From NCBI GenBank assembly GCA_022655215.1, contig JALCUE010000002.1:550386-614385 (forward strand): a stretch of 64,000 nucleotides of DNA, read 5' to 3'. Of the stretch, positions 1-64,000 are shown piece by piece. Position 1 is the stretch's first letter; each line of letters begins with the position of its first letter. Below the pieces are notes generated by a model. It ran no database searches and was not told the origin of the DNA. It saw only the letters and a program-made list of their open reading frames with translations. A program made the translations under genes and the position numbers. The stretch comes from Atopobiaceae bacterium. Its GTDB lineage: Bacteria > Actinomycetota > Coriobacteriia > Coriobacteriales > Atopobiaceae.

Positions 1-268
1 GACCCTCGTCTTCGACGACTCGTTCTCGGCGCTCGACTACGCCACCGACCGCGCGCTGAGAGGCGCCCTCGAGGAGAGGTGCGCGGGCACCACGCGACTC
101 GTCGTGGCCCAGCGCATCGGAACCATCCGCGATGCCGACAAGATCATCGTGCTCGACCAGGGTCGCGTGGTCGGCCAGGGCACGCACGACGAGCTCATGA
201 AGACGTGCGAGACCTATCAGGAGATCGCGACGTCCCAGCTCTCGAAGGAGGAACTCGAAAATGCCTAG
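1..268 (+). CDS. ABC exporter subunit, 3' end (degenerate-site half of a heterodimer)
   Basis: Partial gene cut by the left edge; the first whole codon is at base 2 and the stop is at 266-268. The 88 visible residues are the end of an ATP-binding domain: a Walker B/D-loop region reading LVFDDSFSALD, then VVAQRIGTIRDAD where the H-loop should be, then VLDQGRVVGQGTHDEL. Asp replaces the usual catalytic Glu after Walker B, and Gln replaces the H-loop His. In heterodimeric exporters of the TM287/288 and BmrCD type these changes mark the subunit that carries the non-hydrolysing site. The next gene overlaps by 8 bases and encodes a full subunit with canonical Walker B and H-loop, so the two very likely form one exporter. 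The substrate cannot be read from sequence. Confidence 0.88.
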   Translation, partial: TLVFDDSFSALDYATDRALRGALEERCAGTTRLVVAQRIGTIRDADKIIVLDQGRVVGQGTHDELMKTCETYQEIATSQLSKEELENA

Positions 269-2060
269 CATGCCAGGAACCGGAAACCAGCAGGCCATGG
301 GCGAGGACGCCGACATCAAGGGCGCGTTCTCCTCGCTCGCCGGATACCTCGGTGCCATGAAGTGGCCCGTCATCATCGCCGTCGTGTTCTCGTTCGCCGG
401 CGCGATCCTGAACCTCATGGGGCCGTCCCGCCTGGGCGAGGTCACCGACCTCATCACGGCAGGTCTCACGGGAGACGTCGACATCGCCGCCATCGAGGCC
501 ATCGCATGGGTGCTCGTGGGCCTGTACGTGGGCGGTCTCATCCTCAACTACGCCCAGGGCTTCATCATGGCGACGGTGTCGCAGCGCATCTCCCAGAACA
601 TGCGTCGTGACATATCCGAGAAGATCGACCGTCTGCCCCTTCGCTATCTCGACTCCCACCCCACCGGCGACACGCTCTCCCGTGTCACCAACGACGTCGA
701 CACCGTGGGCCAGACCATGAACCAGTCCCTCTCCACGCTGGTGAGCTCCATCTGTCAGCTGGTGGGCGCGCTCATCCTCATGCTCGCCACCAACGTCCTC
801 ATGACGGTGGCAGGCGTGGTCGCCACCATCATCGGCGTGGTGCTGGTGATAGGCCTCGTCAAGAAGAGCCAGCCCCACTTCACGGCGCAGCAGGAGGAGC
901 TCGGCGACATCAACGGCCAGGTCGAGGAGATCTATGACGGCCTCGACGTCGTACGCACGCACAACGGCGAGGACTCTGCGCAGAGGCGCTTCCATGCCAC
1001 CAACGACCGTCTGTACGAGGCGGCGTGGAAGTCGTCGTTCCTCTCCGGCCTCAACATGCCCATCATGATCTTCATCGGCAACCTCTCCTACGTCGCGGTG
1101 TGCGTCACCGGCGCCGTGCTTGCCATGAGCGGGCAGATCGAGTTCGGCGTGATCGTCTCGTTCATGCTCTACATCCGCCTGTTCACCCAGCCGCTGCAGA
1201 ACATCTCGCAGGCCGCCACGTCCGTGCAGTCCATGGCCGCCGCATGCCAGCGCGTGTTCGACTTCCTCGCCGAGGATGAGGTGGCCGACGAGTCCGACAA
1301 GACCGAGCGCATCGAGAAGGTCGAGGGCCGCGTCACGTTCCATCACGTCAAGTTCGGCTACGAGCCCGATCGCACCATCATCAACGACTTCACCGCCACG
1401 GCGCAGCCCGGCCAGAAGGTCGCCATCGTCGGCCCCACGGGCGCCGGCAAGACCACGATCGTGAACCTCCTCGAGCGCTTCTACGAGGTCGACGAGGGTC
1501 GCATCACGCTGGACGGAAAGTCGACGCTCGAGGTCCCGCGCGCGGACGTCCGCAACCAGTTCGGCATGGTGCTCCAGGACACCTGGATCTTCGAGGGCAC
1601 GCTGCGTGAGAACCTCGTGTTCGACACCGAGGGCGTGACCGACGACAAGCTCGACGAGGCATGTGAGGCCTGCGGGCTCACGGGATACGTCGACTCGCTC
1701 CCCGACCGCTACGACACCAAGATCGACGACTCCTCGGCCATGAGCGCCGGCCAGCGTCAGCTCATCACCATCGCGCGTGCCATGTTGAAGGACGCACCCC
1801 TGCTGATCCTCGACGAGGCCACGAGCTCCGTCGACACCCGTACCGAGCTCAAGGTGCAGAAGGCCATGGACACCCTCATGGAGGGACGGACGAGCTTCGT
1901 CATCGCCCACCGTCTCTCCACCATCCGCGACGCCGACATGATCCTCGTCATGGAGCACGGCGACATCGTGGAGAAGGGCGACCACGAGGAGCTGCTCGCC
2001 AAGGGCGGCGCCTACGCCAAGCTCTACAACTCGCAGTTCGATGAGAGCGATGCCGCGTGA
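261..2060 (+). CDS. ABC exporter subunit with fused membrane and ATPase domains
   Basis: A 599-residue half-transporter. Residues 35-330 hold the membrane domain, with hydrophobic segments near 36-52, 80-100, 158-177, 180-200 and 265-300. Residues 355-590 hold the ATPase: Walker A GPTGAGKT at 391-398, Q-loop near 439, signature MSAGQ at 494-498 (the usual LSGGQ changed at two places), Walker B LLILDE at 514-519 and H-loop IAHR. Its catalytic Glu and H-loop His are intact, in contrast to the preceding subunit, so it should supply the active Walker B. The start ATG lies 9 bases after AAGGAGG and overlaps the upstream stop by 8 bases, indicating translational coupling. Multidrug, lipid or peptide efflux is possible. 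Confidence 0.93.
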   Translation: MPSMPGTGNQQAMGEDADIKGAFSSLAGYLGAMKWPVIIAVVFSFAGAILNLMGPSRLGEVTDLITAGLTGDVDIAAIEAIAWVLVGLYVGGLILNYAQGFIMATVSQRISQNMRRDISEKIDRLPLRYLDSHPTGDTLSRVTNDVDTVGQTMNQSLSTLVSSICQLVGALILMLATNVLMTVAGVVATIIGVVLVIGLVKKSQPHFTAQQEELGDINGQVEEIYDGLDVVRTHNGEDSAQRRFHATNDRLYEAAWKSSFLSGLNMPIMIFIGNLSYVAVCVTGAVLAMSGQIEFGVIVSFMLYIRLFTQPLQNISQAATSVQSMAAACQRVFDFLAEDEVADESDKTERIEKVEGRVTFHHVKFGYEPDRTIINDFTATAQPGQKVAIVGPTGAGKTTIVNLLERFYEVDEGRITLDGKSTLEVPRADVRNQFGMVLQDTWIFEGTLRENLVFDTEGVTDDKLDEACEACGLTGYVDSLPDRYDTKIDDSSAMSAGQRQLITIARAMLKDAPLLILDEATSSVDTRTELKVQKAMDTLMEGRTSFVIAHRLSTIRDADMILVMEHGDIVEKGDHEELLAKGGAYAKLYNSQFDESDAA

Positions 2061-2117
2061 GGCAGACCGCCTGCGCGGATGCGGCGACTCTGCTCCGCCT
2101 TCCCCTGCGTCCACGGG

Positions 2118-2123
2118 TAGACT
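2118..2123 (+). promoter_or_regulatory. candidate -10 box TAGACT upstream of murB
   Basis: TAGACT preceded by GGG lies 57 bases before the chosen murB start and just after the exporter operon ends. The same (G)GTnTAGACT or GGGTAGACT string occurs before pepT (24846) and before the gene at 41160. No clear -35 box is visible, so the call rests on the recurrence of the motif. Confidence 0.4.
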
Positions 2124-2179
2124 GGATGCTCACAGGAAGGTCGGGCGGGGTCGCCGCGGCCATGCTCGGGAGGGATCGA

Positions 2180-3118
2180 ATGGGAGACGTCCATAGACAG
2201 CGAACGGTGCCGGCGGCTCTGGCCGCCGACCTCCGCCGCATCGTAGGCGATGGGGCGGTGGTCGTGGATGAGCCCATGAGCGAGCACACCACCTTCGAGT
2301 GTGGCGGGCCGGCGGCGTTGTTCGTGTCGCCGTCCACGCCCACCCAGACGGGTGACGTCCTCGCGGCCTGCCGAGAGGCCCATGTCGAGACCTTCGTGCT
2401 GGGGCGTGGCAGCGACCTCCTCGTGTCCGACGAGGGCTTCGACGGGGTCGTGGTCTCCATGTCCGAGGACATGGACGACGTGGTGGTCGAGGGCGGAGCC
2501 ATGACCTGCCAGTCCGGCGTCGCGCTCGCTGATGCCTCCGAGATGGCCTGCGAACTCGGTCTCACGGGCCTCGAGTTCGCCTGCGGAATCCCGGGATCGG
2601 TGGGTGGTGCGGTGTTCATGAACGCCGGCGCCTACGGCGGATGCGTGGCCGACGTCCTCGACCGCGTCCGCGTCCTGACCGCCGACGGGCACGTGCGTGA
2701 CATCGCCGTGGACGACCTCGAGCTGGGGTATCGTACCAGCCGCGTGCGCACCGAGGGCATGGTGGTCGTCTCGGCCACGTTCGACCTCGACGAGGGCGAT
2801 CCCGACACCATACGTGACACCATGGACGACCTCACGCGCAGGCGCGAGGACAAGCAGCCGCTCGACATGGCGAGCGCCGGCTCCACCTTCAAGCGGCCGG
2901 AGGGCCACTTCGCGGGCAAGCTCATCGCGGACGCAGGGCTCCAGGGATATCGCGTGGGCGCCGCGGAGGTCTCGACCAAGCACGCAGGCTTCGTGGTGAA
3001 CACGGGGGGCGCGACGGCTGCTGACGTGGTGGCCGTGATAACGCATGTCCAAGACGAGGTGGAGCGCACGAGCGGCGTGCGTCTCGAGCCGGAGGTCCGT
3101 TTCCTGGGCAGGTTCTAG
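2180..3118 (+). CDS. murB: UDP-N-acetylenolpyruvoylglucosamine reductase
   Basis: MurB reduces UDP-GlcNAc-enolpyruvate to UDP-MurNAc with NADPH and FAD, the second committed step of peptidoglycan precursor synthesis in the cytoplasm. The 312-residue protein shows the FAD-binding PCMH-type region (LGRGSDLLVSDEGFDG, residues 74-89; GIPGSVGGAVFMNAGAYGG, 136-154), the catalytic Ser in AGSTFKRP (Ser235) and the C-terminal EPEVRF with the catalytic Glu at 305. The frame stays open upstream to 2057, but the ATG at 2180 follows GGGAGGG at good spacing and gives the normal family length; longer starts would add a non-conserved leader. It stands between the exporter genes and a convergent serine hydrolase gene, with only 11 bases to the latter. 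Confidence 0.94.
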   Translation: MGDVHRQRTVPAALAADLRRIVGDGAVVVDEPMSEHTTFECGGPAALFVSPSTPTQTGDVLAACREAHVETFVLGRGSDLLVSDEGFDGVVVSMSEDMDDVVVEGGAMTCQSGVALADASEMACELGLTGLEFACGIPGSVGGAVFMNAGAYGGCVADVLDRVRVLTADGHVRDIAVDDLELGYRTSRVRTEGMVVVSATFDLDEGDPDTIRDTMDDLTRRREDKQPLDMASAGSTFKRPEGHFAGKLIADAGLQGYRVGAAEVSTKHAGFVVNTGGATAADVVAVITHVQDEVERTSGVRLEPEVRFLGRF

Positions 3119-3129
3119 GGGCCGAGGCC

Positions 3130-4317
3130 TCAGGCTGTCATGAGCGCCGTGTGCGCGTTGTCCAGGCAGGCCACGAGCGTGCCCACCGCCAGGAAGTCCT
3201 CGGGGTCATCCGTGAGCACGGCGACGACGTAGTCCCCCGAGTCGGCACGGACGATGCCGCCGTCCACCGTCGAGGGGCCCGCGTTGGACTCCGCATCCGG
3301 GTACCATCCTGCCTTCGACCAGGAATCGACGCCATCCGTGACGGCGGCGATGGGGGACTTGAGGGTGTTGGAGAGGATATCCGCCGTGAAGACGGCCTGG
3401 TCCGTCCTGCCCCCGACGAGGAAGTCATAGCTCGCCGTCCAGATGCGTACGAGGTCGGCGGCCGAGTAGTCCGTGTAGTAGTGGTAGGAGAGGTCGGACA
3501 GGTCACATCCACAGGCTTCGACCCATGAGGCGAAGCCGGACTCGCCGAAGGTGGAGTGGAGCGTGCGGTATGCGTCGTTGTCCGAGTTCTCGATGCATTC
3601 CGCTATGGTCTCCCGCATCCCCGCCTGGTTCGAACCCACGACGTTCTGCTCGAGGTAGAGGACGTAGGGTGCCTTGATGGACGAGGCGCTGTAGACGGTG
3701 GCGTCGCTGTCATGCGAGATGGTGGCGCCCGTGCTGACGTCCACCAGCTCGTAGCTCACCGTATAGCCCTCTCCCTCGAGCTCGCTGGTGGCGAGGGCGA
3801 GTCGTTGGAGCTGCGTGGCCGCGCCGGAGGCGTCGACCCCCTCCACCTCGATTTCTCCGAGGTCGGCCGAAGCGAGCTCGTCGGCCGAGGTGACGGCCGC
3901 GGCGGCAGCGCGCGATTGGGCTCCGAGCGCGGCCTTGAACTCATCGTCCGTGAGGCCCTCGTCCGTCAGGTCGACGTCCAGGAGCGACTGGTCCTCGTCG
4001 GCGGAGGCGACGGTCTCCGTGGCCGTGGACGTATCGTCCGCCAGACCCTCGCCCTGCGCATCGTTCACGACGCCGACGGTCTCGTCGACCTCTTCCTGTG
4101 CGACGGTGGCATCCTCGATGGAACCGGCCACGGCGTTCGATATGGAGCCCACCATGAAGAGGACGACGGCCACGAGGCAGGCGGCGAGGCTCGCCCCGAC
4201 GCTCGTCAGCTCCACGGAGTTCCCGCGTCTCCGTGACGTGGAACGGAGGGACGCATGGGAGGCGACGTGGGATGGCCTCCTGCTCGTCCCTTCTCTCTGT
4301 CCGTCGTCTCGCGTCAT
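3130..4317 (-). CDS. membrane-anchored class A beta-lactamase-like serine hydrolase
   Basis: A 395-residue protein with a basic cytoplasmic N-terminus, one membrane segment near residues 38-58, an acidic Ser/Ala-rich spacer (66-165) and a C-terminal serine hydrolase domain. The penicillin-binding/beta-lactamase triad is visible: SSIK at 212-215 (SxxK nucleophile and general base), SDN at 245-247 and KAG at 335-337 where KTG is usual. This is the class A beta-lactamase superfamily, which also contains membrane proteins that do not confer resistance. A role in cell-wall metabolism or antibiotic sensing is as likely as drug hydrolysis. The start is the ATG at 4317, 10 bases after the UPF0210 stop, so the two genes probably share a transcript. 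An upstream in-frame ATG at 4395 would overlap that gene. Confidence 0.82.
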   Translation of the reverse strand: MTRDDGQREGTSRRPSHVASHASLRSTSRRRGNSVELTSVGASLAACLVAVVLFMVGSISNAVAGSIEDATVAQEEVDETVGVVNDAQGEGLADDTSTATETVASADEDQSLLDVDLTDEGLTDDEFKAALGAQSRAAAAAVTSADELASADLGEIEVEGVDASGAATQLQRLALATSELEGEGYTVSYELVDVSTGATISHDSDATVYSASSIKAPYVLYLEQNVVGSNQAGMRETIAECIENSDNDAYRTLHSTFGESGFASWVEACGCDLSDLSYHYYTDYSAADLVRIWTASYDFLVGGRTDQAVFTADILSNTLKSPIAAVTDGVDSWSKAGWYPDAESNAGPSTVDGGIVRADSGDYVVAVLTDDPEDFLAVGTLVACLDNAHTALMTA

Positions 4318-4327
4318 GGCCGTACCG

Positions 4328-5692
4328 TCAGTTCTTGAGGGAGTTGAGCGGTGCGGGGAAGCGGCCGCCCCGATGTGCGAGAACATGACCCGCATGTTCG
4401 TTCACGTGCATGACGGGCGCGGATCCGAACAGGCCTCCGAACTCGAGGACGTCGCCCTCGGACTTGCCGATGGCCGGGATGACACGCACGGCCGTGGTCT
4501 TCGAGTTGATGACGCCGATGGCCATCTCGTCGGCGATGATGCCGGCGATGGTCTCCACGGACGTGTCGCCGGGGATGGCGATCATGTCGAGGCCCACGGA
4601 GCACACGCAGGTCATCGCCTCGAGCTTCTCGAGGGAGAGGGCACCGTCCTTGGCCGCCTGGATCATGCCGGCATCCTCCGACACGGGGATGAACGCCCCG
4701 GACAGACCTCCCACGCTGGAGCTTGCCATGACGCCACCCTTCTTGACGGCGTCGTTCAACATGGCGAGGGCGCACGTGGTGCCCGGGCCTCCGCACTGGC
4801 CCACGCCCATGACCTCGAGGATGCGGGCCACTGAGTCGCCCACCGCAGGGGTGGGGGCCAGCGACAGGTCCACGATTCCCTTCTCGACGCCGAGGCGCGC
4901 GGCCGCGGTGCGGCTCATGAGCTCACCGGCGCGGGTGATCTTGAACGCCGTCTGCTTGATCCTCTCGGCGACCTCCATCATGTCGGCGCTCTCGGGGAGT
5001 TCGGAGAGGGCTGCGGCCATGACGCCGGGGCCCGAGACACCCACGTTGATGACCGCGTCCGCCTCGCCACAGCCGTGGATGGCGCCTGCCATGAAGGGGG
5101 AGTCCTCCACCATGTTGGAGAAGACCACGAGCTTGGCCGCGCCGTAGCAGTCGATGTCGACGGTGGCCTTGGCCGCGTCGAGGACCGTCTGCGCCATGAG
5201 CAGGACCGCGTCCATGTTTATGCCGGCGCGCAGGCTCGCGACGTTGACCGAGGAGCAGACGCGCGTGGTGGTGGCGAGCGCGTGGGGGATCGAGGCGATG
5301 AGCCGGCGATCGGCATCGCCGATGCCCTTCTGCACGAGCGCGGAGAAGCCGCCCAGGATGTCGATGCCCACGGCCTCGGCCGCTCGGTCGAGAGTGGCGG
5401 CTATGGGCGTGAGGTCCTCGTCGTGGCAGGCCGCGGCGATCTGCGCCACGGGCGTGACGGAGATCCGCTTGTTCACGATGGGGATGCCGAATTCGCCCTC
5501 GAGCTCCTCGGCCACCTCGACGAGATGTGCGGCCTGGTGGGTGATGCGGTCATAGACCTTGTCGCACATGCGGCCCATGTCCTCGTCCGCGCAGCCCGCC
5601 AGTGAGATGCCCATGGTGATTGTTCGGATGTCGAGGTGCTGCTCGGTGACCATGTTCAGGGTCTCGGCGACCTCTTCCGGCGTTATTGACAC
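4328..5692 (-). CDS. UPF0210 (DUF711) family protein
   Basis: A 454-residue member of the UPF0210/DUF711 family, conserved in many anaerobes and streptococci and of unsettled function. Family features are the N-terminal [19 protein letters not shown], the alanine/glycine-rich [10 protein letters not shown], the [20 protein letters not shown] stretch and [15 protein letters not shown]. The frame is open to 5911, but a GTG at 5692 is preceded by GGAAGGA at 7 to 8 bases and starts exactly where homologues start; the next ATG (5755) has no such site. In many genomes an ACT-domain protein (UPF0237) lies directly upstream. None is present here, because the upstream 600 bases are non-coding. It likely forms an operon with the downstream serine hydrolase. 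Confidence 0.85.
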
Positions 5693-6324
5693 AGGCTCGT
5701 CCTTCCCGGGATGTCGGGCTGAGGGCACGATGTCGGCCCTTCCTTTTCTGGACATTATAGTGTGCGCACGTTCACGGCGGGGCGTCGTCGACGCCTTGCG
5801 AGCCAGCATCCTTACGCAATTGATGCCCTCGTACCTAAACACTACTAGACACAAAACGGCTGATGAACAGGATATCCCTTCTTTCGTAAATGTACTGCTA
5901 GAGGTGGTCAACCATTAAGAAATAGCAGGTAAACAATAGCATGTGTAACCCATTTGGTTCCTGACCTGTAGCATTGAGCTGAACGTATATGAAAAACGTT
6001 TAGTAGGAACCTAGGGAAAAGATGGCAAAACCGTATAGGTAAACGCTGAGGATTTGCCGCTTGGAATCGAGAAGCTACCACTGGCGGAGAATGGCTAGGT
6101 AGTCCCGCACTTACAAGAGTACAAAGGTCTCGACGGAATACGTCGGGGTCGATCTCATGTGGGTATGCCCTGACACTCGTTGGAACGCGGAAGAGAACGA
6201 ACGTTTGCAAAACGTAGTGGTTCGATCTGATTCGCGTCGTTCGGGTTTCGGGTCGTCGGCAGGGCGTCTGACGACGATCACAAGGTGAAGAAAGTTCTAG
6301 TGGTGTGTGACGGAAGGAGTACTA
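5693..6324. other. AT-rich non-coding interval between UPF0210 and the arabinose operon
   Basis: No convincing gene is found in these 632 bases. From about 5800 the base composition falls well below that of the flanking genes. The interval must hold the divergent promoters of UPF0210 (leftward) and the sugar operon (rightward). Visible elements are a 15-bp palindrome at 6201-6215, a short hairpin CGACG-GAATA-CGTCG at 6131-6145 and AAACGTTTA at 5994-6002. The 100-codon frame on the minus strand (5908-6210) has no ribosome binding site or family resemblance and was not called. A long untranslated leader for the sugar operon is possible. Confidence 0.6.
6201..6215. promoter_or_regulatory. 15-bp palindromic operator candidate (pentose regulon)
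   Basis: ACGTTTGCAAAACGT has perfect 6-bp arms around GCA. It lies 110 bases before the binding-protein gene of the arabinose operon. Two sites of the same architecture, with TTTnCAAAA in the middle, lie in the phosphoketolase leader (16592-16606 and 16664-16678). The shared core and spacing suggest one dimeric transcription factor. The LacI-type protein encoded at 15219-16223 is a candidate, but a global regulator is equally possible. Confidence 0.55.
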
Positions 6325-7530
6325 ATGAAGGATCTCTCTCGTCGTCAGTTCCTGCGCCTCTCGGGGCTCACCGCCGCCGGTGTGGGTGGCGCTCTCATGC
6401 TTGGAGGCTGCTCCGGCGGCTCCAGCTCGAGCAGCGACTCCTCCTCGACCGGTTCGGCCAGCACTGAGAAGATCAAGATCGGCTGCTCCATCTGGAGCTC
6501 GACCGATGCCCTCGGCTCGCTGTCGAAGAACATCGTCGACCAGGCCGCCACGCTTCTCGGCGTCGAGACCAGCTGGGTCGACCAGGGCCACGTCTCCGAG
6601 CAGGTCACGGCGTCCGTCGAGACGCTGTGCGCAGCCGGCTGCCAGGGCATCATCATCTGCAACTCCGCAGACTCCGAGATGACCTCCTGCATCAACACCT
6701 GCGACTCCAACGAGGTGTACATCGCCCAGTTCTACCGCATCATCAACCAGGACAACTCGCCCGACGTCTACTCGCTGGCCCAGAAGTCCAAGTACTATGT
6801 GGGCGCCGTGCACGAGAACGAGGTCGAGAACGGCAAGAAGCTCGTCAACCTCCTGCTCGAGGGCGGTGGCCCGAACAAGACCGGTGCCCGCCACATCTGC
6901 CTCGAGGGCTGGACGGTCGGCGACGCCACGTTCCAGCAGCGCTGGAACGGCTACAAGGCCGCCATCGACGAGTGGAACACCGCTCATCCCGATGACCAGG
7001 CCACGATGACCGACCCCGTCTATGCCAACACCTCCTCCTCCGAGGGCGCCAAGGTCACGCAGCAGTTCGTGAACACCAACCCCGACATGGACGCCCTCAT
7101 CGTCGCCGGTGGCGGCGGCGACCCGCTGGTCGGCTCCATCGGCCAGCTGGCCAACATGGGCCTCACCGGCCAGATCTCGGTCGTCTCGACCGACTTCCTC
7201 GAGGACCTCGAGGACCAGCTCAAGAGCGGTGGCATCTTCGCCGAGTCTGGCGGGCACTTCTGCGACCCCCTGTACTGCTTCCTCATGGTCTACAACGCCT
7301 GCCGCGGCAAGTACGAGGTCAAGGATGGGGACTTCGGCTACGAGATCAAGTTCCCGTACATCTACATCTCCTCCTCCGATGACTACGCCGACTACAAGAA
7401 GTACTTCGTCGACGAGTCCCCGTACACCGACGACGAGATGAAGACCCTGTCGGATGACGACTTCGACGCCCTCAACACGGCCGCCACGGCCCTGTCGATC
7501 GACGACGTGAAGAAGCGTCACGCAGCGTAA
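6325..7530 (+). CDS. sugar ABC transporter substrate-binding lipoprotein (Tat-type signal)
   Basis: A 401-residue periplasmic-binding-protein-like sugar receptor of the LacI/RbsB fold. The N-terminus carries a twin-arginine motif SRRQFLRLSG (residues 5-14) followed by a lipobox LGGC with Cys29, so it should be exported folded by the Tat system and anchored by a lipid. A Ser/Gly linker (30-52) precedes the binding domain, which has the two-lobe pattern (IKIGCSIW, GIIICNSAD, DALIVAGGGGDP, ISVVSTDF). It is the first gene of the transporter-arabinose operon, so L-arabinose or an arabinoside is the likely ligand. The ATG at 6325 follows GGAAGGAG at 6 bases; the ORF can be extended to 6307 but that would precede the binding site. 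Confidence 0.9.
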   Translation: MKDLSRRQFLRLSGLTAAGVGGALMLGGCSGGSSSSSDSSSTGSASTEKIKIGCSIWSSTDALGSLSKNIVDQAATLLGVETSWVDQGHVSEQVTASVETLCAAGCQGIIICNSADSEMTSCINTCDSNEVYIAQFYRIINQDNSPDVYSLAQKSKYYVGAVHENEVENGKKLVNLLLEGGGPNKTGARHICLEGWTVGDATFQQRWNGYKAAIDEWNTAHPDDQATMTDPVYANTSSSEGAKVTQQFVNTNPDMDALIVAGGGGDPLVGSIGQLANMGLTGQISVVSTDFLEDLEDQLKSGGIFAESGGHFCDPLYCFLMVYNACRGKYEVKDGDFGYEIKFPYIYISSSDDYADYKKYFVDESPYTDDEMKTLSDDDFDALNTAATALSIDDVKKRHAA

Positions 7531-7553
7531 GTGACGTCAGAGCGCCTTCCGTC

Positions 7554-7591
7554 ATCGGGGGCAAGTCCGGCGTCTCGGGCTTGCCCCCGAT
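7554..7591 (+). terminator. intercistronic hairpin after the binding-protein gene
   Basis: A 16-bp stem (7554-7569 with 7576-7591, one G-U pair) closes a 6-base loop. It lies in the gap between the binding protein and the first permease. No U-run follows, so it is more likely a partial terminator or a 3'-end stabiliser that lets the binding protein be made in excess of the membrane subunits, as in many ABC importer operons. Confidence 0.75.
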
Positions 7592-7627
7592 TATTCGGGG
7601 GGACCTTTCCTACGGAAGGAGCGATGT

Positions 7628-8578
7628 ATGAACTCGTTTCTCACCAAAGCACGGCAGAGCCAATGGTATGGGGTGGGCCTTCTGCTCATCATGACCTTCA
7701 TCTGCTGGGCCGTATTCAAGATCGCCTGTCCCACCACGTTCGGCTCCGCGGACAAGATGATGACCTACCTCCAGAGCGGCCTGATCTACGCCGTCGGCGG
7801 CTGTGGCCTGTACTTCATCGTGGTCATGGGGCTCTTCGACTTCTCCATCGGCGCCATGATGATCCTCTCAGAGCTGCTTGCCATTGGTAGCTGCCAGTAC
7901 ATCGGCTATGCGGGCATCATCATCGCGCCTGTGGTCTGTGGTCTTCTCCTCGGCCTGTGCAACGGCATCGCATACGTGAAGCTGCACATCCCCTCGATGA
8001 TCGTCACCACCGGACTCTCGCTCATCTACGAGTCCTTCTCCGTGTTCGCCTCCAACTGGGGCGGTACGCGACTTGACTCCGCATACAACGCCTTCGGCTC
8101 GTATCCCTGGAACCTCATCCTCGCCCTCGCGGCGTTCTGCTTCTGCGGGTTCCTGCTCAAGTACACGAAGGTCGGCACCTATACCAACGCAATCGGCTCC
8201 AACGAGCTCACGGCCAAGAACATGGGCGTGAACGTGAACAAGTACAAGGTGATCGCGTTCACCCTCTGCGGCCTGTTCACCGGTCTCATGTCCATCCTGT
8301 ACCTCGGCTACGGCACCGCGCAGACGCCCCAGACGGGCATGCTCTCGCAGGCGCTCAACTTCCAGCCGCTCATGGGCACGTTCTTCGGCCTGGCGTTCAA
8401 GAAGTACGGCCACCCGGTCGTCTCCATCGCCATCGGCGAGTTCATCATCGCCATGATCTTCGCGGGCTTCGTCGCCCTCGGCATGCCCACCACGGTCAAC
8501 AACGTGGTCACCGGCGCGGCACTGCTCATCATCGTCTGCCTGACCACCAAGCGCGTCAACGGCGCCGTCGTCAAGTAA
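7628..8578 (+). CDS. sugar ABC transporter permease (RbsC type)
   Basis: A 316-residue integral membrane protein of the BPD_transp_2 family, with eight to ten hydrophobic segments. The family's conserved cytoplasmic region appears as TNAIGSNELTAKNMGVNVNKYK (roughly residues 187-208), the loop that contacts the ATPase. A second permease of the same family is encoded at 10095-11099, so the transporter is probably a heterodimer of permeases with the two-domain ATPase between them. The ATG at 7628 sits behind GGAAGGAG; a nearby ATG at 7623 is in another frame. Expression is likely lower than that of the binding protein because of the hairpin upstream. Confidence 0.92.
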   Translation: MNSFLTKARQSQWYGVGLLLIMTFICWAVFKIACPTTFGSADKMMTYLQSGLIYAVGGCGLYFIVVMGLFDFSIGAMMILSELLAIGSCQYIGYAGIIIAPVVCGLLLGLCNGIAYVKLHIPSMIVTTGLSLIYESFSVFASNWGGTRLDSAYNAFGSYPWNLILALAAFCFCGFLLKYTKVGTYTNAIGSNELTAKNMGVNVNKYKVIAFTLCGLFTGLMSILYLGYGTAQTPQTGMLSQALNFQPLMGTFFGLAFKKYGHPVVSIAIGEFIIAMIFAGFVALGMPTTVNNVVTGAALLIIVCLTTKRVNGAVVK

Positions 8579-8591
8579 GGAGGGACAAACC

Positions 8592-10085
8592 ATGGAAAAC
8601 GACATCCTGCTCCATGCAGAGAAGATCGACAAGCGCTTCGGGCCCACTCACGCAGTGGATCATGTGTCCCTCGACTTCAAGAGGGGAGAGATCCACGCCC
8701 TCATCGGCGAGAACGGCTCCGGCAAGTCCACCTTCACCAACATGCTCACGGGCATCCTGCCCATCGGCGAAGGCACCTTCACCCTCGACGGCGAGGAGGT
8801 CGCGCCCAAGAACCAGGTCGACGCGAACCACCACGGCATCGCCATCGTCGTCCAGGAGATGGGCACGCTCTCGGGGCTGTCCGTGGCCGAGAACCTCTTC
8901 CTCGGCGACGAGGACCAGTTCATGAGCAAGGGCATCAAGAACACCGCCGCCATGAACAAGAAGGCCCAGGAGCTGCTCGACAGCTACGGCCTCGACCACA
9001 TCAAGGCGACCTCCTCGATCGACAACTACGACTTCGAGGACAGGAAGCTCGTCGAGATCGTCAAGTCGACGTGGTTCGACCCCAAGATCCTCGTGGTCGA
9101 CGAGACCACCACGGCCCTCTCGCAGAGCGGCCGCGAGCAGCTCTTCAAGTGCATGATGCACGTGCGCGAGCTCGGGCATTGCGTCATCTTCATCTCGCAC
9201 GACCTCGAAGAGGTCCTCACGATGAGCGACACCATCTCGATCCTCCGAGACGGCCAGTTCATCAAGACCGTCATCAAGGATGACGTCACCCAGGACGACC
9301 TCAAGACCCTCATGGTCGGCCGTGAGATGAGCGACCACTACTACCGCACCGACTACGGCGAGAGCCTCGCCTCCGACGTCGCGGTCTCGGTCAAGGACGT
9401 GTCCGTCCCCGACGAGCTCGAGGACATCAGCTTCGACCTGCACCGCGGTGAGATCCTCGGCATCGGCGGCCTGTCCGAGTGCGGCATGCACGAGGTGGGC
9501 AAGGCCATCTTCGGGGCCTCCTACAACCGCACCGGCTCGGTTACCCTGGCCGACGGCACCGAGGTCAACGACATCAACACCGCCATCAACAGCTCGATCG
9601 CCTATGCGAGCAAGGACCGCGACAACGAGAGCCTGCTCATCAACGACACCATCCAGGACAACATCACGCTGCCCTCGATGCGTGACATGGGACACGTCCT
9701 CTCGGACAAGAAGCTCAAGAGCTTCGCGACCGAGTACGCGAACCTCATGAGCACGAAGATGGTCGGCGTCTCCCAGTTCGTGTCAGCCCTGTCCGGCGGC
9801 AACAAGCAGAAGGTCGTCCTCGCTCGCTGGCTGGGCAAGCAATCGGACATCCTGGTGCTCGACAGCCCCACGCGAGGCATCGACATCAAGGTGAAGGCCG
9901 ACATCTATGACCTTCTCGACAAGATGCGCAAGGAAGGCAAGGCGATCCTCGTGATCTCCGAGGAGATCATGGAGCTCATCGGCATGTGCGATCGCATCTA
10001 CGTCATGAAGGACGGCAAGATCAACGGCGAACTCGACCGAAGCCCGGAGCTCACCGAGCAAGACGTCATCGCGAAGATGGTCTAG
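8592..10085 (+). CDS. sugar ABC transporter ATP-binding protein, tandem ATPase domains (RbsA type)
   Basis: A 497-residue protein with two ATPase domains that energises pentose uptake. Domain 1 has an intact Walker A GENGSGKST (39-47), Walker B ILVVDE (166-171) and H-loop ISHD (201-204), but its signature region (about 143-152) no longer reads LSxGQ. Domain 2 has a good signature LSGGNKQ (400-406), a Walker A position reading GGLSECGMHEV with no Lys-Ser, and Walker B LVLDS where Ser425 replaces the catalytic Glu. One composite site is therefore canonical and the other is degraded in all three parts, further than in E. coli RbsA. The start follows AAGGAGG, 13 bases after the permease stop. Confidence 0.92.
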   Translation: MENDILLHAEKIDKRFGPTHAVDHVSLDFKRGEIHALIGENGSGKSTFTNMLTGILPIGEGTFTLDGEEVAPKNQVDANHHGIAIVVQEMGTLSGLSVAENLFLGDEDQFMSKGIKNTAAMNKKAQELLDSYGLDHIKATSSIDNYDFEDRKLVEIVKSTWFDPKILVVDETTTALSQSGREQLFKCMMHVRELGHCVIFISHDLEEVLTMSDTISILRDGQFIKTVIKDDVTQDDLKTLMVGREMSDHYYRTDYGESLASDVAVSVKDVSVPDELEDISFDLHRGEILGIGGLSECGMHEVGKAIFGASYNRTGSVTLADGTEVNDINTAINSSIAYASKDRDNESLLINDTIQDNITLPSMRDMGHVLSDKKLKSFATEYANLMSTKMVGVSQFVSALSGGNKQKVVLARWLGKQSDILVLDSPTRGIDIKVKADIYDLLDKMRKEGKAILVISEEIMELIGMCDRIYVMKDGKINGELDRSPELTEQDVIAKMV

Positions 10086-10094
10086 GAGGAGAAC

Positions 10095-11099
10095 ATGACT
10101 ACCAATGATTCCCAGACCCTCGATCCGAAGACCCCTGTGCCGGCAGCGCCAGAGGCGGATGAGGGCAAGCAGAAACTGTCCGAGAGGTTCAACATCCGTG
10201 CCATCATGCCGGTCCTCGGCTTCGTGGTGATCCTCGGCTTCTTCGCCATCGCCACGGGTGGCTCCATCCTCACACCCAAGAACCTGACGCTCATGCTGTC
10301 CGGCTCCTACGTCCTCATGATCGCCTCCGTGGGCGTGTTCATGATCATGACGATGGGCTGCCTGGACTTCTCCCAGGGCTCCATGCTCGGCGTGACCTGC
10401 ATCGTGGTCTGCACGCTGTCCAAGTACAACGTCGTGCTCGCCATCGTCGGTGGCATCGTCGCCGGCGGCTGCATCGGCGCGATCAACGCCTACTTCCACG
10501 TGCGCAGGCAGATCCCCTCGTTCATCGTCACGATGTGCATGATGTTCCTGCTCCGCGGCGTCTGCGCCTACCTCACCACCGACGCGCCTGCGGCCGCGGC
10601 GAGCTACATGACCGACTTCAACCAGCTGCCCTTCATGCTCGGCTGCGTGGTCGTCGTGCTCCTCATCGTGTTCTTCCTCTACCGCTTCACGGCCCTGGGC
10701 TCGAACCTCAAGGCCATCGGCGCCGGCGAGAAGGCCGCGCGCTTCGCGGGTGTGAACGTCAACCGCACCAAGGTGCTGGTCTACGTGGCCGCCGGCTGCA
10801 TCACCGGCTTCGCCGCGTTCCTCTCGGCGATCCGCAACGGCTCCGTCACCTCGACCGCCGGCAACATGCTCGAGACGCAGATCCTCATCGCACTGGTGCT
10901 GGGCGGCATGCCCATCTCCGGCGGTGCCAAGGCCCGCTTCTCCAACGTGGTCATGGGCGTCCTCAGCTACGAGGTGCTCCAGAAGGGCCTGGTCATGATG
11001 GGCTTCACCACCGAGATCCAGCAGCTCATCATGGGCGTCGTGTTCCTCATCGTGGTCGCGCTCTTCTCCGACCGCGATTCCATCGCAGTCATCAAGTAG
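10095..11099 (+). CDS. sugar ABC transporter permease (RbsC type), second copy
   Basis: A 334-residue membrane protein of the same family as the permease at 7628, with a longer soluble N-terminus (about 35 residues rich in Pro, Glu and Lys) before the first membrane segment. The conserved ATPase-contact loop reads LKAIGAGEKAARFAGVNVNRTK. GGMPISGGAKARF, near residue 275, is the other typical permease motif. It starts 9 bases after the ATPase stop behind AGGAGG, so the four transporter genes are one translational unit. The pair of unlike permeases suggests a heterodimeric channel. Confidence 0.92.
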   Translation: MTTNDSQTLDPKTPVPAAPEADEGKQKLSERFNIRAIMPVLGFVVILGFFAIATGGSILTPKNLTLMLSGSYVLMIASVGVFMIMTMGCLDFSQGSMLGVTCIVVCTLSKYNVVLAIVGGIVAGGCIGAINAYFHVRRQIPSFIVTMCMMFLLRGVCAYLTTDAPAAAASYMTDFNQLPFMLGCVVVVLLIVFFLYRFTALGSNLKAIGAGEKAARFAGVNVNRTKVLVYVAAGCITGFAAFLSAIRNGSVTSTAGNMLETQILIALVLGGMPISGGAKARFSNVVMGVLSYEVLQKGLVMMGFTTEIQQLIMGVVFLIVVALFSDRDSIAVIK

Positions 11100-11112
11100 C
11101 CCGCCTCATATC

Positions 11113-11144
11113 TGTCGTCCCGACCTTGCACGGCCGGGACGACA
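11113..11144 (+). terminator. intercistronic hairpin before araA
   Basis: TGTCGTCCCG at 11113-11122 pairs perfectly with 11135-11144 across a 12-base loop. No U-run follows and the next gene, araA, has the same direction 27 bases on. It probably tunes or stabilises segments of the polycistronic message. Confidence 0.65.
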
Positions 11145-11171
11145 GGGTGCGGGAGAAGGAGGTCCCACGTC

Positions 11172-12668
11172 ATGTTGGAGATCAAGAAGTACAAGTTCTG
11201 GTTCTGCCCCTGCTCGCAGGACCTGTATGGCGACGAGGTGCTCAAGCACGTCCATGAGCATGCCGCCGAGGTCGTCGCGGCCCTGAACGCCAGCGACAAG
11301 GTCCCGTTCGAGGTCGTGCTCAAGCCCACGCTCATCACCTCCGACGTCATCGAGAGGACCTTCAACGAGGCCAACGTCGATGATGAGTGCGCCGGCATCA
11401 TCACCTGGGCGCACACCTTCTCGCCCTCCAAGTCCTACATCCTGGGTCTCGAGGACCTCCGCAAGCCGCTGTGCCAGTTCGCGACGCAGTACAACGAGGA
11501 GATCCCGTACGACACCATTGACATGGACTTCATGAACGAGAACCAGGCGGCGCACGGCGAGCGCGAGTTCGGCCACATCTTCGCCCGTCTGAACAAGAAC
11601 AGGAAGGTCGTCTTCGGCTTCTGGAAGGACCCCGAGGTCCAGGCCGAGCTCGGCAGCTGGCAGCGCGTGGCCGTGGGCTGCATCGAGAGCCGCCACATCC
11701 GCGTGGCCCGCTTCGCCGACACCATGCGCAACGTCGCCGTCACCGACGGTGACAAGGTCGAGGCCGAGGTCAAGTTCGGCTGGACGGTCGACGCATGGCC
11801 CATCAACGAGCTCACCCCCTACGTGGACGGCATCTCCGCCGCCGACGTGACCTCGCTCGCCGACGAGTACTACGACACCTACGACATCATCCTCGACGGT
11901 CGTGACCCCAAGGAGTTCCGCTCCCACGTGGAGGTCCAGGCTCGTCAGGAGCTGGGCATCGAGGCCTTCCTCAAGGAGAACGACTACAATGCCTTCTCCG
12001 ATCACTTCGGTGACCTCGGCGACCTCAAGGAGCTGCCGAGCCTGGCCATCCAGCGCCTCATGCAGAAGGGCTATGGCTTCGGTCCCGAGGGCGACTGGAA
12101 GACACCTGCCATGGTGCGCCTCATGAAGGTCATGACCGCCGGCGACGCGAACGCCAAGGGCTCGGGCCTCATGGAGGACTACACCTACAACCTCGTCAAG
12201 GGCAAGGAGGGCATCCTCGAGAGCCACATGAGCGAGGTCGACCCCTCCGTGGCCGACGGCAAGATCTCCATCCGTGCGACGCCGCTGTCCATGGGCGATC
12301 GCGAAGATCCCGCCCGTCTCATCTTCACGGCCAAGACCGGCCCGGCCATCGCCACATCGCTCATCGACCTCGGACCGCGCTTCCGTCTCATCATCAACGT
12401 CGTCGACTGCAAGAAGGTCGAGAAGCCCATGCCGATGCTCCCCACCGGCACCGTGTTCTGGACCCCGCGCCCCAGCCTCAAGGTGGGCTCCACGGCCTGG
12501 ATCTACGCCGGCGGCGCGCACCACACCGCGATGTCGTATGACCTCACGGCCGAGCAGATGGTGGACTGGGCCGACCAGATGGGCGTCGAGTCCGTCGTCA
12601 TCGACGAGAACACCAACATCCCCGACTTCAAGCGCGACCTCAAGCTGGGAAGCGTGTACTACCGCTAG
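11172..12668 (+). CDS. araA: L-arabinose isomerase
   Basis: Converts L-arabinose to L-ribulose, the first intracellular step of arabinose catabolism. The 498-residue length and the sequence match the AraA family throughout: SQDLYG near residue 15, HTFSPSK (81-87), IDMDFMNENQAAHG (116-129), DGDKVEAEVKFG and YGFGPEGDWKT. The metal-binding and catalytic positions of E. coli AraA (E306, E333, H350, H450) correspond to E306, E335, H352 and H450 here. It lies in an operon with an ABC sugar importer, a FGGY kinase and araD, which together form a full uptake-to-xylulose-5-phosphate route. The ATG follows GAGAAGGAGG. Confidence 0.97.
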   Translation: MLEIKKYKFWFCPCSQDLYGDEVLKHVHEHAAEVVAALNASDKVPFEVVLKPTLITSDVIERTFNEANVDDECAGIITWAHTFSPSKSYILGLEDLRKPLCQFATQYNEEIPYDTIDMDFMNENQAAHGEREFGHIFARLNKNRKVVFGFWKDPEVQAELGSWQRVAVGCIESRHIRVARFADTMRNVAVTDGDKVEAEVKFGWTVDAWPINELTPYVDGISAADVTSLADEYYDTYDIILDGRDPKEFRSHVEVQARQELGIEAFLKENDYNAFSDHFGDLGDLKELPSLAIQRLMQKGYGFGPEGDWKTPAMVRLMKVMTAGDANAKGSGLMEDYTYNLVKGKEGILESHMSEVDPSVADGKISIRATPLSMGDREDPARLIFTAKTGPAIATSLIDLGPRFRLIINVVDCKKVEKPMPMLPTGTVFWTPRPSLKVGSTAWIYAGGAHHTAMSYDLTAEQMVDWADQMGVESVVIDENTNIPDFKRDLKLGSVYYR

Positions 12669-12692
12669 AGCACCGGTACGGATCACCTACCA

Positions 12693-12724
12693 GGGGCCGC
12701 GATTCCTCCTGGGGTCGCGGCCCC
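12693..12724 (+). terminator. intercistronic hairpin between araA and the kinase gene
   Basis: GGGGCCGCGA at 12693-12702 pairs perfectly with 12715-12724; the loop is 12 bases. It is the third hairpin in this operon placed in a gap between co-directional genes, and again lacks a U-run. Partial termination or RNA protection is likely. Confidence 0.65.
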
Positions 12725-12758
12725 TTCCGATAGCCTTCGAGACAGAGGAGTGCGGACG

Positions 12759-14363
12759 ATGGCAGAAGACACTGCGGCACGGATCGAGGCCGGTGCCTGC
12801 TCCCTCGGCATCGAGTACGGCTCGACCCGCATCAAGGCCGTCTTGGTCGACGAGTCGAACGAGCCCGTGGCCATAGGTACCTTCGATTGGGAGAACCGAC
12901 TCGAGGGTGGCTATTGGACCTATGGCGAGGATGAGATATTCCAGGGACTCGCCGCCTGCTACGCGAGCCTCAAGGCCGATGTCGCCTCCCGCTATGGCGT
13001 GACGCTCACCAAGCTCGCCTCGATGGGAGTGTCGGCCATGATGCACGGCTACCTTCCCTTCGACGGCGACGGCCGTCTCCTGGTGCCGTTCCGCACCTGG
13101 CGCAACACCACCACGAGCAAGGCGGCGGCCGCGCTCACGGACCTCTTCGGGTTCCATATCCCCGAGCGCTGGAGCATCGCGCATCTCTATGAGGCGATCC
13201 TGGACGATGAGCCGCACGTGAGCCGCGTCCGCTCGTTCACCACGCTCGCCGGCTTCGCGCACGCCCGTCTCACGGGCGAGCACGTGCTGTCGGTGGGCGA
13301 CGCCTCGGGCATGTTCCCCATCGACTCGGCCATCAAGGGCTATGACGCCGCCATGATCGCGGAGTTCGACGCCCTGCCCCGGGTCGCCGCGCTCGGCATG
13401 CACGTCGAGGACCTCCTGCCACGCGTCGCCGTGGCGGGCGAGGTGGCCGGGTACCTCACGGCCGAGGGTGCGGCCCTGCTCGACGCGGCCGGCGACCTCC
13501 AGCCCGGATGCCCCCTGTGCCCTCCCGAGGGCGATGCCGGCACCGGCATGATCGCGACCAACTCCGTGGCGCAGCGCACGGGCAACGTCAGCGCGGGCAC
13601 CTCGGTCTTCTCGATGGTCGTGCTCGACCACCCGCTCAAGGACGCGACCGTCTCCGAGATCGACCTCGTCACCACGCCGGTGGGTGACGCCGTCGCCATG
13701 GTCCACTGCAACAACTGCACCTCCGACATCAACGACTGGGTCGAGCTGCTCGACGGCTACAACCACCTCATGGGGTTCGAGTGCGACAAGGGCGAGCTGT
13801 TCGGCAAGCTGTTCGAGAGCGCGCTCGCGGCCGACAAGGACGCCGGTGGCATCATGAGCTCGCCGTTCATCTCCGGTGAGCCCATCATGGGCGTGAACGT
13901 GGGTCATCCCTTGCTTCTCCGTCGCGAGCATGCGGACTTCTCCATCGCCAACCTCATGCGCATGAACATCATGGCCGCCTTCGGCACGCTCAAGGTGGGC
14001 AACGACATCCTCCGGAAGGAGGACGTGCGCATCGACAAGCTCTATGGTCACGGTGGCATCTTCAAGACGCCGAGGGTCGCCCAGTCCATCCTCGCCGCCG
14101 CCATGGATGCGCCGGTCACGGTGCTGGCCACGGCGGGGGAGGGTGGGGCCTGGGGCCAGGCGGTCGCGGCCTCCTATATGATCCACAAGTCGGACGGCCA
14201 GACGCTTGCCGACTACCTCACGAACGAGGTGTTCGTCGGCATGGAGGGCGAGACGATCGCCCCCGATCCCGCCGACGTCGCCGGCTATGAAGCCTTCATC
14301 AAGCTGTTCCGCCAGGTGAACGAGGTCGAGAGGGCGGCCGAGAAGGCCGTCGCCGAGGACTAG
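12759..14363 (+). CDS. FGGY-family carbohydrate kinase, probable ribulokinase
   Basis: A 534-residue sugar kinase, placed between araA and araD and therefore most likely phosphorylating L-ribulose to L-ribulose-5-phosphate. The N-terminal ATPase fold motif reads [16 protein letters not shown] (about residues 16-31), and FGGY features follow: [44 protein letters not shown] and [11 protein letters not shown]. It is not close to E. coli AraB; it resembles the separate FGGY branch that replaces AraB in many clostridia and other anaerobes. The frame opens with a GTG at 12750, but the ATG at 12759 is better placed behind AGAGGAG. Activity on xylulose cannot be excluded from sequence. Confidence 0.88.
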
Positions 14364-14397
14364 TGCGCCATCAGGCGGGACGGGAAAGGACATCGAC

Positions 14398-15105
14398 ATG
14401 CTCAAGAAGCTCAAGAAGCAGGTGTACGAGGCCAACATGGACCTCCCGAGGCATGGCCTCGTGACCTTCACCTGGGGAAACGTCAGCGGCATCGACCGCG
14501 AGCGCGGGCTGTTCGTGATCAAGCCCTCGGGCGTCGACTACGACCTGCTCACCCCCGACGACATGGTCGTCGTGGACCTCGACGGCAACAAGGTCGAGGG
14601 CGACCTCAACCCCAGCTCCGACACGGCCACGCACGTGGTCCTCTACAACTCGTTCCCGAACATCGGCGGCATCGTGCACACGCACTCGCCGTGGGCCACG
14701 AGCTGGGCCCAGGCCGGGCGTGGCATCCCGTGCTACGGCACCACCCATGCCGACTACTACTACGGTGAGATCCCCTGCGTGCGCAACCTCACGAAGGAGG
14801 AGATCGACGAGGCCTACGAGCGCAACACGGGCGTCCTCATCGCCGACCACTTCCGCGACGCGGGACTCGACTACGAGGCGGTCCCTGCCGTCCTGTGCAA
14901 GAACCATGGCCCCTTCTGCTGGGGCAAGGACGCGGCGGAGGCCGTCTACCATGCGGTCGTGCTCGAGCGCGTGGCCGAGCTCGCCGTCAAGACCGAGACG
15001 ATCAACCCCGACGTGACGCCCGCTCCCCAGGAGCTGCAGGACAAGCACTACCTGCGCAAGCACGGGCCGAACGCCTACTACGGCCAAGCCAACGCGGGTA
15101 AGTAA
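14398..15105 (+). CDS. araD: L-ribulose-5-phosphate 4-epimerase
   Basis: Epimerises L-ribulose-5-phosphate to D-xylulose-5-phosphate, the entry point to the phosphoketolase route encoded nearby. The 235-residue class II aldolase/adducin-family protein has the zinc ligands His94 and His96 in [11 protein letters not shown] and His170 in KNHGPFCWG, aligned with H95, H97 and H171 of E. coli Ara[12 protein letters not shown] (about residues 24-34) and KPSGVDY bind the phosphate end of the substrate. It is the last gene of the operon and is followed by a strong perfect hairpin. Confidence 0.96.
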
Positions 15106-15137
15106 CACTCTCCTGTCAGCCCGCGTTGTGTGGCGAA

Positions 15138-15167
15138 GGGGGACGCACGCGATCGCGTGCGTCCCCC
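15138..15167. terminator. bidirectional terminator between araD and the lacI-type gene
   Basis: A perfect 30-base palindrome (14-bp arms, GGGGGACGCACGCG and its complement) folds into a 13-bp stem with a 4-base loop. It sits between two convergent genes and can serve both strands. Only a short T-containing tail (CCTTGTG) follows on the plus strand. Confidence 0.85.
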
Positions 15168-15218
15168 TCCTTGTGCTCATGGCCCCGTGGCCGTCGTGTC
15201 ATGGCCGGGTCTCGGTCC

Positions 15219-16223
15219 CTAGATCTCGCGAACGCTCTCGCGCTCGACGAAGATGGTGCTCATCTGGGTCTTGCAGACATAGCCCTTGGGGCTCTTGATG
15301 TTCTCCATGAGCTTCTTGACGGCCAGCTCACCGAACTCGCGCTTTGGCACGTGGATGGTGGTGAGGGGCGGGTTGGCGAAGCTCGCGAAGGGCAGGTCGT
15401 CGAAGCCGACGAACGACACGTCGTCCGGGACGCGGTAGCCCTTCTCCATGAGCGCGCGCATGGCCCCCACGGCGAGGACGTCGTTGTCGCAGAAGAACGC
15501 GGTCGGAAGCTCAGGGGAGTGGGACAGCCAGGAGAGCATGTCCTGGTAGGCCGACTCCAACGTGGTGCCCACGCTCACATGGTATGCGGGGTCGGCCTCG
15601 AGGCCGACCGACTCCATGGCGTGCCTGTAGCCCATGCCACGGTTGGGGAAGTTCCGGATGGCGAAGCTGCCGGAGAGGTAGCCTATGCGCTTGTGACCCT
15701 TTGAGATGAGGTACTTCGTGGCGCGATATGACGCGTCCTCGTTGGAGATGTTGATCGACTCGAAGAAGTGCTCGTCGCTCCAGCTGTCGAGGAGGATGAA
15801 CGGGGTCGTGACGTCGTCGAAGAGACGGAAGTCCTCCTCCTGCATCTCCGTTCCGAGGAGCACGATGCCGCCCGACGTGTCCTGGGTGAGCTCCTCCACC
15901 TGCTTCGCCGCGGCCTTCTTGTCCGCGAGCTCGAGCGTGACGTAGGAGGTCTGGAGCCCGTAACGGCGCGCCTGGCGTTCGACGCCGTCGATGACCGCGG
16001 GGTGGAACATGCTCTCGTCCACCACGAGGCCGTTCTTGCGCGCGAGGACGAACACGATCCTGTCGAGGCGCTCGGGACGCTGGTAACCCAGGTCCTGAGC
16101 GACGGCGATGATGGAGTCGGCCGTCTCCCGGCTGACCCCCTTCTTGTGATTGAGGGCGTTCGATACGGTGGCAGGCGAATAACCCGTCCTCCGACTGATC
16201 TCCCTCACGCTGACCTTTGCCAT
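15219..16223 (-). CDS. LacI-family transcriptional regulator, likely of the pentose genes
   Basis: A 334-residue LacI/GalR-type repressor. The N-terminal helix-turn-helix reads VSVREISRRTGYSPATVSNALN (residues 4-25), with the hinge region following near 45-60. The effector domain (about 62-334) has the sugar-binding-protein fold, with GGIVLLGTEMQ, PTAFFCDNDVLAVGAMRAL and VSFVGFDDLPFASFANPPLTTI typical of the family. It converges on the arabinose operon and its promoter region faces the phosphoketolase leader, so both are plausible targets, with arabinose or a phosphorylated pentose as effector. A KpnI-like palindrome at 16295-16315 upstream of its own start suggests autoregulation. Confidence 0.92.
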   Translation of the reverse strand: MAKVSVREISRRTGYSPATVSNALNHKKGVSRETADSIIAVAQDLGYQRPERLDRIVFVLARKNGLVVDESMFHPAVIDGVERQARRYGLQTSYVTLELADKKAAAKQVEELTQDTSGGIVLLGTEMQEEDFRLFDDVTTPFILLDSWSDEHFFESINISNEDASYRATKYLISKGHKRIGYLSGSFAIRNFPNRGMGYRHAMESVGLEADPAYHVSVGTTLESAYQDMLSWLSHSPELPTAFFCDNDVLAVGAMRALMEKGYRVPDDVSFVGFDDLPFASFANPPLTTIHVPKREFGELAVKKLMENIKSPKGYVCKTQMSTIFVERESVREI

Positions 16224-16294
16224 GGAATGCCTCTATGCTCCCCCGCGCTCGAATCCGCGGGCCGTGCCCGAATCGGTATGCGATTTGTTTTGCT

Positions 16295-16315
16295 TGGTAC
16301 TAAACGCTGGTACCA
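16295..16315. promoter_or_regulatory. palindrome upstream of the lacI-type gene
   Basis: TGGTAC at 16295-16300 and GTACCA at 16310-16315 form perfect 6-bp arms around the 9-base centre TAAACGCTG. It lies 72 bases upstream of the regulator start, where its promoter would be. LacI-family genes are often autoregulated, so this is a candidate self-operator; its core differs from the 15-bp palindromes at the two pentose promoters. Confidence 0.4.
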
Positions 16316-16585
16316 CCGCTGAACATAACAACCTTCGCCCATAGTATGACCGTTTTCGGGAGGCATGGGCCCGAGACCGTTCCTCCCTTATTCGCGACCG
16401 CTTGCGGAGGAGGCTGACGAGTTGGGTTCACAAGACGCTAGCTGGTGCTTCTCGTCCACGTCACCACGGGGACCGAAGACGGCCGGCACGTTCTCGCAGA
16501 CTGCTGGAGCGTGCCCCCGTATCGGAGGGAACTAAACAGCGAACAAAATGTAAGGCAGATGGTGACCGCATAACCCCATTTGTAC

Positions 16586-16591
16586 TACTAT
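16586..16591 (+). promoter_or_regulatory. candidate -10 box TACTAT for phosphoketolase
   Basis: TACTAT directly abuts the 15-bp palindrome at 16592, so a protein on that palindrome would cover the transcription start. No clear -35 box is visible at 17 bases. If correct, the leader is about 270 bases long. Confidence 0.3.
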
Positions 16592-16606
16592 ATGTTTACA
16601 AAACAT
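16592..16606. promoter_or_regulatory. 15-bp palindromic operator candidate in the phosphoketolase leader
   Basis: ATGTTTACAAAACAT has perfect 6-bp arms around ACA. It shares the TTTnCAAAA core and the 15-bp size with the sites at 6201-6215 and 16664-16678. Its position just after a TACTAT box would fit repression. Confidence 0.55.
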
Positions 16607-16663
16607 AAGTCCTTTGTGGGTCTCCGCAGCTACGGATATGAGTGACGTCAGAAGAGACTTCGC

Positions 16664-16678
16664 GACTTTGCAAAAGTC
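16664..16678. promoter_or_regulatory. second 15-bp palindromic operator candidate in the phosphoketolase leader
   Basis: GACTTTGCAAAAGTC has perfect 6-bp arms around GCA. Its centre is 72 bases from that of the site at 16592-16606, close to seven helical turns, which would allow dimers on the same face to interact or loop. Confidence 0.5.
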
Positions 16679-16769
16679 ACCCAAATAATAAAGGAAAAGC
16701 GCAGCTAAACCGATTCAACCAAAACCAATGCGGTATCATGTCGATAAGCATGCGGGAGTGTCGTTCGAA

Positions 16770-16796
16770 GGTTGCCAAACACTGGTTGCCAAACAC
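16770..16796 (+). repeat. tandem 13-bp direct repeat in the phosphoketolase leader
   Basis: GGTTGCCAAACAC occurs twice, at 16770-16782 and 16784-16796, separated by one base. It lies 68 bases before the phosphoketolase start. It could bind an activator or be a recent small duplication. Confidence 0.7.
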
Positions 16797-16863
16797 CCCG
16801 AGAGAATCGAAGCAGACCCTGGAGAGTGAGTCCGGGGTGGGAACAGATAGAAGGAGAGAGAGA

Positions 16864-19371
16864 ATGAGCCAACCCGTCATCGGCACGCCATGGAAGAAGC
16901 TCGACGGCCCTGTCTCGCAGGAGGAGATCGAGTGGGTGGACAAGTACTGGCGCTGTGCCAACTACCTGTCCATCGGCCAGATCTATCTGCGCTCCAACCC
17001 CCTCATGCGTTCGGATTTCACGGATGAGAAGTCCGGCAAGGTCCGCGACTTCGGCCGAGGCGACGTCAAGCGCCGTCTCGTAGGTCACTGGGGGACCACG
17101 CCCGGCATCAACTTCCTCATGGCCCACACCAACCGTCTCATCCATGACCATGGCCAGAACGCCATCTTCCTCATGGGCCCCGGCCACGGTGGACCCGCGG
17201 GCAACGCGCAGTCGCTGCTCGATGGCACCTACTCCGAGTGCTATCCCAAGATCACCGACGACGAGGAGGGGCTCACCAAGTTCTTCCGCCAGTTCTCGTA
17301 TCCCGGTGGCATCCCCTCGCACTACTCCCCTGAGACCCCCGGTTCCATCCACGAGGGCGGCGAGCTGGGCTACTCCCTGTCGCATGCCTATGGTGCCGTC
17401 ATGGACAACCCCAGCCTGCTCGCGGTCGTCGCCGTGGGCGACGGCGAGGCCGAGACGGGCCCGCTCGCCACGAGCTGGCAGTCCAACAAGCTCGTGAATC
17501 CCAAGACCGATGGCATCGTGCTGCCGATCCTGCACCTCAACGGCTACAAGATCGCCAACCCCACCATCCTCGCCCGCATCTCCGACGGCGAGCGCGACGA
17601 GTTCTTCCGTGGCATGGGCTATGAGCCCCACACCTTCGTCGCCGGCTTCGACGACGAGGACCACATCTCGATCCACCGCCGCTTCGCCCAGCTCATGGAG
17701 CAGGTGTTCGACGAGATCTGCAACATCAAGGCTCGCGCCAACGCGGGCGACACGGCCCGTCCCGCGTATCCCATGATCGTCTTCAAGACCCCCAAGGGCT
17801 GGACCTGCCCCAAGGTCATCGATGGCCACAAGACCGAGGGCTCCTGGCGCGCCCATCAGGTGCCGCTGGCGAGTGCCTGCGACACCCATGAGCACTTCCG
17901 CGTCCTGCGCGGCTGGCTGCGCTCCTATCAGCCCGTCGGCCTGTTCGACGCCGACGGTGCCATCCGTCCCGAGGTCAAGGAGTTCATGCCTGAGGGAGAC
18001 CTGCGTCTGGGCGCGAACCCCAACGCCAACGGCGGTCGCATGCTCGTCGACCTCAAGCTCCCCAACATCCATGACTACGAGATTCCCGTCGCCGACATGG
18101 GCCATGGCTACGGCGCCACCGAGGCCACGCGCATCCTGGGCTACTACACCCGCGACGTCATCGCCAGGAACCAGCACAGCTTCCGCATCTTCGGGCCCGA
18201 TGAGACGGCATCGAACCGCCTCCAGGCCGCCTATGAGGTCACCGACAAGCAGTGGGACGCTGGCTTCAACGCCGACCCCGAGTGCGACCAGCACCTCGCC
18301 GCGTCCGGCCAGGTCGTGGAGCAGCTCTCCGAGCACCAGTGCGAGGGCTTCCTCGAGGGCTACATCCTCACGGGCCGTCACGGGATCATCTCGAGCTACG
18401 AGTCGTTCGTCCACGTCATCGACTCCATGGTCAACCAGCACTGCAAGTGGCTCGAGGCCACCGTGCGCGACATCGACTGGCGCAAGCCCATCTCCGGCCT
18501 CAACATGCTGGTGACGAGCCATGTCTGGCGTCAGGACCACAACGGCTTCTCACACCAGGACCCCGGCTTCGTCGACATCCTGCTCAACAAGAGCTTCAAC
18601 AACGACCACGTCGTGAACATCTACTTCCCTGCGGACGCGAACATGCTGCTCGCCGTGGCTGAGCGCTCCTACAAGTCCACGAACTGCGTGAACGCGATCT
18701 TCGCAGGCAAGCAGCCGGCGCCCACGTTCCTCTCGATCGACGAGGCGTCCGCCGAGCTGGCCAAGGGCGCGGCGGAGTGGAAGTGGGCGAGTTCCACCGC
18801 GAAGGGCGCCGAGCCTGACGTGGTCATCGCCTGCGCCGGCGACGTCCCCACGATGGAGGCCCTCGCCGCCACCGACATGCTCACCAAGCTGGGCGTGGCC
18901 GTCCGCTTCGTGAACGTCGTCGACCTCCTCAAGATCCAGAACGCCGCCGAGAACGACGAGGCGCTCTCCGACAAGGAGTTCACGAGCCTGTTCACCAAGG
19001 ACAAGCCGGTCCTCTTCGCGTTCCACGCGTATCCCGGCTCGATCCATCGCCTCATCTTCGACCGTCCCAACCACGACAACTTCCACGTCCATGGCTACAA
19101 GGAGCAGGGCTCGACCACGACGCCCTTCGACATGCTCCGCGTGAACGACATGGACCGCTGGGCGCTCGCGGCCGACGCCCTCTCCCTGGTCGATGCCAAG
19201 AAGTGGGCCACCCAGATCGACGAGTGGACCAAGTTCCGTGACGAGGCGTTCCAGTACGCCGTCGACAACGGCGTCGACCACCCCGAGTTCACCAACTGGA
19301 TCTGGCCAGAGGCTGCCGAGACGACCGACGAGCTCGCGGCGACCAAGGTCACCGGCGGTGACAACGAGTAG
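16864..19371 (+). CDS. xfp: xylulose-5-phosphate/fructose-6-phosphate phosphoketolase
   Basis: A thiamine-diphosphate enzyme that splits xylulose-5-phosphate (and probably fructose-6-phosphate) with phosphate into acetyl-phosphate and glyceraldehyde-3-phosphate (or erythrose-4-phosphate). The 835-residue protein shows the family start [23 protein letters not shown], the HWGTTPG loop, GPGHGGPA, the TPP-binding [15 protein letters not shown] (about 189-203) and the C-terminal [17 protein letters not shown]. Length and motifs match bifidobacterial Xfp. The ATG at 16864 follows AGAAGGAGAGAG, and the protein begins there as its homologues do. It would receive the xylulose-5-phosphate made by the arabinose operon and yield ATP through acetate kinase, which is not in this window. 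Confidence 0.97.
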
Positions 19372-19408
19372 GGATGTGACCCGGCCTCGGCCGGTGACAT
19401 GACCTGTC

Positions 19409-19449
19409 CAGGCAGGGCCTCGCGGAACCATCCCGTGAGGCCCTGCCTG
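19409..19449 (+). terminator. strong terminator after phosphoketolase
   Basis: A 17-bp stem (19409-19425 with 19433-19449, one G-U pair) with a 7-base loop, 37 bases after the stop codon. The tail CTGATGG is not U-rich, as for most terminators in this window. Confidence 0.8.
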
Positions 19450-19529
19450 CTGATGGTCCGCCTCGAGGGTCCATGGAGAACGTCTGCGAAACGCATGTGA
19501 GTGAATACTATTTCCCATGTTGTGCAATA

Positions 19530-19546
19530 CTTCTCACGTTGAGAAG
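19530..19546. promoter_or_regulatory. palindromic operator candidate for the TetR-type gene
   Basis: CTTCTCACGTTGAGAAG has perfect 7-bp arms around CGT and lies 49 bases before the TetR-type start codon. TetR proteins commonly bind such a site over their own promoter. The upstream segment also contains GAATACTAT and CAATACT, possible -10 boxes. Confidence 0.5.
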
Positions 19547-19595
19547 GACGCGCGGCCGTGACCGCGCGCCCGTTCCGACCGTCGAGAGGACGTGA

Positions 19596-20300
19596 ATGCC
19601 TGAAAGCACCTGCGTCACCCGCATGGACCCACGTACCGCCCGCTCCCGCCGCCTCATGCGCGACGCGCTCGCGAGCGAGGTCGAGGCAACCGGCGACCTG
19701 GCAAGGGTCACGGTGGGCTCCATCACCGATCGCGCCGGCCTGACGCGTCGCACCTTCTACTCCCATTACCACGACATCGCCGACCTCGTCTCCCAGACGG
19801 AGGACGACGTCCTGCGCGACCTGCGTGGCCTGGTGGCGGATGTCGCATCGGTGCGGCTCGAGGACCTCTACGAGACGATCGACGAGCTCGAGCCCTGCCC
19901 CGGTTCCGTCGAGCTTCTCGAGTACTTCAAGGCGAACGGCCACGTGCTCACGGCCCTCCTCGGACAGGGCGGCGACCCGGCGTTCGTCGAGAAGATCAAG
20001 GTCATGGTCCACGAGGTCGTGGCCGGCCGCGCCCTCGACGGCATCGATGCCAGGGCCCTTGGCGCCTTCTTCGACTACTACCTCACCTTCGCCATATCGG
20101 CCGAGGTGGGCGTTCTGCTGAGGTGGCTCGCCGGGGGGATGCGCGAGGGCGTCGATGTCATGGCACGCATCATGACGCTCCTGATGTTCGTCCGTCCCGG
20201 TGACCTGTACGACAACACAATGGACTTCAACATCCCGGCATACGGCCTTGCGGTGATGCAGAGACTCATCAACACGGAGGAAGACAGCGATGACGAATAA
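19596..20300 (+). CDS. TetR/AcrR-family transcriptional regulator
   Basis: A 234-residue regulator. The N-terminal helix-turn-helix (about residues 16-62) ends in VTVGSITDRAGLTRRTFYSHYHDIADLV, the form seen in TetR proteins of the DhaS-like group. The remaining all-helical part would bind the ligand and dimerise. The gene overlaps the start of the giant dehydratase activase gene by 11 bases, so the two are cotranscribed and it probably controls that enzyme. The ligand is unknown; an acyl-CoA or hydroxy acid would fit the partner. The ATG at 19596 follows GAGAGGACG. Confidence 0.88.
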   Translation: MPESTCVTRMDPRTARSRRLMRDALASEVEATGDLARVTVGSITDRAGLTRRTFYSHYHDIADLVSQTEDDVLRDLRGLVADVASVRLEDLYETIDELEPCPGSVELLEYFKANGHVLTALLGQGGDPAFVEKIKVMVHEVVAGRALDGIDARALGAFFDYYLTFAISAEVGVLLRWLAGGMREGVDVMARIMTLLMFVRPGDLYDNTMDFNIPAYGLAVMQRLINTEEDSDDE

Positions 20301-23300
20301 CCCCGAGTCCTCGAACAAGGCGCAGGCGGCGGCCAGGCACGCGTTCCCACTCGTCGCCGACGGCGCGGAGCTCAAGCCGGCCTCGAAGACGGACTTCTCG
20401 CATGCCGAGCTCCGTCTGGGCATAGACGTGGGCTCCACCACGGTGAAGCTCGCCGTCATCGACGACGAGGCCCACCTGCTGTATGCCAACTACCAGCGAC
20501 ATCACACGGACATCCGCGCGACCGCCAAGGAGCTCTTCTCCCGTGCGCAGGCCGTGCTGGGGGACACCCCCATGCGCGTGTCCATCACAGGGTCGGGCGG
20601 CCTGCTCCTTTCGCAATGGCTCGGGCTCGAGTTCGTCCAGGAGGTCATCGCCTCCAAGCGCGCCGTCGAGGCCCTCATCCCCCAGACCGACGTGGCCATC
20701 GAGCTGGGCGGCGAGGACGCCAAGATCATCTACTTCCAGGGTGGCATCGAGCAGCGCATGAACGGCACGTGCGCGGGCGGCACGGGGGCCTTCATCGATC
20801 AGATGGCGAGCCTTCTGCACACCGACGCGGGCGGTCTCAACGAGCTCGCGAAGTCCGCCGAGCACATCTATCCCATCGCGAGCCGTTGCGGCGTGTTCGC
20901 GAAGTCTGACGTTCAGCCCCTGCTCAACGAGGGCGCGGCGCCGGCCGACGTGGCGGCCTCGATCTTCCAGTCCGTCGCGAACCAGACGGTGTCGGGTCTG
21001 GCGTGCGGGCATCCCATCCGCGGCCATGTCGCCTTCCTGGGCGGCCCGCTCCAGTACCTCTCCGAGCTGAGGAAGCGCTTCTACGTCACGCTCGACCTCG
21101 ACGAGGAGCACCGCATCGTCCCCGAGAACGCCCACCTGTTCGTGGCCGAGGGCGCGGCTCTGGCCGGCGAGACCACGGGCAAGGTCACCTTCGACGACGT
21201 CATCGCCGCCCTCGACAACCTGGGCGACACCCAGGGCTCCGAGGTCCAGCGACTCGATCCGCTCTTCGCCGACCAGGCGGCGCTCGACGAGTTCCATGCC
21301 CGCCATGACGCGCAGGTCGTGCCCAAGGGCACGCTCGACGGATACCAGGGTCGCGTCTTCATCGGCATCGATGCCGGTTCCACCACCATGAAGGCCGCGA
21401 TGGTGGGGGAGGAAGGCCAGCTGCTGCACACGTGGTACGGCAACAACAACGGCGACGTCCTCGGCACCGCCCGCATCATCATGGATGACTTCTACGACCA
21501 CATCCCCGAGGGCTGCACCATCGGTCACGTCACCACCACCGGCTACGGCGAGGCCCTCCTCATCGAGGCGCTCAGGGCCGACTCCGGCGAGATCGAGACG
21601 GTCGCGCACCTCCGCGGCGCCAAGGCCTTCATCCCCGACGTCGAGTTCATCCTCGACATCGGCGGCCAGGACATGAAATGCCTGCGCGTCAAGGACGGCG
21701 TCATCGAGCACATCATGCTGAACGAGGCATGCTCGAGCGGCTGCGGCAGCTTCATCGAGAGCTTCGCCGATTCCATGGGCATGAGCGTCGAGGACTTCGC
21801 GGCTGCCGCCGTCGCGGCGGAGCACCCCGTCGACCTGGGAAGCCGCTGCACCGTCTTCATGAACTCGCGCGTCAAGCAGGCCCAGAAGGAGGGCGCGACG
21901 GTGGGCGACATCGCCGCTGGACTGTCCTACTCGGTCATCAAGAACGCCCTCTTCAAGGTCATCAAGCTGCGCGATCCCGACGAGATCGGCAAGCACGTCG
22001 TGGTCCAGGGCGGCACGTTCATGAGTGACGCGACGCTCCGCGCCTTCGAGCTGCTCACCGGCCGCGAGACGATCCGTCCCGACATCGCCGGATGCATGGG
22101 CGCCTACGGGGCGGCCCTTCTCGCCCGTGACCGCGCAAGCGAGCTCACCGGCTCCACGGTCCTCTCGCGCGAGGCTATCGACAACCTGCAGGTCAAGCAC
22201 ATGAACGTCCACTGCGGCCGCTGCTCGAACAACTGCCTGCTCACGGTGAACGACTTCGGTGACGGTCACAAGTTCATCACCGGCAACCGCTGCGAGAAGG
22301 GTGCTGGTCACAAGAGGTCGAAGACGCAGGCCCCCAACCTGTTCGAGTTCAAGAACAAGCTGCTGTTCGACCGTCCCGTGCTCGACGCGGACACGGCCCC
22401 CCGCGGCACCGTGGGCATCCCCCGTGCGCTCAACATGTACGAGAACTATCCCTTCTGGCACGCGTTCTTCACCAAGCTGGGCTTCTCGGTGGTCCTCTCC
22501 GACCAGTCCACCAAGGCGACCTACGAGGCCGGCATCGAGTCGATGCCGTCGGAGTCCGTGTGCTATCCGGCCAAGCTCTCCCACGGCCACATCATGAACC
22601 TCCTGGACAAGGACCCGGACTTCATCTGGATGCCCTGCATCCGCTGGGAGCGCAAGGAGGACGACACCGCCACCAACCACTACAACTGCCCGATCGTCAT
22701 GAGCTATCCGCAGGCCCTGGGCCTCAACGTCGACGGCCTGGCCGCCTCGGACGTGGAGTACCTCGCCCCGTTCGTCCCCTATGACGACAAGCGCGAGCTC
22801 AAGCATCGGCTCTATGACCTCATCGCCGTACAGCGCGTCTCGGACGCCGCCGACGGCCATGGTCGCGTCAAGGGTCCCCGAATCACCCGTGCCGAGGTCG
22901 ACGCCGCCGTCAACGAGGCCTACGACGCGGACGAGGGGTTCAAGGACGAGATGCGTCGCAAGGGGGACGAGACCCTCGAGTGGATCGAGTCGCACGACGG
23001 CCACGGCATCGTGCTCGCCGGTCGCCCCTACCATAACGACCCCGAGATCAACCATGCCATTCCCGAGCTCGTGAACTCGTTCGGGTTCGCCGTGCTCACG
23101 GAGGACTCCATCGCCCACAAGGTGAGGCCCGAGCGACCGATCCGCGTGGTCGACCAGTGGATGTACCACTCCCGCCTCTATCGCGCCGCGCGCTTCGTCG
23201 CGATGAGGAACGACCTCGACATGATCCAGCTCAACAGCTTCGGCTGTGGTCTGGACGCCCTCACCACCGATGAGGTGCAGGAGATCCTCGAGGCCGCGGG

Positions 23301-24837
23301 CAAGATCTACACCGTCCTCAAGATCGACGAGGTCTCCAACCTCGGAGCGGCGCGCATCCGCATCCGCTCGCTCATGGCGGCCCTCTCCGAGCAGCGCGAG
23401 ACGCTCCTCTCCGACGCCCGTGCCGGCAAGGTCCATGAGGCCGCGCCCGTCGACTGCCACATGGCCGACGGCACACTGGAGCACGTCCGCAACACCGACC
23501 TCTCGAACCGCGCGCCGGTCTATCGCGAGAGCGCGAGCGCGGCGTTCAAGAAGGTCCGCTACACCAAGGAGATGCAGGACGCGGGCTGGACGATCCTCTG
23601 TCCCCAGATGAGCCCCATCCACTTCGACCTCGTGAAGGAGATCCTCAAGGCCTACGGCTTCAACATCGAGCTCCTCCCGTCCGTGGACCATGGCGCGGTC
23701 GAGGCCGGTCTCAAGTACGTGAACAACGACATCTGCTACCCGTCGATCCTCACAGTGGGCCAGATCATGGAGGCCATCGAGAGCGGTCGCTACGACCTCT
23801 CCCACACGGCCGTCCTCATCTCCCAGACCGGTGGCGGCTGCCGTGCGACGAACTACATCGCCCTCATCAGGAAGGCCCTGCGCGACTCGGGCCATCCCGA
23901 CGTGCCGGTCATCTCGCTCAACATGGCCTCCGGCCTGGACGAGGAGAACCCCGGGTTCGACATCATGAAGCCCGGCATGCTCATCCGCGCCGCATATGCG
24001 CTGCTCTACGGTGACCTCATGATGCAGATGCTCTACCGCACCCGACCCTACGAGTCGGAGACGGGATCGGCCGACAGGCTGTTCGACGAGTACATGGGCT
24101 ATGGCAAGGCGCTCCTGCCCACGGCCGGCAAGAAGGCCTTCTACGAGCTGTGCCAGCAGGCGGTGAACGCATTCGACGAGCTCGAGCTCACGAACGACCG
24201 CTCCAAGCCGCGCGTGGGCGTCGTCGGCGAGATCCTGGTCAAGTTCCACCCCACCGCTAACAACGAGGTCGTCAAGGTCATCGAGCGCGAGGGCTGCGAG
24301 GCCAACGTCCCCGGCCTGGTGGACTTCTTCCTCTTCGGCCTCACGAGCCCCATCAACATGAAGGACGAGATCGGAAGCAAGGCCACGAGTCGCGCCACGC
24401 ACATGGCCGGCATCCGCCTCATCGACGGCCTGCGTGCCCCCATCAACGACATGCTCGAGGCCAGCAAGCGCTTCGAGCCGTATCCCCAGGTTTTCGAGCT
24501 GGGCGAGAAGGCCAAGCAGATCCTCTCCCTATGCAACACGATGGGCGAGGGCTGGCTGCTCACCGCGGAGATGGTCGACCTCATCGAGTGCGGCACCCCG
24601 AACATCATCTGCTGCTCGCCGTTCGCGTGCCTGCCGAACCACGTCGTGGGCAAGTCCGTCATCAAGCGGCTCCGCCAGATGCACCCCGAGTCGAACATCG
24701 TCGCCGTCGACTACGACCCCGGTGCCTCGGAGGTCAACCAGCTCAACCGCATCAAGCTCATGATCAGCGTGGCGAAGGAGAACTTCCGCAACGGTCGCGA
24801 CGCCGACGGAACGCATCCCGGGCAGGCCGAGGGCTGA
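20290..24837 (+). CDS. giant 2-hydroxyacyl-CoA dehydratase activase/reductase fusion protein
   Basis: A 1515-residue protein of the BcrA/BadF/HgdC class. Two ASKHA ATPase/activase domains follow each other: the first from about residue 40 (LGIDVGSTTVKLAV, NGTCAGGTGAF, SRCGVFAKSD) and the second from about 355 (FIGIDAGSTTMKAAM, NEACSSGCGSFIE, SRCTVFMNSR). Each keeps the two Cys positions that ligate the shared [4Fe-4S] cluster. A Cys-rich segment follows at about 640-670 (CGRCSNNC and NRCEKG), then a DUF2229-type region and HgdB-like segments (YHNDPEINHAI near 917; NNDICYPSILTVGQIME near 1143; GGGCRATNYI). These proteins drive low-potential electron transfer with ATP. Here activase and acceptor-like parts are in one chain, with no separate dehydratase nearby, so the substrate is unknown. 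Confidence 0.85.
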   Translation: MTNNPESSNKAQAAARHAFPLVADGAELKPASKTDFSHAELRLGIDVGSTTVKLAVIDDEAHLLYANYQRHHTDIRATAKELFSRAQAVLGDTPMRVSITGSGGLLLSQWLGLEFVQEVIASKRAVEALIPQTDVAIELGGEDAKIIYFQGGIEQRMNGTCAGGTGAFIDQMASLLHTDAGGLNELAKSAEHIYPIASRCGVFAKSDVQPLLNEGAAPADVAASIFQSVANQTVSGLACGHPIRGHVAFLGGPLQYLSELRKRFYVTLDLDEEHRIVPENAHLFVAEGAALAGETTGKVTFDDVIAALDNLGDTQGSEVQRLDPLFADQAALDEFHARHDAQVVPKGTLDGYQGRVFIGIDAGSTTMKAAMVGEEGQLLHTWYGNNNGDVLGTARIIMDDFYDHIPEGCTIGHVTTTGYGEALLIEALRADSGEIETVAHLRGAKAFIPDVEFILDIGGQDMKCLRVKDGVIEHIMLNEACSSGCGSFIESFADSMGMSVEDFAAAAVAAEHPVDLGSRCTVFMNSRVKQAQKEGATVGDIAAGLSYSVIKNALFKVIKLRDPDEIGKHVVVQGGTFMSDATLRAFELLTGRETIRPDIAGCMGAYGAALLARDRASELTGSTVLSREAIDNLQVKHMNVHCGRCSNNCLLTVNDFGDGHKFITGNRCEKGAGHKRSKTQAPNLFEFKNKLLFDRPVLDADTAPRGTVGIPRALNMYENYPFWHAFFTKLGFSVVLSDQSTKATYEAGIESMPSESVCYPAKLSHGHIMNLLDKDPDFIWMPCIRWERKEDDTATNHYNCPIVMSYPQALGLNVDGLAASDVEYLAPFVPYDDKRELKHRLYDLIAVQRVSDAADGHGRVKGPRITRAEVDAAVNEAYDADEGFKDEMRRKGDETLEWIESHDGHGIVLAGRPYHNDPEINHAIPELVNSFGFAVLTEDSIAHKVRPERPIRVVDQWMYHSRLYRAARFVAMRNDLDMIQLNSFGCGLDALTTDEVQEILEAAGKIYTVLKIDEVSNLGAARIRIRSLMAALSEQRETLLSDARAGKVHEAAPVDCHMADGTLEHVRNTDLSNRAPVYRESASAAFKKVRYTKEMQDAGWTILCPQMSPIHFDLVKEILKAYGFNIELLPSVDHGAVEAGLKYVNNDICYPSILTVGQIMEAIESGRYDLSHTAVLISQTGGGCRATNYIALIRKALRDSGHPDVPVISLNMASGLDEENPGFDIMKPGMLIRAAYALLYGDLMMQMLYRTRPYESETGSADRLFDEYMGYGKALLPTAGKKAFYELCQQAVNAFDELELTNDRSKPRVGVVGEILVKFHPTANNEVVKVIEREGCEANVPGLVDFFLFGLTSPINMKDEIGSKATSRATHMAGIRLIDGLRAPINDMLEASKRFEPYPQVFELGEKAKQILSLCNTMGEGWLLTAEMVDLIECGTPNIICCSPFACLPNHVVGKSVIKRLRQMHPESNIVAVDYDPGASEVNQLNRIKLMISVAKENFRNGRDADGTHPGQAEG

Positions 24838-24845
24838 CGCGGGTC

Positions 24846-24851
24846 TAGACT
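24846..24851 (+). promoter_or_regulatory. candidate -10 box TAGACT upstream of pepT
   Basis: TAGACT preceded by GGTC, 54 bases before the pepT start and 9 bases after the preceding stop. The motif matches the boxes at 2118 and 41079. No clear -35 is visible. Confidence 0.4.
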
Positions 24852-24904
24852 TGGCTGGGAAGGTCGGACGAGACGACCGCGCGTGCGGTCGAGAAGGAGC
24901 ACAC

Positions 24905-26152
24905 ATGAGTGACGTCCTCGAGAGGTTCATGCGCTATGTCCAGGTCGACTCCCAGTCCGACCCCGCCAACGAGGCCGTGACCCCGTCGACCCCCGGTCAG
25001 CATGACATGGCGGCCCTGCTCGCCCATGAGCTCGCCGACCTCGGTGCCGAGGACGTGCGCGTCGACGAGCACGCCTATGTCACGGCCACGATCCCCGCGA
25101 GCGAGGGTGCAGAGGACCTTCCCGCACTCGGCCTCTGCGCCCACATCGACTCCTCGTTCGACGCACCGGCGGCGGGTGTGCGTCCGCACGTCGTCCACTA
25201 CGAGGGCGGTCCCCTCGTCATGGGAGTGGTCGACGGCCATGAGGTCTCCTGTGACCCCGAGGAGGTCGGCGACCTCGCGGGCTTCGAGGGCCAGGACATC
25301 GTCGTCTCCGATGGCTCCACCCTCCTCTCGGCGGATGACAAGGCCGGCGTGGCCGAGATAGTGGCCCTTTCGGCCCGTCTCATGGCCGACCCGTCCCTGC
25401 CCCGTCCCGCGCTCCGGATCGCCTTCGTCCCCGACGAGGAGATCGGCCACGGCGCCAGCCTCCTGGACGTGAAGGCGTTCGGCGCACCCTGGTGCTACAC
25501 CGTGGACGGCGAGCCTCTGGGCGAGTACAACTACGAGTGCTTCTCCGCCTCCCAGGCCGACGTCCACGTGACGGGCACCGTCGTCCATCCGGGCTCGGCC
25601 AAGGACATCATGGTCAACGCGCTCACGGTCCTGCGTGAGTTCGACGAGCTCCTCCCCGCCGACCAGCGTCCCGAGCATACCTGCGGGTACGAGGGCTACT
25701 ACCATCGTCTCTCGGTCGAGGGCACCCCCGCCGAGGCCCATGCCGGCTACATCGTCCGCGACTTCGACTCGGAGGCCTTCGCGGCTCGCGAGCGCACCCT
25801 CGCCGACGTCGCCGCCTTCCTGAACGCCCGCTATGAGCCCAAGGCCCACGTGGAGGTCAGCATCCGCGAGGAGTATCGCAACATGGCCGAGCAGTTCGGT
25901 GACTGCCGGTTCCTCATCGACAACGTCGTCGAGGCGAACCGCATGGCCGGGCTCGATCCCGAGGCGACCGCCATCCGCGGCGGCACCGACGGCGCCCAGC
26001 TCACCTTCCGCGGCCTGCCGTGCCCCAACATCGCCACCGGCGCGTACAACGCACACAGCGTGCGCGAGTTCGTCCCCGTGGCGAGCCTCGAGAAGACCGT
26101 CGACGTCCTCGAGAACCTCGTCTCGCTCTTCTCCGTCCCCCAGACCGCCTAG
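24905..26152 (+). CDS. pepT: peptidase T (tripeptide aminopeptidase)
   Basis: A 415-residue M20B metallopeptidase that removes the N-terminal residue from tripeptides in the cytoplasm. The two-zinc site is visible: His80 and Asp82 in LCAHIDSSFD, Asp144 in LSADDKAG, the base/ligand pair Glu178-Glu179 in VPDEEIGHG, Asp201 in YTVDGEPLG and a late His in YNAHSVREF. Length fits E. coli PepT (408). The ATG at 24905 follows GAGAAGGAG and matches the family start; an in-frame ATG at 24851 would add an unrelated leader. It is a single-gene unit with its own promoter candidate. Confidence 0.95.
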   Translation: MSDVLERFMRYVQVDSQSDPANEAVTPSTPGQHDMAALLAHELADLGAEDVRVDEHAYVTATIPASEGAEDLPALGLCAHIDSSFDAPAAGVRPHVVHYEGGPLVMGVVDGHEVSCDPEEVGDLAGFEGQDIVVSDGSTLLSADDKAGVAEIVALSARLMADPSLPRPALRIAFVPDEEIGHGASLLDVKAFGAPWCYTVDGEPLGEYNYECFSASQADVHVTGTVVHPGSAKDIMVNALTVLREFDELLPADQRPEHTCGYEGYYHRLSVEGTPAEAHAGYIVRDFDSEAFAARERTLADVAAFLNARYEPKAHVEVSIREEYRNMAEQFGDCRFLIDNVVEANRMAGLDPEATAIRGGTDGAQLTFRGLPCPNIATGAYNAHSVREFVPVASLEKTVDVLENLVSLFSVPQTA

Positions 26153-26278
26153 CCCGAACCCGCCCCCGCGCACCGCATCGTTTGCCCCGTACGCGCATTA
26201 GCCACCCCGCCGCGGAGGAATCCCAGCTACGGTTGGGTGGCGAATCGAAGGCGACCGACCGATGCGAGGGAGGGGACG

Positions 26279-26824
26279 ATGATGGCCATCTACGTGCTCG
26301 TGACCCTTCTCGTCGTCCTGCCCCTCCTGGGGGTCGGCTGCGAGTGGGTCGGGTCAGGCGACATCCTCGAGCGACACCACAAGCACCACGGCACCTACAT
26401 CGTGCCGCATTCCTACACGCGCTTCCTCGTCGTGTGGATGGCCGTCGTCTCGCTGGCGGGCCTGGCCGCCGCATGGCTCATGTCCGAGCATGTCATCCCC
26501 GGCGACGTCACCGGGGCCCTGACGGTGTTCCTCGCCCTCGAGCTGGCCCTCTCCCTGGAGTGGGGCCTCATGAGGCGCTACAAGGTCATCACCTATGACG
26601 ACCGCCTCCGCCTCACCCCGCACGTCGGGCCCTCCACCGACATCCCCTATGCGAGCATCACGCGCATGTCGTGGACGAAGGTAGGCGTCTCGGGGTTCCC
26701 GAACCTGCAGGTGGAATACGGGGACGGTCATATCCGCATGCTCTCGGGAATGCTCGACCTCAACCAGATCATCTCGGTCACCGGGCGCGACGACGCAATC
26801 GATGACGGGGCGGGACGATCCTGA
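26279..26824 (+). CDS. small membrane protein with PH-like C-terminal domain
   Basis: A 181-residue protein of no named family that I can assign. It has three hydrophobic segments (about residues 2-21, 45-64 and 72-93) followed by a soluble C-terminal domain (about 100-170) with the alternating strand pattern of bacterial PH-like domains: YDDRLRLTPHVGPSTDIPYASITRM and LQVEYGDGHIRMLSG. Such domains usually sit on the cytoplasmic face. ATG 26279 and ATG 26282 both follow GAGGGAGGGG; the first is used. The frame also opens at a GTG at 26237 without a good binding site. Function is unknown. Confidence 0.7.
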   Translation: MMAIYVLVTLLVVLPLLGVGCEWVGSGDILERHHKHHGTYIVPHSYTRFLVVWMAVVSLAGLAAAWLMSEHVIPGDVTGALTVFLALELALSLEWGLMRRYKVITYDDRLRLTPHVGPSTDIPYASITRMSWTKVGVSGFPNLQVEYGDGHIRMLSGMLDLNQIISVTGRDDAIDDGAGRS

Positions 26825-26994
26825 CGACCCCTCTCGTCGCATGGCGCATACCGTTCGCGGGCGATTGGCTGTTCCATTCTCCCTTTCTTGTCGTACACTT
26901 GTACAGGAAGAAATGAACAAGCTCTGGCCGACAAGGGCCGGGGGCGCCCACCGAGGGAACCCGCGGCGGCGCGACAGGAGAGAGAGGACCTCCC

Positions 26995-27879
26995 ATGCTC
27001 GTCAACCTTCGTGACATCACCGCCGTGGCCGAGCAGAACAACATGGCCATCGGTGCCTTCAACACGCCGAGCATGGAGGCCGTGCGTGCCGCCATCGACG
27101 CCGCGGAGGAGACGGGCTATCCCGTCATCATCCAGCATGCCGAGTGCCATGAGGACTTCATGCCCATGGACAAGATCGGTCCGGCCATGGTGGCCCTCGC
27201 CGGGCGCTCGAGCGCACAGGTCTGCGTCCATCTCGATCACTGCGAGCATCTCTCCTACATGCGCCGTGCCCTCGAGATGGGCTTCACGGGCGTCATGTAC
27301 GACGGCTCCATGCAGCCCTATGACGTGAACGTCGCCAACTCGCGGCGCGCGGCGGCCATGTGCCACGACTTCGACTGCGGTCTCGAGTGCGAGCTGGGAA
27401 GCATGGGCGCCCGCGAGAACGGTGCCGGCCATGACGCCGACGAGTCGGGCGCGATGGCCATCTACACCGACCCCGACCAGGCTGCAGGCTTCATCGAGGC
27501 CACGGACCTCGACATCCTCGCCTGCTCGTTCGGTACCGTCCATGGCATCTACAAGGCCGAGCCCAAGCTCAACTTCGACGTGCTCACGGACATCCGCTCC
27601 CGCGTGAACGTCCCGCTGGTCATGCACGGTGGTTCCGGCGTGTCCGATGACGACTACCGCTCCGCCATCGACGCCGGCATCAGGAAGATCAACTACTACA
27701 CCTACGGCGTCAAGTATGCGGGCGAGGCCGTGCGCCGGACCATCCGCGACTTCGAGGCCAAGGAGGCCGACTCCGTGGTCTACTGGCACGACATGACCAT
27801 GGCCGCCTATGCCAGCATGCTCGAGACCTTCAAGGACGTCATCACGGTGTTCGCCAACGGCGCGGAGCCCCTGGCATAG
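26995..27879 (+). CDS. class II ketose-bisphosphate aldolase
   Basis: A 294-residue zinc-dependent aldolase of the Fba/GatY/KbaY/IolJ family, which cleaves ketose-bisphosphates to dihydroxyacetone phosphate and an aldehyde. Visible motifs are GAFNTPSMEAVRA, the zinc-binding VHLDHCEH (about residues 76-83), CELGSMGARENG, the HGIYKAEPKLNFD loop and HGGSGVSDDDYRSAI, where the phosphate binds. It could be the glycolytic fructose-bisphosphate aldolase or a tagatose/deoxygluconate enzyme; the SMGARENG loop in place of the more usual GxIGGxE leaves the substrate open. The gene stands alone, with GTACACTTGTAC, an inverted repeat at 26893-26904, about 90 bases upstream. Confidence 0.88.
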   Translation: MLVNLRDITAVAEQNNMAIGAFNTPSMEAVRAAIDAAEETGYPVIIQHAECHEDFMPMDKIGPAMVALAGRSSAQVCVHLDHCEHLSYMRRALEMGFTGVMYDGSMQPYDVNVANSRRAAAMCHDFDCGLECELGSMGARENGAGHDADESGAMAIYTDPDQAAGFIEATDLDILACSFGTVHGIYKAEPKLNFDVLTDIRSRVNVPLVMHGGSGVSDDDYRSAIDAGIRKINYYTYGVKYAGEAVRRTIRDFEAKEADSVVYWHDMTMAAYASMLETFKDVITVFANGAEPLA

Positions 27880-27994
27880 AGGCCCTGTCGGCGTCTGATG
27901 AGGTTGACCACGAAGTGGCGGCCAGCTGGCGGCTTGTCCTATCCTTCTCGTATACCTCATGAAGAGAAGACGAGAAGAAGAGAACGGACACCGA

Positions 27995-28792
27995 ATGATC
28001 AAGCTCATCGCATCGGACATGGACGGCACGCTCCTCGACGGGGACTCCCACGTCCCGCCCGAGACCTATGACCTCATACGCTCGCTTCGCGAGAAGGGCA
28101 TCCACTTCGCGGCCAGCTCGGGCAGGCGCTATGACACGCTCTGCGAGTTCTTCGAGCCCGTCGCCGACGGGATGGACTTCGTGGCCTCCAACGGCGCGCA
28201 GGTCTACGCCGATGGCGACCTCATCGACCGCGAGGTCTACAGCCATGCCTCCCTGAAGCGCCTCGAGCGCGTCGTGGACATGTTCGACTGCCTCCACCTC
28301 GTCCTGTTCGACCGTCGCCGCAGCTTCCTGTTCGACGAGGAGCAGCACTACGAGCGCGAGATCGACAAGGACCTCCCGAACGGCGAGAGGGTCTTCGAGG
28401 TGCCCGGCCCCGAGACGAACATCATCAAGGCATCCGTCTTCTGCGACGCCGACGATCAGGTCATGGACATGGCATACGCCCTCAACCGCGAGCTGGGCGA
28501 CAGGTTCGTGTTCGCGCCGTCGGGCAGGAAGTGGATCGACGCCATGCAGCCCGGCGTCACCAAGGCGTCCGGCATCGACCAGATCATGGGCCTGTACGGC
28601 ATCAAGGCCGACGAGGTCATGGCGTTCGGCGACGCGATGAACGACTACGAGATCCTGCGCATGGTGGGCAGCTCGCGTGCCATGGGCAACGCCCGCTATG
28701 CCATCAAGCAGGTGGCGGCCAAGGTCATCGGCACCAACCTCGACCACAGCGTCCAGAAGGCCATGCGAGAGGTGCTCGAGGCGGCCGAATGA
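27995..28792 (+). CDS. HAD-superfamily sugar-phosphate phosphatase (Cof type)
   Basis: A 265-residue class IIB HAD hydrolase. The nucleophile motif DMDGTLLDG (residues 8-16), motif II AASSGR, Lys near ASGIDQIMG and the C-terminal acidic motif FGDAMNDYEIL are all present, as in Cof/YidA enzymes that dephosphorylate sugar or cofactor phosphates. The start is the ATG at 27995, just before the family's IKLIASDMDGT; an in-frame ATG at 27959 adds only a charged leader. The stop codon overlaps the start of the following PTH2 gene (ATGA), so the two are translationally coupled. Confidence 0.9.
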   Translation: MIKLIASDMDGTLLDGDSHVPPETYDLIRSLREKGIHFAASSGRRYDTLCEFFEPVADGMDFVASNGAQVYADGDLIDREVYSHASLKRLERVVDMFDCLHLVLFDRRRSFLFDEEQHYEREIDKDLPNGERVFEVPGPETNIIKASVFCDADDQVMDMAYALNRELGDRFVFAPSGRKWIDAMQPGVTKASGIDQIMGLYGIKADEVMAFGDAMNDYEILRMVGSSRAMGNARYAIKQVAAKVIGTNLDHSVQKAMREVLEAAE

Positions 28793-29184
28793 CGTCACGT
28801 CCCGATGAGTACCGCCAGTACCTGGTCGCGGACCGCTCACTCGGCATGAGTGCCGGCAAGCTCGCGGCGCAGGTCGCTCATGCGTCCGTGGCCTTCCTGC
28901 TCCACTCGCCCGACCTCGACGAGGACGCCCTCGCGAGATGGGTGGCGTCCGGCGAGGCGAAGATCGTCCTCGCGGTCGATGGGAGGTCCGGCCTGGAGGC
29001 GCTCGTCTCCCGTGCCGAGGCCGCCGGTCTCGAGGAGGACGTCGACTTCTTCCGCATCCTCGACGAGTGCCGCACCGAGCTCACGCCCGACGCATCGGGA
29101 ACGTGCTGGACCTGCGTGGGCTTCGCCCCCGCGCTCGCCTCGACCATGGCCCCGATCACGGGAGGCCTCGCCCTCTACAGGTGA
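28789..29184 (+). CDS. peptidyl-tRNA hydrolase, archaeal/eukaryotic type (PTH2)
   Basis: A 131-residue protein with the PTH2 fold signature. GMSAGKLAAQVAHAS (about residues 19-33) corresponds to the family's GMGKGKxAAQCxHA helix, VLAVDGRSGLEALVSRAEAAG is the mid-helix region and PITGGLALYR is the characteristic C-terminus. PTH2 releases peptidyl groups from tRNA. Most bacteria use the unrelated Pth1; Pth1 may also exist elsewhere in this genome. The gene starts inside the stop of the HAD gene by an ATGA overlap. An alternative is a related PTH2-like domain of unknown substrate, since bacterial members are poorly studied. Confidence 0.8.
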   Translation: MTSRPDEYRQYLVADRSLGMSAGKLAAQVAHASVAFLLHSPDLDEDALARWVASGEAKIVLAVDGRSGLEALVSRAEAAGLEEDVDFFRILDECRTELTPDASGTCWTCVGFAPALASTMAPITGGLALYR

Positions 29185-29229
29185 GCCTCCCGACGGGCGA
29201 CTCCCGACGCGCGCTCCACCTCGCCACGC

Positions 29230-29235
29230 TACAAT
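29230..29235 (+). promoter_or_regulatory. candidate -10 box TACAAT upstream of metG
   Basis: TACAAT, a close match to TATAAT, lies 105 bases before the metG start in the gap after PTH2. No convincing -35 box is seen. Confidence 0.4.
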
Positions 29236-29339
29236 GACAACGCCCGAGCAAGGCCTCCTCCCGTGCGAGACGCGCGTGGCGGACGACCACGAACCTGACG
29301 AACGTGACCCAAGCGGTCACGGACCAAGAAGAGGTACCG

Positions 29340-30971
29340 ATGGCAGAGAACACCCCCGACGACGGCAAGCGTCCGTCCTACTACGTCACCACGCCCATCT
29401 ACTACGTCAACGCCGCGCCTCACCTCGGCACCGCGTACTCCACGATCCTCGCGGACGTGCAGGCGCGCTTCCGTCGCGCCATGGGCTATGACGTGATGTT
29501 CCTCACGGGCCTCGACGAGCACGGCGAGAAGGTCGCGGCGTCCGCGGCCGAGCACGACATGACGCCCCAGCAGTGGTGCGATTCCCAGGTGCCGGCCTTC
29601 GATGACCTCTGGAAGACGCTCGAGATCACGAACGACGACTTCATCCGCACCACCGAGCCCCGCCAGACGGCGTCGGTCCAGCACCTCTGGGAGGTCCTCA
29701 AGGAGCGCGGGTACATCTACAAGGGTTCCTATGACGGCTGGTACTGCGTGCCCGAGGAGACCTACTTCACCGAGACCCAGGTCGCACACTCCGACGAGGC
29801 GAACCACACCGAGGGAGCCCACCTCTGCCCCGACTGCGGCAGGCCGCTGGAGCGCGTCCAGGAGGAGAGCTGGTTCTTCAAGCTCTCCGAGTTCCAGAAG
29901 CCCCTCCTCGACCTCTATCGGGATCACCCCGAGTTCGTCGAGCCCGAGATCCGCCGCAACGAGGTCGTCTCGTTCGTGGAGGGCGGGCTCAAGGACCTGT
30001 CCATCTCCCGCACGAGCTTCGACTGGGGGATCCCCCTGCCCTTCGACGAGCGCCACGTCACCTACGTGTGGTTCGACGCCCTCATCAACTACCTCACCGC
30101 GGTGGGCTATGGCGACGACTCTCCCGAGGCGGCAGCCACGCTGGCCCGCCGCTGGCCCGCCCAGACCCACATCGTGGGTAAGGACATCATCCGCTTCCAC
30201 TGCGTGATCTGGCCCGCCATGCTCATGGCGGCCGGTCTTCCCGTCCCCGAGCGCGTCTTCGTCCACGGCTTCCTCATGGTGAGGAACGAGGAGACGGGAG
30301 CCGGCGAGAAGATGAGCAAGTCCCGCGGCAACGCGATCGCGCCCGCAGAGGTCATCGACATGCTCGGCGTCGAGGGCTATCGCTACTACTTCATGACCGA
30401 CGTCGAGCCCGGCACGGATGGTGCCGTCTCGTTCTCGCGCATGGAGCAGGTCTACAACACCGACCTCGCCAACAGCTGGGGCAACCTCGTGAGCCGCACG
30501 CTCAACATGAGCGCCAAGTTCTTCGAGGGCAAGACCCCCGTCCTGCCCGAGGGCTGGACCACCGCCGCGAGCCCGCTTCGTGACGCCGCGGATGGTCTTC
30601 TCGACCGCTATGCGGCGGATATGGCCGACTTCGCCTATGGGAAGGCGGCCGAGGAGGTCATGGCTCTCGTCCATGCCGCCAACCACCACATCGAGGACAC
30701 CGAGCCCTGGGCGCTCGCCAAGGACCCGGTGCGCGCCGATGAGCTCGCCTGCGTCATCGGCGACCTGCTCGAGTCGATCCGCATCTGCGCACACCTCCTC
30801 GAGCCCTTCACCCCCGAGACCTCGGCCGAGGTCCTGCGTCGCATCTCCTGCGAGGGCGAGATCGGCTCGACCGACCTCGCGACCGCCTGCGAGTGGGGCG
30901 CGATCCCGCAGGACGTGCCCGTCACCAAGGGCGACGCGCTCTTTCCGCGCCTGGGCACCCCCGGCAAGTAG
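29340..30971 (+). CDS. metG: methionyl-tRNA synthetase
   Basis: Charges tRNA-Met with methionine. A 543-residue class I synthetase with the HIGH-type motif PHLGTAYS (about residues 22-29), the zinc-knuckle-like CPDCGRPLERV, the WFDALINYLTAVGY segment, the FHCVIWPAMLMAAGL helix and KMSKSRGN. It lacks the C-terminal EMAP-like dimerisation domain of the E. coli enzyme. The ATG at 29340 lies after AGAAGAGG and just before the conserved YYVTTPIYYVN; the frame opens at 29304. The rsmA gene begins at the base after the stop codon, and tatD overlaps that gene, forming the metG-rsmA-tatD translation/maintenance operon. Confidence 0.97.
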   Translation: MAENTPDDGKRPSYYVTTPIYYVNAAPHLGTAYSTILADVQARFRRAMGYDVMFLTGLDEHGEKVAASAAEHDMTPQQWCDSQVPAFDDLWKTLEITNDDFIRTTEPRQTASVQHLWEVLKERGYIYKGSYDGWYCVPEETYFTETQVAHSDEANHTEGAHLCPDCGRPLERVQEESWFFKLSEFQKPLLDLYRDHPEFVEPEIRRNEVVSFVEGGLKDLSISRTSFDWGIPLPFDERHVTYVWFDALINYLTAVGYGDDSPEAAATLARRWPAQTHIVGKDIIRFHCVIWPAMLMAAGLPVPERVFVHGFLMVRNEETGAGEKMSKSRGNAIAPAEVIDMLGVEGYRYYFMTDVEPGTDGAVSFSRMEQVYNTDLANSWGNLVSRTLNMSAKFFEGKTPVLPEGWTTAASPLRDAADGLLDRYAADMADFAYGKAAEEVMALVHAANHHIEDTEPWALAKDPVRADELACVIGDLLESIRICAHLLEPFTPETSAEVLRRISCEGEIGSTDLATACEWGAIPQDVPVTKGDALFPRLGTPGK

Positions 30972-31964
30972 ATGGGGACCACCCCGGACATGGACGGACG
31001 TGCGTCGGAGCCCGACAGCCAGGTCCCGGCGTCCCGGCTCGCGAACCCCACCTCGACCAGGACCGTGCTCGACAGGTTCGGGCTGGCCACGAAGAAGCGT
31101 CTGGGCCAGAACTTCCTGGTGGACGACTCCGTCATCGCGCGCATCCTCGACCTGGCCGAACTCGGTCCGGCCGACTCCGTGCTCGAGGTGGGACCGGGCA
31201 TCGGCACGCTCACGATCGCGCTCCTCGACCACGCCGGTGCGGTCGTCTCGCTCGAGGCCGATCGCGAGCTCGAGCGCGTGCTGGCCTCCACGTGCGCGGA
31301 TGGCGCCGACCGATTCGCCCTCGTGATGGGAGACGCCCTCAAGGCGACTCCCGCCACCGTCGGCGAAGCCCTCGAGGGACTCGAGCGCACGGAAGCCCCG
31401 GCGCATCCCACCGAGTTCGTCTCGAACCTGCCCTATCAGGTGGCCGCGACGGTGCTCCTGCGCTTCCTCCAGACCATGCCCACCATCTCGCGTGCCGTCG
31501 TGATGGTCCAGGCCGAGGTCGCCGACCGCATCTCGGCATCGCCGGGCACGAAGGCCTATGGGGCGTATACGGCGAAGCTGGCACTCCAAGGCATGGTCAC
31601 GGGCCGCTTCGAGGTGGGTCCGGGGTGCTTCATGCCGCCGCCCCATGTGAACTCCGCCGTCGTCCGCATCGACCGTCATGCCCCCGTCGGACCCGGCGGC
31701 GCGTGCCTCACGCCCGAGCAGGTGGCCGCGACGGCATCCGTCATCGACGCGGCGTTCGCACAACGACGCAAGACCATCCGCAACTCGATGTCGTCGTCCG
31801 GGTTCGACAAGGCGGCCCTGGACGTCGCCTTCGAGGAGTCGGGCATCGACGCAGGGTGCAGGGCGGAGACGCTTCCCTGTGAGGCGTTCGTGGGGCTCGC
31901 CCTCGCGTTGGGCGGGAACGGTCGTGGGGACGGCGCGACATCCGGGAAGGGGAGTGGCGTATGA
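30972..31964 (+). CDS. rsmA: 16S rRNA (adenine1518/1519-N6) dimethyltransferase
   Basis: Dimethylates two adjacent adenosines in helix 45 of 16S rRNA during 30S assembly, using S-adenosylmethionine. The 330-residue protein carries KKRLGQNFLVDDSVI (about 46-60), the SAM-binding LEVGPGIGTLTIALLDHAG, the acidic LEAD and the catalytic NLPYQ motif. A 30-residue N-terminal extension is not conserved in the family. The start ATG immediately follows the metG stop with no gap, so translation must be coupled; the next gene overlaps by 4 bases. Loss of the E. coli homologue gives kasugamycin resistance. Confidence 0.95.
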   Translation: MGTTPDMDGRASEPDSQVPASRLANPTSTRTVLDRFGLATKKRLGQNFLVDDSVIARILDLAELGPADSVLEVGPGIGTLTIALLDHAGAVVSLEADRELERVLASTCADGADRFALVMGDALKATPATVGEALEGLERTEAPAHPTEFVSNLPYQVAATVLLRFLQTMPTISRAVVMVQAEVADRISASPGTKAYGAYTAKLALQGMVTGRFEVGPGCFMPPPHVNSAVVRIDRHAPVGPGGACLTPEQVAATASVIDAAFAQRRKTIRNSMSSSGFDKAALDVAFEESGIDAGCRAETLPCEAFVGLALALGGNGRGDGATSGKGSGV

Positions 31965-32959
31965 GCAGGGAGCTCGAGTGCATGGATTCGCTCACCAAGG
32001 GTGACGGGTCGCTCTTCCACACGCGCAAGGGTCGTCCCCAGCCATGGCCCAAGCCCCTGGCCCCCCTTGCCGACACCCATTGCCACCTCACCGTCTTCGA
32101 GGGCCATGACCCCGCGGAGGCGATCTGCCGCGCCGCTCTCGTGGGGTGTCGCCTGCTCGTGGTGCCCATCGATCCCACCGAGGACGGCACCGATGCCGAG
32201 GCCTTCCTCGCCTCGCTCACCGCATGGCTCGACGAGGCGCGTGCCCTTCTCGCCCGGGCCGTCGACGACGGGCTCGTGCCTCCGGAGTTCCCCGGCCACC
32301 CCTCATGGACGGGAATCCCGGACGTTCGCATCCTGGCCGGCACCCATCCCTACGGCGCCGCCATCCACGATGCCGCCGCCCGCGAGCGGCTGGAGACCTT
32401 CCTGTCCGACCCGCGCTGCGTGGGCGTGGGCGAGATCGGCCTGGACTACACCTGCGACGTGCCCGTCGACGTCCAGCTCGCCGTCTTCGACGAGCAGCTC
32501 GCCTGTGCCCGCGAGCGCTCCCTTCCCGTCGAGCTTCACATCCGTGACGAGAGGGACGACGCCTCCCATGCCGCCCATCTCGCCGCGGCGGAGCTCCTCG
32601 CCGAGAGGGGCGTGCCCGAGGCAGGATGCGACCTCCATTGCTTCACCGATGACATCGCATGCGTCCGCCCGTTCGTGGGGATGGGGTGCCATGTCGCGTT
32701 CGGTGGCGCGGTGACCTTCTCCAAGAGCGATGACATCCGCGACGCGGCGGCGTTCGTGCCCGACGGCCTGATCCTGTCCGAGACGGATTGCCCGTACATG
32801 GCTCCCGTCCCGCTCCGGGGCGAGGAGTGCGAGCCGGCCATGGTGGCCTTCTCGGCGGCATGCGTCGCCGACGTCCGCGAGGAGGCCGGCATCTCCTCTC
32901 GCAAGGCGACCTACGAGTCCCTCTGGCACAACGCCTGCGAGCTCTTCTCCATCTCCTAG
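31961..32959 (+). CDS. TatD-family metal-dependent hydrolase
   Basis: A 332-residue TIM-barrel hydrolase of the TatD DNase family. The metal-binding motifs are present in order: ADTHCHL (about residues 36-42), GEIGLDYT, ELHIRDER, DLHCFTDD and the final SETDCPYMAP. Members have 3'-5' exonuclease activity in vitro and are linked to DNA and RNA repair. The protein is about 70 residues longer than E. coli TatD, with an N-terminal extension and an insert near 70-110. Its ATG overlaps the rsmA stop as ATGA, and the same neighbourhood is common in Gram-positive genomes. Confidence 0.92.
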   Translation: MSRELECMDSLTKGDGSLFHTRKGRPQPWPKPLAPLADTHCHLTVFEGHDPAEAICRAALVGCRLLVVPIDPTEDGTDAEAFLASLTAWLDEARALLARAVDDGLVPPEFPGHPSWTGIPDVRILAGTHPYGAAIHDAAARERLETFLSDPRCVGVGEIGLDYTCDVPVDVQLAVFDEQLACARERSLPVELHIRDERDDASHAAHLAAAELLAERGVPEAGCDLHCFTDDIACVRPFVGMGCHVAFGGAVTFSKSDDIRDAAAFVPDGLILSETDCPYMAPVPLRGEECEPAMVAFSAACVADVREEAGISSRKATYESLWHNACELFSIS

Positions 32960-33058
32960 GGCCGCCGGACCGCACGCCCGCGGCGTTGCGTGCGCACGGG
33001 CATGGGTATGCTCAGACCAACCGACCGGGACCCCTCGCGCGCCAAGCGGGGGTGAGCC

Positions 33059-33817
33059 ATGCGTCTCGAGGTTCCGTCGACATCCAAGGAAAGCCATGCG
33101 TCGCGTCTCCTCGAGGCCGCCCTCGAGCTCGCGTTCCCCACGCGTTGCGTCGGATGTGACCGTCCCGGCACGCTCCTGTGCGACGACTGCCGGGAGGGGC
33201 TTGCCTGGATCGCGCAGCGCTGGGCATGTCCCGTGTGCGGCGCCCCCTACGGTTGGCTCGTGTGCACGGAGTGCGGTAGGGACGACCCGTGGGAGATGCG
33301 CGCCACGACCTCCGCGCTCGTGTTCGAGGGCGCCGCGCGCGCCACGGTCACCCTCCTCAAGGACGCCCACGAGCTGAGGCTCGCCCCGGTCATGGCGGCG
33401 GCCATCGCGTGCGCGCTCGACGAGGCGTCGGCATGGCCGGCTCGTGATGGTGCCGCCCGCCATTCCGACGTGGACGTCGATGCCATCTGCTTCGTGCCGG
33501 CGACGCCTGCCGCCTACGCCAGGCGTGGCTTCGACCACATGGAGCTGGTCTCACGCGAGCTCTCGACCCTCGTCTCGATCCCCTTGGCGGATGTGCTCGC
33601 CAGGGTCGATGCGTCCGACCAGAGGACGCTGGGCAGGCAGGGACGAGCGGACAACGCTCGTGGCACGTTCAGGGTGGTGGACGACGTGGGCGGCATGGAC
33701 CTGCTCCTCGTCGATGACGTCGTGACGACCGGTGCCTCCATGAGGGAGGCGGCCCGTACGCTCCTCGGGAGGGGGGCGTCCTCGGTGAGTGCGGCGTCGT
33801 TCGCGCGGGTCTGGTGA
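33059..33817 (+). CDS. comF: ComF-family phosphoribosyltransferase-like protein
   Basis: A 252-residue protein of the ComF/GntX family. The N-terminal half has four CxxC pairs for zinc (CVGC, CDDC, CPVC, CTEC within residues 25-75), and the C-terminal half is a type I phosphoribosyltransferase domain with the PRPP loop LLLVDDVVTTGASM (about 219-232). ComFC supports DNA uptake in naturally competent bacteria, but the family is present in many others, where its role is unknown. Directly downstream lie a strong promoter and a structured RNA candidate, and beyond those the hibernation factor gene. The ATG at 33059 has GGGGGTGAGCC upstream. Confidence 0.88.
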   Translation: MRLEVPSTSKESHASRLLEAALELAFPTRCVGCDRPGTLLCDDCREGLAWIAQRWACPVCGAPYGWLVCTECGRDDPWEMRATTSALVFEGAARATVTLLKDAHELRLAPVMAAAIACALDEASAWPARDGAARHSDVDVDAICFVPATPAAYARRGFDHMELVSRELSTLVSIPLADVLARVDASDQRTLGRQGRADNARGTFRVVDDVGGMDLLLVDDVVTTGASMREAARTLLGRGASSVSAASFARVW

Positions 33818-33845
33818 GGATTTCATCCGCGACCTGCGACGATGT

Positions 33846-33873
33846 CTGACATATGTTCGAATCCTGCTATAAT
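33846..33873 (+). promoter_or_regulatory. strong consensus promoter of the RNA downstream of comF
   Basis: The -35 box CTGACA (33846-33851) and the perfect -10 box TATAAT (33868-33873) are 16 bases apart. It is the best sigma-A-type promoter in the window. No coding sequence follows for 300 bases, which supports transcription of a stable RNA starting near 33880. Confidence 0.8.
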
Positions 33874-33879
33874 TCCCGT

Positions 33880-34135
33880 GTCTCATTCCAGGTCTGTGGT
33901 TGCGGACGCGCGAGCGTCCTAGTCCATGGCAGACGAGGCCGAAGGGATCCACGTAAGCCCCGTCGTGCGCGGCGGGACGATCATGGTTCGTCCTAGAGGT
34001 AAGTCGCACCGCCCGTCATACGCATGAGGCATACCGCCTCGCGGGCGAGAGGGTCAGTCGTGAGGCCGCCTGCGGGCGGTCGAGCAAAAGCCCCGGTGCG
34101 CGAGTGTGGGGTCAAAGACCAGGTCAGCTGGATGG
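33880..34135 (+). ncRNA. structured non-coding RNA candidate, possibly the raiA-motif RNA
   Basis: About 250 bases after a strong promoter hold a chain of helices and no open frame with a binding site. Stem GTCTG (33892-33896)/CAGAC (33930-33934) closes over a perfect 6-bp hairpin with a GCGA tetraloop (33904-33919). Further hairpins are 33975-33980/33988-33993, 34010-34015/34042-34047 enclosing 34026-34030/34036-34040, 34064-34070/34075-34081 and 34110-34113/34117-34120. It lies between comF and the hpf (raiA) gene, the setting in which I recall raiA-motif RNAs being found. The class assignment is an inference from position; the ends are approximate. It does not show RNase P, tmRNA or SRP RNA signatures. 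Confidence 0.55.
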
Positions 34136-34175
34136 GACGCGTCTTGTATCAAAGGAATCGGCAGGGAGCTGGCAG

Positions 34176-35150
34176 ATGAAGCGCAACCATTTCGTCAGGC
34201 ATTTCGTAACGCTCGCGCTCATGGCACTCGCCTGTGCGGTCGCCTTGGGAGGATGCCAGCTCTCCCTCACGCCCACGTCGGTCGACGAGGCGCGTTCGTC
34301 GGCCGCCTCGTCCACGAAGGCCGAGGTCACCTCGCCGACCATCGCGACCGATGGCACGCTCACCGTCGGTCTCAAGACGGCCAGCGCCACGGCGCCCCTC
34401 TGCATCACCTCCGACTCCGGCGACGTCACCGGCCTCGACATCGACCTCGCCTCGGCCATAGCCGACGAGCTCGGTCTCAAGGTCAAGTTCGTCTCGGTCA
34501 CCGATGCCAAGTCGGGCATCGCCAAGGGCTGTGACATCGTCATGGACGTCTCCTCCGGCGAGTCGGCCGACGTCAAGGTGATCGGCCGCTACACCGAGTC
34601 GGCGGTGGCCCTGTTCCACAAGGATGCCGCCGGCGTCACCTCGGCCACGGAGCTCTCCGGCAAGACCGTGGGCGTGCAGAAGTCCTCGACGTCGCAGAAG
34701 GCCCTCGCGCGCACGAGCCTCGTCATGACGCAGAAGGAGTACAGCAACCTCAACGAGGCGTTCGACGCCCTGAACGCGGGTTCGGTCGACTACGTGCTGT
34801 GCGATGCCTATGCGGGTGCCTACCTCTCCACGAGCTACTCGGGCATCACCATGGCCGGCACGATCGACGTCCCCACGTCCGCCGGCGTTGCGGTCTCCTC
34901 GACCAACACCGAGCTCCAGACGAAGATCCAGACGGCGATCGACGACCTCTCGCAGAACGGCGTCTACGACATCATCCGCTCGCGTTGGGTGGGCTCGATG
35001 GCCCAGCTCACGTCGTCGAGCCAGGTCTCCGGCATCACCGTGACCTCCGCGACCACGACGACGGACGCGTCGACCTCGGACTCCGCCACGGCGACGGGGA
35101 CCACCGACGGGTCGGGCGCCGGGTCCAACGCGGTGTCGTCCACGAACTAG
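34176..35150 (+). CDS. orphan amino-acid-type substrate-binding lipoprotein
   Basis: A 324-residue member of the bacterial extracellular solute-binding protein family 3. A signal peptide ends in the lipobox VALGGC, so the mature protein is a membrane-anchored lipoprotein. After a Ser/Thr linker come TLTVGLKTASATAPLC, GLDIDLASAIADELGLKVKFV, LSGKTVGVQKSSTSQ and ALNAGSVDYVLCD, the usual pattern for amino acid receptors. The final 45 residues are a Ser/Thr/Ala-rich tail. No permease or ATPase gene adjoins it, so it may serve a transporter encoded elsewhere or act as a sensor. The ATG at 34176 follows GGCAGGGAG; the open frame extends back into the RNA region. Confidence 0.88.
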   Translation: MKRNHFVRHFVTLALMALACAVALGGCQLSLTPTSVDEARSSAASSTKAEVTSPTIATDGTLTVGLKTASATAPLCITSDSGDVTGLDIDLASAIADELGLKVKFVSVTDAKSGIAKGCDIVMDVSSGESADVKVIGRYTESAVALFHKDAAGVTSATELSGKTVGVQKSSTSQKALARTSLVMTQKEYSNLNEAFDALNAGSVDYVLCDAYAGAYLSTSYSGITMAGTIDVPTSAGVAVSSTNTELQTKIQTAIDDLSQNGVYDIIRSRWVGSMAQLTSSSQVSGITVTSATTTTDASTSDSATATGTTDGSGAGSNAVSSTN

Positions 35151-35305
35151 CAAGCATCCTCCACGCATCCGTCGGCCTCCGAGGGGAATACCGTGGCGTG
35201 TTTGGGTACTACCAGAGTATGGGGTCGGGCCCCGCGAGGGGAGCGCGCATATGGTGCGGACCTGGTCCCGTCGAACGTGACTATCGGCTCTCGAATGGAG
35301 GCAAC

Positions 35306-35893
35306 ATGGTGGACATCAAGGTGTCGGGGCGCAAGACCACGGTGACGGAAGCCCTGCGCAGCTATGTCGACGAGAAGATCGGCGATTCCCTCAAGGTGTT
35401 CGATATCCAGCCCATGAGCTGCGACGTCGTGCTCCGCGTCGAGAAGAACCCTTCCAACCCGGACAGTGCCGCCTGTGAGGCGACCGTCTTCGTCCGCGAC
35501 ACCGTCGTGCGTGTGGTGGCGGTCGATCCCGACATGTACGCCGCCATCGACGAGGCGGCCGACAAGGTCACCCGTCAGCTCCGCAAGTACAAGACCAAGG
35601 TGGTCGACAAGAGGCACCGCTCCGAGGGCCTGCCCCCGCAGCCGCTCACCACGACCGACCTCGCCGACCTCATCGACGAGAGGGACGACGACCCCGATGA
35701 GCTCGTCCGCGAGAAGTACGTCGACCTCGTCCCCATGACCGAGACCGACGCCCTCGTCCAGACCGACCTGCTCGGCCACGACTTCTATGTGTTCGAGAAC
35801 TCGGCGACCGGCCTCGTCAACGTCATCTATCACCGTCACAACGGCGGTTATGGAATCATCAAGCCGCTAGAGGAGTCAGATGAGCAAGCCTAG
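35306..35893 (+). CDS. hpf: ribosome hibernation-promoting factor, long form
   Basis: A 195-residue protein (also called RaiA/YfiA). The N-terminal S30AE domain (about 1-105: VDIKVSGRKTTVTEALRSYVDEKIGDSL) binds the 30S decoding region, and the C-terminal domain (about 135-190: REKYVDLVPMTETDAL, DFYVFENSATGLVNVIYHRHNGGYG) dimerises, joining two ribosomes into 100S particles in stationary phase. This is the long form usual in Gram-positives. The ATG at 35306 follows AATGGAGG. The last codons overlap the start of the DegV gene by 14 bases. SecA, which often follows hpf, is not here. Confidence 0.95.
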   Translation: MVDIKVSGRKTTVTEALRSYVDEKIGDSLKVFDIQPMSCDVVLRVEKNPSNPDSAACEATVFVRDTVVRVVAVDPDMYAAIDEAADKVTRQLRKYKTKVVDKRHRSEGLPPQPLTTTDLADLIDERDDDPDELVREKYVDLVPMTETDALVQTDLLGHDFYVFENSATGLVNVIYHRHNGGYGIIKPLEESDEQA

Positions 35894-36920
35894 ACCCACC
35901 GAGGAAGTCGAATCCGCCGACGCGGCGCCCGACGCGAAAGCGCCGGACGCCGCGGCGCGTGCGGGGCATGCGTTCCGCAAGCGAGCGACCTGCAAGATCA
36001 TCGTGGACACCTGCGCCGACTTCGCCCCTGGCGTCGCCGAGGCGCTGGGCGTGGAGGTCATCGGCTTCCCCTTCGTCATGGATGACGGGGAGCACGTCGC
36101 CGACCTGTGGAAGTCCATGACGCCGCACGACTTCTACGAGCGCGTCCGCGCGGGCGAGAACGTCACCACGTCGGCGGTCACGCCCGGTCGCTTCCTCGAG
36201 TGCTTCGAGCATGCCGCCGAGGAGGGCCTCCCCACCATCTACCTCTCGTTCACCGCGGCCCTCTCCTCGAGCTTCTATGCCGCCGAGCAGGCGGCCGACA
36301 TGGTCCGCGAGAGCCATCCCGGCTTCCAGATCGAGGTCATCGACAACCTCTGCGACTCGGTGGCCAGCGAGCTGCTCGCCATCGAGGTCGTGCGTCAGGC
36401 GGGCAACGGCCTGTCGTTCGACGAACTCGTGAGCTGGACCAAGGAGGCGCGTTACTTCCTGCAGGGCTACTTCACGCTCGACAGCTTCGACGCGCTCGCT
36501 CGCGGGGGACGCATCCCGCCCGCGGCCGCCCAGGTGGGTGGCAAGCTCGACATCAAGCCCGAGCTCTCCTATGACCTCGACGCGAGCCTCAGCCTCAAGG
36601 GCATGTGCCGCGGCCGCAAGAAGGCACTGCGCGCCATCCTCGCCGACTTCCACGACAACTGGAGCGGTGACGCCTCCCTGCCCGTGGCGATCGTCTCGGC
36701 CGATGCCGAGAAGGACGCCGACTGGGTCGAGGAGCAGGTGAGGAAGGAGCCGGGCTGCTCCGACCTCGCGATCATCAGGAGCCAGTGCTCGCCGGTCCTG
36801 GGGGCCCACGTCGGTCCCGGCATGGTCGCGCTCACGTTCTGGGGCTCGGACCGGCGCGAGAGGGTCTCGCTCACCGACCGCATCGCGCGCAAGGTGCGTG
36901 GGGGACAGGACGCAAGCTAG
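35880..36920 (+). CDS. DegV-family fatty-acid-binding protein
   Basis: A 346-residue protein with a charged 35-residue N-terminal extension and a DegV domain (about 36-330). Conserved features are IVDTCADFAPG, GFPFVMDDGEH, the TTSAVTPGRF loop that contacts the fatty acid carboxylate, YLSFTAALSSSFYAA, RGGRIPP and the C-terminal HVGPGMVALTFWG. DegV proteins (FakB in staphylococci) hold fatty acids for phosphorylation by FakA kinase; no FakA-like gene is in this window. The ATG lies inside the end of hpf, behind GAGGAG, indicating coupled translation with the hibernation factor. Confidence 0.92.
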   Translation: MSKPRPTEEVESADAAPDAKAPDAAARAGHAFRKRATCKIIVDTCADFAPGVAEALGVEVIGFPFVMDDGEHVADLWKSMTPHDFYERVRAGENVTTSAVTPGRFLECFEHAAEEGLPTIYLSFTAALSSSFYAAEQAADMVRESHPGFQIEVIDNLCDSVASELLAIEVVRQAGNGLSFDELVSWTKEARYFLQGYFTLDSFDALARGGRIPPAAAQVGGKLDIKPELSYDLDASLSLKGMCRGRKKALRAILADFHDNWSGDASLPVAIVSADAEKDADWVEEQVRKEPGCSDLAIIRSQCSPVLGAHVGPGMVALTFWGSDRRERVSLTDRIARKVRGGQDAS

Positions 36921-36966
36921 GGTCATGCGCCTTTGGGCGCACGTCATCATCACATGGAGGATCTGA

Positions 36967-38040
36967 ATGGCATCGAACCACGACATGAAGGTCGCACTCA
37001 TCGGCTGCGGGATCATGGGGGCTCCCATCGGGGGCCACATCCTGGACGCGGGCTTCGACCTCACGGTCTGCAATCGCACGAAGGAGAAGGCCGATGACCT
37101 CGTCGCGCATGGCGCCCACTGGGCGGACACCCCCGCCGAGGCCGCGAAGGCCGCTGACGTCATCCTCACCATGGTGGGCTATCCCTCGGACGTCGAGGAC
37201 GTCTACCTCTCCACGGACGGCCTGATCCGCACCGCGCGCAAGGGTGCCTGGCTCGTCGACCTCACCACGTCCTCCCCGCAGCTCGCCCGTGACATCCATG
37301 ACGCGGCCGAGGTCGAGGACAAGCACGCGGTGGACATCCCCGTGACGGGCGGCGAGTCAGGTGCCAAGGCCGGCACGCTCACGCTCATGGTGGGCGCCAC
37401 CGCCGAGGACGTGGCTCCGATCATGCCCGTCCTCGAGACCTTCTCGGACAAGGTCTTCTGCTTCGGCGGGGCCGGTTGCGGCCAGACCGCGAAGCTCTGC
37501 AACCAGGTGTCGCTGGCGAGCTGCATGGTGGGCATGGCCGACGCCGTCGCGCTGGCCGACCAGGGTGGCCTCGACGTCAACACCGTCCTCGACATGATCG
37601 GCGGCGGGATGGGGTCGTCCCGTGCCGTCACCGAACTCGGTCCCAAGGTCGCCGACGGCGACTGGAAGCCGGGCTTCCTCGCGGAGCACATGCGCAAGGA
37701 CATCGCGCTCGCACTCGCCCAGTCCGAGGACCTCGACATCACGCTCCCCGGCGCGGAGAACGCCTTCGCTCTCTACGACATGCTCTGCCAGATCGGCGGC
37801 AGCCGCCTGGGGACGCAGGCGCTCGCCCTGCTCTACGCCGACGAGGGCGAGGCCACGGCTGCGGGTCTCGACTGGTCGCTGCTCGACATGGACGACTATG
37901 CCGAGGAGGCCGATGACGACTCGTGTGGCTGTGGTCACGACCACGAGGGACACGGTCACGGTGGCCATGACCATGACGGCTGCACATGCGGACACGACCA
38001 CCATGATGGTGGCTGTGGCTGCGGGAAGCACGAGGCATAG
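36967..38040 (+). CDS. beta-hydroxyacid dehydrogenase-like oxidoreductase with His/Cys-rich tail
   Basis: A 357-residue NAD(P)-dependent dehydrogenase of the 3-hydroxyisobutyrate/2-hydroxy-3-oxopropionate reductase family. The Rossmann motif is VALIGCGIMGAPIGGHI (about residues 8-24), the substrate loop is DIPVTGGESGAKAGTL and the catalytic Lys lies in GCGQTAKLCNQ. After the normal end of the family (about residue 315) there is an added tail, 316-357, with 10 His and 6 Cys in 42 residues plus many Gly and Asp, arranged as GHDH, CGC and CTC groups. Such a tail should bind zinc, nickel or a similar metal. Whether it affects catalysis, storage or delivery is not known. The ATG follows ATGGAGG. 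Confidence 0.88.
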   Translation: MASNHDMKVALIGCGIMGAPIGGHILDAGFDLTVCNRTKEKADDLVAHGAHWADTPAEAAKAADVILTMVGYPSDVEDVYLSTDGLIRTARKGAWLVDLTTSSPQLARDIHDAAEVEDKHAVDIPVTGGESGAKAGTLTLMVGATAEDVAPIMPVLETFSDKVFCFGGAGCGQTAKLCNQVSLASCMVGMADAVALADQGGLDVNTVLDMIGGGMGSSRAVTELGPKVADGDWKPGFLAEHMRKDIALALAQSEDLDITLPGAENAFALYDMLCQIGGSRLGTQALALLYADEGEATAAGLDWSLLDMDDYAEEADDDSCGCGHDHEGHGHGGHDHDGCTCGHDHHDGGCGCGKHEA

Positions 38041-38043
38041 GTC

Positions 38044-38517
38044 TTGGACGACGGATTCGCCATAGCCATCGTGGGCCTGCTGCTCGCGGTCTTCGGCATC
38101 GTGATCGGCATGCGCATCGGCGAGGAGCTCGCCGGCCGCTGCACCACGAACAAGGACTACTGGCTCTCCAACCTCGCCGTCTTCCTCGTGGGGACCTTGG
38201 TGTCGGCCCTGGTGTGGGCCACGGGTCTCGTGGTCCTCGCCCTGCTCACGATAGGCGTCATCGCCGGCGGCATCGCGGGCCTCAAGTTCGGCTACGGCGA
38301 GTCGGTGGGGCCGTGGAAGGCCCATGACCGCTTCATGAGGGTCAACAAGGACCAGATCAAGAACAACGAGACGGGCAGTGCCCGCCGCAGGCGCGAACGT
38401 CGCGCCGCCGGCGAGCCCGAGCCCGAGCTCATGAGCGTCCAGATGCCGGAGGCGGGCTCGTCGTCGGATGACGGCGCCGACGCATCGGCACGGACGTCGC
38501 ACAAGAAGGGAAAGTAA
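38044..38517 (+). CDS. small membrane protein of unknown function
   Basis: A 157-residue protein with two or three hydrophobic segments (about 6-24, 43-65 and 67-83) and a charged, basic-then-acidic C-terminal half from about residue 100. No family was recognised. The start is a TTG at 38044, which follows GAGGCATAGG in the end of the previous gene; the next ATG (38110) would remove the first membrane segment. It is the second gene of a tightly spaced run (dehydrogenase, this gene, NYN protein, HEAT protein, isocitrate dehydrogenase) with gaps of 3, 3, 12 and -1 bases. Confidence 0.75.
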   Translation: MDDGFAIAIVGLLLAVFGIVIGMRIGEELAGRCTTNKDYWLSNLAVFLVGTLVSALVWATGLVVLALLTIGVIAGGIAGLKFGYGESVGPWKAHDRFMRVNKDQIKNNETGSARRRRERRAAGEPEPELMSVQMPEAGSSSDDGADASARTSHKKGK

Positions 38518-38520
38518 GAC

Positions 38521-39297
38521 ATGAACGAGACCAACAACAGTTCGATGGCAGTGCTCATCGACTACGAGAACCTGGCGTTGGGGACCGGCAAGCGCAAGCG
38601 CAACGGTCACCAGGAGCCGGGACCCCTGCCAGACGTGAAGCGTATCCTGGAGCGCCTGGTGGACAAGGGCCGCATCGTGTCGAAGCGTGCGTACTGTGAT
38701 TGGCAGCGCTTCGAGGATGCGGTGACGCCCCTGCATGAGCTCGGCATCGAGCTCATCGAGATACCCGACCGCGCCTACACCGGCAAGAATTCCGCCGACA
38801 TCCGCCTTGCGGTGGATGCCGTGGACATGTGCCTCACCAAGGCGAACATCGACACCTTCGCGATTCTCTCCGGCGACTCGGACTTCTCGCCCGCCGTGTC
38901 CAAGCTCAAGGAATACGGCCGCCGCGTGATCGGCGTGGGCATGAAGGAATCCACGAGCTCGCTTCTGGCCGAGAACTGCGACGAGTTCATCTTCTACGAG
39001 GACATCGTGAGCACCGGTGGCCTGCCCTCCTACGAGGGCAAGGTCAGCCGCGAGAAGGAGCCGTGCTATCAGCTGCTCCTCGAGACGATCGATGCCCTCC
39101 AGCGCGAGAACGACAGCGCGATCCTGGCCTCCCTGCTCAAGGACACGATGCGGCGCAAGCGCCCCCAGTTCTCGGAGGGAAGCTACGGGTACCGCTCCTT
39201 CACGGAGCTGCTCAAGGAGGCCGCGAGCCTGGGCCTCATCGAGATCCATCGGGACCAGCGGAGCGGGACGGCCGTCGTCGACGGCTTCTGCGAATAG
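38521..39297 (+). CDS. NYN-domain ribonuclease-like protein with C-terminal LOTUS (OST-HTH) domain
   Basis: A 258-residue protein. Residues 8-165 form a NYN/PIN-like domain with the acidic metal-site pattern: LIDYENLA (Asp near 14), CDWQRF, KNSADIRLAVDAVDM and ILSGDSDFSPAVSKLKEYG. Residues 180-255 resemble a LOTUS/OST-HTH domain, including the GYRSFTELLKEAASLGLIEI segment. NYN proteins (LabA, MARF1, DUF88) are predicted or shown ribonucleases, and LOTUS domains bind RNA, including G-quadruplex RNA. The pairing suggests a targeted RNA nuclease. Its place in an operon with a HEAT-like protein may indicate a complex. The ATG follows GGGAAAG. Confidence 0.88.
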   Translation: MNETNNSSMAVLIDYENLALGTGKRKRNGHQEPGPLPDVKRILERLVDKGRIVSKRAYCDWQRFEDAVTPLHELGIELIEIPDRAYTGKNSADIRLAVDAVDMCLTKANIDTFAILSGDSDFSPAVSKLKEYGRRVIGVGMKESTSSLLAENCDEFIFYEDIVSTGGLPSYEGKVSREKEPCYQLLLETIDALQRENDSAILASLLKDTMRRKRPQFSEGSYGYRSFTELLKEAASLGLIEIHRDQRSGTAVVDGFCE

Positions 39298-39309
39298 GTT
39301 GGAGAGACC

Positions 39310-39960
39310 ATGACCAAAAAGAAGGACGCCAAGACCGTGGACGAGAAGACCGCCGAGGTCGAGCAGCCCGTGGAGGCCTCCGAGCCAACGCCGGACGTCT
39401 CCGAGCTCCCCGACCTCGTGGAGGAGCTCTCGGGGCCGAACAGGCGCAGGCGGCAGGACGCGTCGCACAGGATCTGCCTGATAGCGCGCGAGGACCCCAC
39501 CGTCCTGCTCGACCAGGTCGACCAGCTCACGGACGCCCTCTACCGTCCTGAGGCCCAGACCCGTTGGGAGGTGCTCGACGCACTCTCCGAGCTGGCCCTC
39601 ACCAACGCCGCCGCGGTTGCCGACGCCTATGACGGTGCCGAGGCCGCCCTGTTCGACGAGGGCTCGTCCACCGTGCGCCTCGCCGCCTTCCGCTTCCTCG
39701 CGCGCTTCGGCGCCACGTCGCAGAAGCGTTCCGACACGGTCTGGCCTCTGCTCGACGAGGCCATCCAGTGCTTCCACGGCGACACCGAGTACCGTGACAT
39801 GCTGGGCTGCCTGCTCGACTTCGTGAAAGGCAAGATCTCGAAGGAGACCCGCGCCGCCCTCGTCGACAGGATAACCTTCGACGCCGAGTCGGGCCGTGGC
39901 TACATCAAGTCCTGCTCCGCCGAGATAATCGCAGCCTCCAAGGACAAGGAGAAGAAGTAA
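39310..39960 (+). CDS. HEAT-repeat-like protein
   Basis: A 216-residue soluble, largely helical protein. After a charged 35-residue N-terminus come helix pairs typical of HEAT repeats: PDLVEELSGPNRRRRQDASHRICLIA, RWEVLDALSELALTNA, STVRLAAFRFLARFGA and EYRDMLGCLLDFV. No enzyme motif is seen, so it is likely a protein- or nucleic-acid-binding scaffold. It lies 12 bases after the NYN-LOTUS gene, and its stop overlaps the isocitrate dehydrogenase start (TAATG). Confidence 0.72.
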   Translation: MTKKKDAKTVDEKTAEVEQPVEASEPTPDVSELPDLVEELSGPNRRRRQDASHRICLIAREDPTVLLDQVDQLTDALYRPEAQTRWEVLDALSELALTNAAAVADAYDGAEAALFDEGSSTVRLAAFRFLARFGATSQKRSDTVWPLLDEAIQCFHGDTEYRDMLGCLLDFVKGKISKETRAALVDRITFDAESGRGYIKSCSAEIIAASKDKEKK

Positions 39961-41072
39961 TGGCCTCAGCTCCGAAGACGAACCATCAGGTGACGCTCAT
40001 CCCGGGTGACGGGATAGGCCCCGAGATCACCGACGCGATGCGCGAGGTGGTCGAGGCCACGGGCGTGGGCATCGACTGGCACGTGGTCGAGGCCGGCGCG
40101 AAGGTCATGGACAAGGAGGGGACGCCCCTCCCCGAGTACGTCCTCGACTCCATCCGCGAGACGGGCATCGCCATCAAGGGTCCCGTCACGACTCCCGTGG
40201 GCTCCGGGTTCAGGAGCGTCAACGTGGCGCTCCGCAAGACGTTCGACCTCTACTCGTGCGTCCGCCCATGCCTGTCCATGCCGGGCGACGGCAGCCGCTA
40301 CGAGGGCGTCGACCTCGTGGTGGTGCGCGAGAACACCGAGGACCTCTACGCCGGCATCGAGTACGACGTGGACACCCCCGAGGTGCGCGAGCTCGCCGAG
40401 ATGGTGGCTCGCACCGGTGCCGGCGAGATCCGCGAGGGTTCTGCCGTCTCCCTGAAGCCCATCAGCCGCTTCTGCAGCGAGCGCATCGTCCGCTACGCCT
40501 TCGACTACGCGCGCGCCAACGGCCGCCACAAGGTCTGTGCCGTGCACAAGGCGAACATCATGAAGTGCTCCGACGGACTGTTCCTCCATACCGCCCAGAA
40601 GGTGGCGGAGGACTATCCGGACATCGAGTTCGAGACCCGCATCGTCGATGCGACGTGCATGGGCCTCGTCATGGACCCGCATGACTTCGATGTGATCGTG
40701 CTGCCGAACCTCTACGGCGACATCGTCTCCGACCTCTGCGCCGGTCTCATCGGCGGACTCGGCCTCGCCCCCGGGGCCAACATCGGGGCGGATTGCGCCA
40801 TCTTCGAGGCGACGCACGGCAGCGCCCCCGACATCGCCGGCAAGGACATCGCCAACCCCACTGCGGAGATCCTCTCCGCGGCCATGATGCTCGATCACCT
40901 CGGCGAGACGGCCGCCGCCGACAGCATCCGCGAGGCGGTCCGGGCCACGCTTGCCGAGGGGGAGACGGTCACCGGCGACATCAAGCGTGCCCTTTCAGGC
41001 TCCCCTAAGGGCTGTGTCGGCACAAAGGCCTATGGACAGGCCGTCGCGCGCCGTGTGGCGGCGGGAAGGTAG
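39960..41072 (+). CDS. isocitrate/isopropylmalate dehydrogenase family protein, probable NAD-dependent isocitrate dehydrogenase
   Basis: A 370-residue beta-decarboxylating dehydrogenase. Family motifs are LIPGDGIGPEI (about 13-23), the substrate loop RSVNVALRKTFDLYSCVRP (about 82-100), RENTEDLYAGIEY, the active-site HKANIMK, LPNLYGDIVSDLCAG and the nucleotide loop HGSAPDIAGKDIANPTAEIL. Ser in the loop before the substrate arginines and the LYSCVRP form favour isocitrate over isopropylmalate, and the DIAGKDIANP loop favours NAD. It would supply 2-oxoglutarate for glutamate. No leuC/leuD genes are nearby. Its ATG shares a base with the preceding stop. Confidence 0.88.
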   Translation: MASAPKTNHQVTLIPGDGIGPEITDAMREVVEATGVGIDWHVVEAGAKVMDKEGTPLPEYVLDSIRETGIAIKGPVTTPVGSGFRSVNVALRKTFDLYSCVRPCLSMPGDGSRYEGVDLVVVRENTEDLYAGIEYDVDTPEVRELAEMVARTGAGEIREGSAVSLKPISRFCSERIVRYAFDYARANGRHKVCAVHKANIMKCSDGLFLHTAQKVAEDYPDIEFETRIVDATCMGLVMDPHDFDVIVLPNLYGDIVSDLCAGLIGGLGLAPGANIGADCAIFEATHGSAPDIAGKDIANPTAEILSAAMMLDHLGETAAADSIREAVRATLAEGETVTGDIKRALSGSPKGCVGTKAYGQAVARRVAAGR

Positions 41073-41078
41073 TCGGGG

Positions 41079-41084
41079 TAGACT
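41079..41084 (+). promoter_or_regulatory. candidate -10 box TAGACT upstream of the SurA-like gene
   Basis: TAGACT preceded by GGGG, 76 bases before the start codon at 41160 and 7 bases after the previous stop. Third occurrence of this motif in the window. A hairpin (41106-41113/41127-41134) lies between it and the gene. Confidence 0.4.
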
Positions 41085-41159
41085 AGGCAACGTTCGCAAG
41101 GTGGGCATCCACGTGGCCCCATGCCGCGTGGATGTCACATGACAGGAGGATCCAGGTAA

Positions 41160-42245
41160 ATGGCAGACGATGAGAAGAAGGTCGAGACGGACGAGGAGCC
41201 CGAGGTCGACGAGACCAAGGACGATCAGACCGCCGATCAGGCCGAGGACGAGAAGGCCGAGGACACGTCCGACGACAAGGCCGATGACGAGGAGGCCGAC
41301 GGCGTCAAGTCGAAGGTGACCCCCGCGAAGAAGAAGCCCTCCAAGGCCAACAAGCCCGTGAAGTCGTCCAAGGATGACATCCCGGCACGTGCCGCCTCCA
41401 AGGTGACTCGCCAGAAGAAGGTCGTCTCCATGCCCGTCGCCATCATCGTGGCGGTGGCCTGCGTGGTCGTGGGCGCCCTCCTCGGCTACTTCGTGATCGG
41501 CAACCTGACCAGCAACCAGGTCAGCGGCAAGACCACCCTCACCGAGGACCAGCTCGACACCACGGTGGGAACCTACACGTACAACGGCAAGAGCTACACC
41601 ATCAGCGCCCGCGACGCGATCACGAGCTCGTCGAGCCTTGACTCGGCCAAGAACGATGACGGCACCTACAACATGCCGTCGGCCAGCACGATCCTCTCCA
41701 AGGCCCAGAACGGCATCCTCTCCCTCGAGGTCGAGGCGCAGGGCATCGAGGTCACCGATGACGACATCTCGAGCTATGCCACCTCGACGCTCAACACCGA
41801 TGACTATTCCTCCATCGCCTCCCAGTACAGCCTGGACGAGGACAGCGTCAAGGACATCCTCAGGCAGTCCTGCGGCGTGAAGAAGCTCTATGACCAGGTC
41901 GTCACCACCACGGTGACCACCTCGCCCACGGCCCCCACCGCGCCTTCCGATGGCAACAACGACGAGGCCACCGCGGACTACGGTGCCTACATCGTGAACC
42001 TGCTCGGCGATGAGTGGGACTCGACCAACAACACGTGGGCCCGCACCGACGGCCCGTTCTACTCGTCCATGTCGAGCATGCAGTTCACCAGCGACTCCGC
42101 CACCTACACGCAGGCCGAGACGGCCTACTACGTGGCCTACCAGCAGTACTCGCAGAGCTCGAGCAACGCGAGCACCCAGTGGACCGACTACGTGAACGGC
42201 CTGCTCTCCAAGGCCTCGATCACCATCGACTCGCTCGTCTCCTAA
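41160..42245 (+). CDS. membrane-anchored SurA-N-like protein with acidic cytoplasmic tail
   Basis: A 361-residue protein. The first 48 residues are almost entirely Asp, Glu, Lys and Thr; a Lys/Pro-rich segment follows, then one membrane helix (about 92-114). The outer domain has helices (about 140-245) resembling the N-terminal chaperone domain of SurA/PrsA-type foldases: AQNGILSLEVEAQGIEVTDDDISSYA and LDEDSVKDILRQSCGVKKLYDQVV. No peptidyl-prolyl isomerase domain follows; instead there is a Thr/Pro linker and a Ser/Tyr-rich C-terminus. A role as an extracytoplasmic folding helper is inferred from this resemblance only. The ATG follows AGGAGG, and it is a single gene with its own terminator. 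Confidence 0.72.
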   Translation: MADDEKKVETDEEPEVDETKDDQTADQAEDEKAEDTSDDKADDEEADGVKSKVTPAKKKPSKANKPVKSSKDDIPARAASKVTRQKKVVSMPVAIIVAVACVVVGALLGYFVIGNLTSNQVSGKTTLTEDQLDTTVGTYTYNGKSYTISARDAITSSSSLDSAKNDDGTYNMPSASTILSKAQNGILSLEVEAQGIEVTDDDISSYATSTLNTDDYSSIASQYSLDEDSVKDILRQSCGVKKLYDQVVTTTVTTSPTAPTAPSDGNNDEATADYGAYIVNLLGDEWDSTNNTWARTDGPFYSSMSSMQFTSDSATYTQAETAYYVAYQQYSQSSSNASTQWTDYVNGLLSKASITIDSLVS

Positions 42246-42280
42246 GGGCGCCCGTCGGGGACCACATAGCGTACGTCACC

Positions 42281-42308
42281 GAGACGGGGCCCGCGAGGGT
42301 CCCGTCTC
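42281..42308 (+). terminator. terminator after the SurA-like gene
   Basis: A 12-bp stem (42281-42292 with 42297-42308, one G-U pair) closed by a GCGA tetraloop, then TTGGG. It lies 36 bases after the stop codon. Confidence 0.8.
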
Positions 42309-42365
42309 TTGGGTAGAAGGCTGAAAGAGCCAAACGTGACCGTTCCGAAAAAAGGGGAGTGACGG

Positions 42366-43556
42366 ATGAGGATCCTGGCGAGCAGATGCCTGTTGGGCGA
42401 TGACTGCCGCTATGACGGCGGCGCGAGGCCATGCGACGCCGTGAGGAGGCTCGCCTCGGTGGCTGACGTCATGGGCGTGTGCCCCGAGTGCGACGGCGGT
42501 CTGAGCTCGCCTCGGCCGCCTGCCGAGCGCGCCGGGGGCCGAGTCGTGCTCTCGGACGGCACCGACGTCACGGTCGAGTTCGCCCGTGGTGCCCAGGAGA
42601 CGCTGCGGCGTGCCCTCGATGCCGGCGCGACGCTCGCCGTTCTCAAGTCGAAGAGTCCATCCTGCGGCAGTAGGCTCATCTATGACGGAAGCTTCACGGG
42701 AAGTCTGACAAGAGGGGCGGGCGTAGCCGCCGAGCTCCTCGAAGGGGAGGGGATCTGCGTGGTGAGTGAGGACGAGGTCAAGGACATGAGGCCGTCCGTC
42801 GAGCATCCCGTCGCGATCGTGCTGGGAAGTGGCCTAGGCGCGCTCGCGCGCGAGGTCAAGCCCGTGCGACGGATAGACTATGCCGACATCGACGGGTTCC
42901 CCGTGGACGCGCGCCCGATCGAGGGCCATGTGTTCGAGGCGACGATCGGCACCGTGGATGACGTGCCCGTCGTGGTGTATCCCGGCAGGGTCCATCTCTA
43001 TCAGGGCTACTCCGCCGCCGAGGTCACGGCTCTGGTCCGCCATGCCCACCGTCTGGGCTGCCACGACATCATCTTCGCGTGCGCCACGGGCGCGGTCCCG
43101 GAGATGGCCGGCATCGGCCTGGGCGTCCTCACCGATCACATCAACCTCACGGGCACCAACCCGCTCGTCGAGCAGGATGACCTCTCCGACGTCGAGACCC
43201 CGTTCGCGGGGATGGCGGACGCCTACACCCCGTATCTGCGCGAGCTTGCCATCGGAGTGGCAGCCGACCTCGGCATAGAGCTCGGGAGCGGCGTCTATGC
43301 CGGTCTTCTCGGCCCCAGCTTCGAGACGCCCGCCGAGATCGGCGCCTTGAGGACGATGGGGGTCTCCTACGTGGGCATGTCCACGGTATGCGAGGTCATC
43401 ATGGCCCATGCGCTCGGGATGAAGGTGCTTGGGCTCACGCTCGCGGCCAACGTCGCGGGCGACCCGGACGTGTCCCATGAGACGGTGCTGGAGTGCGCCC
43501 ACGACTACGAGGACGACTTCGAGCGTCTCGTCAGGGGCGTCCTCCGGATGCTCTAG
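42366..43556 (+). CDS. fusion of a DUF523 (TudS-type) domain and purine nucleoside phosphorylase
   Basis: A 396-residue two-domain protein. Residues 1-140 are DUF523: SRCLLGDDCRYDGG with Cys8, GVCPECDGGLSSPRPPAE with Cys39, DVTVEFARGAQETL and LKSKSPSCGSRLIYDGSF with Cys100. DUF523 proteins include TudS, an iron-sulfur thiouracil desulfidase, and these three Cys are at the cluster-ligand positions. Residues 147-396 are a trimeric-type purine nucleoside phosphorylase: VLGSGLGALA, YPGRVHLYQGYSAAEV, TDHINLTGTNPLV, GPSFETPAEI and VGMSTVCEVIMA. The joined enzyme could cleave a thiolated nucleoside and remove its sulfur, which is an inference. The ATG at 42366 follows AAAAGGGGAG. Isolated by hairpins on both sides. 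Confidence 0.9.
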   Translation: MRILASRCLLGDDCRYDGGARPCDAVRRLASVADVMGVCPECDGGLSSPRPPAERAGGRVVLSDGTDVTVEFARGAQETLRRALDAGATLAVLKSKSPSCGSRLIYDGSFTGSLTRGAGVAAELLEGEGICVVSEDEVKDMRPSVEHPVAIVLGSGLGALAREVKPVRRIDYADIDGFPVDARPIEGHVFEATIGTVDDVPVVVYPGRVHLYQGYSAAEVTALVRHAHRLGCHDIIFACATGAVPEMAGIGLGVLTDHINLTGTNPLVEQDDLSDVETPFAGMADAYTPYLRELAIGVAADLGIELGSGVYAGLLGPSFETPAEIGALRTMGVSYVGMSTVCEVIMAHALGMKVLGLTLAANVAGDPDVSHETVLECAHDYEDDFERLVRGVLRML

Positions 43557-43569
43557 GCATCATGTCCGA

Positions 43570-43598
43570 TTGACGCTTGAAATCGCGCGGTCTTATCC
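43570..43598 (+). promoter_or_regulatory. weak promoter candidate for tRNA-Thr
   Basis: TTGACG at 43570-43575 is followed 17 bases later by TTATCC (43593-43598). The -35 box is good and the -10 box is poor. It lies about 50 bases before the tRNA 5' end. Confidence 0.3.
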
Positions 43599-43647
43599 GT
43601 ACCATAAGAGCTCGGCGTCTCGGCATCGCCCGACGTCGCATCGGTTC

Positions 43648-43723
43648 GCCAGCATAGCTCAGTTGGTAGAGCACCGCTCTCGTAAAGCGGGGGTCATCAG
43701 TTCGAGTCTGATTGCTGGCTCCA
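43648..43723 (+). tRNA. tRNA-Thr (anticodon CGT)
   Basis: A 76-base tRNA with encoded CCA. The acceptor arm GCCAGCA pairs with TGCTGGC, the D-arm region reads GCTCAGTTGGTAGAGC, the anticodon stem CCGCT/AGCGG carries the loop CTCGTAA, and the T-loop is TTCGAGT. Anticodon CGT reads ACG codons. Confidence 0.97.
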
Positions 43724-43732
43724 TGAGAAGAC

Positions 43733-43762
43733 GAGGTCAGAGGCCGAAAGGTCTCTGACCTC
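43733..43762 (+). terminator. terminator after tRNA-Thr
   Basis: A 13-bp stem (43733-43745 with 43750-43762, one G-U pair) closed by a GAAA tetraloop and followed by TTTG. It begins 9 bases after the tRNA CCA end. Confidence 0.88.
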
Positions 43763-43788
43763 TTTGCGATGGGGAGGGGATGGGTCCC

Positions 43789-44424
43789 ATGGGAAGGCCG
43801 AAGGGCATCGACGGGGTCCTTTTCGACTTCGATGGCGTCATCTGTGACACCGAGCCTCTCGCGATGGACCACCTCACCGAGACCCTCGCGCTCCACGGCA
43901 TCGAGCTCACGCCCGAGCAGCATCTCTCGCTCGTGGGCACGGACGGCAGCGCCGTGATGGACCGGCTCCTCGAGGGGTCCGACCTCACGTCCGACGAGCT
44001 CTTCGCGGAGGATGACGCACGCGGCAACATCCATGTCATCTGCGACATGGTGCCCATGCCGGGCGTCCTCGAGTTCATCCGTGGCGTGCGCGCCGCCGGC
44101 CTTCCCACGGCCCTCGTCTCCACGACGCTATCCCGCTACATCCTCGCGGCGCTTGACCAGATGGGCATCGTGGGCCTGTTCGACTCCATCGTCTGCGGCG
44201 ACATGGTCGAACGTCGCAAGCCCGATCCCCTCTGCTATGCCACGTCGCTCGCCAACCTCGGGCTCGACGCATCGCGGTGCGTGGCGTTCGAGGACTCGCC
44301 CACGGGCATCCATGCGGCCAAGGCAGCCGGCCTCTATGTCTGCGGTTACGAGGGCTCCGTCATCGACCAGGACACCTCCGAGGCCGACGAGGCGATCTCC
44401 ACGTTCGTCGGGCTCACGCTGTGA
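43789..44424 (+). CDS. HAD-superfamily phosphatase/phosphomutase (beta-PGM-like)
   Basis: A 211-residue subfamily IA HAD protein. Motif I is FDFDGVICDTEPLAMDH, the cap domain follows (about 15-80), motif II is ALVSTTLSRYI, the Lys is in ERRKPDPLCYATSLANLG and the acidic motif is AFEDSPTGIHAAKAAGL. Such proteins are beta-phosphoglucomutases or small phosphatases acting on sugar phosphates. Start choice: ATG 43780 is pressed against GGGGAGGGG, whereas ATG 43789 has 9 bases of spacing and is used. The stop overlaps the GTG start of the next transporter gene. Confidence 0.88.
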   Translation: MGRPKGIDGVLFDFDGVICDTEPLAMDHLTETLALHGIELTPEQHLSLVGTDGSAVMDRLLEGSDLTSDELFAEDDARGNIHVICDMVPMPGVLEFIRGVRAAGLPTALVSTTLSRYILAALDQMGIVGLFDSIVCGDMVERRKPDPLCYATSLANLGLDASRCVAFEDSPTGIHAAKAAGLYVCGYEGSVIDQDTSEADEAISTFVGLTL

Positions 44425-45374
44425 CGGCCCCGAGCTGCCCCGGGGCCAGGACCAAGGTCCTGCGCGCACTCGACTCGTCCGGGTTCTGCAAGATCCTCAT
44501 CATAGTATCGGCCCTGACCTGGGGGTTCTCGTTCTTCGTCATGAAGGACGCCACGGCCGAGTTCCCCGTGTTCTTCCTCCTGGCCGTACGTTTCGGCCTG
44601 GCCTCCCTCGTCATGCTCGTCGTGTTCGGCAGGCGTGTCATCGCCCATCTCGACAGGCGGACCATCGGCGTGGGTGTGCTGCTGGGAGTCCTCGAATGGG
44701 CCGGCTATGCGTTCCAGACGGTGGGGCTCACGATGACGACCCCGGGCAAGAGCGCGTTCCTCACGGGATGCTATTGTGTCATGGTGCCGTTCTGCGCATG
44801 GGCCCTGGGCCTTGGCCGCCCCGAGCGGCACAACGTGATCGCCGCCTTCGTCTGCGTCGCGGGACTCGGCCTCGTGGCCCTCGACGGCGGCAGCCTCGTC
44901 AACTCTGGGGACCTTCTCACCCTGGTGGGTGCCGTCTTCTATGCGCTCCAGATGGTCGAGGTCTCCAAGCACGGGCCGGACTGTGACGTCTGGGCAATCA
45001 CCACCTGGCAGTTCATCGTCATGGGTGTGGCCTCGGCGGTGTCATCGGCCGTCCTCGAGACGCCGCCACCCGTCTCCGTCTACACCCCGTACAACGTCTT
45101 CGTCCTGGTGTTCCTCGCGGTGGTCTGCTCCTGCGTCGCGCTTGCGGCGATAAACCACGCCTTCACGAAGGTCGATCCCACGGCGGGCGCCCTGCTCTCC
45201 TCGCTCGAATCCCCCTTTGGGGTGGCCTTCTCGGTCATGTTCGCCGGCGAGGTGCTCACGGGCAGGCTCGTGGCCGGCTTTGCCCTCATCTTCCTCGCCA
45301 TCGCCTTCTCCGAGGCTGGTCCCCAGATCCTCTCATGGAGGCCGGGGAAGGGCAAGGGACGATCCGACTCCTGA
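44421..45374 (+). CDS. EamA/DMT-family transporter
   Basis: A 317-residue membrane protein with about ten hydrophobic segments in two EamA repeats, beginning with ILIIVSALTWGFSFFVMKDA and, for the second half, LLTLVGAVFYALQMVEVSKHG. Members of this drug/metabolite superfamily export amino acids, nucleobases or other small molecules, or are exporters of unknown substrate. The best start is the GTG at 44421, which overlaps the HAD stop (GTGA); no ATG occurs at a suitable place. A second EamA gene lies convergent at 45420-46400. Confidence 0.88.
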   Translation: MTAPSCPGARTKVLRALDSSGFCKILIIVSALTWGFSFFVMKDATAEFPVFFLLAVRFGLASLVMLVVFGRRVIAHLDRRTIGVGVLLGVLEWAGYAFQTVGLTMTTPGKSAFLTGCYCVMVPFCAWALGLGRPERHNVIAAFVCVAGLGLVALDGGSLVNSGDLLTLVGAVFYALQMVEVSKHGPDCDVWAITTWQFIVMGVASAVSSAVLETPPPVSVYTPYNVFVLVFLAVVCSCVALAAINHAFTKVDPTAGALLSSLESPFGVAFSVMFAGEVLTGRLVAGFALIFLAIAFSEAGPQILSWRPGKGKGRSDS

Positions 45375-45419
45375 GGCGGTCCCCGCAGGCCGCCGTGACC
45401 GTCGACCTCAGCCATCCGG

Positions 45420-46400
45420 TCAGTCGCGGCCCGCGTCCTCCTCGCCGGATGCGTCGTCGGTCTCGGGCGTGCGGCTCACCATCACGATCCCGATGCACAC
45501 AAGCACCAGCGAGATGGCGGTGGCGATTCCCTGTGGATGCCCCTCATCGCCCAGCAGGAGCAGGGAGAGTATCACCCCGAACACGGGTGTCATGAAGCCG
45601 AACACGGTCACGTGGCTCACGTCGTTGTGGGCGAGCAGCACGCTCCAGAGGCTGTAGGCCACGGCGGATACCATGACGAGCCATGCGAGCGTCACTGCCT
45701 GCGTGGGACCGTCGACGGAGAACGTCCCTCCCGCCGCCGCGCCGATGCAGGCGAGCACCGCGCCGCCCATCACGAACTGGAGGCCGCACATGAGCACGGG
45801 GTTCGTCCTCGCCGAATAACGTCGTACGAAGGGTCCGGCCATCGCGGTGCACACCGCCGAGAGCATGACCAGGCCCTCACCCATGAACGTGAACCCGGCG
45901 CCACTGGTGAGGCTCGCGAGGTCGGCGACGATGAGGCCGGCGAAGCCCACCAGGCAGCCGGCCACCTTCTGACCCGTGAGCCGTTCCATCCGGAACAGCA
46001 GGCAGGAGGCGAGTAGCGACACGAACACGCCCACGCCCTGCACGATCGAGCCCGTGACCCCCGTGGAATGTGCGAGGCCGATGTAATAGAGGAGGTACTG
46101 GCCCACGGTCTGGAACAGCGACACCACGGCCGCGGCGCGTAGGTCGCGGACATGGGGCGGGCGAAGCTCGCCACGCCTGTGTGCGAGGAGGGCCCATGCC
46201 ACCAGCACGCAGGTCCCGGCCAGCATGAAGCGCGTCCCCGCGAACAGCAGCTGACCACCCGTGTCGTCGGTGCCTATGGAGAAGAGCGAGAAGCCGATGC
46301 GCGTCACGGGCACGGCGCTGCCCCAGAGCAGGCAGGCCACGCACGCGAGCGCGGCGACCACGAGCGGTCGAGAGAGGGCGGAGGTCCGTTGCCGCTTCAT
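45420..46400 (-). CDS. EamA/DMT-family transporter
   Basis: A 326-residue membrane protein with ten hydrophobic segments and two EamA repeats: VAALACVACLLWGSAVPVTRIG at the start and GLVMLSAVCTAMAGPFVRRY in the middle, ending in VFGFMTPVFGVILSLLLLGD. It begins one base after the threonine aldolase stop on the same strand, so the pair is an operon. An exporter of threonine, glycine or a related metabolite is a reasonable guess from that pairing, not from sequence. Confidence 0.9.
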   Translation of the reverse strand: MKRQRTSALSRPLVVAALACVACLLWGSAVPVTRIGFSLFSIGTDDTGGQLLFAGTRFMLAGTCVLVAWALLAHRRGELRPPHVRDLRAAAVVSLFQTVGQYLLYYIGLAHSTGVTGSIVQGVGVFVSLLASCLLFRMERLTGQKVAGCLVGFAGLIVADLASLTSGAGFTFMGEGLVMLSAVCTAMAGPFVRRYSARTNPVLMCGLQFVMGGAVLACIGAAAGGTFSVDGPTQAVTLAWLVMVSAVAYSLWSVLLAHNDVSHVTVFGFMTPVFGVILSLLLLGDEGHPQGIATAISLVLVCIGIVMVSRTPETDDASGEEDAGRD

Positions 46401-46401
46401 G

Positions 46402-47433
46402 CTAGAGCGCGCTCGCGAACTCGATGAGCTCGTCCACGTCCGAGAGCTCCGTCGCCCACGAGCACACGAACCTGATCACCCTGTGCGTGGCATCGATGCG
46501 ATAGAAGGACTCGCACCCGCACGCCTTCTCGAGCGCGTCTCCCACGCGGTCCGACACGACGAAGAACTGCTGGTTCGAGCCGGAGTTCCCGTAGGGCTTG
46601 AAGCCGTTCGCCACGAGGCCGTCACGAAGTGCCAAGGCGCACTCGTTGGCATGCGCGGCGAGCTTCCAGTACAGGCCGCCCTGGAACGCCGCCTCGAACT
46701 GGACGCCGAGCAGGCGCCCCTTGGCGAGAAGACCGCCGCGTTCCTTCACGATGTAGGGGAACGTCTCCTTGAGCTGGGCGTCGTTGATCACGATGGCCTC
46801 ACCGAACAGCAGACCGTTCTTCGTCCCGCCTATCGAGAATGCGCTTGCTCGACTCGCGATGTGAGCGAGGTCGAGGTCATTGTCGGGGCTGGTGAGGGCG
46901 CTTCCGAGACGCGCGCCGTCCACGTAGGTGCGCAGGTTCCTGCTCTCGGCCCAGTCGCAGATGGCGTCGAAGCGCTCCCGTGTCCAGACGCCGCCGAGCT
47001 CGGTGGTGTCGGAGATGTAGATGAGCGCGGGCCTCGTCATGTGGCGGCCGCAGCCGGTCTGGAACCGCCAGACCCTCTCGGCCGCGTCGGGGGAGAGGAA
47101 CCCGTCGGCGTCATCGGTGGGAAGCACCGTGCGGCCGCATGCCGCGATGGCGCCCGTCTCGTGCACGTTGATGTGGGCGTCGGGCGTGCAGATGACGCCC
47201 TCGTAGTCGCGGAGCATTCCCGACACGCACACGAGGTTCGCCGACGTGCCGCCTATGCAGAACTCCACGTCAGCGTGAGGCGTGCGAGCCGCCTGCCTGA
47301 TGAGGTCACGGGCGCGGTCGCAGTGCGGGTCGCCCTCGGTGTACCCGACGGTCTGCTCGGCATTGGTGTCGACGAGCGCCTGGAGCACCTGCGGTGCGGC
47401 GCCCTCCGAGTAGTCGTTCATGAACATGCGCAT
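46402..47433 (-). CDS. low-specificity L-threonine aldolase family enzyme
   Basis: A 343-residue PLP enzyme of the beta-eliminating lyase/threonine aldolase family, which splits threonine or related beta-hydroxy amino acids to glycine and an aldehyde. Motifs: MRMFMNDYSEGAAPQVL, GGTSANLVC, HINVHETGA (His that stacks on PLP), YVDGARLGSAL (Asp that contacts the pyridine nitrogen) and the Schiff-base Lys in SIGGTKNG. The start ATG at 47433 follows AGGGAG. Its operon partner is an EamA exporter. The gene is divergent from ilvE, with 182 bases between the two starts. Confidence 0.92.
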   Translation of the reverse strand: MRMFMNDYSEGAAPQVLQALVDTNAEQTVGYTEGDPHCDRARDLIRQAARTPHADVEFCIGGTSANLVCVSGMLRDYEGVICTPDAHINVHETGAIAACGRTVLPTDDADGFLSPDAAERVWRFQTGCGRHMTRPALIYISDTTELGGVWTRERFDAICDWAESRNLRTYVDGARLGSALTSPDNDLDLAHIASRASAFSIGGTKNGLLFGEAIVINDAQLKETFPYIVKERGGLLAKGRLLGVQFEAAFQGGLYWKLAAHANECALALRDGLVANGFKPYGNSGSNQQFFVVSDRVGDALEKACGCESFYRIDATHRVIRFVCSWATELSDVDELIEFASAL

Positions 47434-47615
47434 GGGGTCTCCCTGGGACGTGTGGACCGTGTCGGGCGGGGAGGACCCCGTCTTTCTGTCGAGAGAAAAG
47501 ATAGCATCTTACGCGCCGCGACGGATAAAGACGCTCCATCTTCGGCAGATGGTAGTAGAATCCCTACCAACATGGGGCGGGTGGCTCCATGTGAGACGGA
47601 CCGAAGGAGAATCGC

Positions 47616-48653
47616 ATGGAGAAGAAGAACCTGGATTGGGGCAACCTCAGCTTCGAGTATCAGAGGACCGATTACAGCTACGTGTGCAACTACCATGATG
47701 GCGCATGGGAGGAGGGCGGTCTCACCACCGACCACACCGTCACCATCTCCGAGTGTGCCGGCATCCTCCACTACTGCCAGGAGTGCTTCGAGGGCCTCAA
47801 GGCATACACCACCGAGGACGGGTCGATCGTGTGCTTCCGCCCCGACCTCAACGCCAAGCGCATGGCCTCCTCCGAGAAGCGACTCATCATGCCCGAGTTC
47901 CCCGAGGACAAGTTCGTCGATGCCGTCAAGCAGGTCGTGAAGGCCAACGCGGCCTGGGTTCCTCCCTTCGGTTCCGGTGCCACCCTATACGTACGTCCCC
48001 TCATGTTCGCCACGGGCGAGGTCATCGGCGTCAAGCCGGCCGACGCCTACCAGTTCCGAATTCTCGTCACGCCCGTCGGCCCCTATTTCAAGGGCGGCTG
48101 CAAGCCCATCGACATCTGCGTGTCCGAGTACGACCGCGCGGCGCCTCATGGCACCGGCAACATCAAGGCCGGCCTCAACTACGCCATGAGCCTGTATCCC
48201 TACATGGTCGCGCATCACAACGGCTTCAACGAGAACCTCTACCTCGACTCCGAGACCCGCACCTACGTGGAGGAGACGGGCGGCGCCAACGTCCTGTTCG
48301 TGGACAAGTCCGGCACGCTGGTGGTCCCCAAGTCGTTCACCGACTCCATCCTTCCCTCGATCACGCGCCGCTCGCTGGTCTACGTGGCCGAGAACATGCT
48401 GGGCATGAAGGTCGACGAGCGCCCGGTCAAGTTCTCCGAGGTGGAGAATGGTGACTTCGTCGAGTGCGGCCTGTGCGGCACCGCCGCGGTCATCAGCCCC
48501 GTCGCGAGCATCACGAACGAGGGGAAGAAGACCACCTTCCCGGCCGGCTGCGATGAGATGGGCCCGGTCATGACCAAGCTCCGCGGCACCCTCACGGACA
48601 TCCAGTCCGGTAAGGTCGCCGGCCCCGAGGGCTGGATCTGCAAGATCTGCTAG
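47616..48653 (+). CDS. ilvE: branched-chain amino acid aminotransferase
   Basis: A 345-residue class IV PLP aminotransferase that makes or degrades Leu, Ile and Val with 2-oxoglutarate/glutamate. The ilvE type II pattern is clear: HYCQECFEGLKAY, FRPDLNAKRMASS, YVRPLMFATGEVIGV, the Schiff-base Lys in GNIKAGLNYA, EETGGANVLF, DSILPSITRRSL and the C-terminal GTLTDIQSGK. The ATG follows CGAAGGAG. An inverted GGTAG/CTACC repeat (47551-47555/47564-47568) lies about 50 bases upstream. A strong hairpin follows the gene, so it is a single-gene unit. Confidence 0.96.
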   Translation: MEKKNLDWGNLSFEYQRTDYSYVCNYHDGAWEEGGLTTDHTVTISECAGILHYCQECFEGLKAYTTEDGSIVCFRPDLNAKRMASSEKRLIMPEFPEDKFVDAVKQVVKANAAWVPPFGSGATLYVRPLMFATGEVIGVKPADAYQFRILVTPVGPYFKGGCKPIDICVSEYDRAAPHGTGNIKAGLNYAMSLYPYMVAHHNGFNENLYLDSETRTYVEETGGANVLFVDKSGTLVVPKSFTDSILPSITRRSLVYVAENMLGMKVDERPVKFSEVENGDFVECGLCGTAAVISPVASITNEGKKTTFPAGCDEMGPVMTKLRGTLTDIQSGKVAGPEGWICKIC

Positions 48654-48697
48654 CGCCATCGAAGGCCACGGTCCGAGCCGCCGCAAGGGTTCGCATG

Positions 48698-48731
48698 GAG
48701 GGGGCGTCGGTCATTCGGCCGGCGCCCCCTC
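48698..48731 (+). terminator. terminator after ilvE
   Basis: GAGGGGGCG at 48698-48706 pairs perfectly with 48723-48731; the 16-base interior can form a further short stem. It lies 45 bases after the ilvE stop. Confidence 0.72.
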
Positions 48732-48757
48732 TCGTCCGATGAGGGTCGGCCGACACC

Positions 48758-48763
48758 TATACT
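48758..48763 (+). promoter_or_regulatory. candidate -10 box TATACT upstream of hisS
   Basis: TATACT lies 86 bases before the hisS start, just after the ilvE terminator. No -35 box of quality is seen at 16 to 18 bases. Confidence 0.35.
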
Positions 48764-48848
48764 GGACGTCACATGGCTCGGGGAAGGCCGTAGGCACGGA
48801 CTGGCTCGTGGCCCCAAGCCGAACACGACTCGAAGGGTGGACGTAGGG

Positions 48849-50168
48849 ATGCAGGCACAGAAGGCTCAGGGCACGGAGGATCTTTTCGGCGGTTACATGC
48901 GCGCGTGGCAGCACATGCAGGAGGTCGCCTCGACGCTGTTCGACGCATACGGCTTCGACATGATCGAGACCCCCGCCATGGAGCAGGTCGACACCTTCGT
49001 CCACGGTATCGGCGAGTCGACCGACGTGGTGCGCAAGGAGATGTTCCGCGCGGTCTCCGGTGCCCTCTACGAGCAGGTCATGGGTGCCGGCAGCGAGTCG
49101 GGCCTGAAGCCCCGTCAGCGCCTGGCGCTGCGTCCCGAGGGCACGGCCGGCGTGGTCCGTGCCGCGGTCGAGAACAACCTCGTGCCTCAGGGCGGCGCTC
49201 CGGTGAAGGTGTGGTATGCCGAGGCGATGTTCCGCGGCGAGCGTCCGCAGAAGGGCCGCCTGCGCCAGTTCCACCAGGTGGGCATGGAGTGGCTGGGAGC
49301 GGCGGACCCCGCCGCCGACGCGGAGAGCATCATCGTGCTGATGGAGTTCTACCGCCGTCTGGGGCTCGATGCCTCCAAGCTGCGTCTCAAGATCAACTCC
49401 ATGGGCGACGCCACGTGCCGCCCCGCATATCGAGACTCCGTCCGCTCCTTCATCCTCGACCATGCCGATGAGATGTGCGACGACTGCATCGAGCGGGCCG
49501 AGATCAACCCCCTGCGTGCGTTCGACTGCAAGAACGATCACTGCCGTGAGGTCATGGCGGCGGCCCCCAAGGTCACCGACTGCCTGTGTGATGACTGCGC
49601 CGCGCACTACGCCCAGGTGAAGGCCTACCTTGACGAGGCGGGCATCTCCTACGAGGAGGATCCCACGCTCGTCCGTGGCCTCGACTACTACACGCGCACG
49701 GTGTTCGAGGTCGAGTACGCCGGCGATGCCAACATCGGTGCCATCGGTGGCGGCGGTCGCTACGACGGCCTCATGGAGCTCGAGGGCGGCAAGCCCACCC
49801 CGGGCATCGGGTTCGCCGTGGGATTCGAGAGGATCGCGCTCGCCCTGTCCGATGCCGGCGTGGACATGGCGGGCGAGGAGCCCGGATGCGTCTACGTCGC
49901 CAACACCGATCCCGACCTGCGCGGGGCGGCCTTCACGGCCACGCTGGCGCTTCGTGGCGCGGGCATCCGCACGGAGGCCGACTACCAGGGTCGCTCGCTC
50001 AAGAGTCAGTTCAAACAGGCCGACAAGCATCACGCACGCCTCTGCGTCATCCTGGGACCCGACGAGGTGGCGGCAGGTGCGGCCACGGTGCGCGACATGT
50101 CCACCCACGAGCAGGTCAGCGTGCCCATGGGCGAGCTCGCCGAGGGTGTCACGAGGATGCTCGGGTAA
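48849..50168 (+). CDS. hisS: histidyl-tRNA synthetase
   Basis: Charges tRNA-His. A 439-residue class II synthetase: KAQGTEDLFGGYMRAW at the start, motif 2 with the RPEGTAGVVRA box and AMFRGERPQKGRLRQFHQVG, the histidine-binding LVRGLDYYTRTVFEV and motif 3 GIGFAVGFERI, then an anticodon-binding domain. A Cys-rich insert (CDDCIERAEINPLRAFDCKNDHC and CLCDDC) fits the insertion domain of Gram-positive HisS. The ATG at 48849 has AAGGGTGG upstream at 8 bases; an in-frame GTG at 48837 is possible. No aspS follows, unlike in many firmicutes. Confidence 0.97.
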   Translation: MQAQKAQGTEDLFGGYMRAWQHMQEVASTLFDAYGFDMIETPAMEQVDTFVHGIGESTDVVRKEMFRAVSGALYEQVMGAGSESGLKPRQRLALRPEGTAGVVRAAVENNLVPQGGAPVKVWYAEAMFRGERPQKGRLRQFHQVGMEWLGAADPAADAESIIVLMEFYRRLGLDASKLRLKINSMGDATCRPAYRDSVRSFILDHADEMCDDCIERAEINPLRAFDCKNDHCREVMAAAPKVTDCLCDDCAAHYAQVKAYLDEAGISYEEDPTLVRGLDYYTRTVFEVEYAGDANIGAIGGGGRYDGLMELEGGKPTPGIGFAVGFERIALALSDAGVDMAGEEPGCVYVANTDPDLRGAAFTATLALRGAGIRTEADYQGRSLKSQFKQADKHHARLCVILGPDEVAAGAATVRDMSTHEQVSVPMGELAEGVTRMLG

Positions 50169-50257
50169 CCTGCGCGGGGATGGTCCGCATGCCCCTCTGA
50201 GTCTCGGGTCCTGACCACCCGCATGGCCATCCTCGACTACTGACTGCTATCTAGTAA

Positions 50258-50290
50258 TTTTCAACCGCGAGTCAAAACTTGGGTTGAAAA
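50258..50290. promoter_or_regulatory. 9-bp inverted repeat upstream of the radical SAM gene
   Basis: TTTTCAACC (50258-50266) and GGTTGAAAA (50282-50290) are perfect inverted copies 15 bases apart, in an AT-rich patch. TATGAT (50295-50300), a possible -10 box, follows directly. A dimeric regulator site overlapping the promoter is the simplest reading. On the opposite strand TTGACT followed by TAGATA could be a divergent promoter. Confidence 0.5.
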
Positions 50291-50377
50291 AGACTATGAT
50301 GTCCCTAATGGAGGATTCCATGCATCGGTCCCATCGGATGTCCGATGGCGGTGGCCATGCGAAAAGGGGAGAGAGAC

Positions 50378-51844
50378 ATGCAGTCGAAGATCGCGCACGC
50401 GGCGGAGCGCAAGGCGTTCAGCGTCGCAATCGATCAGTTCATCAAGGGCGTCAAGGGCCCCAACCGCGAGGAGGCGCTCGACAGGTTCCTCGACATGGGG
50501 GAGAAGCTCCTCGCCGACACCGCCCCCGACATGGGCAGCTCGCTTCGCCAGGCCTTCTATCCCGGCTCCAAGTGGGAGCAGTTCATGTTCGACCTCGTCG
50601 ACCGCGTCGACCCCAACATCCTGCGTACCTCGGGCTTGAACGGTGCCTACGAGGCAGCGTTCCGCGGTCTGCGCACCACCACGCAGAGCGCCGAGAAGTA
50701 CCAGTGCAACGTGCCTTGGATCATCATCTTCGATCCCACCAGCGCCTGCAACATGCACTGCAAGGGCTGCTGGGCGGCCGACTACGGCAACGCGCTCAAC
50801 CTCAGCTTCGAGGACATGGACAAGATCGTCTCCGAGGCCAAGGAGCTCGGTACCCACTTCTTCATGATGACCGGCGGCGAGCCGCTGTGCCGCAAGAAGG
50901 ACGTGGTCAAGCTGGCTGAGAAGCACTCCGACTGCATCTTCGGCCTCTTCACCAACGGGACCCTCATCGACCAGGCCTTTTGCGACGACGTCAAGCGCGT
51001 GGGCAACATCGTCTTCTCGATCTCGCTCGAGGGCTTCAAGGGAGCCAACGACGGTCGCCGCGGCGACGGCTGCTTCGACAAGGTCATGGCCGCCATGGAC
51101 CTCATGCGCGAGAACGGTCTGGCGTTCGGTGTGTCCACCGCCTACACGCGCGACAACGTGGAGGACGTCACCTCCGACGAGTACTATGACCTCCTCGTCG
51201 AGAAGGGCGCGCTGTGGGCCTGGTACTTCCACTACATGCCCGTGGGCGAGGGCGCGAACGCCGATCTAATGCCCACCGTCGAGCAGCGCGAGTACATGCT
51301 GCACCGCATCCGTGAGGTGCGCGACTACGAGGGCGGCAAGCCCATCATGACCATGGACTTCCAGAACGACGGTGAGTTCGTGGGCGGCTGCATCGCCGGC
51401 GGTCGCGTCTTCTGCCACATCAACGCCCGTGGCGACGTGGAGCCCTGCGTCTTCATCCACTACTCCAACGCCAACATCCATGACAAGTCGCTCATCGAGT
51501 GCCTGCAGCAGCCCGTCTTCCAGGCCTATCGCAAGCACTGGCCTTGGAACGACAACATGCTCAGGCCCTGCCCCATGCTCGAGAACCCCGAGATCCTGCC
51601 CGAGATCGTGCACGAGGCCGGCGCCACCTCGACCGAGTACACCTCGCCTGAGGACGTCGACCACCTGTGCGAGCGCACCGCGCCGTACGCCAAGAAGTGG
51701 GCGCCCGAGGCCGACAGGCTCTGGTGCGAGGAGCATCCCGGCGGCAAGAAGGTCTATGCGGATGACATCTCCATGATGGACGTCGACCGCAAGGCCAAGA
51801 TGCTGGCCGAGAAGGACGCCGAGGCTGACAAGGTCGAGGTCTAG
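50378..51844 (+). CDS. radical SAM protein with SPASM-like C-terminus
   Basis: A 488-residue enzyme. The radical SAM cluster motif CNMHCKGC lies near residue 125, followed by MTGGEPL, FTNGTLID, SISLEG and GVSTAYT, all family landmarks. The C-terminal half has further cysteines (GGCIAGGRVFCHINARGDVEPC, then PCPMLENP) in the order of a SPASM/twitch auxiliary cluster. It matches a branch common in coriobacteria and clostridia whose substrate is unknown to me; no small precursor peptide gene was found beside it. The ATG at 50378 follows AAAAGGGGAGAG; the frame opens at 50345. A long terminator follows. Confidence 0.85.
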   Translation: MQSKIAHAAERKAFSVAIDQFIKGVKGPNREEALDRFLDMGEKLLADTAPDMGSSLRQAFYPGSKWEQFMFDLVDRVDPNILRTSGLNGAYEAAFRGLRTTTQSAEKYQCNVPWIIIFDPTSACNMHCKGCWAADYGNALNLSFEDMDKIVSEAKELGTHFFMMTGGEPLCRKKDVVKLAEKHSDCIFGLFTNGTLIDQAFCDDVKRVGNIVFSISLEGFKGANDGRRGDGCFDKVMAAMDLMRENGLAFGVSTAYTRDNVEDVTSDEYYDLLVEKGALWAWYFHYMPVGEGANADLMPTVEQREYMLHRIREVRDYEGGKPIMTMDFQNDGEFVGGCIAGGRVFCHINARGDVEPCVFIHYSNANIHDKSLIECLQQPVFQAYRKHWPWNDNMLRPCPMLENPEILPEIVHEAGATSTEYTSPEDVDHLCERTAPYAKKWAPEADRLWCEEHPGGKKVYADDISMMDVDRKAKMLAEKDAEADKVEV

Positions 51845-51864
51845 CCAGTCGCCATCTCTCATCC

Positions 51865-51909
51865 AGAAGGGCCGTCCACCGCATGTCATACGCGGTGGGC
51901 GGCCCTTCT
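51865..51909. terminator. strong bidirectional terminator after the radical SAM gene
   Basis: An 18-bp stem (51865-51882 with 51892-51909, one G-U pair) and a 9-base loop, 20 bases after the stop. The next gene is convergent and ends at 51956, so it may serve both strands. Confidence 0.88.
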
Positions 51910-51955
51910 GTCATGACGATCGTGTCTGCTTTGGCTAGAGCTGGATGGGTCCGGA

Positions 51956-53056
51956 CTAGATCATCTGCATCTGCGAGAGCGTGGCCTCGTACCAGTCCAT
52001 ATAGGTGGGAGGGCAGTACTTCTTGGCTGCCGAGATCGAGATGGTGTAGCCATAGCCCGAAGAGAGACCCTTCACGTGGGCATAGATCGCCGTGTCCCAG
52101 TCGTCCCAGCTCACGTCACCCCAACCCCATGCGTTGTGCGGCTGGAAGCAGTAGAGGCCCTTGGAGCTCTCGGTGTTGGAGATCGCAGGTGACCAGCGGG
52201 GGTCCACGCCATAATCCCAGGCGGCCGCTGCGAAGGTCGAGCCATGGCCCGAGAGGGGCGATCCCGAGAGATAGGAGTCGATGCGAGGGGCCCATTCGTT
52301 GACGAAGCCCTGCTTGTCGAGGGACCAGTCGACACCGCCGGTGGTGGGAGACGAGACCGAGCCGGTCGACGAGGAGTCGGCGGTGGACGAATCGCCGGTG
52401 GTCGCTGCGGCGGCATCGGCCGCGGCCTGCTCCTGCGCCTGCTGCTGCGCGAGCGCCTGCGCGGCAGCCTCGGCCTGCGCCTTGGCGATGGCCTCCTCCT
52501 GTGCCTTCTGACGGGCGGCCTGTGCCTCGGCGAGGGCCGTGGCCGCAGCGTCCTTCTCGGAGTCCGCCTCGGCCTTCTCGGAATCGAGCTCCGCCTGCGT
52601 GTCCTCGAGTTCCTGCTCCATCTCGGACAGCTTGTAGGCCTCGTCGGTGACGCGGCCCTGGATGATCTCCATGTAGTGGTAGTTCGTGAGGAACTGGTTG
52701 AAGTCATCCGAGGCGAGGAGCAGGCTCACGAGGCCCGGGGTGTCCTGCTGGAGCTTGTAGAGCGACTTTATCGCGGAGGCGCTCTTGTCCTTCTGGGCGG
52801 GTATCTGGGAGGAGACCTCGTCGATCTTCGACTGGTTCTCGTCGATCTTCTGCTGGAGCTCGTCGACCTTCGCGACCGCGTCATCATAGGCCTTTGCGGT
52901 GTCATCGACCTTCTGGGCGAGCTCGTCCGGCGTGGAGTCGATGTCATAGGTCACCGCGGACGCGCCGGCGCAGGGCAGCGCGAGGGCCAGGGCCATCCCA
53001 AGGGAGATGGCCACGGCGACACGTGTCGATATGGCGTTGCGCATGCGATCGAACAT
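51956..53056 (-). CDS. secreted coiled-coil cell-wall hydrolase with glucosaminidase-like domain
   Basis: A 366-residue exported protein. A signal peptide (about 1-34, ending near GASAVTY) precedes a long coiled coil (about 40-215, with DELQQKIDENQSKIDEVSSQI and an Ala/Gln/Glu-rich second part), as in PcsB-type peptidoglycan hydrolases that are controlled by FtsEX. After a Ser/Thr linker, residues 255-366 form a lysozyme-like/endo-glucosaminidase domain: TFAAAAWDYGVDPRWSPAISNTESSKGLYCF, with the probable catalytic Glu296, and NAWGWG. The start follows AAGGAG. Cell division or daughter cell separation is the likely role. Confidence 0.85.
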   Translation of the reverse strand: MFDRMRNAISTRVAVAISLGMALALALPCAGASAVTYDIDSTPDELAQKVDDTAKAYDDAVAKVDELQQKIDENQSKIDEVSSQIPAQKDKSASAIKSLYKLQQDTPGLVSLLLASDDFNQFLTNYHYMEIIQGRVTDEAYKLSEMEQELEDTQAELDSEKAEADSEKDAAATALAEAQAARQKAQEEAIAKAQAEAAAQALAQQQAQEQAAADAAAATTGDSSTADSSSTGSVSSPTTGGVDWSLDKQGFVNEWAPRIDSYLSGSPLSGHGSTFAAAAWDYGVDPRWSPAISNTESSKGLYCFQPHNAWGWGDVSWDDWDTAIYAHVKGLSSGYGYTISISAAKKYCPPTYMDWYEATLSQMQMI

Positions 53057-53194
53057 AGGGCTCCTTGCTCGCTGTCCTCGGGCTCGCGGCAGAGACGTAG
53101 GTTCAATTTTACGACAGGAAGCGTGGATGCCCTAATAAAACATGGGTCTGACATGAGCCGTTACGGGGAACGGCCGACGTGGTCATCATCAGGC

Positions 53195-55537
53195 CTATCT
53201 GCCCAAGGCGGTCTTCACGGTCTCGGCATAGGCGGCCTTGCCCTCGTCACTCAGGTGCTCGCCGTCTCCCGCGAACCACGAGTCGTGGTCGGCGGAGGCC
53301 GAGTACCAGTCGATCACCTTGACGTTGTCATGCTCGTCCGCGACCTGCTGCAGCAGCTGGTCGTTGTCGGTGCACCAGGGATCGGACGTGCGGGAGTTCA
53401 CGAGCCAGAGCGTATGGGAGTCACCCACGGCATCCACGATGTCGGTGACGTCGGAGCGCTCGAGCCGCGCGCCCGAGCCCAGCGCGACGATCACGTCGTC
53501 TCCCACCACGTCTTGCGACGCATAGGTCTGGTACGCGGCCGCTATCGCCTTGGACGAACGGCCCGCCGCGCAGTCGATGACGCCCTGTGGGAAGGTCGAG
53601 GCGAGCTCGTCGGAGGCGTCGAGGGCCACGCCGTCCCCGAGGAGCGTGACGTCGTAGGTGGTAGGCTGCGCCTCGAAGGCGTCATAGCCTATGGCGTCGG
53701 TGATCATGTTCACGTAGGCCGTGATGCCGTCGCTCTCCTGACGCGGATGGGTGCCGTCGCTCCAGAACCAGTCGTCGTGCCCCTCCGAGAGGCCATGCCA
53801 GTCGATGACGTTCACGTTGTCATAGGTGGCGGCGCATTCGTCGAGCAGCTGGTTGTTGTCGTCCTGCCAAGCGTCCGGCATGCGGTCGTTCACGAACCAG
53901 ATCTTCTTGTCGGGCCCCACGTCCGCGACCATCTGGTCGAGTATGTCGGTGGTGAGCCTGCCGTTCGTGCCGACGCAGAAGACGACGATGTCGCCCACGA
54001 CCCCCTGGTCGCGATACCCGTCATAGACCTCGAGGGCGGCCGAGGCCTGGCGGCTCACGGCGCAGTCGACGAGGCCGTGCGTGAGCGCATCGGAGAGGTT
54101 CGGCTCGCAGGAGAGCGGGACCGAGTCCCCGATGAGGATGGCGTCGTACATGCCGCCGGCAAGGGGCCTCTTCAGCGAGGCGGCGGAGACCTGGGATCCG
54201 CCCTCACCATCCCCTCCCATGGCGCTCGCGGGTGGCACGAGGATGAGACCGGCCACGGCGACGATCGTCACGACGACCGAGAGGGCGGCGATGCCAAGGC
54301 GGACCTTGTCACGCCTGACCTCGGGGTGGGTGTCGCGTCCCCTCTCGCCCCGCTCGCCCTCCTGACGACCGTCCCTCTTGGACAGAAGCGAGGCCACGGC
54401 CGGCCTGAGGCTCGCCAGCCACTCCCTGATGCCGCCGTTCCTCAGCGGTCGCTCGACGAGTCGATAGGTGAGCTCGGACACTCCGAGCGTGAGGGCGACC
54501 ACGGCCACATACCACCACAGCGGTGCCGCGGTGGTCGAGTTCCTGTTCGTCATCAGCTGGATGATGGGGTAATGCCAGAGGTAGATGGCGTACGAGCGCG
54601 AGCCGAGCCAGGCAAGGGGACGTATCGACATCACGCGGCTGACGAGCGTCCCCTCGGGGACCAGGGCGAGCATGACCACGGCCGCGATGAGGGTGCATAG
54701 GAGCGTGCCACCTTGGTAGGGGAACGCGTCATAGCCCTTCACCTGGTTGAACATCACGAGAAGCACGGCCATGCCAACCAGCGCGCCCATCTCGAGTCCA
54801 AGCCTGCCGCCGTACCTCCACTCCGAGGCCTTGGTCCGCGACAACCTGTCAAGGGGCCAGAAGAGGGCGAGCAGACATCCGATGATGAGGCTGAACGCCC
54901 TGGTGTCCGTGCCGTAGTAGGAGCGGCTCGGGTCGATGTCAGGGGAGAACGTGAGCGCCATGGCGAGCGCGGAGGCCGCGGCGACCACGGCGAGGCCTAC
55001 GGCGAGGTGGTGCCTGCCGGTGCCGCGCCTGATGAGGAGGAGAAGGACGGGCGGCCACACGAGATAGAACTGCGCCTCGATGGCGAGCGTCCAGTAATGG
55101 GTGAGCGGAGACGGTCCTCCCGCGGCCGCGAAGTAGGACTCGTTTGACGCGATCTTCGCCCAGTTGATGAACATGAGCAAGGCGGGGATGACGTCGTTGC
55201 GCATCTTGGTGAGGAGGACATGGTTGAAGACCGTGCAGAGCGCTGCGGTCACCACCACGCAGAGCACGGCCTGGGGCATGATGCGGCGGAGGCGACGGAC
55301 CCAGAACGCCTTGAGGTCGATCGTCCTCGTCCTCCTGTATTCGGCCAGGAGCAGCGAGGTGACGAGGTATCCCGAGAGGAGGAACATGATGGGGACGCCG
55401 AGGAACCCGCCGCGTGCGGCGTTCACGTTCAGGTGATATGCGACGACCGCGACGATCGCGACGGCCCTGAGCCCATCGAGGGAGGTGACGTAGCGCGAAC
55501 GCGGTGAGACCGTTCCTGTCGTCGACCTCTCAGCCAT
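53195..55537 (-). CDS. OafA-type membrane acyltransferase with two tandem SGNH domains
   Basis: A 780-residue envelope O-acyltransferase. Residues 1-380 are the acyltransferase-3 membrane domain with the start motif SLDGLRAVAIVAVVAYHL and the catalytic His in AYHLN, then SYAIYLWHYPI. One further helix (about 420-440) leads to an extracytoplasmic part with two SGNH modules. Module 1 has GDSVPL with nucleophile Ser472, GTNGRL and DGTHP. Module 2, 164 residues later, reads GDGVAL with Gly636 at the nucleophile, GSGARL without the Asn, and DGEHL. Module 1 should be active and module 2 apparently is not. Peptidoglycan or polysaccharide O-acetylation is likely. Confidence 0.9.
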   Translation of the reverse strand: MAERSTTGTVSPRSRYVTSLDGLRAVAIVAVVAYHLNVNAARGGFLGVPIMFLLSGYLVTSLLLAEYRRTRTIDLKAFWVRRLRRIMPQAVLCVVVTAALCTVFNHVLLTKMRNDVIPALLMFINWAKIASNESYFAAAGGPSPLTHYWTLAIEAQFYLVWPPVLLLLIRRGTGRHHLAVGLAVVAAASALAMALTFSPDIDPSRSYYGTDTRAFSLIIGCLLALFWPLDRLSRTKASEWRYGGRLGLEMGALVGMAVLLVMFNQVKGYDAFPYQGGTLLCTLIAAVVMLALVPEGTLVSRVMSIRPLAWLGSRSYAIYLWHYPIIQLMTNRNSTTAAPLWWYVAVVALTLGVSELTYRLVERPLRNGGIREWLASLRPAVASLLSKRDGRQEGERGERGRDTHPEVRRDKVRLGIAALSVVVTIVAVAGLILVPPASAMGGDGEGGSQVSAASLKRPLAGGMYDAILIGDSVPLSCEPNLSDALTHGLVDCAVSRQASAALEVYDGYRDQGVVGDIVVFCVGTNGRLTTDILDQMVADVGPDKKIWFVNDRMPDAWQDDNNQLLDECAATYDNVNVIDWHGLSEGHDDWFWSDGTHPRQESDGITAYVNMITDAIGYDAFEAQPTTYDVTLLGDGVALDASDELASTFPQGVIDCAAGRSSKAIAAAYQTYASQDVVGDDVIVALGSGARLERSDVTDIVDAVGDSHTLWLVNSRTSDPWCTDNDQLLQQVADEHDNVKVIDWYSASADHDSWFAGDGEHLSDEGKAAYAETVKTALGR

Positions 55538-55642
55538 GCATCCCTACCTCCCCTTGAGCATGATTCTAGCTGAAGGGGAGGGCAAAACTAATCAAGTCTG
55601 AAATGTCGGACGCATTACTCGTCCCGAACGACACACCCTGCG

Positions 55643-56557
55643 TCACTCCTCGCCGGTGATGGTGGGGGAGGAGACGACCGTGAGGTTCTCGAACCTGTCT
55701 TGGATGAATTGCTCGTCGTAGTGCTGGTCCACCCAGGCCTCGAAGGGGTTGTGGGCGGGAATCCCTTCCGCACGCTCGGTGTTTCGCGTGAAGCAGGTCA
55801 CGGTGACCACGATGTCGGCGACGAGGAAGACGGCCAGCACCGTGACCCCGATCAGACGACCATGCCCCTCGTGGACGGTGCCGATCTTGTAGAGCATCTC
55901 AGGCATGATGGTGCGGCACCATATGAGGCCCAGGAAGCCCCAGATGATGACGAAACGCCATGCGGTCCACTTGGTGATGTGATCAGGAAGTCCCAGGTAG
56001 TTCCAGGACTCCGCGTGAGCCACGATCTCCATCGCCATTCCGGTGAACTGCTCGAGTGCCGTACCCAGCAGGGCGGAGATCGCCCAGATCTGCCAGGTCG
56101 GACGATGACGGAGCTTCCACAGCACCACGGTGAGCAGGACCGCGCCGAAGCCGTAGAGAGGGGAGAAAGGACCCCATACCATCCCGACCCGGCTCTCCTT
56201 GATGCCGAAGTTGACGTACATCCAGATCTCCTCTAGCACCAGCCCGAGCATGCTCGCGATGACGAAGATGTAGATCAGCTGGTAGAGGGTGAGATGGAAG
56301 CTCTCGAGATACTCGTCTCGCTCGGCGACCTGGGCGAGCCTGATCGACCGCCTCTGCTCCTTGGTGAGACGAGCGGAGGCGTCACCTGCGCGTGCCCTCT
56401 CTATGACGTCGACCACGTCCGCGTCCAGGCGTCCCTCGTCGATCATCTTCTGGAGGCGCTTGCCGCGCATCCTCGCGTTGGAGATGACGTGCGTCAGAAA
56501 GCCGATGCCCCTCGCGATGAGGAACATCAGCAGGATCAGGACGAGTATCTGAACCAT
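55643..56557 (-). CDS. CmpB-like (putative ABC transporter type IV) membrane protein
   Basis: A 304-residue membrane protein with an N-terminal anchor, a charged cytoplasmic segment (about 25-85) and five or six further hydrophobic segments. The part from about 90 to 235 matches the CmpB/PF06541-type family: EEIWMYVNFGIKESRVGMVWGPFSPLYGFGAV and LLGTALEQFTGMAMEIVAHAESWNYLGLPDHI. Despite the family name, no ATPase or binding protein is linked to it, and members are of uncertain function. It lies 30 bases downstream of the ChbG-type gene on the same strand, so they may be cotranscribed. Confidence 0.8.
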   Translation of the reverse strand: MVQILVLILLMFLIARGIGFLTHVISNARMRGKRLQKMIDEGRLDADVVDVIERARAGDASARLTKEQRRSIRLAQVAERDEYLESFHLTLYQLIYIFVIASMLGLVLEEIWMYVNFGIKESRVGMVWGPFSPLYGFGAVLLTVVLWKLRHRPTWQIWAISALLGTALEQFTGMAMEIVAHAESWNYLGLPDHITKWTAWRFVIIWGFLGLIWCRTIMPEMLYKIGTVHEGHGRLIGVTVLAVFLVADIVVTVTCFTRNTERAEGIPAHNPFEAWVDQHYDEQFIQDRFENLTVVSSPTITGEE

Positions 56558-56587
56558 GCGGTCTCCTTGTTCGGAAGCCTGCCGGGG

Positions 56588-57523
56588 CTAGGAGAGGGAC
56601 GTCACGCCGGAGGTCGACGTCTCGAGACGCATCTCCCTCAGGGCATGGTACTCCGCGTCACGTCCCGGAGAGAGGTAGAAGGCGGTGAACCCGGTGAGCG
56701 ACGGGTTCAGGCACTCGTCCGCGGAGGCGACGCCGCCGGGATGGAACAGCAGCTCGAGGTCCATCCCATCTCGCTCGGCCCTGCGAGCGAGCTCGCCATA
56801 GACCTCGGGGACCCGCGTCGAGTCCATGCTCCCCGAGAACAGGACGCCGCAGAACGCGGCGGACACGTCTCGGTATCCCGGGAGGTGCTTGCGGTCGAGT
56901 CGCCACAGGAAGTCGAGGACCCAGTGCTTCACCCAGTTGACGGGCTTGATGGTGAAGAGGACCCGAGGTCGTAGGAACGGTGCGGCCGGCTCCACCGGCA
57001 CGCGGAGGTACTCGAGGTGATAGCCCTCGCGCCCGACGACGGCCAGTATCGCCTCGAACATCGCGGGGATGAGCTGGAAGTGCTGGTGGCCATCGAGCCT
57101 GAGATGGTCGCGAAGCTCTGGGAAGCGTTCAGAAACCCGTCTGATTTGTGCCGATATCTCGATTTCCAGCTCCCGTTCCAGCTCGTGTCCGTGAGGGCCC
57201 ATGGACGCGAGGAGCATCGAGGCGAACCCGAGCCTGAACATCCCGTCCCCATCCACCAACATGGGAATGGACGATGGCTCTGAGCAGCAATGACCCTCCA
57301 CGACGTTGAGATGTACGCCGATCATGAGAGAGGCCGGACGACCGTCGAGGAGATCCGCGCACTCGTCGAAGAGGGGTCCGTTCGCGAGGATGCTGGTGGA
57401 GCAGAGAAGACCGTGCCCACCCTCGACGGCAGACGAGCACTCGAGAATGCGCATGGATTGCGCTGGGGTTATGCCGAAATCATCGGCATGGAAGATGGTG
57501 TGCAAGCTCTCGTGTCCCTCCAT
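56588..57523 (-). CDS. ChbG/YdjC-family carbohydrate deacetylase
   Basis: A 311-residue protein of the YdjC/ChbG/HpnK family, which removes acetyl groups from amino sugars in chitooligosaccharides or glycolipids. Metal-site motifs are HADDFGIT (about 11-18), GVHLNVVEG, LDGHQHFQL and the late LFHPGGVA. An in-frame TTG at 57532 is possible, but the ATG at 57523 is preferred; the binding site is weak either way. It is divergent from a polyprenyl-phosphate-type glycosyltransferase gene, with only 60 bases between starts. Acting together on a lipid-linked or wall sugar is plausible. Confidence 0.88.
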   Translation of the reverse strand: MEGHESLHTIFHADDFGITPAQSMRILECSSAVEGGHGLLCSTSILANGPLFDECADLLDGRPASLMIGVHLNVVEGHCCSEPSSIPMLVDGDGMFRLGFASMLLASMGPHGHELERELEIEISAQIRRVSERFPELRDHLRLDGHQHFQLIPAMFEAILAVVGREGYHLEYLRVPVEPAAPFLRPRVLFTIKPVNWVKHWVLDFLWRLDRKHLPGYRDVSAAFCGVLFSGSMDSTRVPEVYGELARRAERDGMDLELLFHPGGVASADECLNPSLTGFTAFYLSPGRDAEYHALREMRLETSTSGVTSLS

Positions 57524-57583
57524 AAGCGCCAAACCGACCCAAGGGCTATTCTATGCACGGAACATCCCCGGCGAAAGAAACCT

Positions 57584-58603
57584 ATGGACCTCTCCATCAT
57601 AGTTCCCTGCTACAACGAGGCTGATAACCTGCGCCTTCTCTTTGACGCGGTGGCGAGTGCCTTCGCGGGGGAGGACATCGACTACGAGGTCATCCTCGTG
57701 GATGACGGGAGCTCCGACGGGTCGGCCGAGGTGATGGACGGGCTCGTCTCCCAAGGCGACGTGGCCCACGTCACGCTCGTGAGCTTCTCGCGCAACTTCG
57801 GCAAGGAGGCCGCGATACTCGCAGGGCTCGAGCATGCCCGCGGTGACGTCACCGGCCTCATCGACTCCGACATGCAGCAGGAGCCGACGACGCTGCTCGA
57901 GATGTACCGCCTCCTCATGGGCCATCCCGAGTACGACTGCGTCGCCGCCTATCAGGAGACGCGTCATGAGGGGGCCTCCCAGGGCTGGCTCAAGAGGTCG
58001 TTCTACAAGGCGTTCAACAAGGTCTCCGACACCGACCTGAGGCCCGACGCCTCGGACTTCCGCGTCTTCCGCAAGAACGTCCGCGACGCCGTGCTGAGCA
58101 TGCACGAGTACTACCGCTTCTCCAAGGGGATCTTCGCGTGGGTGGGATTCCATACCCATTACCTCCCCTACGTCCCGTCGGAGCGTGCCCACGGTTCCTC
58201 GAAGTGGAGCATGCGCGCCCTCATGAGCTACGCGCTCGGCGGCATCATGAGCTTCTCCACGCTTCCCCTGCGCGTCGCCACCTGGGTCGGCGCCCTCTCC
58301 GCGCTCGCGGCCGTGATCTATGCGATCGTCGTCATCGTGGAGCGCGTGGTGCTCAGGAACTCCTTCGCGGGATACGCCACGATCGTCTGCCTCATCCTCC
58401 TGATCGGCGGGCTCATCCTCATGACGCTCGGCATCATCGGCGAGTACCTCGCCCGCACGTACGTGGAGGGCAAGCACCGCCCCGTCTACATCGCGCGGGA
58501 CGTCCGTACGTTCGATTCCGCTCCCGTGGGCCCCGGGGACGTCGAGGCCCGGGCTGCCGAGAAGACCGCCACGCCCGACCGCGACCTCACGCCGCGGGGG
58601 TAA
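57584..58603 (+). CDS. membrane GT2 glycosyltransferase (polyprenyl-phosphate sugar transferase type)
   Basis: A 339-residue glycosyltransferase of the DPM1/GtrB/ArnC group, which moves a sugar from a nucleotide to undecaprenyl phosphate. The GT-A domain has LSIIVPCYNEADNLRLL (4-20), VILVDDGSSDGS, SRNFGKEAAILAGLEHARGD and DSDMQQEP. The GtrB-type segment SSKWSMRALMSYALGG precedes two membrane helices (about 232-252 and 266-290), and the IGEYLARTYVEGKHRPVYI tail is typical. The ATG at 57584 is chosen from the family start; the frame is open far upstream. Its last 17 bases overlap the convergent ankyrin gene. Confidence 0.92.
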   Translation: MDLSIIVPCYNEADNLRLLFDAVASAFAGEDIDYEVILVDDGSSDGSAEVMDGLVSQGDVAHVTLVSFSRNFGKEAAILAGLEHARGDVTGLIDSDMQQEPTTLLEMYRLLMGHPEYDCVAAYQETRHEGASQGWLKRSFYKAFNKVSDTDLRPDASDFRVFRKNVRDAVLSMHEYYRFSKGIFAWVGFHTHYLPYVPSERAHGSSKWSMRALMSYALGGIMSFSTLPLRVATWVGALSALAAVIYAIVVIVERVVLRNSFAGYATIVCLILLIGGLILMTLGIIGEYLARTYVEGKHRPVYIARDVRTFDSAPVGPGDVEARAAEKTATPDRDLTPRG

Positions 58604-59459
58604 GCAGCACCCGAAGCTCGCCCACCACCGCAGGGTCGCTCGCGGCGACCGCGTCCGCGCACCATGCGGCTCCCATGGTCTGCTCGAACACGTCGATGGC
58701 GCGCTTCCCCGAGCCGTCCGTCGCCGTGAGCGAGGCCCCATGGGAGACCATGGACGTGACCACGCTCACGTCGGTCTCGTCCAGGCCGTTCCCGAACAGG
58801 CCCGGGACGAGGCGGCACAGCGGTGACACCGGGTAGTGATCGCCGATGGGGTCGGTGCTCGACCCCGCCTCGAGAAGGGCGACCACGATCGCGGGATCGT
58901 ATCCGTCGCGGCCGGACTCGAGGTCAGAGCTGTTGAAATGGCCGTCGCCCGTGGTGTCGCAGGCGAGGTAGAGCGGGGTCTTGTATCCCTTGTCGGGATC
59001 GGCCCCGCGCTCGAGGAGCAGACTCACCTTGCCCGCGTCGTCGTCGCGTACCGCGGACTGGAGGAGGGTCGAGCCATAGTCGTAGCCCCTCCTGCTGGCG
59101 TATTCGTCTACGCCGACCTCGGGATGGGCGTCGAGCGCGTCCGCGAGCTCGGAGACGTCATATGCCGAGAAGGCCGCGTCGTTCACGGCGTTCGTCTCGT
59201 GAAGCCGGTCGTTGCTCGCGATGTAGCCCTTGGCCATGAGGGACAGGGGGATGGCCATCGCGATCCCGATCACCAGGAGCATGATGGGGATGGCGACCTT
59301 GAGGCCGAGCGTGCGGCCCTGCTCGCGCCTGCGCTTCCGTCGTAGCGCGAACACGATGGCCACCCCAGCGCCGACCACGATGAGGAGCACGGACACGGCG
59401 GCGAGCCCGAGGAAGACGTAGAGCGCGCCGTTCACGAGGAGGGCGGACATGAACGCCAT
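58587..59459 (-). CDS. membrane-anchored ankyrin-repeat protein
   Basis: A 290-residue protein with two N-terminal membrane segments (about 8-38 and 53-75) separated by a very basic loop. The rest carries ankyrin-like repeats: YDYGSTLLQSAVRDDDAGKVSLLLERGADPD, TPLYLACD, PAIVVALLEAGSSTDP and VVTSMVSHGASLTATDGSGKRAIDVF. Ankyrin repeats bind protein partners; no enzyme domain is present. The ATG at 59459 follows AGGAGG; the longer frame to 60158 runs antisense to the pseudouridine synthase gene. Its 3' end overlaps that of the glycosyltransferase gene by 17 bases. Confidence 0.8.
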   Translation of the reverse strand: MAFMSALLVNGALYVFLGLAAVSVLLIVVGAGVAIVFALRRKRRREQGRTLGLKVAIPIMLLVIGIAMAIPLSLMAKGYIASNDRLHETNAVNDAAFSAYDVSELADALDAHPEVGVDEYASRRGYDYGSTLLQSAVRDDDAGKVSLLLERGADPDKGYKTPLYLACDTTGDGHFNSSDLESGRDGYDPAIVVALLEAGSSTDPIGDHYPVSPLCRLVPGLFGNGLDETDVSVVTSMVSHGASLTATDGSGKRAIDVFEQTMGAAWCADAVAASDPAVVGELRVLLTPAA

Positions 59460-59567
59460 GGATGCCTCCTGACACGAGCCGCCTGAGGGACCGCTCCCGT
59501 GTCCCGATGCCGTGATTGTACCAGCGCGGCCATCGCGCACGTGGGGCGTGAGGCTACACTCTCTCAC

Positions 59568-60494
59568 ATGGGATGTGAGAAGGGATACACGGTCCGGACC
59601 AGGTCCGCCTCGCAGGTCGAGGTGGCCGCGACGGCTGCCATGTCGGCACGTGACCTGCTCGTGGTCATGGGCCTCTCCAAGACAGGCATCTCCCGCGTCC
59701 TGGGGGAGGGTCATCTCGTCCGCGACGGCATGGCACTTGCCGCGGGCAGCGTCGTGGATGCCGGGGACGTGGTCGAGCTCGCGTTCGGCCATTCTCGCGT
59801 CGCCGGCCCCACGAGCGACGGACCCGTCCGGGTGCTCTACGAGGATGAGGTCCTGATCGCGGCCGACAAGCCGGCATCCCTTCTCGTCCATGGCGATGGG
59901 ACGTCGTCGGACACGCTCACGGCGCGCGTGCAGGGTCACCTCAGGCGTGAGGGGAGCATGGCCGTGCCTCAGGCGGTCCAGAGGCTCGATGTGGACACCA
60001 CGGGGGTCACGCTGCTGTCCCTGGCCGAGGAGTTCCAACCCGCACTCGACGCCGCGGTGGCCGACGGGGGAGTGCGGAAGCGCTATCTCGCGGTCGTCCG
60101 CGGACGGTTCCCGTCCGGCACCAAGGTGATCGACCGTCCTCTGGGGCGAGACCGCCACGATGCCCGACGCATGCGCGTCTCCGAGGGCGGTCGCCCCGCC
60201 ATCACATGGGTGCGTCTACTCGTCGAGCTCTCGGGCCATTCCCTGGTCCTGCTCGAGCTGGGGACGGGGCGCAGGCACCAGATTCGCGTCCATCTCGCCT
60301 CGCTGGGGTTTCCCATCACGGGAGACGCGCTCTACGGTGGCGAGCGTTCGGACGCGGGCCTCATGCTCCACGCATACGAGGAGGACCTCACCCATCCGCT
60401 GACAGGCGAGGCCCTCCATGTGCGCACCGATTGGCCGGAGCGGTTCAGCCGATGGTTCCGCCCGGTCGAGCTGCCGTCGGACCCTCTCCGATAG
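59568..60494 (+). CDS. RluA-family 23S rRNA/tRNA pseudouridine synthase
   Basis: A 308-residue pseudouridine synthase. An S4-like N-terminal part (about 25-80: SARDLLVVMGLSKTGISRVLGEGHLVRDG) precedes the catalytic domain with LIAADKPASLLVHGDG, the active-site Asp in AVQRLDVDTTGVTLL, RYLAVVRGRF and GRRHQIRVHLASLGFPITGD. The exact RNA target cannot be read from sequence. The ATG at 59568 lies only 7 bases after TACACT, a possible -10 box, so the mRNA may be leaderless; the ATG at 59640 is an alternative. Confidence 0.88.
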   Translation: MGCEKGYTVRTRSASQVEVAATAAMSARDLLVVMGLSKTGISRVLGEGHLVRDGMALAAGSVVDAGDVVELAFGHSRVAGPTSDGPVRVLYEDEVLIAADKPASLLVHGDGTSSDTLTARVQGHLRREGSMAVPQAVQRLDVDTTGVTLLSLAEEFQPALDAAVADGGVRKRYLAVVRGRFPSGTKVIDRPLGRDRHDARRMRVSEGGRPAITWVRLLVELSGHSLVLLELGTGRRHQIRVHLASLGFPITGDALYGGERSDAGLMLHAYEEDLTHPLTGEALHVRTDWPERFSRWFRPVELPSDPLR

Positions 60495-60497
60495 GGT

Positions 60498-63209
60498 CTA
60501 CGCGTTGAAGCGCAGGATGCCGTCCCACGGGAAGTCGTAGTAGGCCTTGATGTTGATCTCGCGGCCCGTCTGGTCCCCCGGGGTGCCGCCGGTGGCACCG
60601 CCCCACTCGTTGCCGCTCGCCTGTGCGAGCTGGGTCGGGCTGATCATCGCGGCGGTGTGGGACCACTCGCTCAGGAGGATGTCGCCCGTGCGCAGGTCGC
60701 TCGAGTCGAAGTTCGTGATCCATGTCCAGCCGCGTCGCGTGAGGTTGGAGCGCATGTCGCCGGTATAGGAGGCGTTGCCGGTGTCGAACCCTGCCTTCCG
60801 CAGACAGGTGATGACGAGACTCGAGCAGTCGTAGTCACCATACTCGCCCCAGCGATAGACCTGATCGTAGCCATGGGAGTTGTCGTTCGCATAGGACGCC
60901 ATGTAGTAGGCGAACAGGTCGAGCGCATCGTCGAGGCCGGGTGCGGCGCTGGTGGCCATGTGCCAGCACTGGGCTCTCGAGTCGTTCGCGGTGTAGACCT
61001 GGACGTTAGCACCGTTGGACGAGCTCCCGTTCGAGACGTCGAGGACCTTGCCGGAGTTCTTGTTCGTGAAGACGATGCCGTTCTTCCCAAGCGAGGCGAC
61101 CCACAGCTGGGCGTCGGTGCCGTTGTAGTTGTACTGCCAGACGTTGGCGCCGTTCGCGGTTGAGCCGCCTTCGACGTCGAGGTACCTGCCGGAACGTCCG
61201 CTTCTCAGGGTGTAGGTGCCGTCACTCGTGCGTTCGACGTACCAGATCTGCGCGCTCGATCCGTTGGCTTGCCAGGTCTGGACGTTTGCGCCGTTGCCAC
61301 GATCGCCCGCGGAGACGTCCAGGACCATCGACGTGGAGTCGCTCACCGCCGAGCGGACGACGTAATAGCCGGAGTCGATGATGTTCACTCCGTTGAGGAC
61401 CCAGCCCTGGGCCTTCGAGTCGTTCCTGACATACATCTGGACGTTCGTCCCGTTGTCGCAGACGCCGCCGGCGACGTCCGCGACCTTGTCGCCCGAGACG
61501 AGCACGAAACCGCTCCCGAATATGAAGCTGAGCGACCAGCGGGATACGCCCTGCGACTGGATGACGTTGCCGTTCTCGCCGTGGCTCAGGTAGAGCCCGC
61601 TTCCCACGTTCCTGATGGTGTAGAAGCCATCCGTGCCCTTCTCGATGAGCCAGCGCTGCGCGCTCGTTCCATTCGAGGAATACGTCTGGACGTTGCCGCC
61701 ACCTGAGAAGGACCCTCCGCTCACGTCAAGCACCTGCTTGCCACCCAGCGCACTGCCTATGGTGTAATAACCGTCGTCGACGGCCGGGGTGTAATCGGAG
61801 AGTGACCAGAGGCTGCCGTCGCTGCCGTCCACGCGACCGGTGGTGAGGCTCGAGCCGGAGACGGTGAGGGCGAGCCTCAGGGACTTGGAGACGAGCTGCA
61901 TCTTCCCATCGATGATGGTGAGGTAGAAGAGCTGGTCGGCGTCGCCCGTCTTGCTCGCCTGCATGGTCAGCGAGGAACCGGGGACGACGTCACCCGAGGC
62001 CACGGTGAGGGACTTGCCGGTGAGGATGTTCTGGACGCGGTAGCATCCGCCCTCGGAGGTGAGGCGCCATCCCTGGGCGATGGTCCCATTGGAGTCGTAG
62101 GTCTGGGCGATGGCGCCGTCTGCGGTCGAGCCGCCGCTCACGTCCAGGACCTTGTTGGTCTTGCCGTTGGTGATGACCTTGTATCCTGCGTCCATCGACC
62201 CCGAGGTACTGGTGCCGGTATCGCTCTTGGCGAGGGTGTCACCCGTTGCCCAGAGGTAGAACTTCTGCGAGCCGGTGTCGTTGCTGCGGTAGACCTGGAT
62301 GTTCGTGCCATCGGTCTTGCCGCCGGCTGCGATGTCGAGCGAGAACATGCTGTCGAGGTAGCTCACGAACCGCGCGAGCATGGAGTCCTTGTCGACCCAG
62401 TAGACGAACCACTTCTGGGCGTTCGATCCGTTGCCGTCATACTGCCAGACGTTGCGGCCGTTCTCGGCCTTGCCACCGCTGACGTCGAGGTACTTGCCGC
62501 TGCCGACGTTCTGGATGGTCGCGATGCCGTTCACGACCACGATCTTCCACTTCTGGGCATCGGTGCCGTTGGATGAGTAGAGCTGGACGTTCCCGCCGGA
62601 GGCCTTCGAGCCCGACGCGACGTCGACGGTGCCGCGACCTCCGTTGGAGGTCTGTATGACGTAGTAATAGGTACCGTCGGCGAGGCTCTCGTCGCCTGCC
62701 TGGGTGGAGGTTGACTGGGACGTGGCGGCCTTCTCGGTCGTGGAGGCCTGCTTGCCGGAGGACGTGGCCTCCTCGTCGGTGGTCTTGTCAGACGTGGAGG
62801 CCTGCTCGTCGCCCTTGTCGGTGGCGGTGCCGGTCGAGCTCGTCGAGCCCTTGTCGGTCGACTCGTCGTCTGTGGTGGGGGTCGTGGGGTCGGTCGGCTT
62901 GGTGCCTGCCGCATCGCCCGCTTCGGTCGAGCCGGAGGCATCCGAGGAACCCGCGTCGCCGGTGGGGGGCGTGGTGGCGCCCGCATCGGTCGAGCCGGTC
63001 GAGGGGATGGTGGGCGTGACGGCGTCCTGGGCCTTGCCGGATGTGGCATCGGCGGTCTTGTCGGTCGACGTGATCTGCTGGGTCACCGCGGTTGCGGTCT
63101 CCTGCTCGGTGGAGGCCGCGGCGGCGAAGGCCGGTGTCGGGGCGAGCGCGACCGCGGTCGCGAATGCGAGAGTGGCGACGAGGGTCGCGAGTCTGGACTT
63201 GGTTCCCAT
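60498..63209 (-). CDS. secreted RICIN-repeat protein with C-terminal NlpC/P60-like peptidase
   Basis: A 903-residue exported protein. A signal peptide (about 1-30, AFAAA cleavage region) is followed by a 145-residue Ser/Thr/Asp/Pro-rich linker, then about 560 residues of ricin-type beta-trefoil lectin repeats, recognisable by recurring LDVSGGSTADGA-like and NAQKW, SAQRW, SAQIW and DAQLW (QxW) motifs. The C-terminal 135 residues form a cell-wall amidase/endopeptidase domain with Cys795 in YDCSSLV and His851 in SHTAAM, similar to phage Amidase_5 lysin domains. It probably cuts peptidoglycan or digests glycan-coated cells after lectin binding. The start follows AAGGGGAA; the promoter may be the extended -10 at 63255-63263. 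Confidence 0.88.
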   Translation of the reverse strand: MGTKSRLATLVATLAFATAVALAPTPAFAAAASTEQETATAVTQQITSTDKTADATSGKAQDAVTPTIPSTGSTDAGATTPPTGDAGSSDASGSTEAGDAAGTKPTDPTTPTTDDESTDKGSTSSTGTATDKGDEQASTSDKTTDEEATSSGKQASTTEKAATSQSTSTQAGDESLADGTYYYVIQTSNGGRGTVDVASGSKASGGNVQLYSSNGTDAQKWKIVVVNGIATIQNVGSGKYLDVSGGKAENGRNVWQYDGNGSNAQKWFVYWVDKDSMLARFVSYLDSMFSLDIAAGGKTDGTNIQVYRSNDTGSQKFYLWATGDTLAKSDTGTSTSGSMDAGYKVITNGKTNKVLDVSGGSTADGAIAQTYDSNGTIAQGWRLTSEGGCYRVQNILTGKSLTVASGDVVPGSSLTMQASKTGDADQLFYLTIIDGKMQLVSKSLRLALTVSGSSLTTGRVDGSDGSLWSLSDYTPAVDDGYYTIGSALGGKQVLDVSGGSFSGGGNVQTYSSNGTSAQRWLIEKGTDGFYTIRNVGSGLYLSHGENGNVIQSQGVSRWSLSFIFGSGFVLVSGDKVADVAGGVCDNGTNVQMYVRNDSKAQGWVLNGVNIIDSGYYVVRSAVSDSTSMVLDVSAGDRGNGANVQTWQANGSSAQIWYVERTSDGTYTLRSGRSGRYLDVEGGSTANGANVWQYNYNGTDAQLWVASLGKNGIVFTNKNSGKVLDVSNGSSSNGANVQVYTANDSRAQCWHMATSAAPGLDDALDLFAYYMASYANDNSHGYDQVYRWGEYGDYDCSSLVITCLRKAGFDTGNASYTGDMRSNLTRRGWTWITNFDSSDLRTGDILLSEWSHTAAMISPTQLAQASGNEWGGATGGTPGDQTGREINIKAYYDFPWDGILRFNA

Positions 63210-63254
63210 GTAATTCCCCTTGCGGAGCGACGTGCAACAGAATCAACGTTGCAT

Positions 63255-63263
63255 ATGATAGCA
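63255..63263 (-). promoter_or_regulatory. candidate extended -10 (TGcTATCAT) for the RICIN protein gene
   Basis: Read on the minus strand, TGCTATCAT matches the TGn extended -10 pattern, 46 bases upstream of the start codon at 63209. No strong -35 was seen. Confidence 0.35.
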
Positions 63264-63427
63264 CTCGGTTTCTCATACCTTCCCATGCAGCATAGGGGCC
63301 ATGATGATGGGCATGGGACGCTCTGGGAAGCCAACATGTTGTGCCGTCGGACCATCCGTCGGGACTGGCGGGGGGACCATATGGGATACCATGTGTGCCA
63401 GACATGTCTCACGAGAGGAAACAGCCG

Positions 63428-64000
63428 ATGAGCGACACCATGCGCGGCGTCTACACCAATCTGACGAGGATCCGTCGCCAGGTCTTCCGCGAGGTGGCGC
63501 GGCTCGCCTATTCGACCGATGACGGCGACTACGCCTGGGTCGACGAGCTCCCCTACCAGATCATCCCGGGTGATGTCGCCACCTATCGCGAGAGCGTCTT
63601 CCTCGAGAGGGCCATCGTGGGCGAGAGGGTCCGTCTTGCGATGGGCCTGCCGCTCCAGGGCGTGGACAAGCCCAACAAGCTCTCCGACGGCATCGCGGAG
63701 GCGGCCAAGCCCGAGACGTACTACCAGCCGCCTCTCGTGAACGTCATCAAGTTCGCGTGCAACGCCTGCGAGGAGAAGGCCTACGTGGTCTCCGACCAGT
63801 GTCAGGGCTGTCTCGCACACCCCTGTCGCGAGAGCTGCCCCAAGGGGGCCATCGAGTTCATCGACAAGAAGGCGCACATCCACTCCGCCGAGTGCATCAA
63901 GTGCGGCAAATGCGCGAGCGTGTGCCCCTACGGCGCCATCATAAAGAAGGAACGTCCCTGCGCGGCGGCCTGTGGCATGCATGCCATCGGCTCCGACTCC
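63428..64000 (+). CDS. [FeFe] hydrogenase, group B-like, 5' part
   Basis: The first 191 codons of a gene cut by the right edge. After a 110-residue N-terminal region (TRIRRQVFREVARLAYS, IVGERVRLAMGLPLQG) come ferredoxin-like cysteine sets: CNACEEKAY, CQGCLAHPCRESCPKGAI and CIKCGKCASVCPYGAI, then RPCAAACGMHAIGSDS. This arrangement, including CQGCLAHPC, is what I know from the monomeric group B [FeFe] hydrogenases of anaerobes, where the H-cluster domain follows. RPCAAACG is probably the start of that domain. It would make or take up hydrogen with ferredoxin. The ATG follows AGAGGAAA. The catalytic part is outside the window. Confidence 0.82.
   Translation, partial: MSDTMRGVYTNLTRIRRQVFREVARLAYSTDDGDYAWVDELPYQIIPGDVATYRESVFLERAIVGERVRLAMGLPLQGVDKPNKLSDGIAEAAKPETYYQPPLVNVIKFACNACEEKAYVVSDQCQGCLAHPCRESCPKGAIEFIDKKAHIHSAECIKCGKCASVCPYGAIIKKERPCAAACGMHAIGSDS

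Follow-up and report, generated by a model that had tools for sequence, protein, structure and literature searches.

A gene that fuses a TudS-type desulfidase domain to purine nucleoside phosphorylase in Coriobacteriia carries a conserved internal start codon

TudS (DUF523, PF04463; PDB 6z92) is a solved representative of the 2-thiouracil desulfurase domain, and the TudS proteins characterised so far are stand-alone monomers. The iron-sulfur cluster of TudS is held by Cys10, Cys43 and Cys104, with Glu45, Ser101 and Ser103 as catalytic residues (PMC10611767). RudS (TudS-DUF1722), a tRNA 4-thiouridine desulfidase, also has an N-terminal TudS domain within a two-domain protein, its partner being the tRNA-binding DUF1722 (PMC11417400). 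The tally in that study gives 58.9% stand-alone proteins and 40.1% DUF1722 fusions, which leaves about 1% for all other arrangements. Trimeric purine nucleoside phosphorylases (PNPs; PRK08202/TIGR01697; PDB 3la8) are the closest described relatives of the other half of the gene studied here. Genes in which one frame carries a second start, from which the C-terminal part is made separately, have been shown experimentally for cas8/Cas11b (PMC11899642) and for bacterial N-terminal proteoforms (PMC11005335). In the literature searched, no description of DUF523 joined to PNP was found.

The gene lies in the window, a 64,000-nucleotide stretch of the genome of an Atopobiaceae bacterium. It occupies 42366..43556 on the + strand and encodes 396 amino acids plus stop. 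The frame starts with ATG, ends with TAG and contains no internal stops; a Shine-Dalgarno (SD)-like GGGGAG is located upstream of the main start (42354..42359, +; duplex energy -7.5). The initial annotation had described a single open frame with a complete DUF523 domain and a complete PNP, and the profile matches bear this out. Amino acids 3-137 (42372..42776, +) match PF04463 with 134 bits against a cut-off of 34.7, over profile positions 1-141 of 141 (Pfam). Amino acids 149-394 (42810..43547, +) match PF01048 with 130 bits against a cut-off of 25.1, over positions 2-233 of 233 (Pfam), and this half also matches the PRK08202 PNP equivalog of NCBIfam, 238 bits against a cut-off of 218, so that it belongs to the low-molecular-mass trimeric type. 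In a comparison with solved structures, TudS 6z92 was matched by the N-terminal half, and trimeric PNPs, 3la8 among them, by the C-terminal half. Between the domains, a linker of amino acids 138-148 (42777..42809, +) carries a P-S/T-x-E-H motif that is conserved in the alignment; it is preceded by C in most orthologues and by M in the window, and is retained by descendants that have PNP only. An AlphaFold2 model of the fusion, built from a two-sequence alignment, reached a mean pLDDT of 34, too low for the model to be used.

The full-length fusion was found by protein search in 97 of the 398 sampled genomes of the class. Of these, 85 are among the about 116 genomes of f1, the family to which the window belongs, and 12 are from a second family, f3; the f1 proteins are 60-74% identical to that of the window, the f3 proteins 56-62%. 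Both halves are under purifying selection (dN/dS about 0.2-0.35). A join of two genes by sequencing or assembly error is excluded by the same full-length frame in 97 genomes together with this selection. At one locus (L086, G044) the gene is split within the PNP part by an apparent frame change. Outside the class, about 320 sampled genomes of the same phylum gave matches to the PNP part only and no fusion; a search of plasmids and phages likewise found no fusion. Among the searched genomes of the phylum, the domain order was thus seen only in Coriobacteriia, the confinement that the initial annotation had raised. Directly upstream of the fusion, positions 41160-42245 of the window encode an acidic, Lys/Asp-rich membrane protein; this neighbour is conserved in 39 of 52 loci and offers no functional clue. 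A protein with an NYN nuclease domain is encoded at 38521-39297, its C-terminal OST-HTH/LOTUS match being slightly under the cut-off.

The residues of the TudS active site are intact in the fusion. The three cysteines at positions 8, 39 and 100, which had been proposed as iron-sulfur positions, do align with Cys10, Cys43 and Cys104 of TudS, and in 50 aligned fusions they are kept wherever the position is covered. Cys8 (42387..42389, +) is a predicted [4Fe-4S] ligand. Cys39-Pro40-Glu41 (42480..42488, +) would hold the second ligand and the catalytic Glu, equivalent to TudS Cys43 and Glu45, and Ser97-Pro98-Ser99-Cys100 (42654..42665, +) the catalytic serines and the third ligand, equivalent to Ser101, Ser103 and Cys104. 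In the same 50 fusions Glu41, Ser97, Ser99, Arg15, Tyr16 and Tyr106 are invariant or nearly so, the last three being the equivalents of TudS Arg17, Tyr18 and Tyr110. Cys42 of the window was considered as a fourth cluster ligand and rejected, being unconserved in other fusions, as is Cys14. The equivalent of RudS Arg60 is conserved as well. Unlike RudS, the fusion has PNP as its partner and no tRNA-binding part; DUF1722 is absent from the window protein, whose C-terminal domain is PF01048 (Pfam). The known TudS pocket residues are identical in DUF523 domains fused to PNP and in those that are solo or fused to GNAT or DUF5662, so that the substrates to be expected are those common for TudS, 4-thio-UMP and 4-thiouridine. 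Judged by these residues, the TudS half would be a three-cysteine [4Fe-4S] desulfidase that most likely acts on 4-thiouridine or 4-thio-UMP, like the TudS enzymes characterised so far.

Other DUF523 arrangements were seen during the survey. A GNAT acetyltransferase (PF13302) is the fusion partner of DUF523 at L030, L014, L106 and other loci (f2, f10), an arrangement present in many genomes of another family. At four loci of f2 (L003, L005, L007, L009) the partner is DUF5662 (PF18907), a second combination that is undescribed. At L124-L131 and L133 (f12, f16, f20, f28), DUF523 is followed by about 170 amino acids without a Pfam match (WWEWRRRLHAWLWL...), and the position of TudS Tyr110 is Arg or Lys.

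The PNP half resembles an ordinary trimeric PNP in its catalytic and base-binding residues. The PNP residues in the window are S155, H188, R208, H210, Y212, F280, E320, M338, S339, N362 and H371, so that the residues for phosphate, ribose and base are retained (S33, R84, H86, Y88, F159, E201, M219, S220, N243 and H257). The deviations from the PNP set are Cys for Asn115 and Ala for Thr242. Asn243 is the main 6-oxopurine determinant of PNP, and human PNP with Thr242Ala has similar inosine kinetics (PMC6128611). Of 50 fusions, 48 have Asn at the position of Asn243, and the Glu201 and Asn243 equivalents are kept in nearly all. By sequence, the base-binding residues are thus those of an ordinary 6-oxopurine PNP. 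The fusion differs from trimeric PNPs in its added N-terminal TudS domain and in the NAAGG motif, which is CATGA-like; the replacement of Asn115 by Cys in this motif is found in most fusions, is typical of the subfamily and could alter phosphate binding.

In a PNP tree from which long or degenerate rows were excluded, the PNPs of the fusions, the PNP-only genes of genera g14 (f1) and g33 (f3), and two genes of family f9 group together in a single clade, separate from the class's canonical PNPs (100% ultrafast bootstrap, 96% SH-aLRT). Both f9 genes adjoin DUF523 directly on the same strand. These genes (L085, 1838-2626, -; L110, 2008-2850, +) no longer have the purine contacts (E201L, N243S/H), and their substrate is therefore probably not a 6-oxopurine nucleoside. 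A canonical PNP is additionally present in one f9 genome (G370) and in one f1 genome (G341, with 4% contamination). In the window's genome, the PF01048 proteins are only the fusion and one MTA phosphorylase, and no purine nucleoside phosphorylase besides the fusion was found there. No IU nucleoside hydrolase and no PF00591 protein was found in this 92%-complete genome.

The nucleotide sequence near the domain junction was compared across the fusion genes. A GTG at codon 132 (42759..42761, +), just before the linker, is preceded by an SD-like GGGGAGGGG inside codons 127-129 (42744..42752, +; pairing to the anti-SD -11.0 in the window). All 94 distinct fusion genes have a start codon at position 132, in 81 of them GTG and in 13 ATG; GTC, GTT and GTA do not occur there. 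In the first 50 genes it was GTG in 48 and ATG in two, with GTG making up 55% of Val codons there; in a hold-out set of 44 distinct genes fetched separately, with reading frames chosen by BLAST, it was GTG in 33 and ATG in 11. At the next codon, also Val, the codons GTT, GTC and GTA are all freely used. Codon 132 ranks first of 122 fourfold columns for fewest third-base changes in the 94 genes (median 0.27 per gene). The single change counted there, a GTA in L055, is an alignment slip caused by an extra Glu codon that shifts the column, and the start of L055 is GTG. Among 32 representatives below 85% identity, codon choice at codon 132 gave the lowest p-value of 216 columns (5e-9, with kinship ignored); a Ser column comes near to it owing to its split codon box. 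Gly129 is GGC in none of the 94 genes, though GGC makes up about half of Gly codons.

Pairing to the anti-SD GGATCACCTCCTT, which was found in the window's genome, is stronger upstream of codon 132 than at any other of 384 codon positions in the orthologues (mean -9.95 vs -2.9 kcal/mol) and exceeds that at the main start (-6.7). Local RNA structure at codon 132 is weak, ranking 4 of 360, and weaker than in synonymous shuffles in 26 of 32 genes. Synonymous shuffles of the SD stretch still pair with a mean of -9.1, the Glu-Gly residues partly forcing the stretch, and GNAT fusions of DUF523 have an SD-like stretch of -8.2 without a start codon. Thus only the invariance of the start codon, the usage at Gly129 and the controls are specific. 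The controls are genes that carry one half only. In DUF523 genes without PNP, the column of codon 132 is TGC in genus g6 (5/5) and GTG or GTA in genus g16; in both, Gly129 is GGC (8/8) and the SD is weak (-2.6). In PNP-only genes, ATG stands at the codon homologous to 132 in six of 11 (L087, L088, L089, L090, L092, L096), some of them with a clear SD, and the start is located elsewhere in the other five. A start signal that is conserved at codon 132, is gone where PNP is absent and is ATG in most PNP-only genes points to two products. The gene would thus probably yield both the TudS-PNP protein and a free PNP of 265 amino acids (42759..43556, +), matching the normal length of trimeric PNP. In contrast to cas8/Cas11b and the N-terminal proteoforms, the internal start of TudS-PNP is predicted from sequence comparison, and its predicted C-terminal product is a metabolic enzyme.

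The history of the two halves was followed in the DUF523 tree. There, one clade (99% SH-aLRT) unites the DUF523 domains of the fusions with the DUF523 proteins of g6 and g16, which are without PNP. The position of g6 within the clade is weakly supported, and g6 may therefore be a never-fused sister. The simplest history suggested by these comparisons is that neighbouring genes were fused in an ancestor of f1 and f3; later, DUF523 would have been lost from g14 and from some of g33, and PNP from g16 and perhaps also from g6. At one PNP-only locus (L096) a DUF523 remnant is found just upstream (E about 1e-8). The C-terminal tails of the g16 DUF523 proteins are visually suggestive of PNP, the best match (E 0.48) being not significant. 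Either half has been lost independently, in more than one lineage, so each is useful alone.

Taken together, we favour, with moderate confidence, a gene for two separate salvage activities with two products. Initiation at ATG 42366 would give a bifunctional TudS-PNP protein, and initiation at GTG 42759 a free PNP of normal length. The PNP part would phosphorolyse 6-oxopurine nucleosides, and the TudS part would remove sulfur from thiolated bases, nucleosides or nucleotides that are set free when tRNA is turned over. The two activities would probably work side by side, not sequentially on one molecule. We would conjecture that the internal start lets PNP trimers assemble with fewer than three TudS domains. 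ThiI makes 4-thiouridine (s4U) in tRNA; it is encoded in the window's genome and in 387 of the 398 genomes of the class. Being nearly universal there, it makes co-loss with DUF523 no discriminator for s4U as the substrate.

The initial annotation had suggested a single enzyme for a thiolated nucleoside, or a purine-specific TudS, and this gained no positive support from a TudS pocket that is the same in fused and stand-alone proteins and from ordinary PNP residues. In its purine form, one enzyme would cleave thioguanosine or thioinosine and desulfurise the released base, with transfer between the sites; we regard this as unlikely. Trimeric PNPs accept 6-thiopurine nucleosides, and this property, together with the distinct PNP subfamily that neighbours DUF523 in f9, keeps a thio-nucleoside reading in play. 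The differing base-binding residues in f9, and the canonical PNPs of G370 and G341, by which the DUF523-associated PNP is not merely redundant there, also favour it, and a separate PNP subfamily fits a specialised substrate equally well. However, the pocket is of the uridine type, DUF523-only and PNP-only descendants exist, and the conserved internal start should release an uncoupled PNP, which works against obligate coupling. A natural origin for thiopurine nucleosides in these hosts is not known to us. The independent losses and the unchanged TudS pocket make separate salvage activities the better supported reading. A shade less probable again is a gene that makes a sequential TudS-PNP, with phosphorolysis followed by iron-sulfur desulfidation of thionucleosides, together with a free PNP by which the balance between the activities is set. 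If true, no coupled thionucleoside phosphorylase-desulfidase would have been described before it.

It is improbable that the PNP part phosphorolyses the thiopyrimidine nucleoside 4-thiouridine to 4-thiouracil, which TudS would convert to uracil. The window's genome has no other pyrimidine nucleoside phosphorylase or hydrolase of the two families searched, the f9 neighbours are without purine determinants, and cytidine is a possible substrate of SmPNP2, a trimeric PNP in which residues are changed (PMC6128611); the purine contacts at the Glu201 and Asn243 equivalents are nonetheless retained in nearly all fusions. Codon 132 might instead be an unused relic of a separate PNP gene from before the fusion, since an origin from overlapping genes would leave such a start signal. 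This is still harder to credit, as dS is about 0.8-1.3, near saturation, yet not one of the 94 genes shows a synonymous change at codon 132, while the codon has switched between GTG and ATG several times, with a change of amino acid, and the signal is gone where PNP was lost. Least likely of all is an iron-sulfur domain turned sensor of oxygen or iron that regulates PNP without desulfidase activity, as its fusion to a metabolic enzyme in anaerobes and the oxygen-labile clusters of TudS (PMC11417400) would suggest, for a sensor would not need the conserved catalytic Glu and both Ser.

TudS-PNP is a TudS fusion without description in the literature searched; its conserved internal start is the greater surprise. 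Should both halves prove active, TudS would here for the first time be part of a nucleoside phosphorylase, and the fusion protein would be an undescribed double enzyme that recycles RNA building blocks. The start at the junction offers a sharp and inexpensive test of a two-product gene in roughly a hundred species from gut and rumen, and it illustrates that a gene whose annotation is a plain fusion can also be a source of one enzyme by itself. The fusion also makes the disposal of thiolated tRNA nucleosides by these anaerobes testable.
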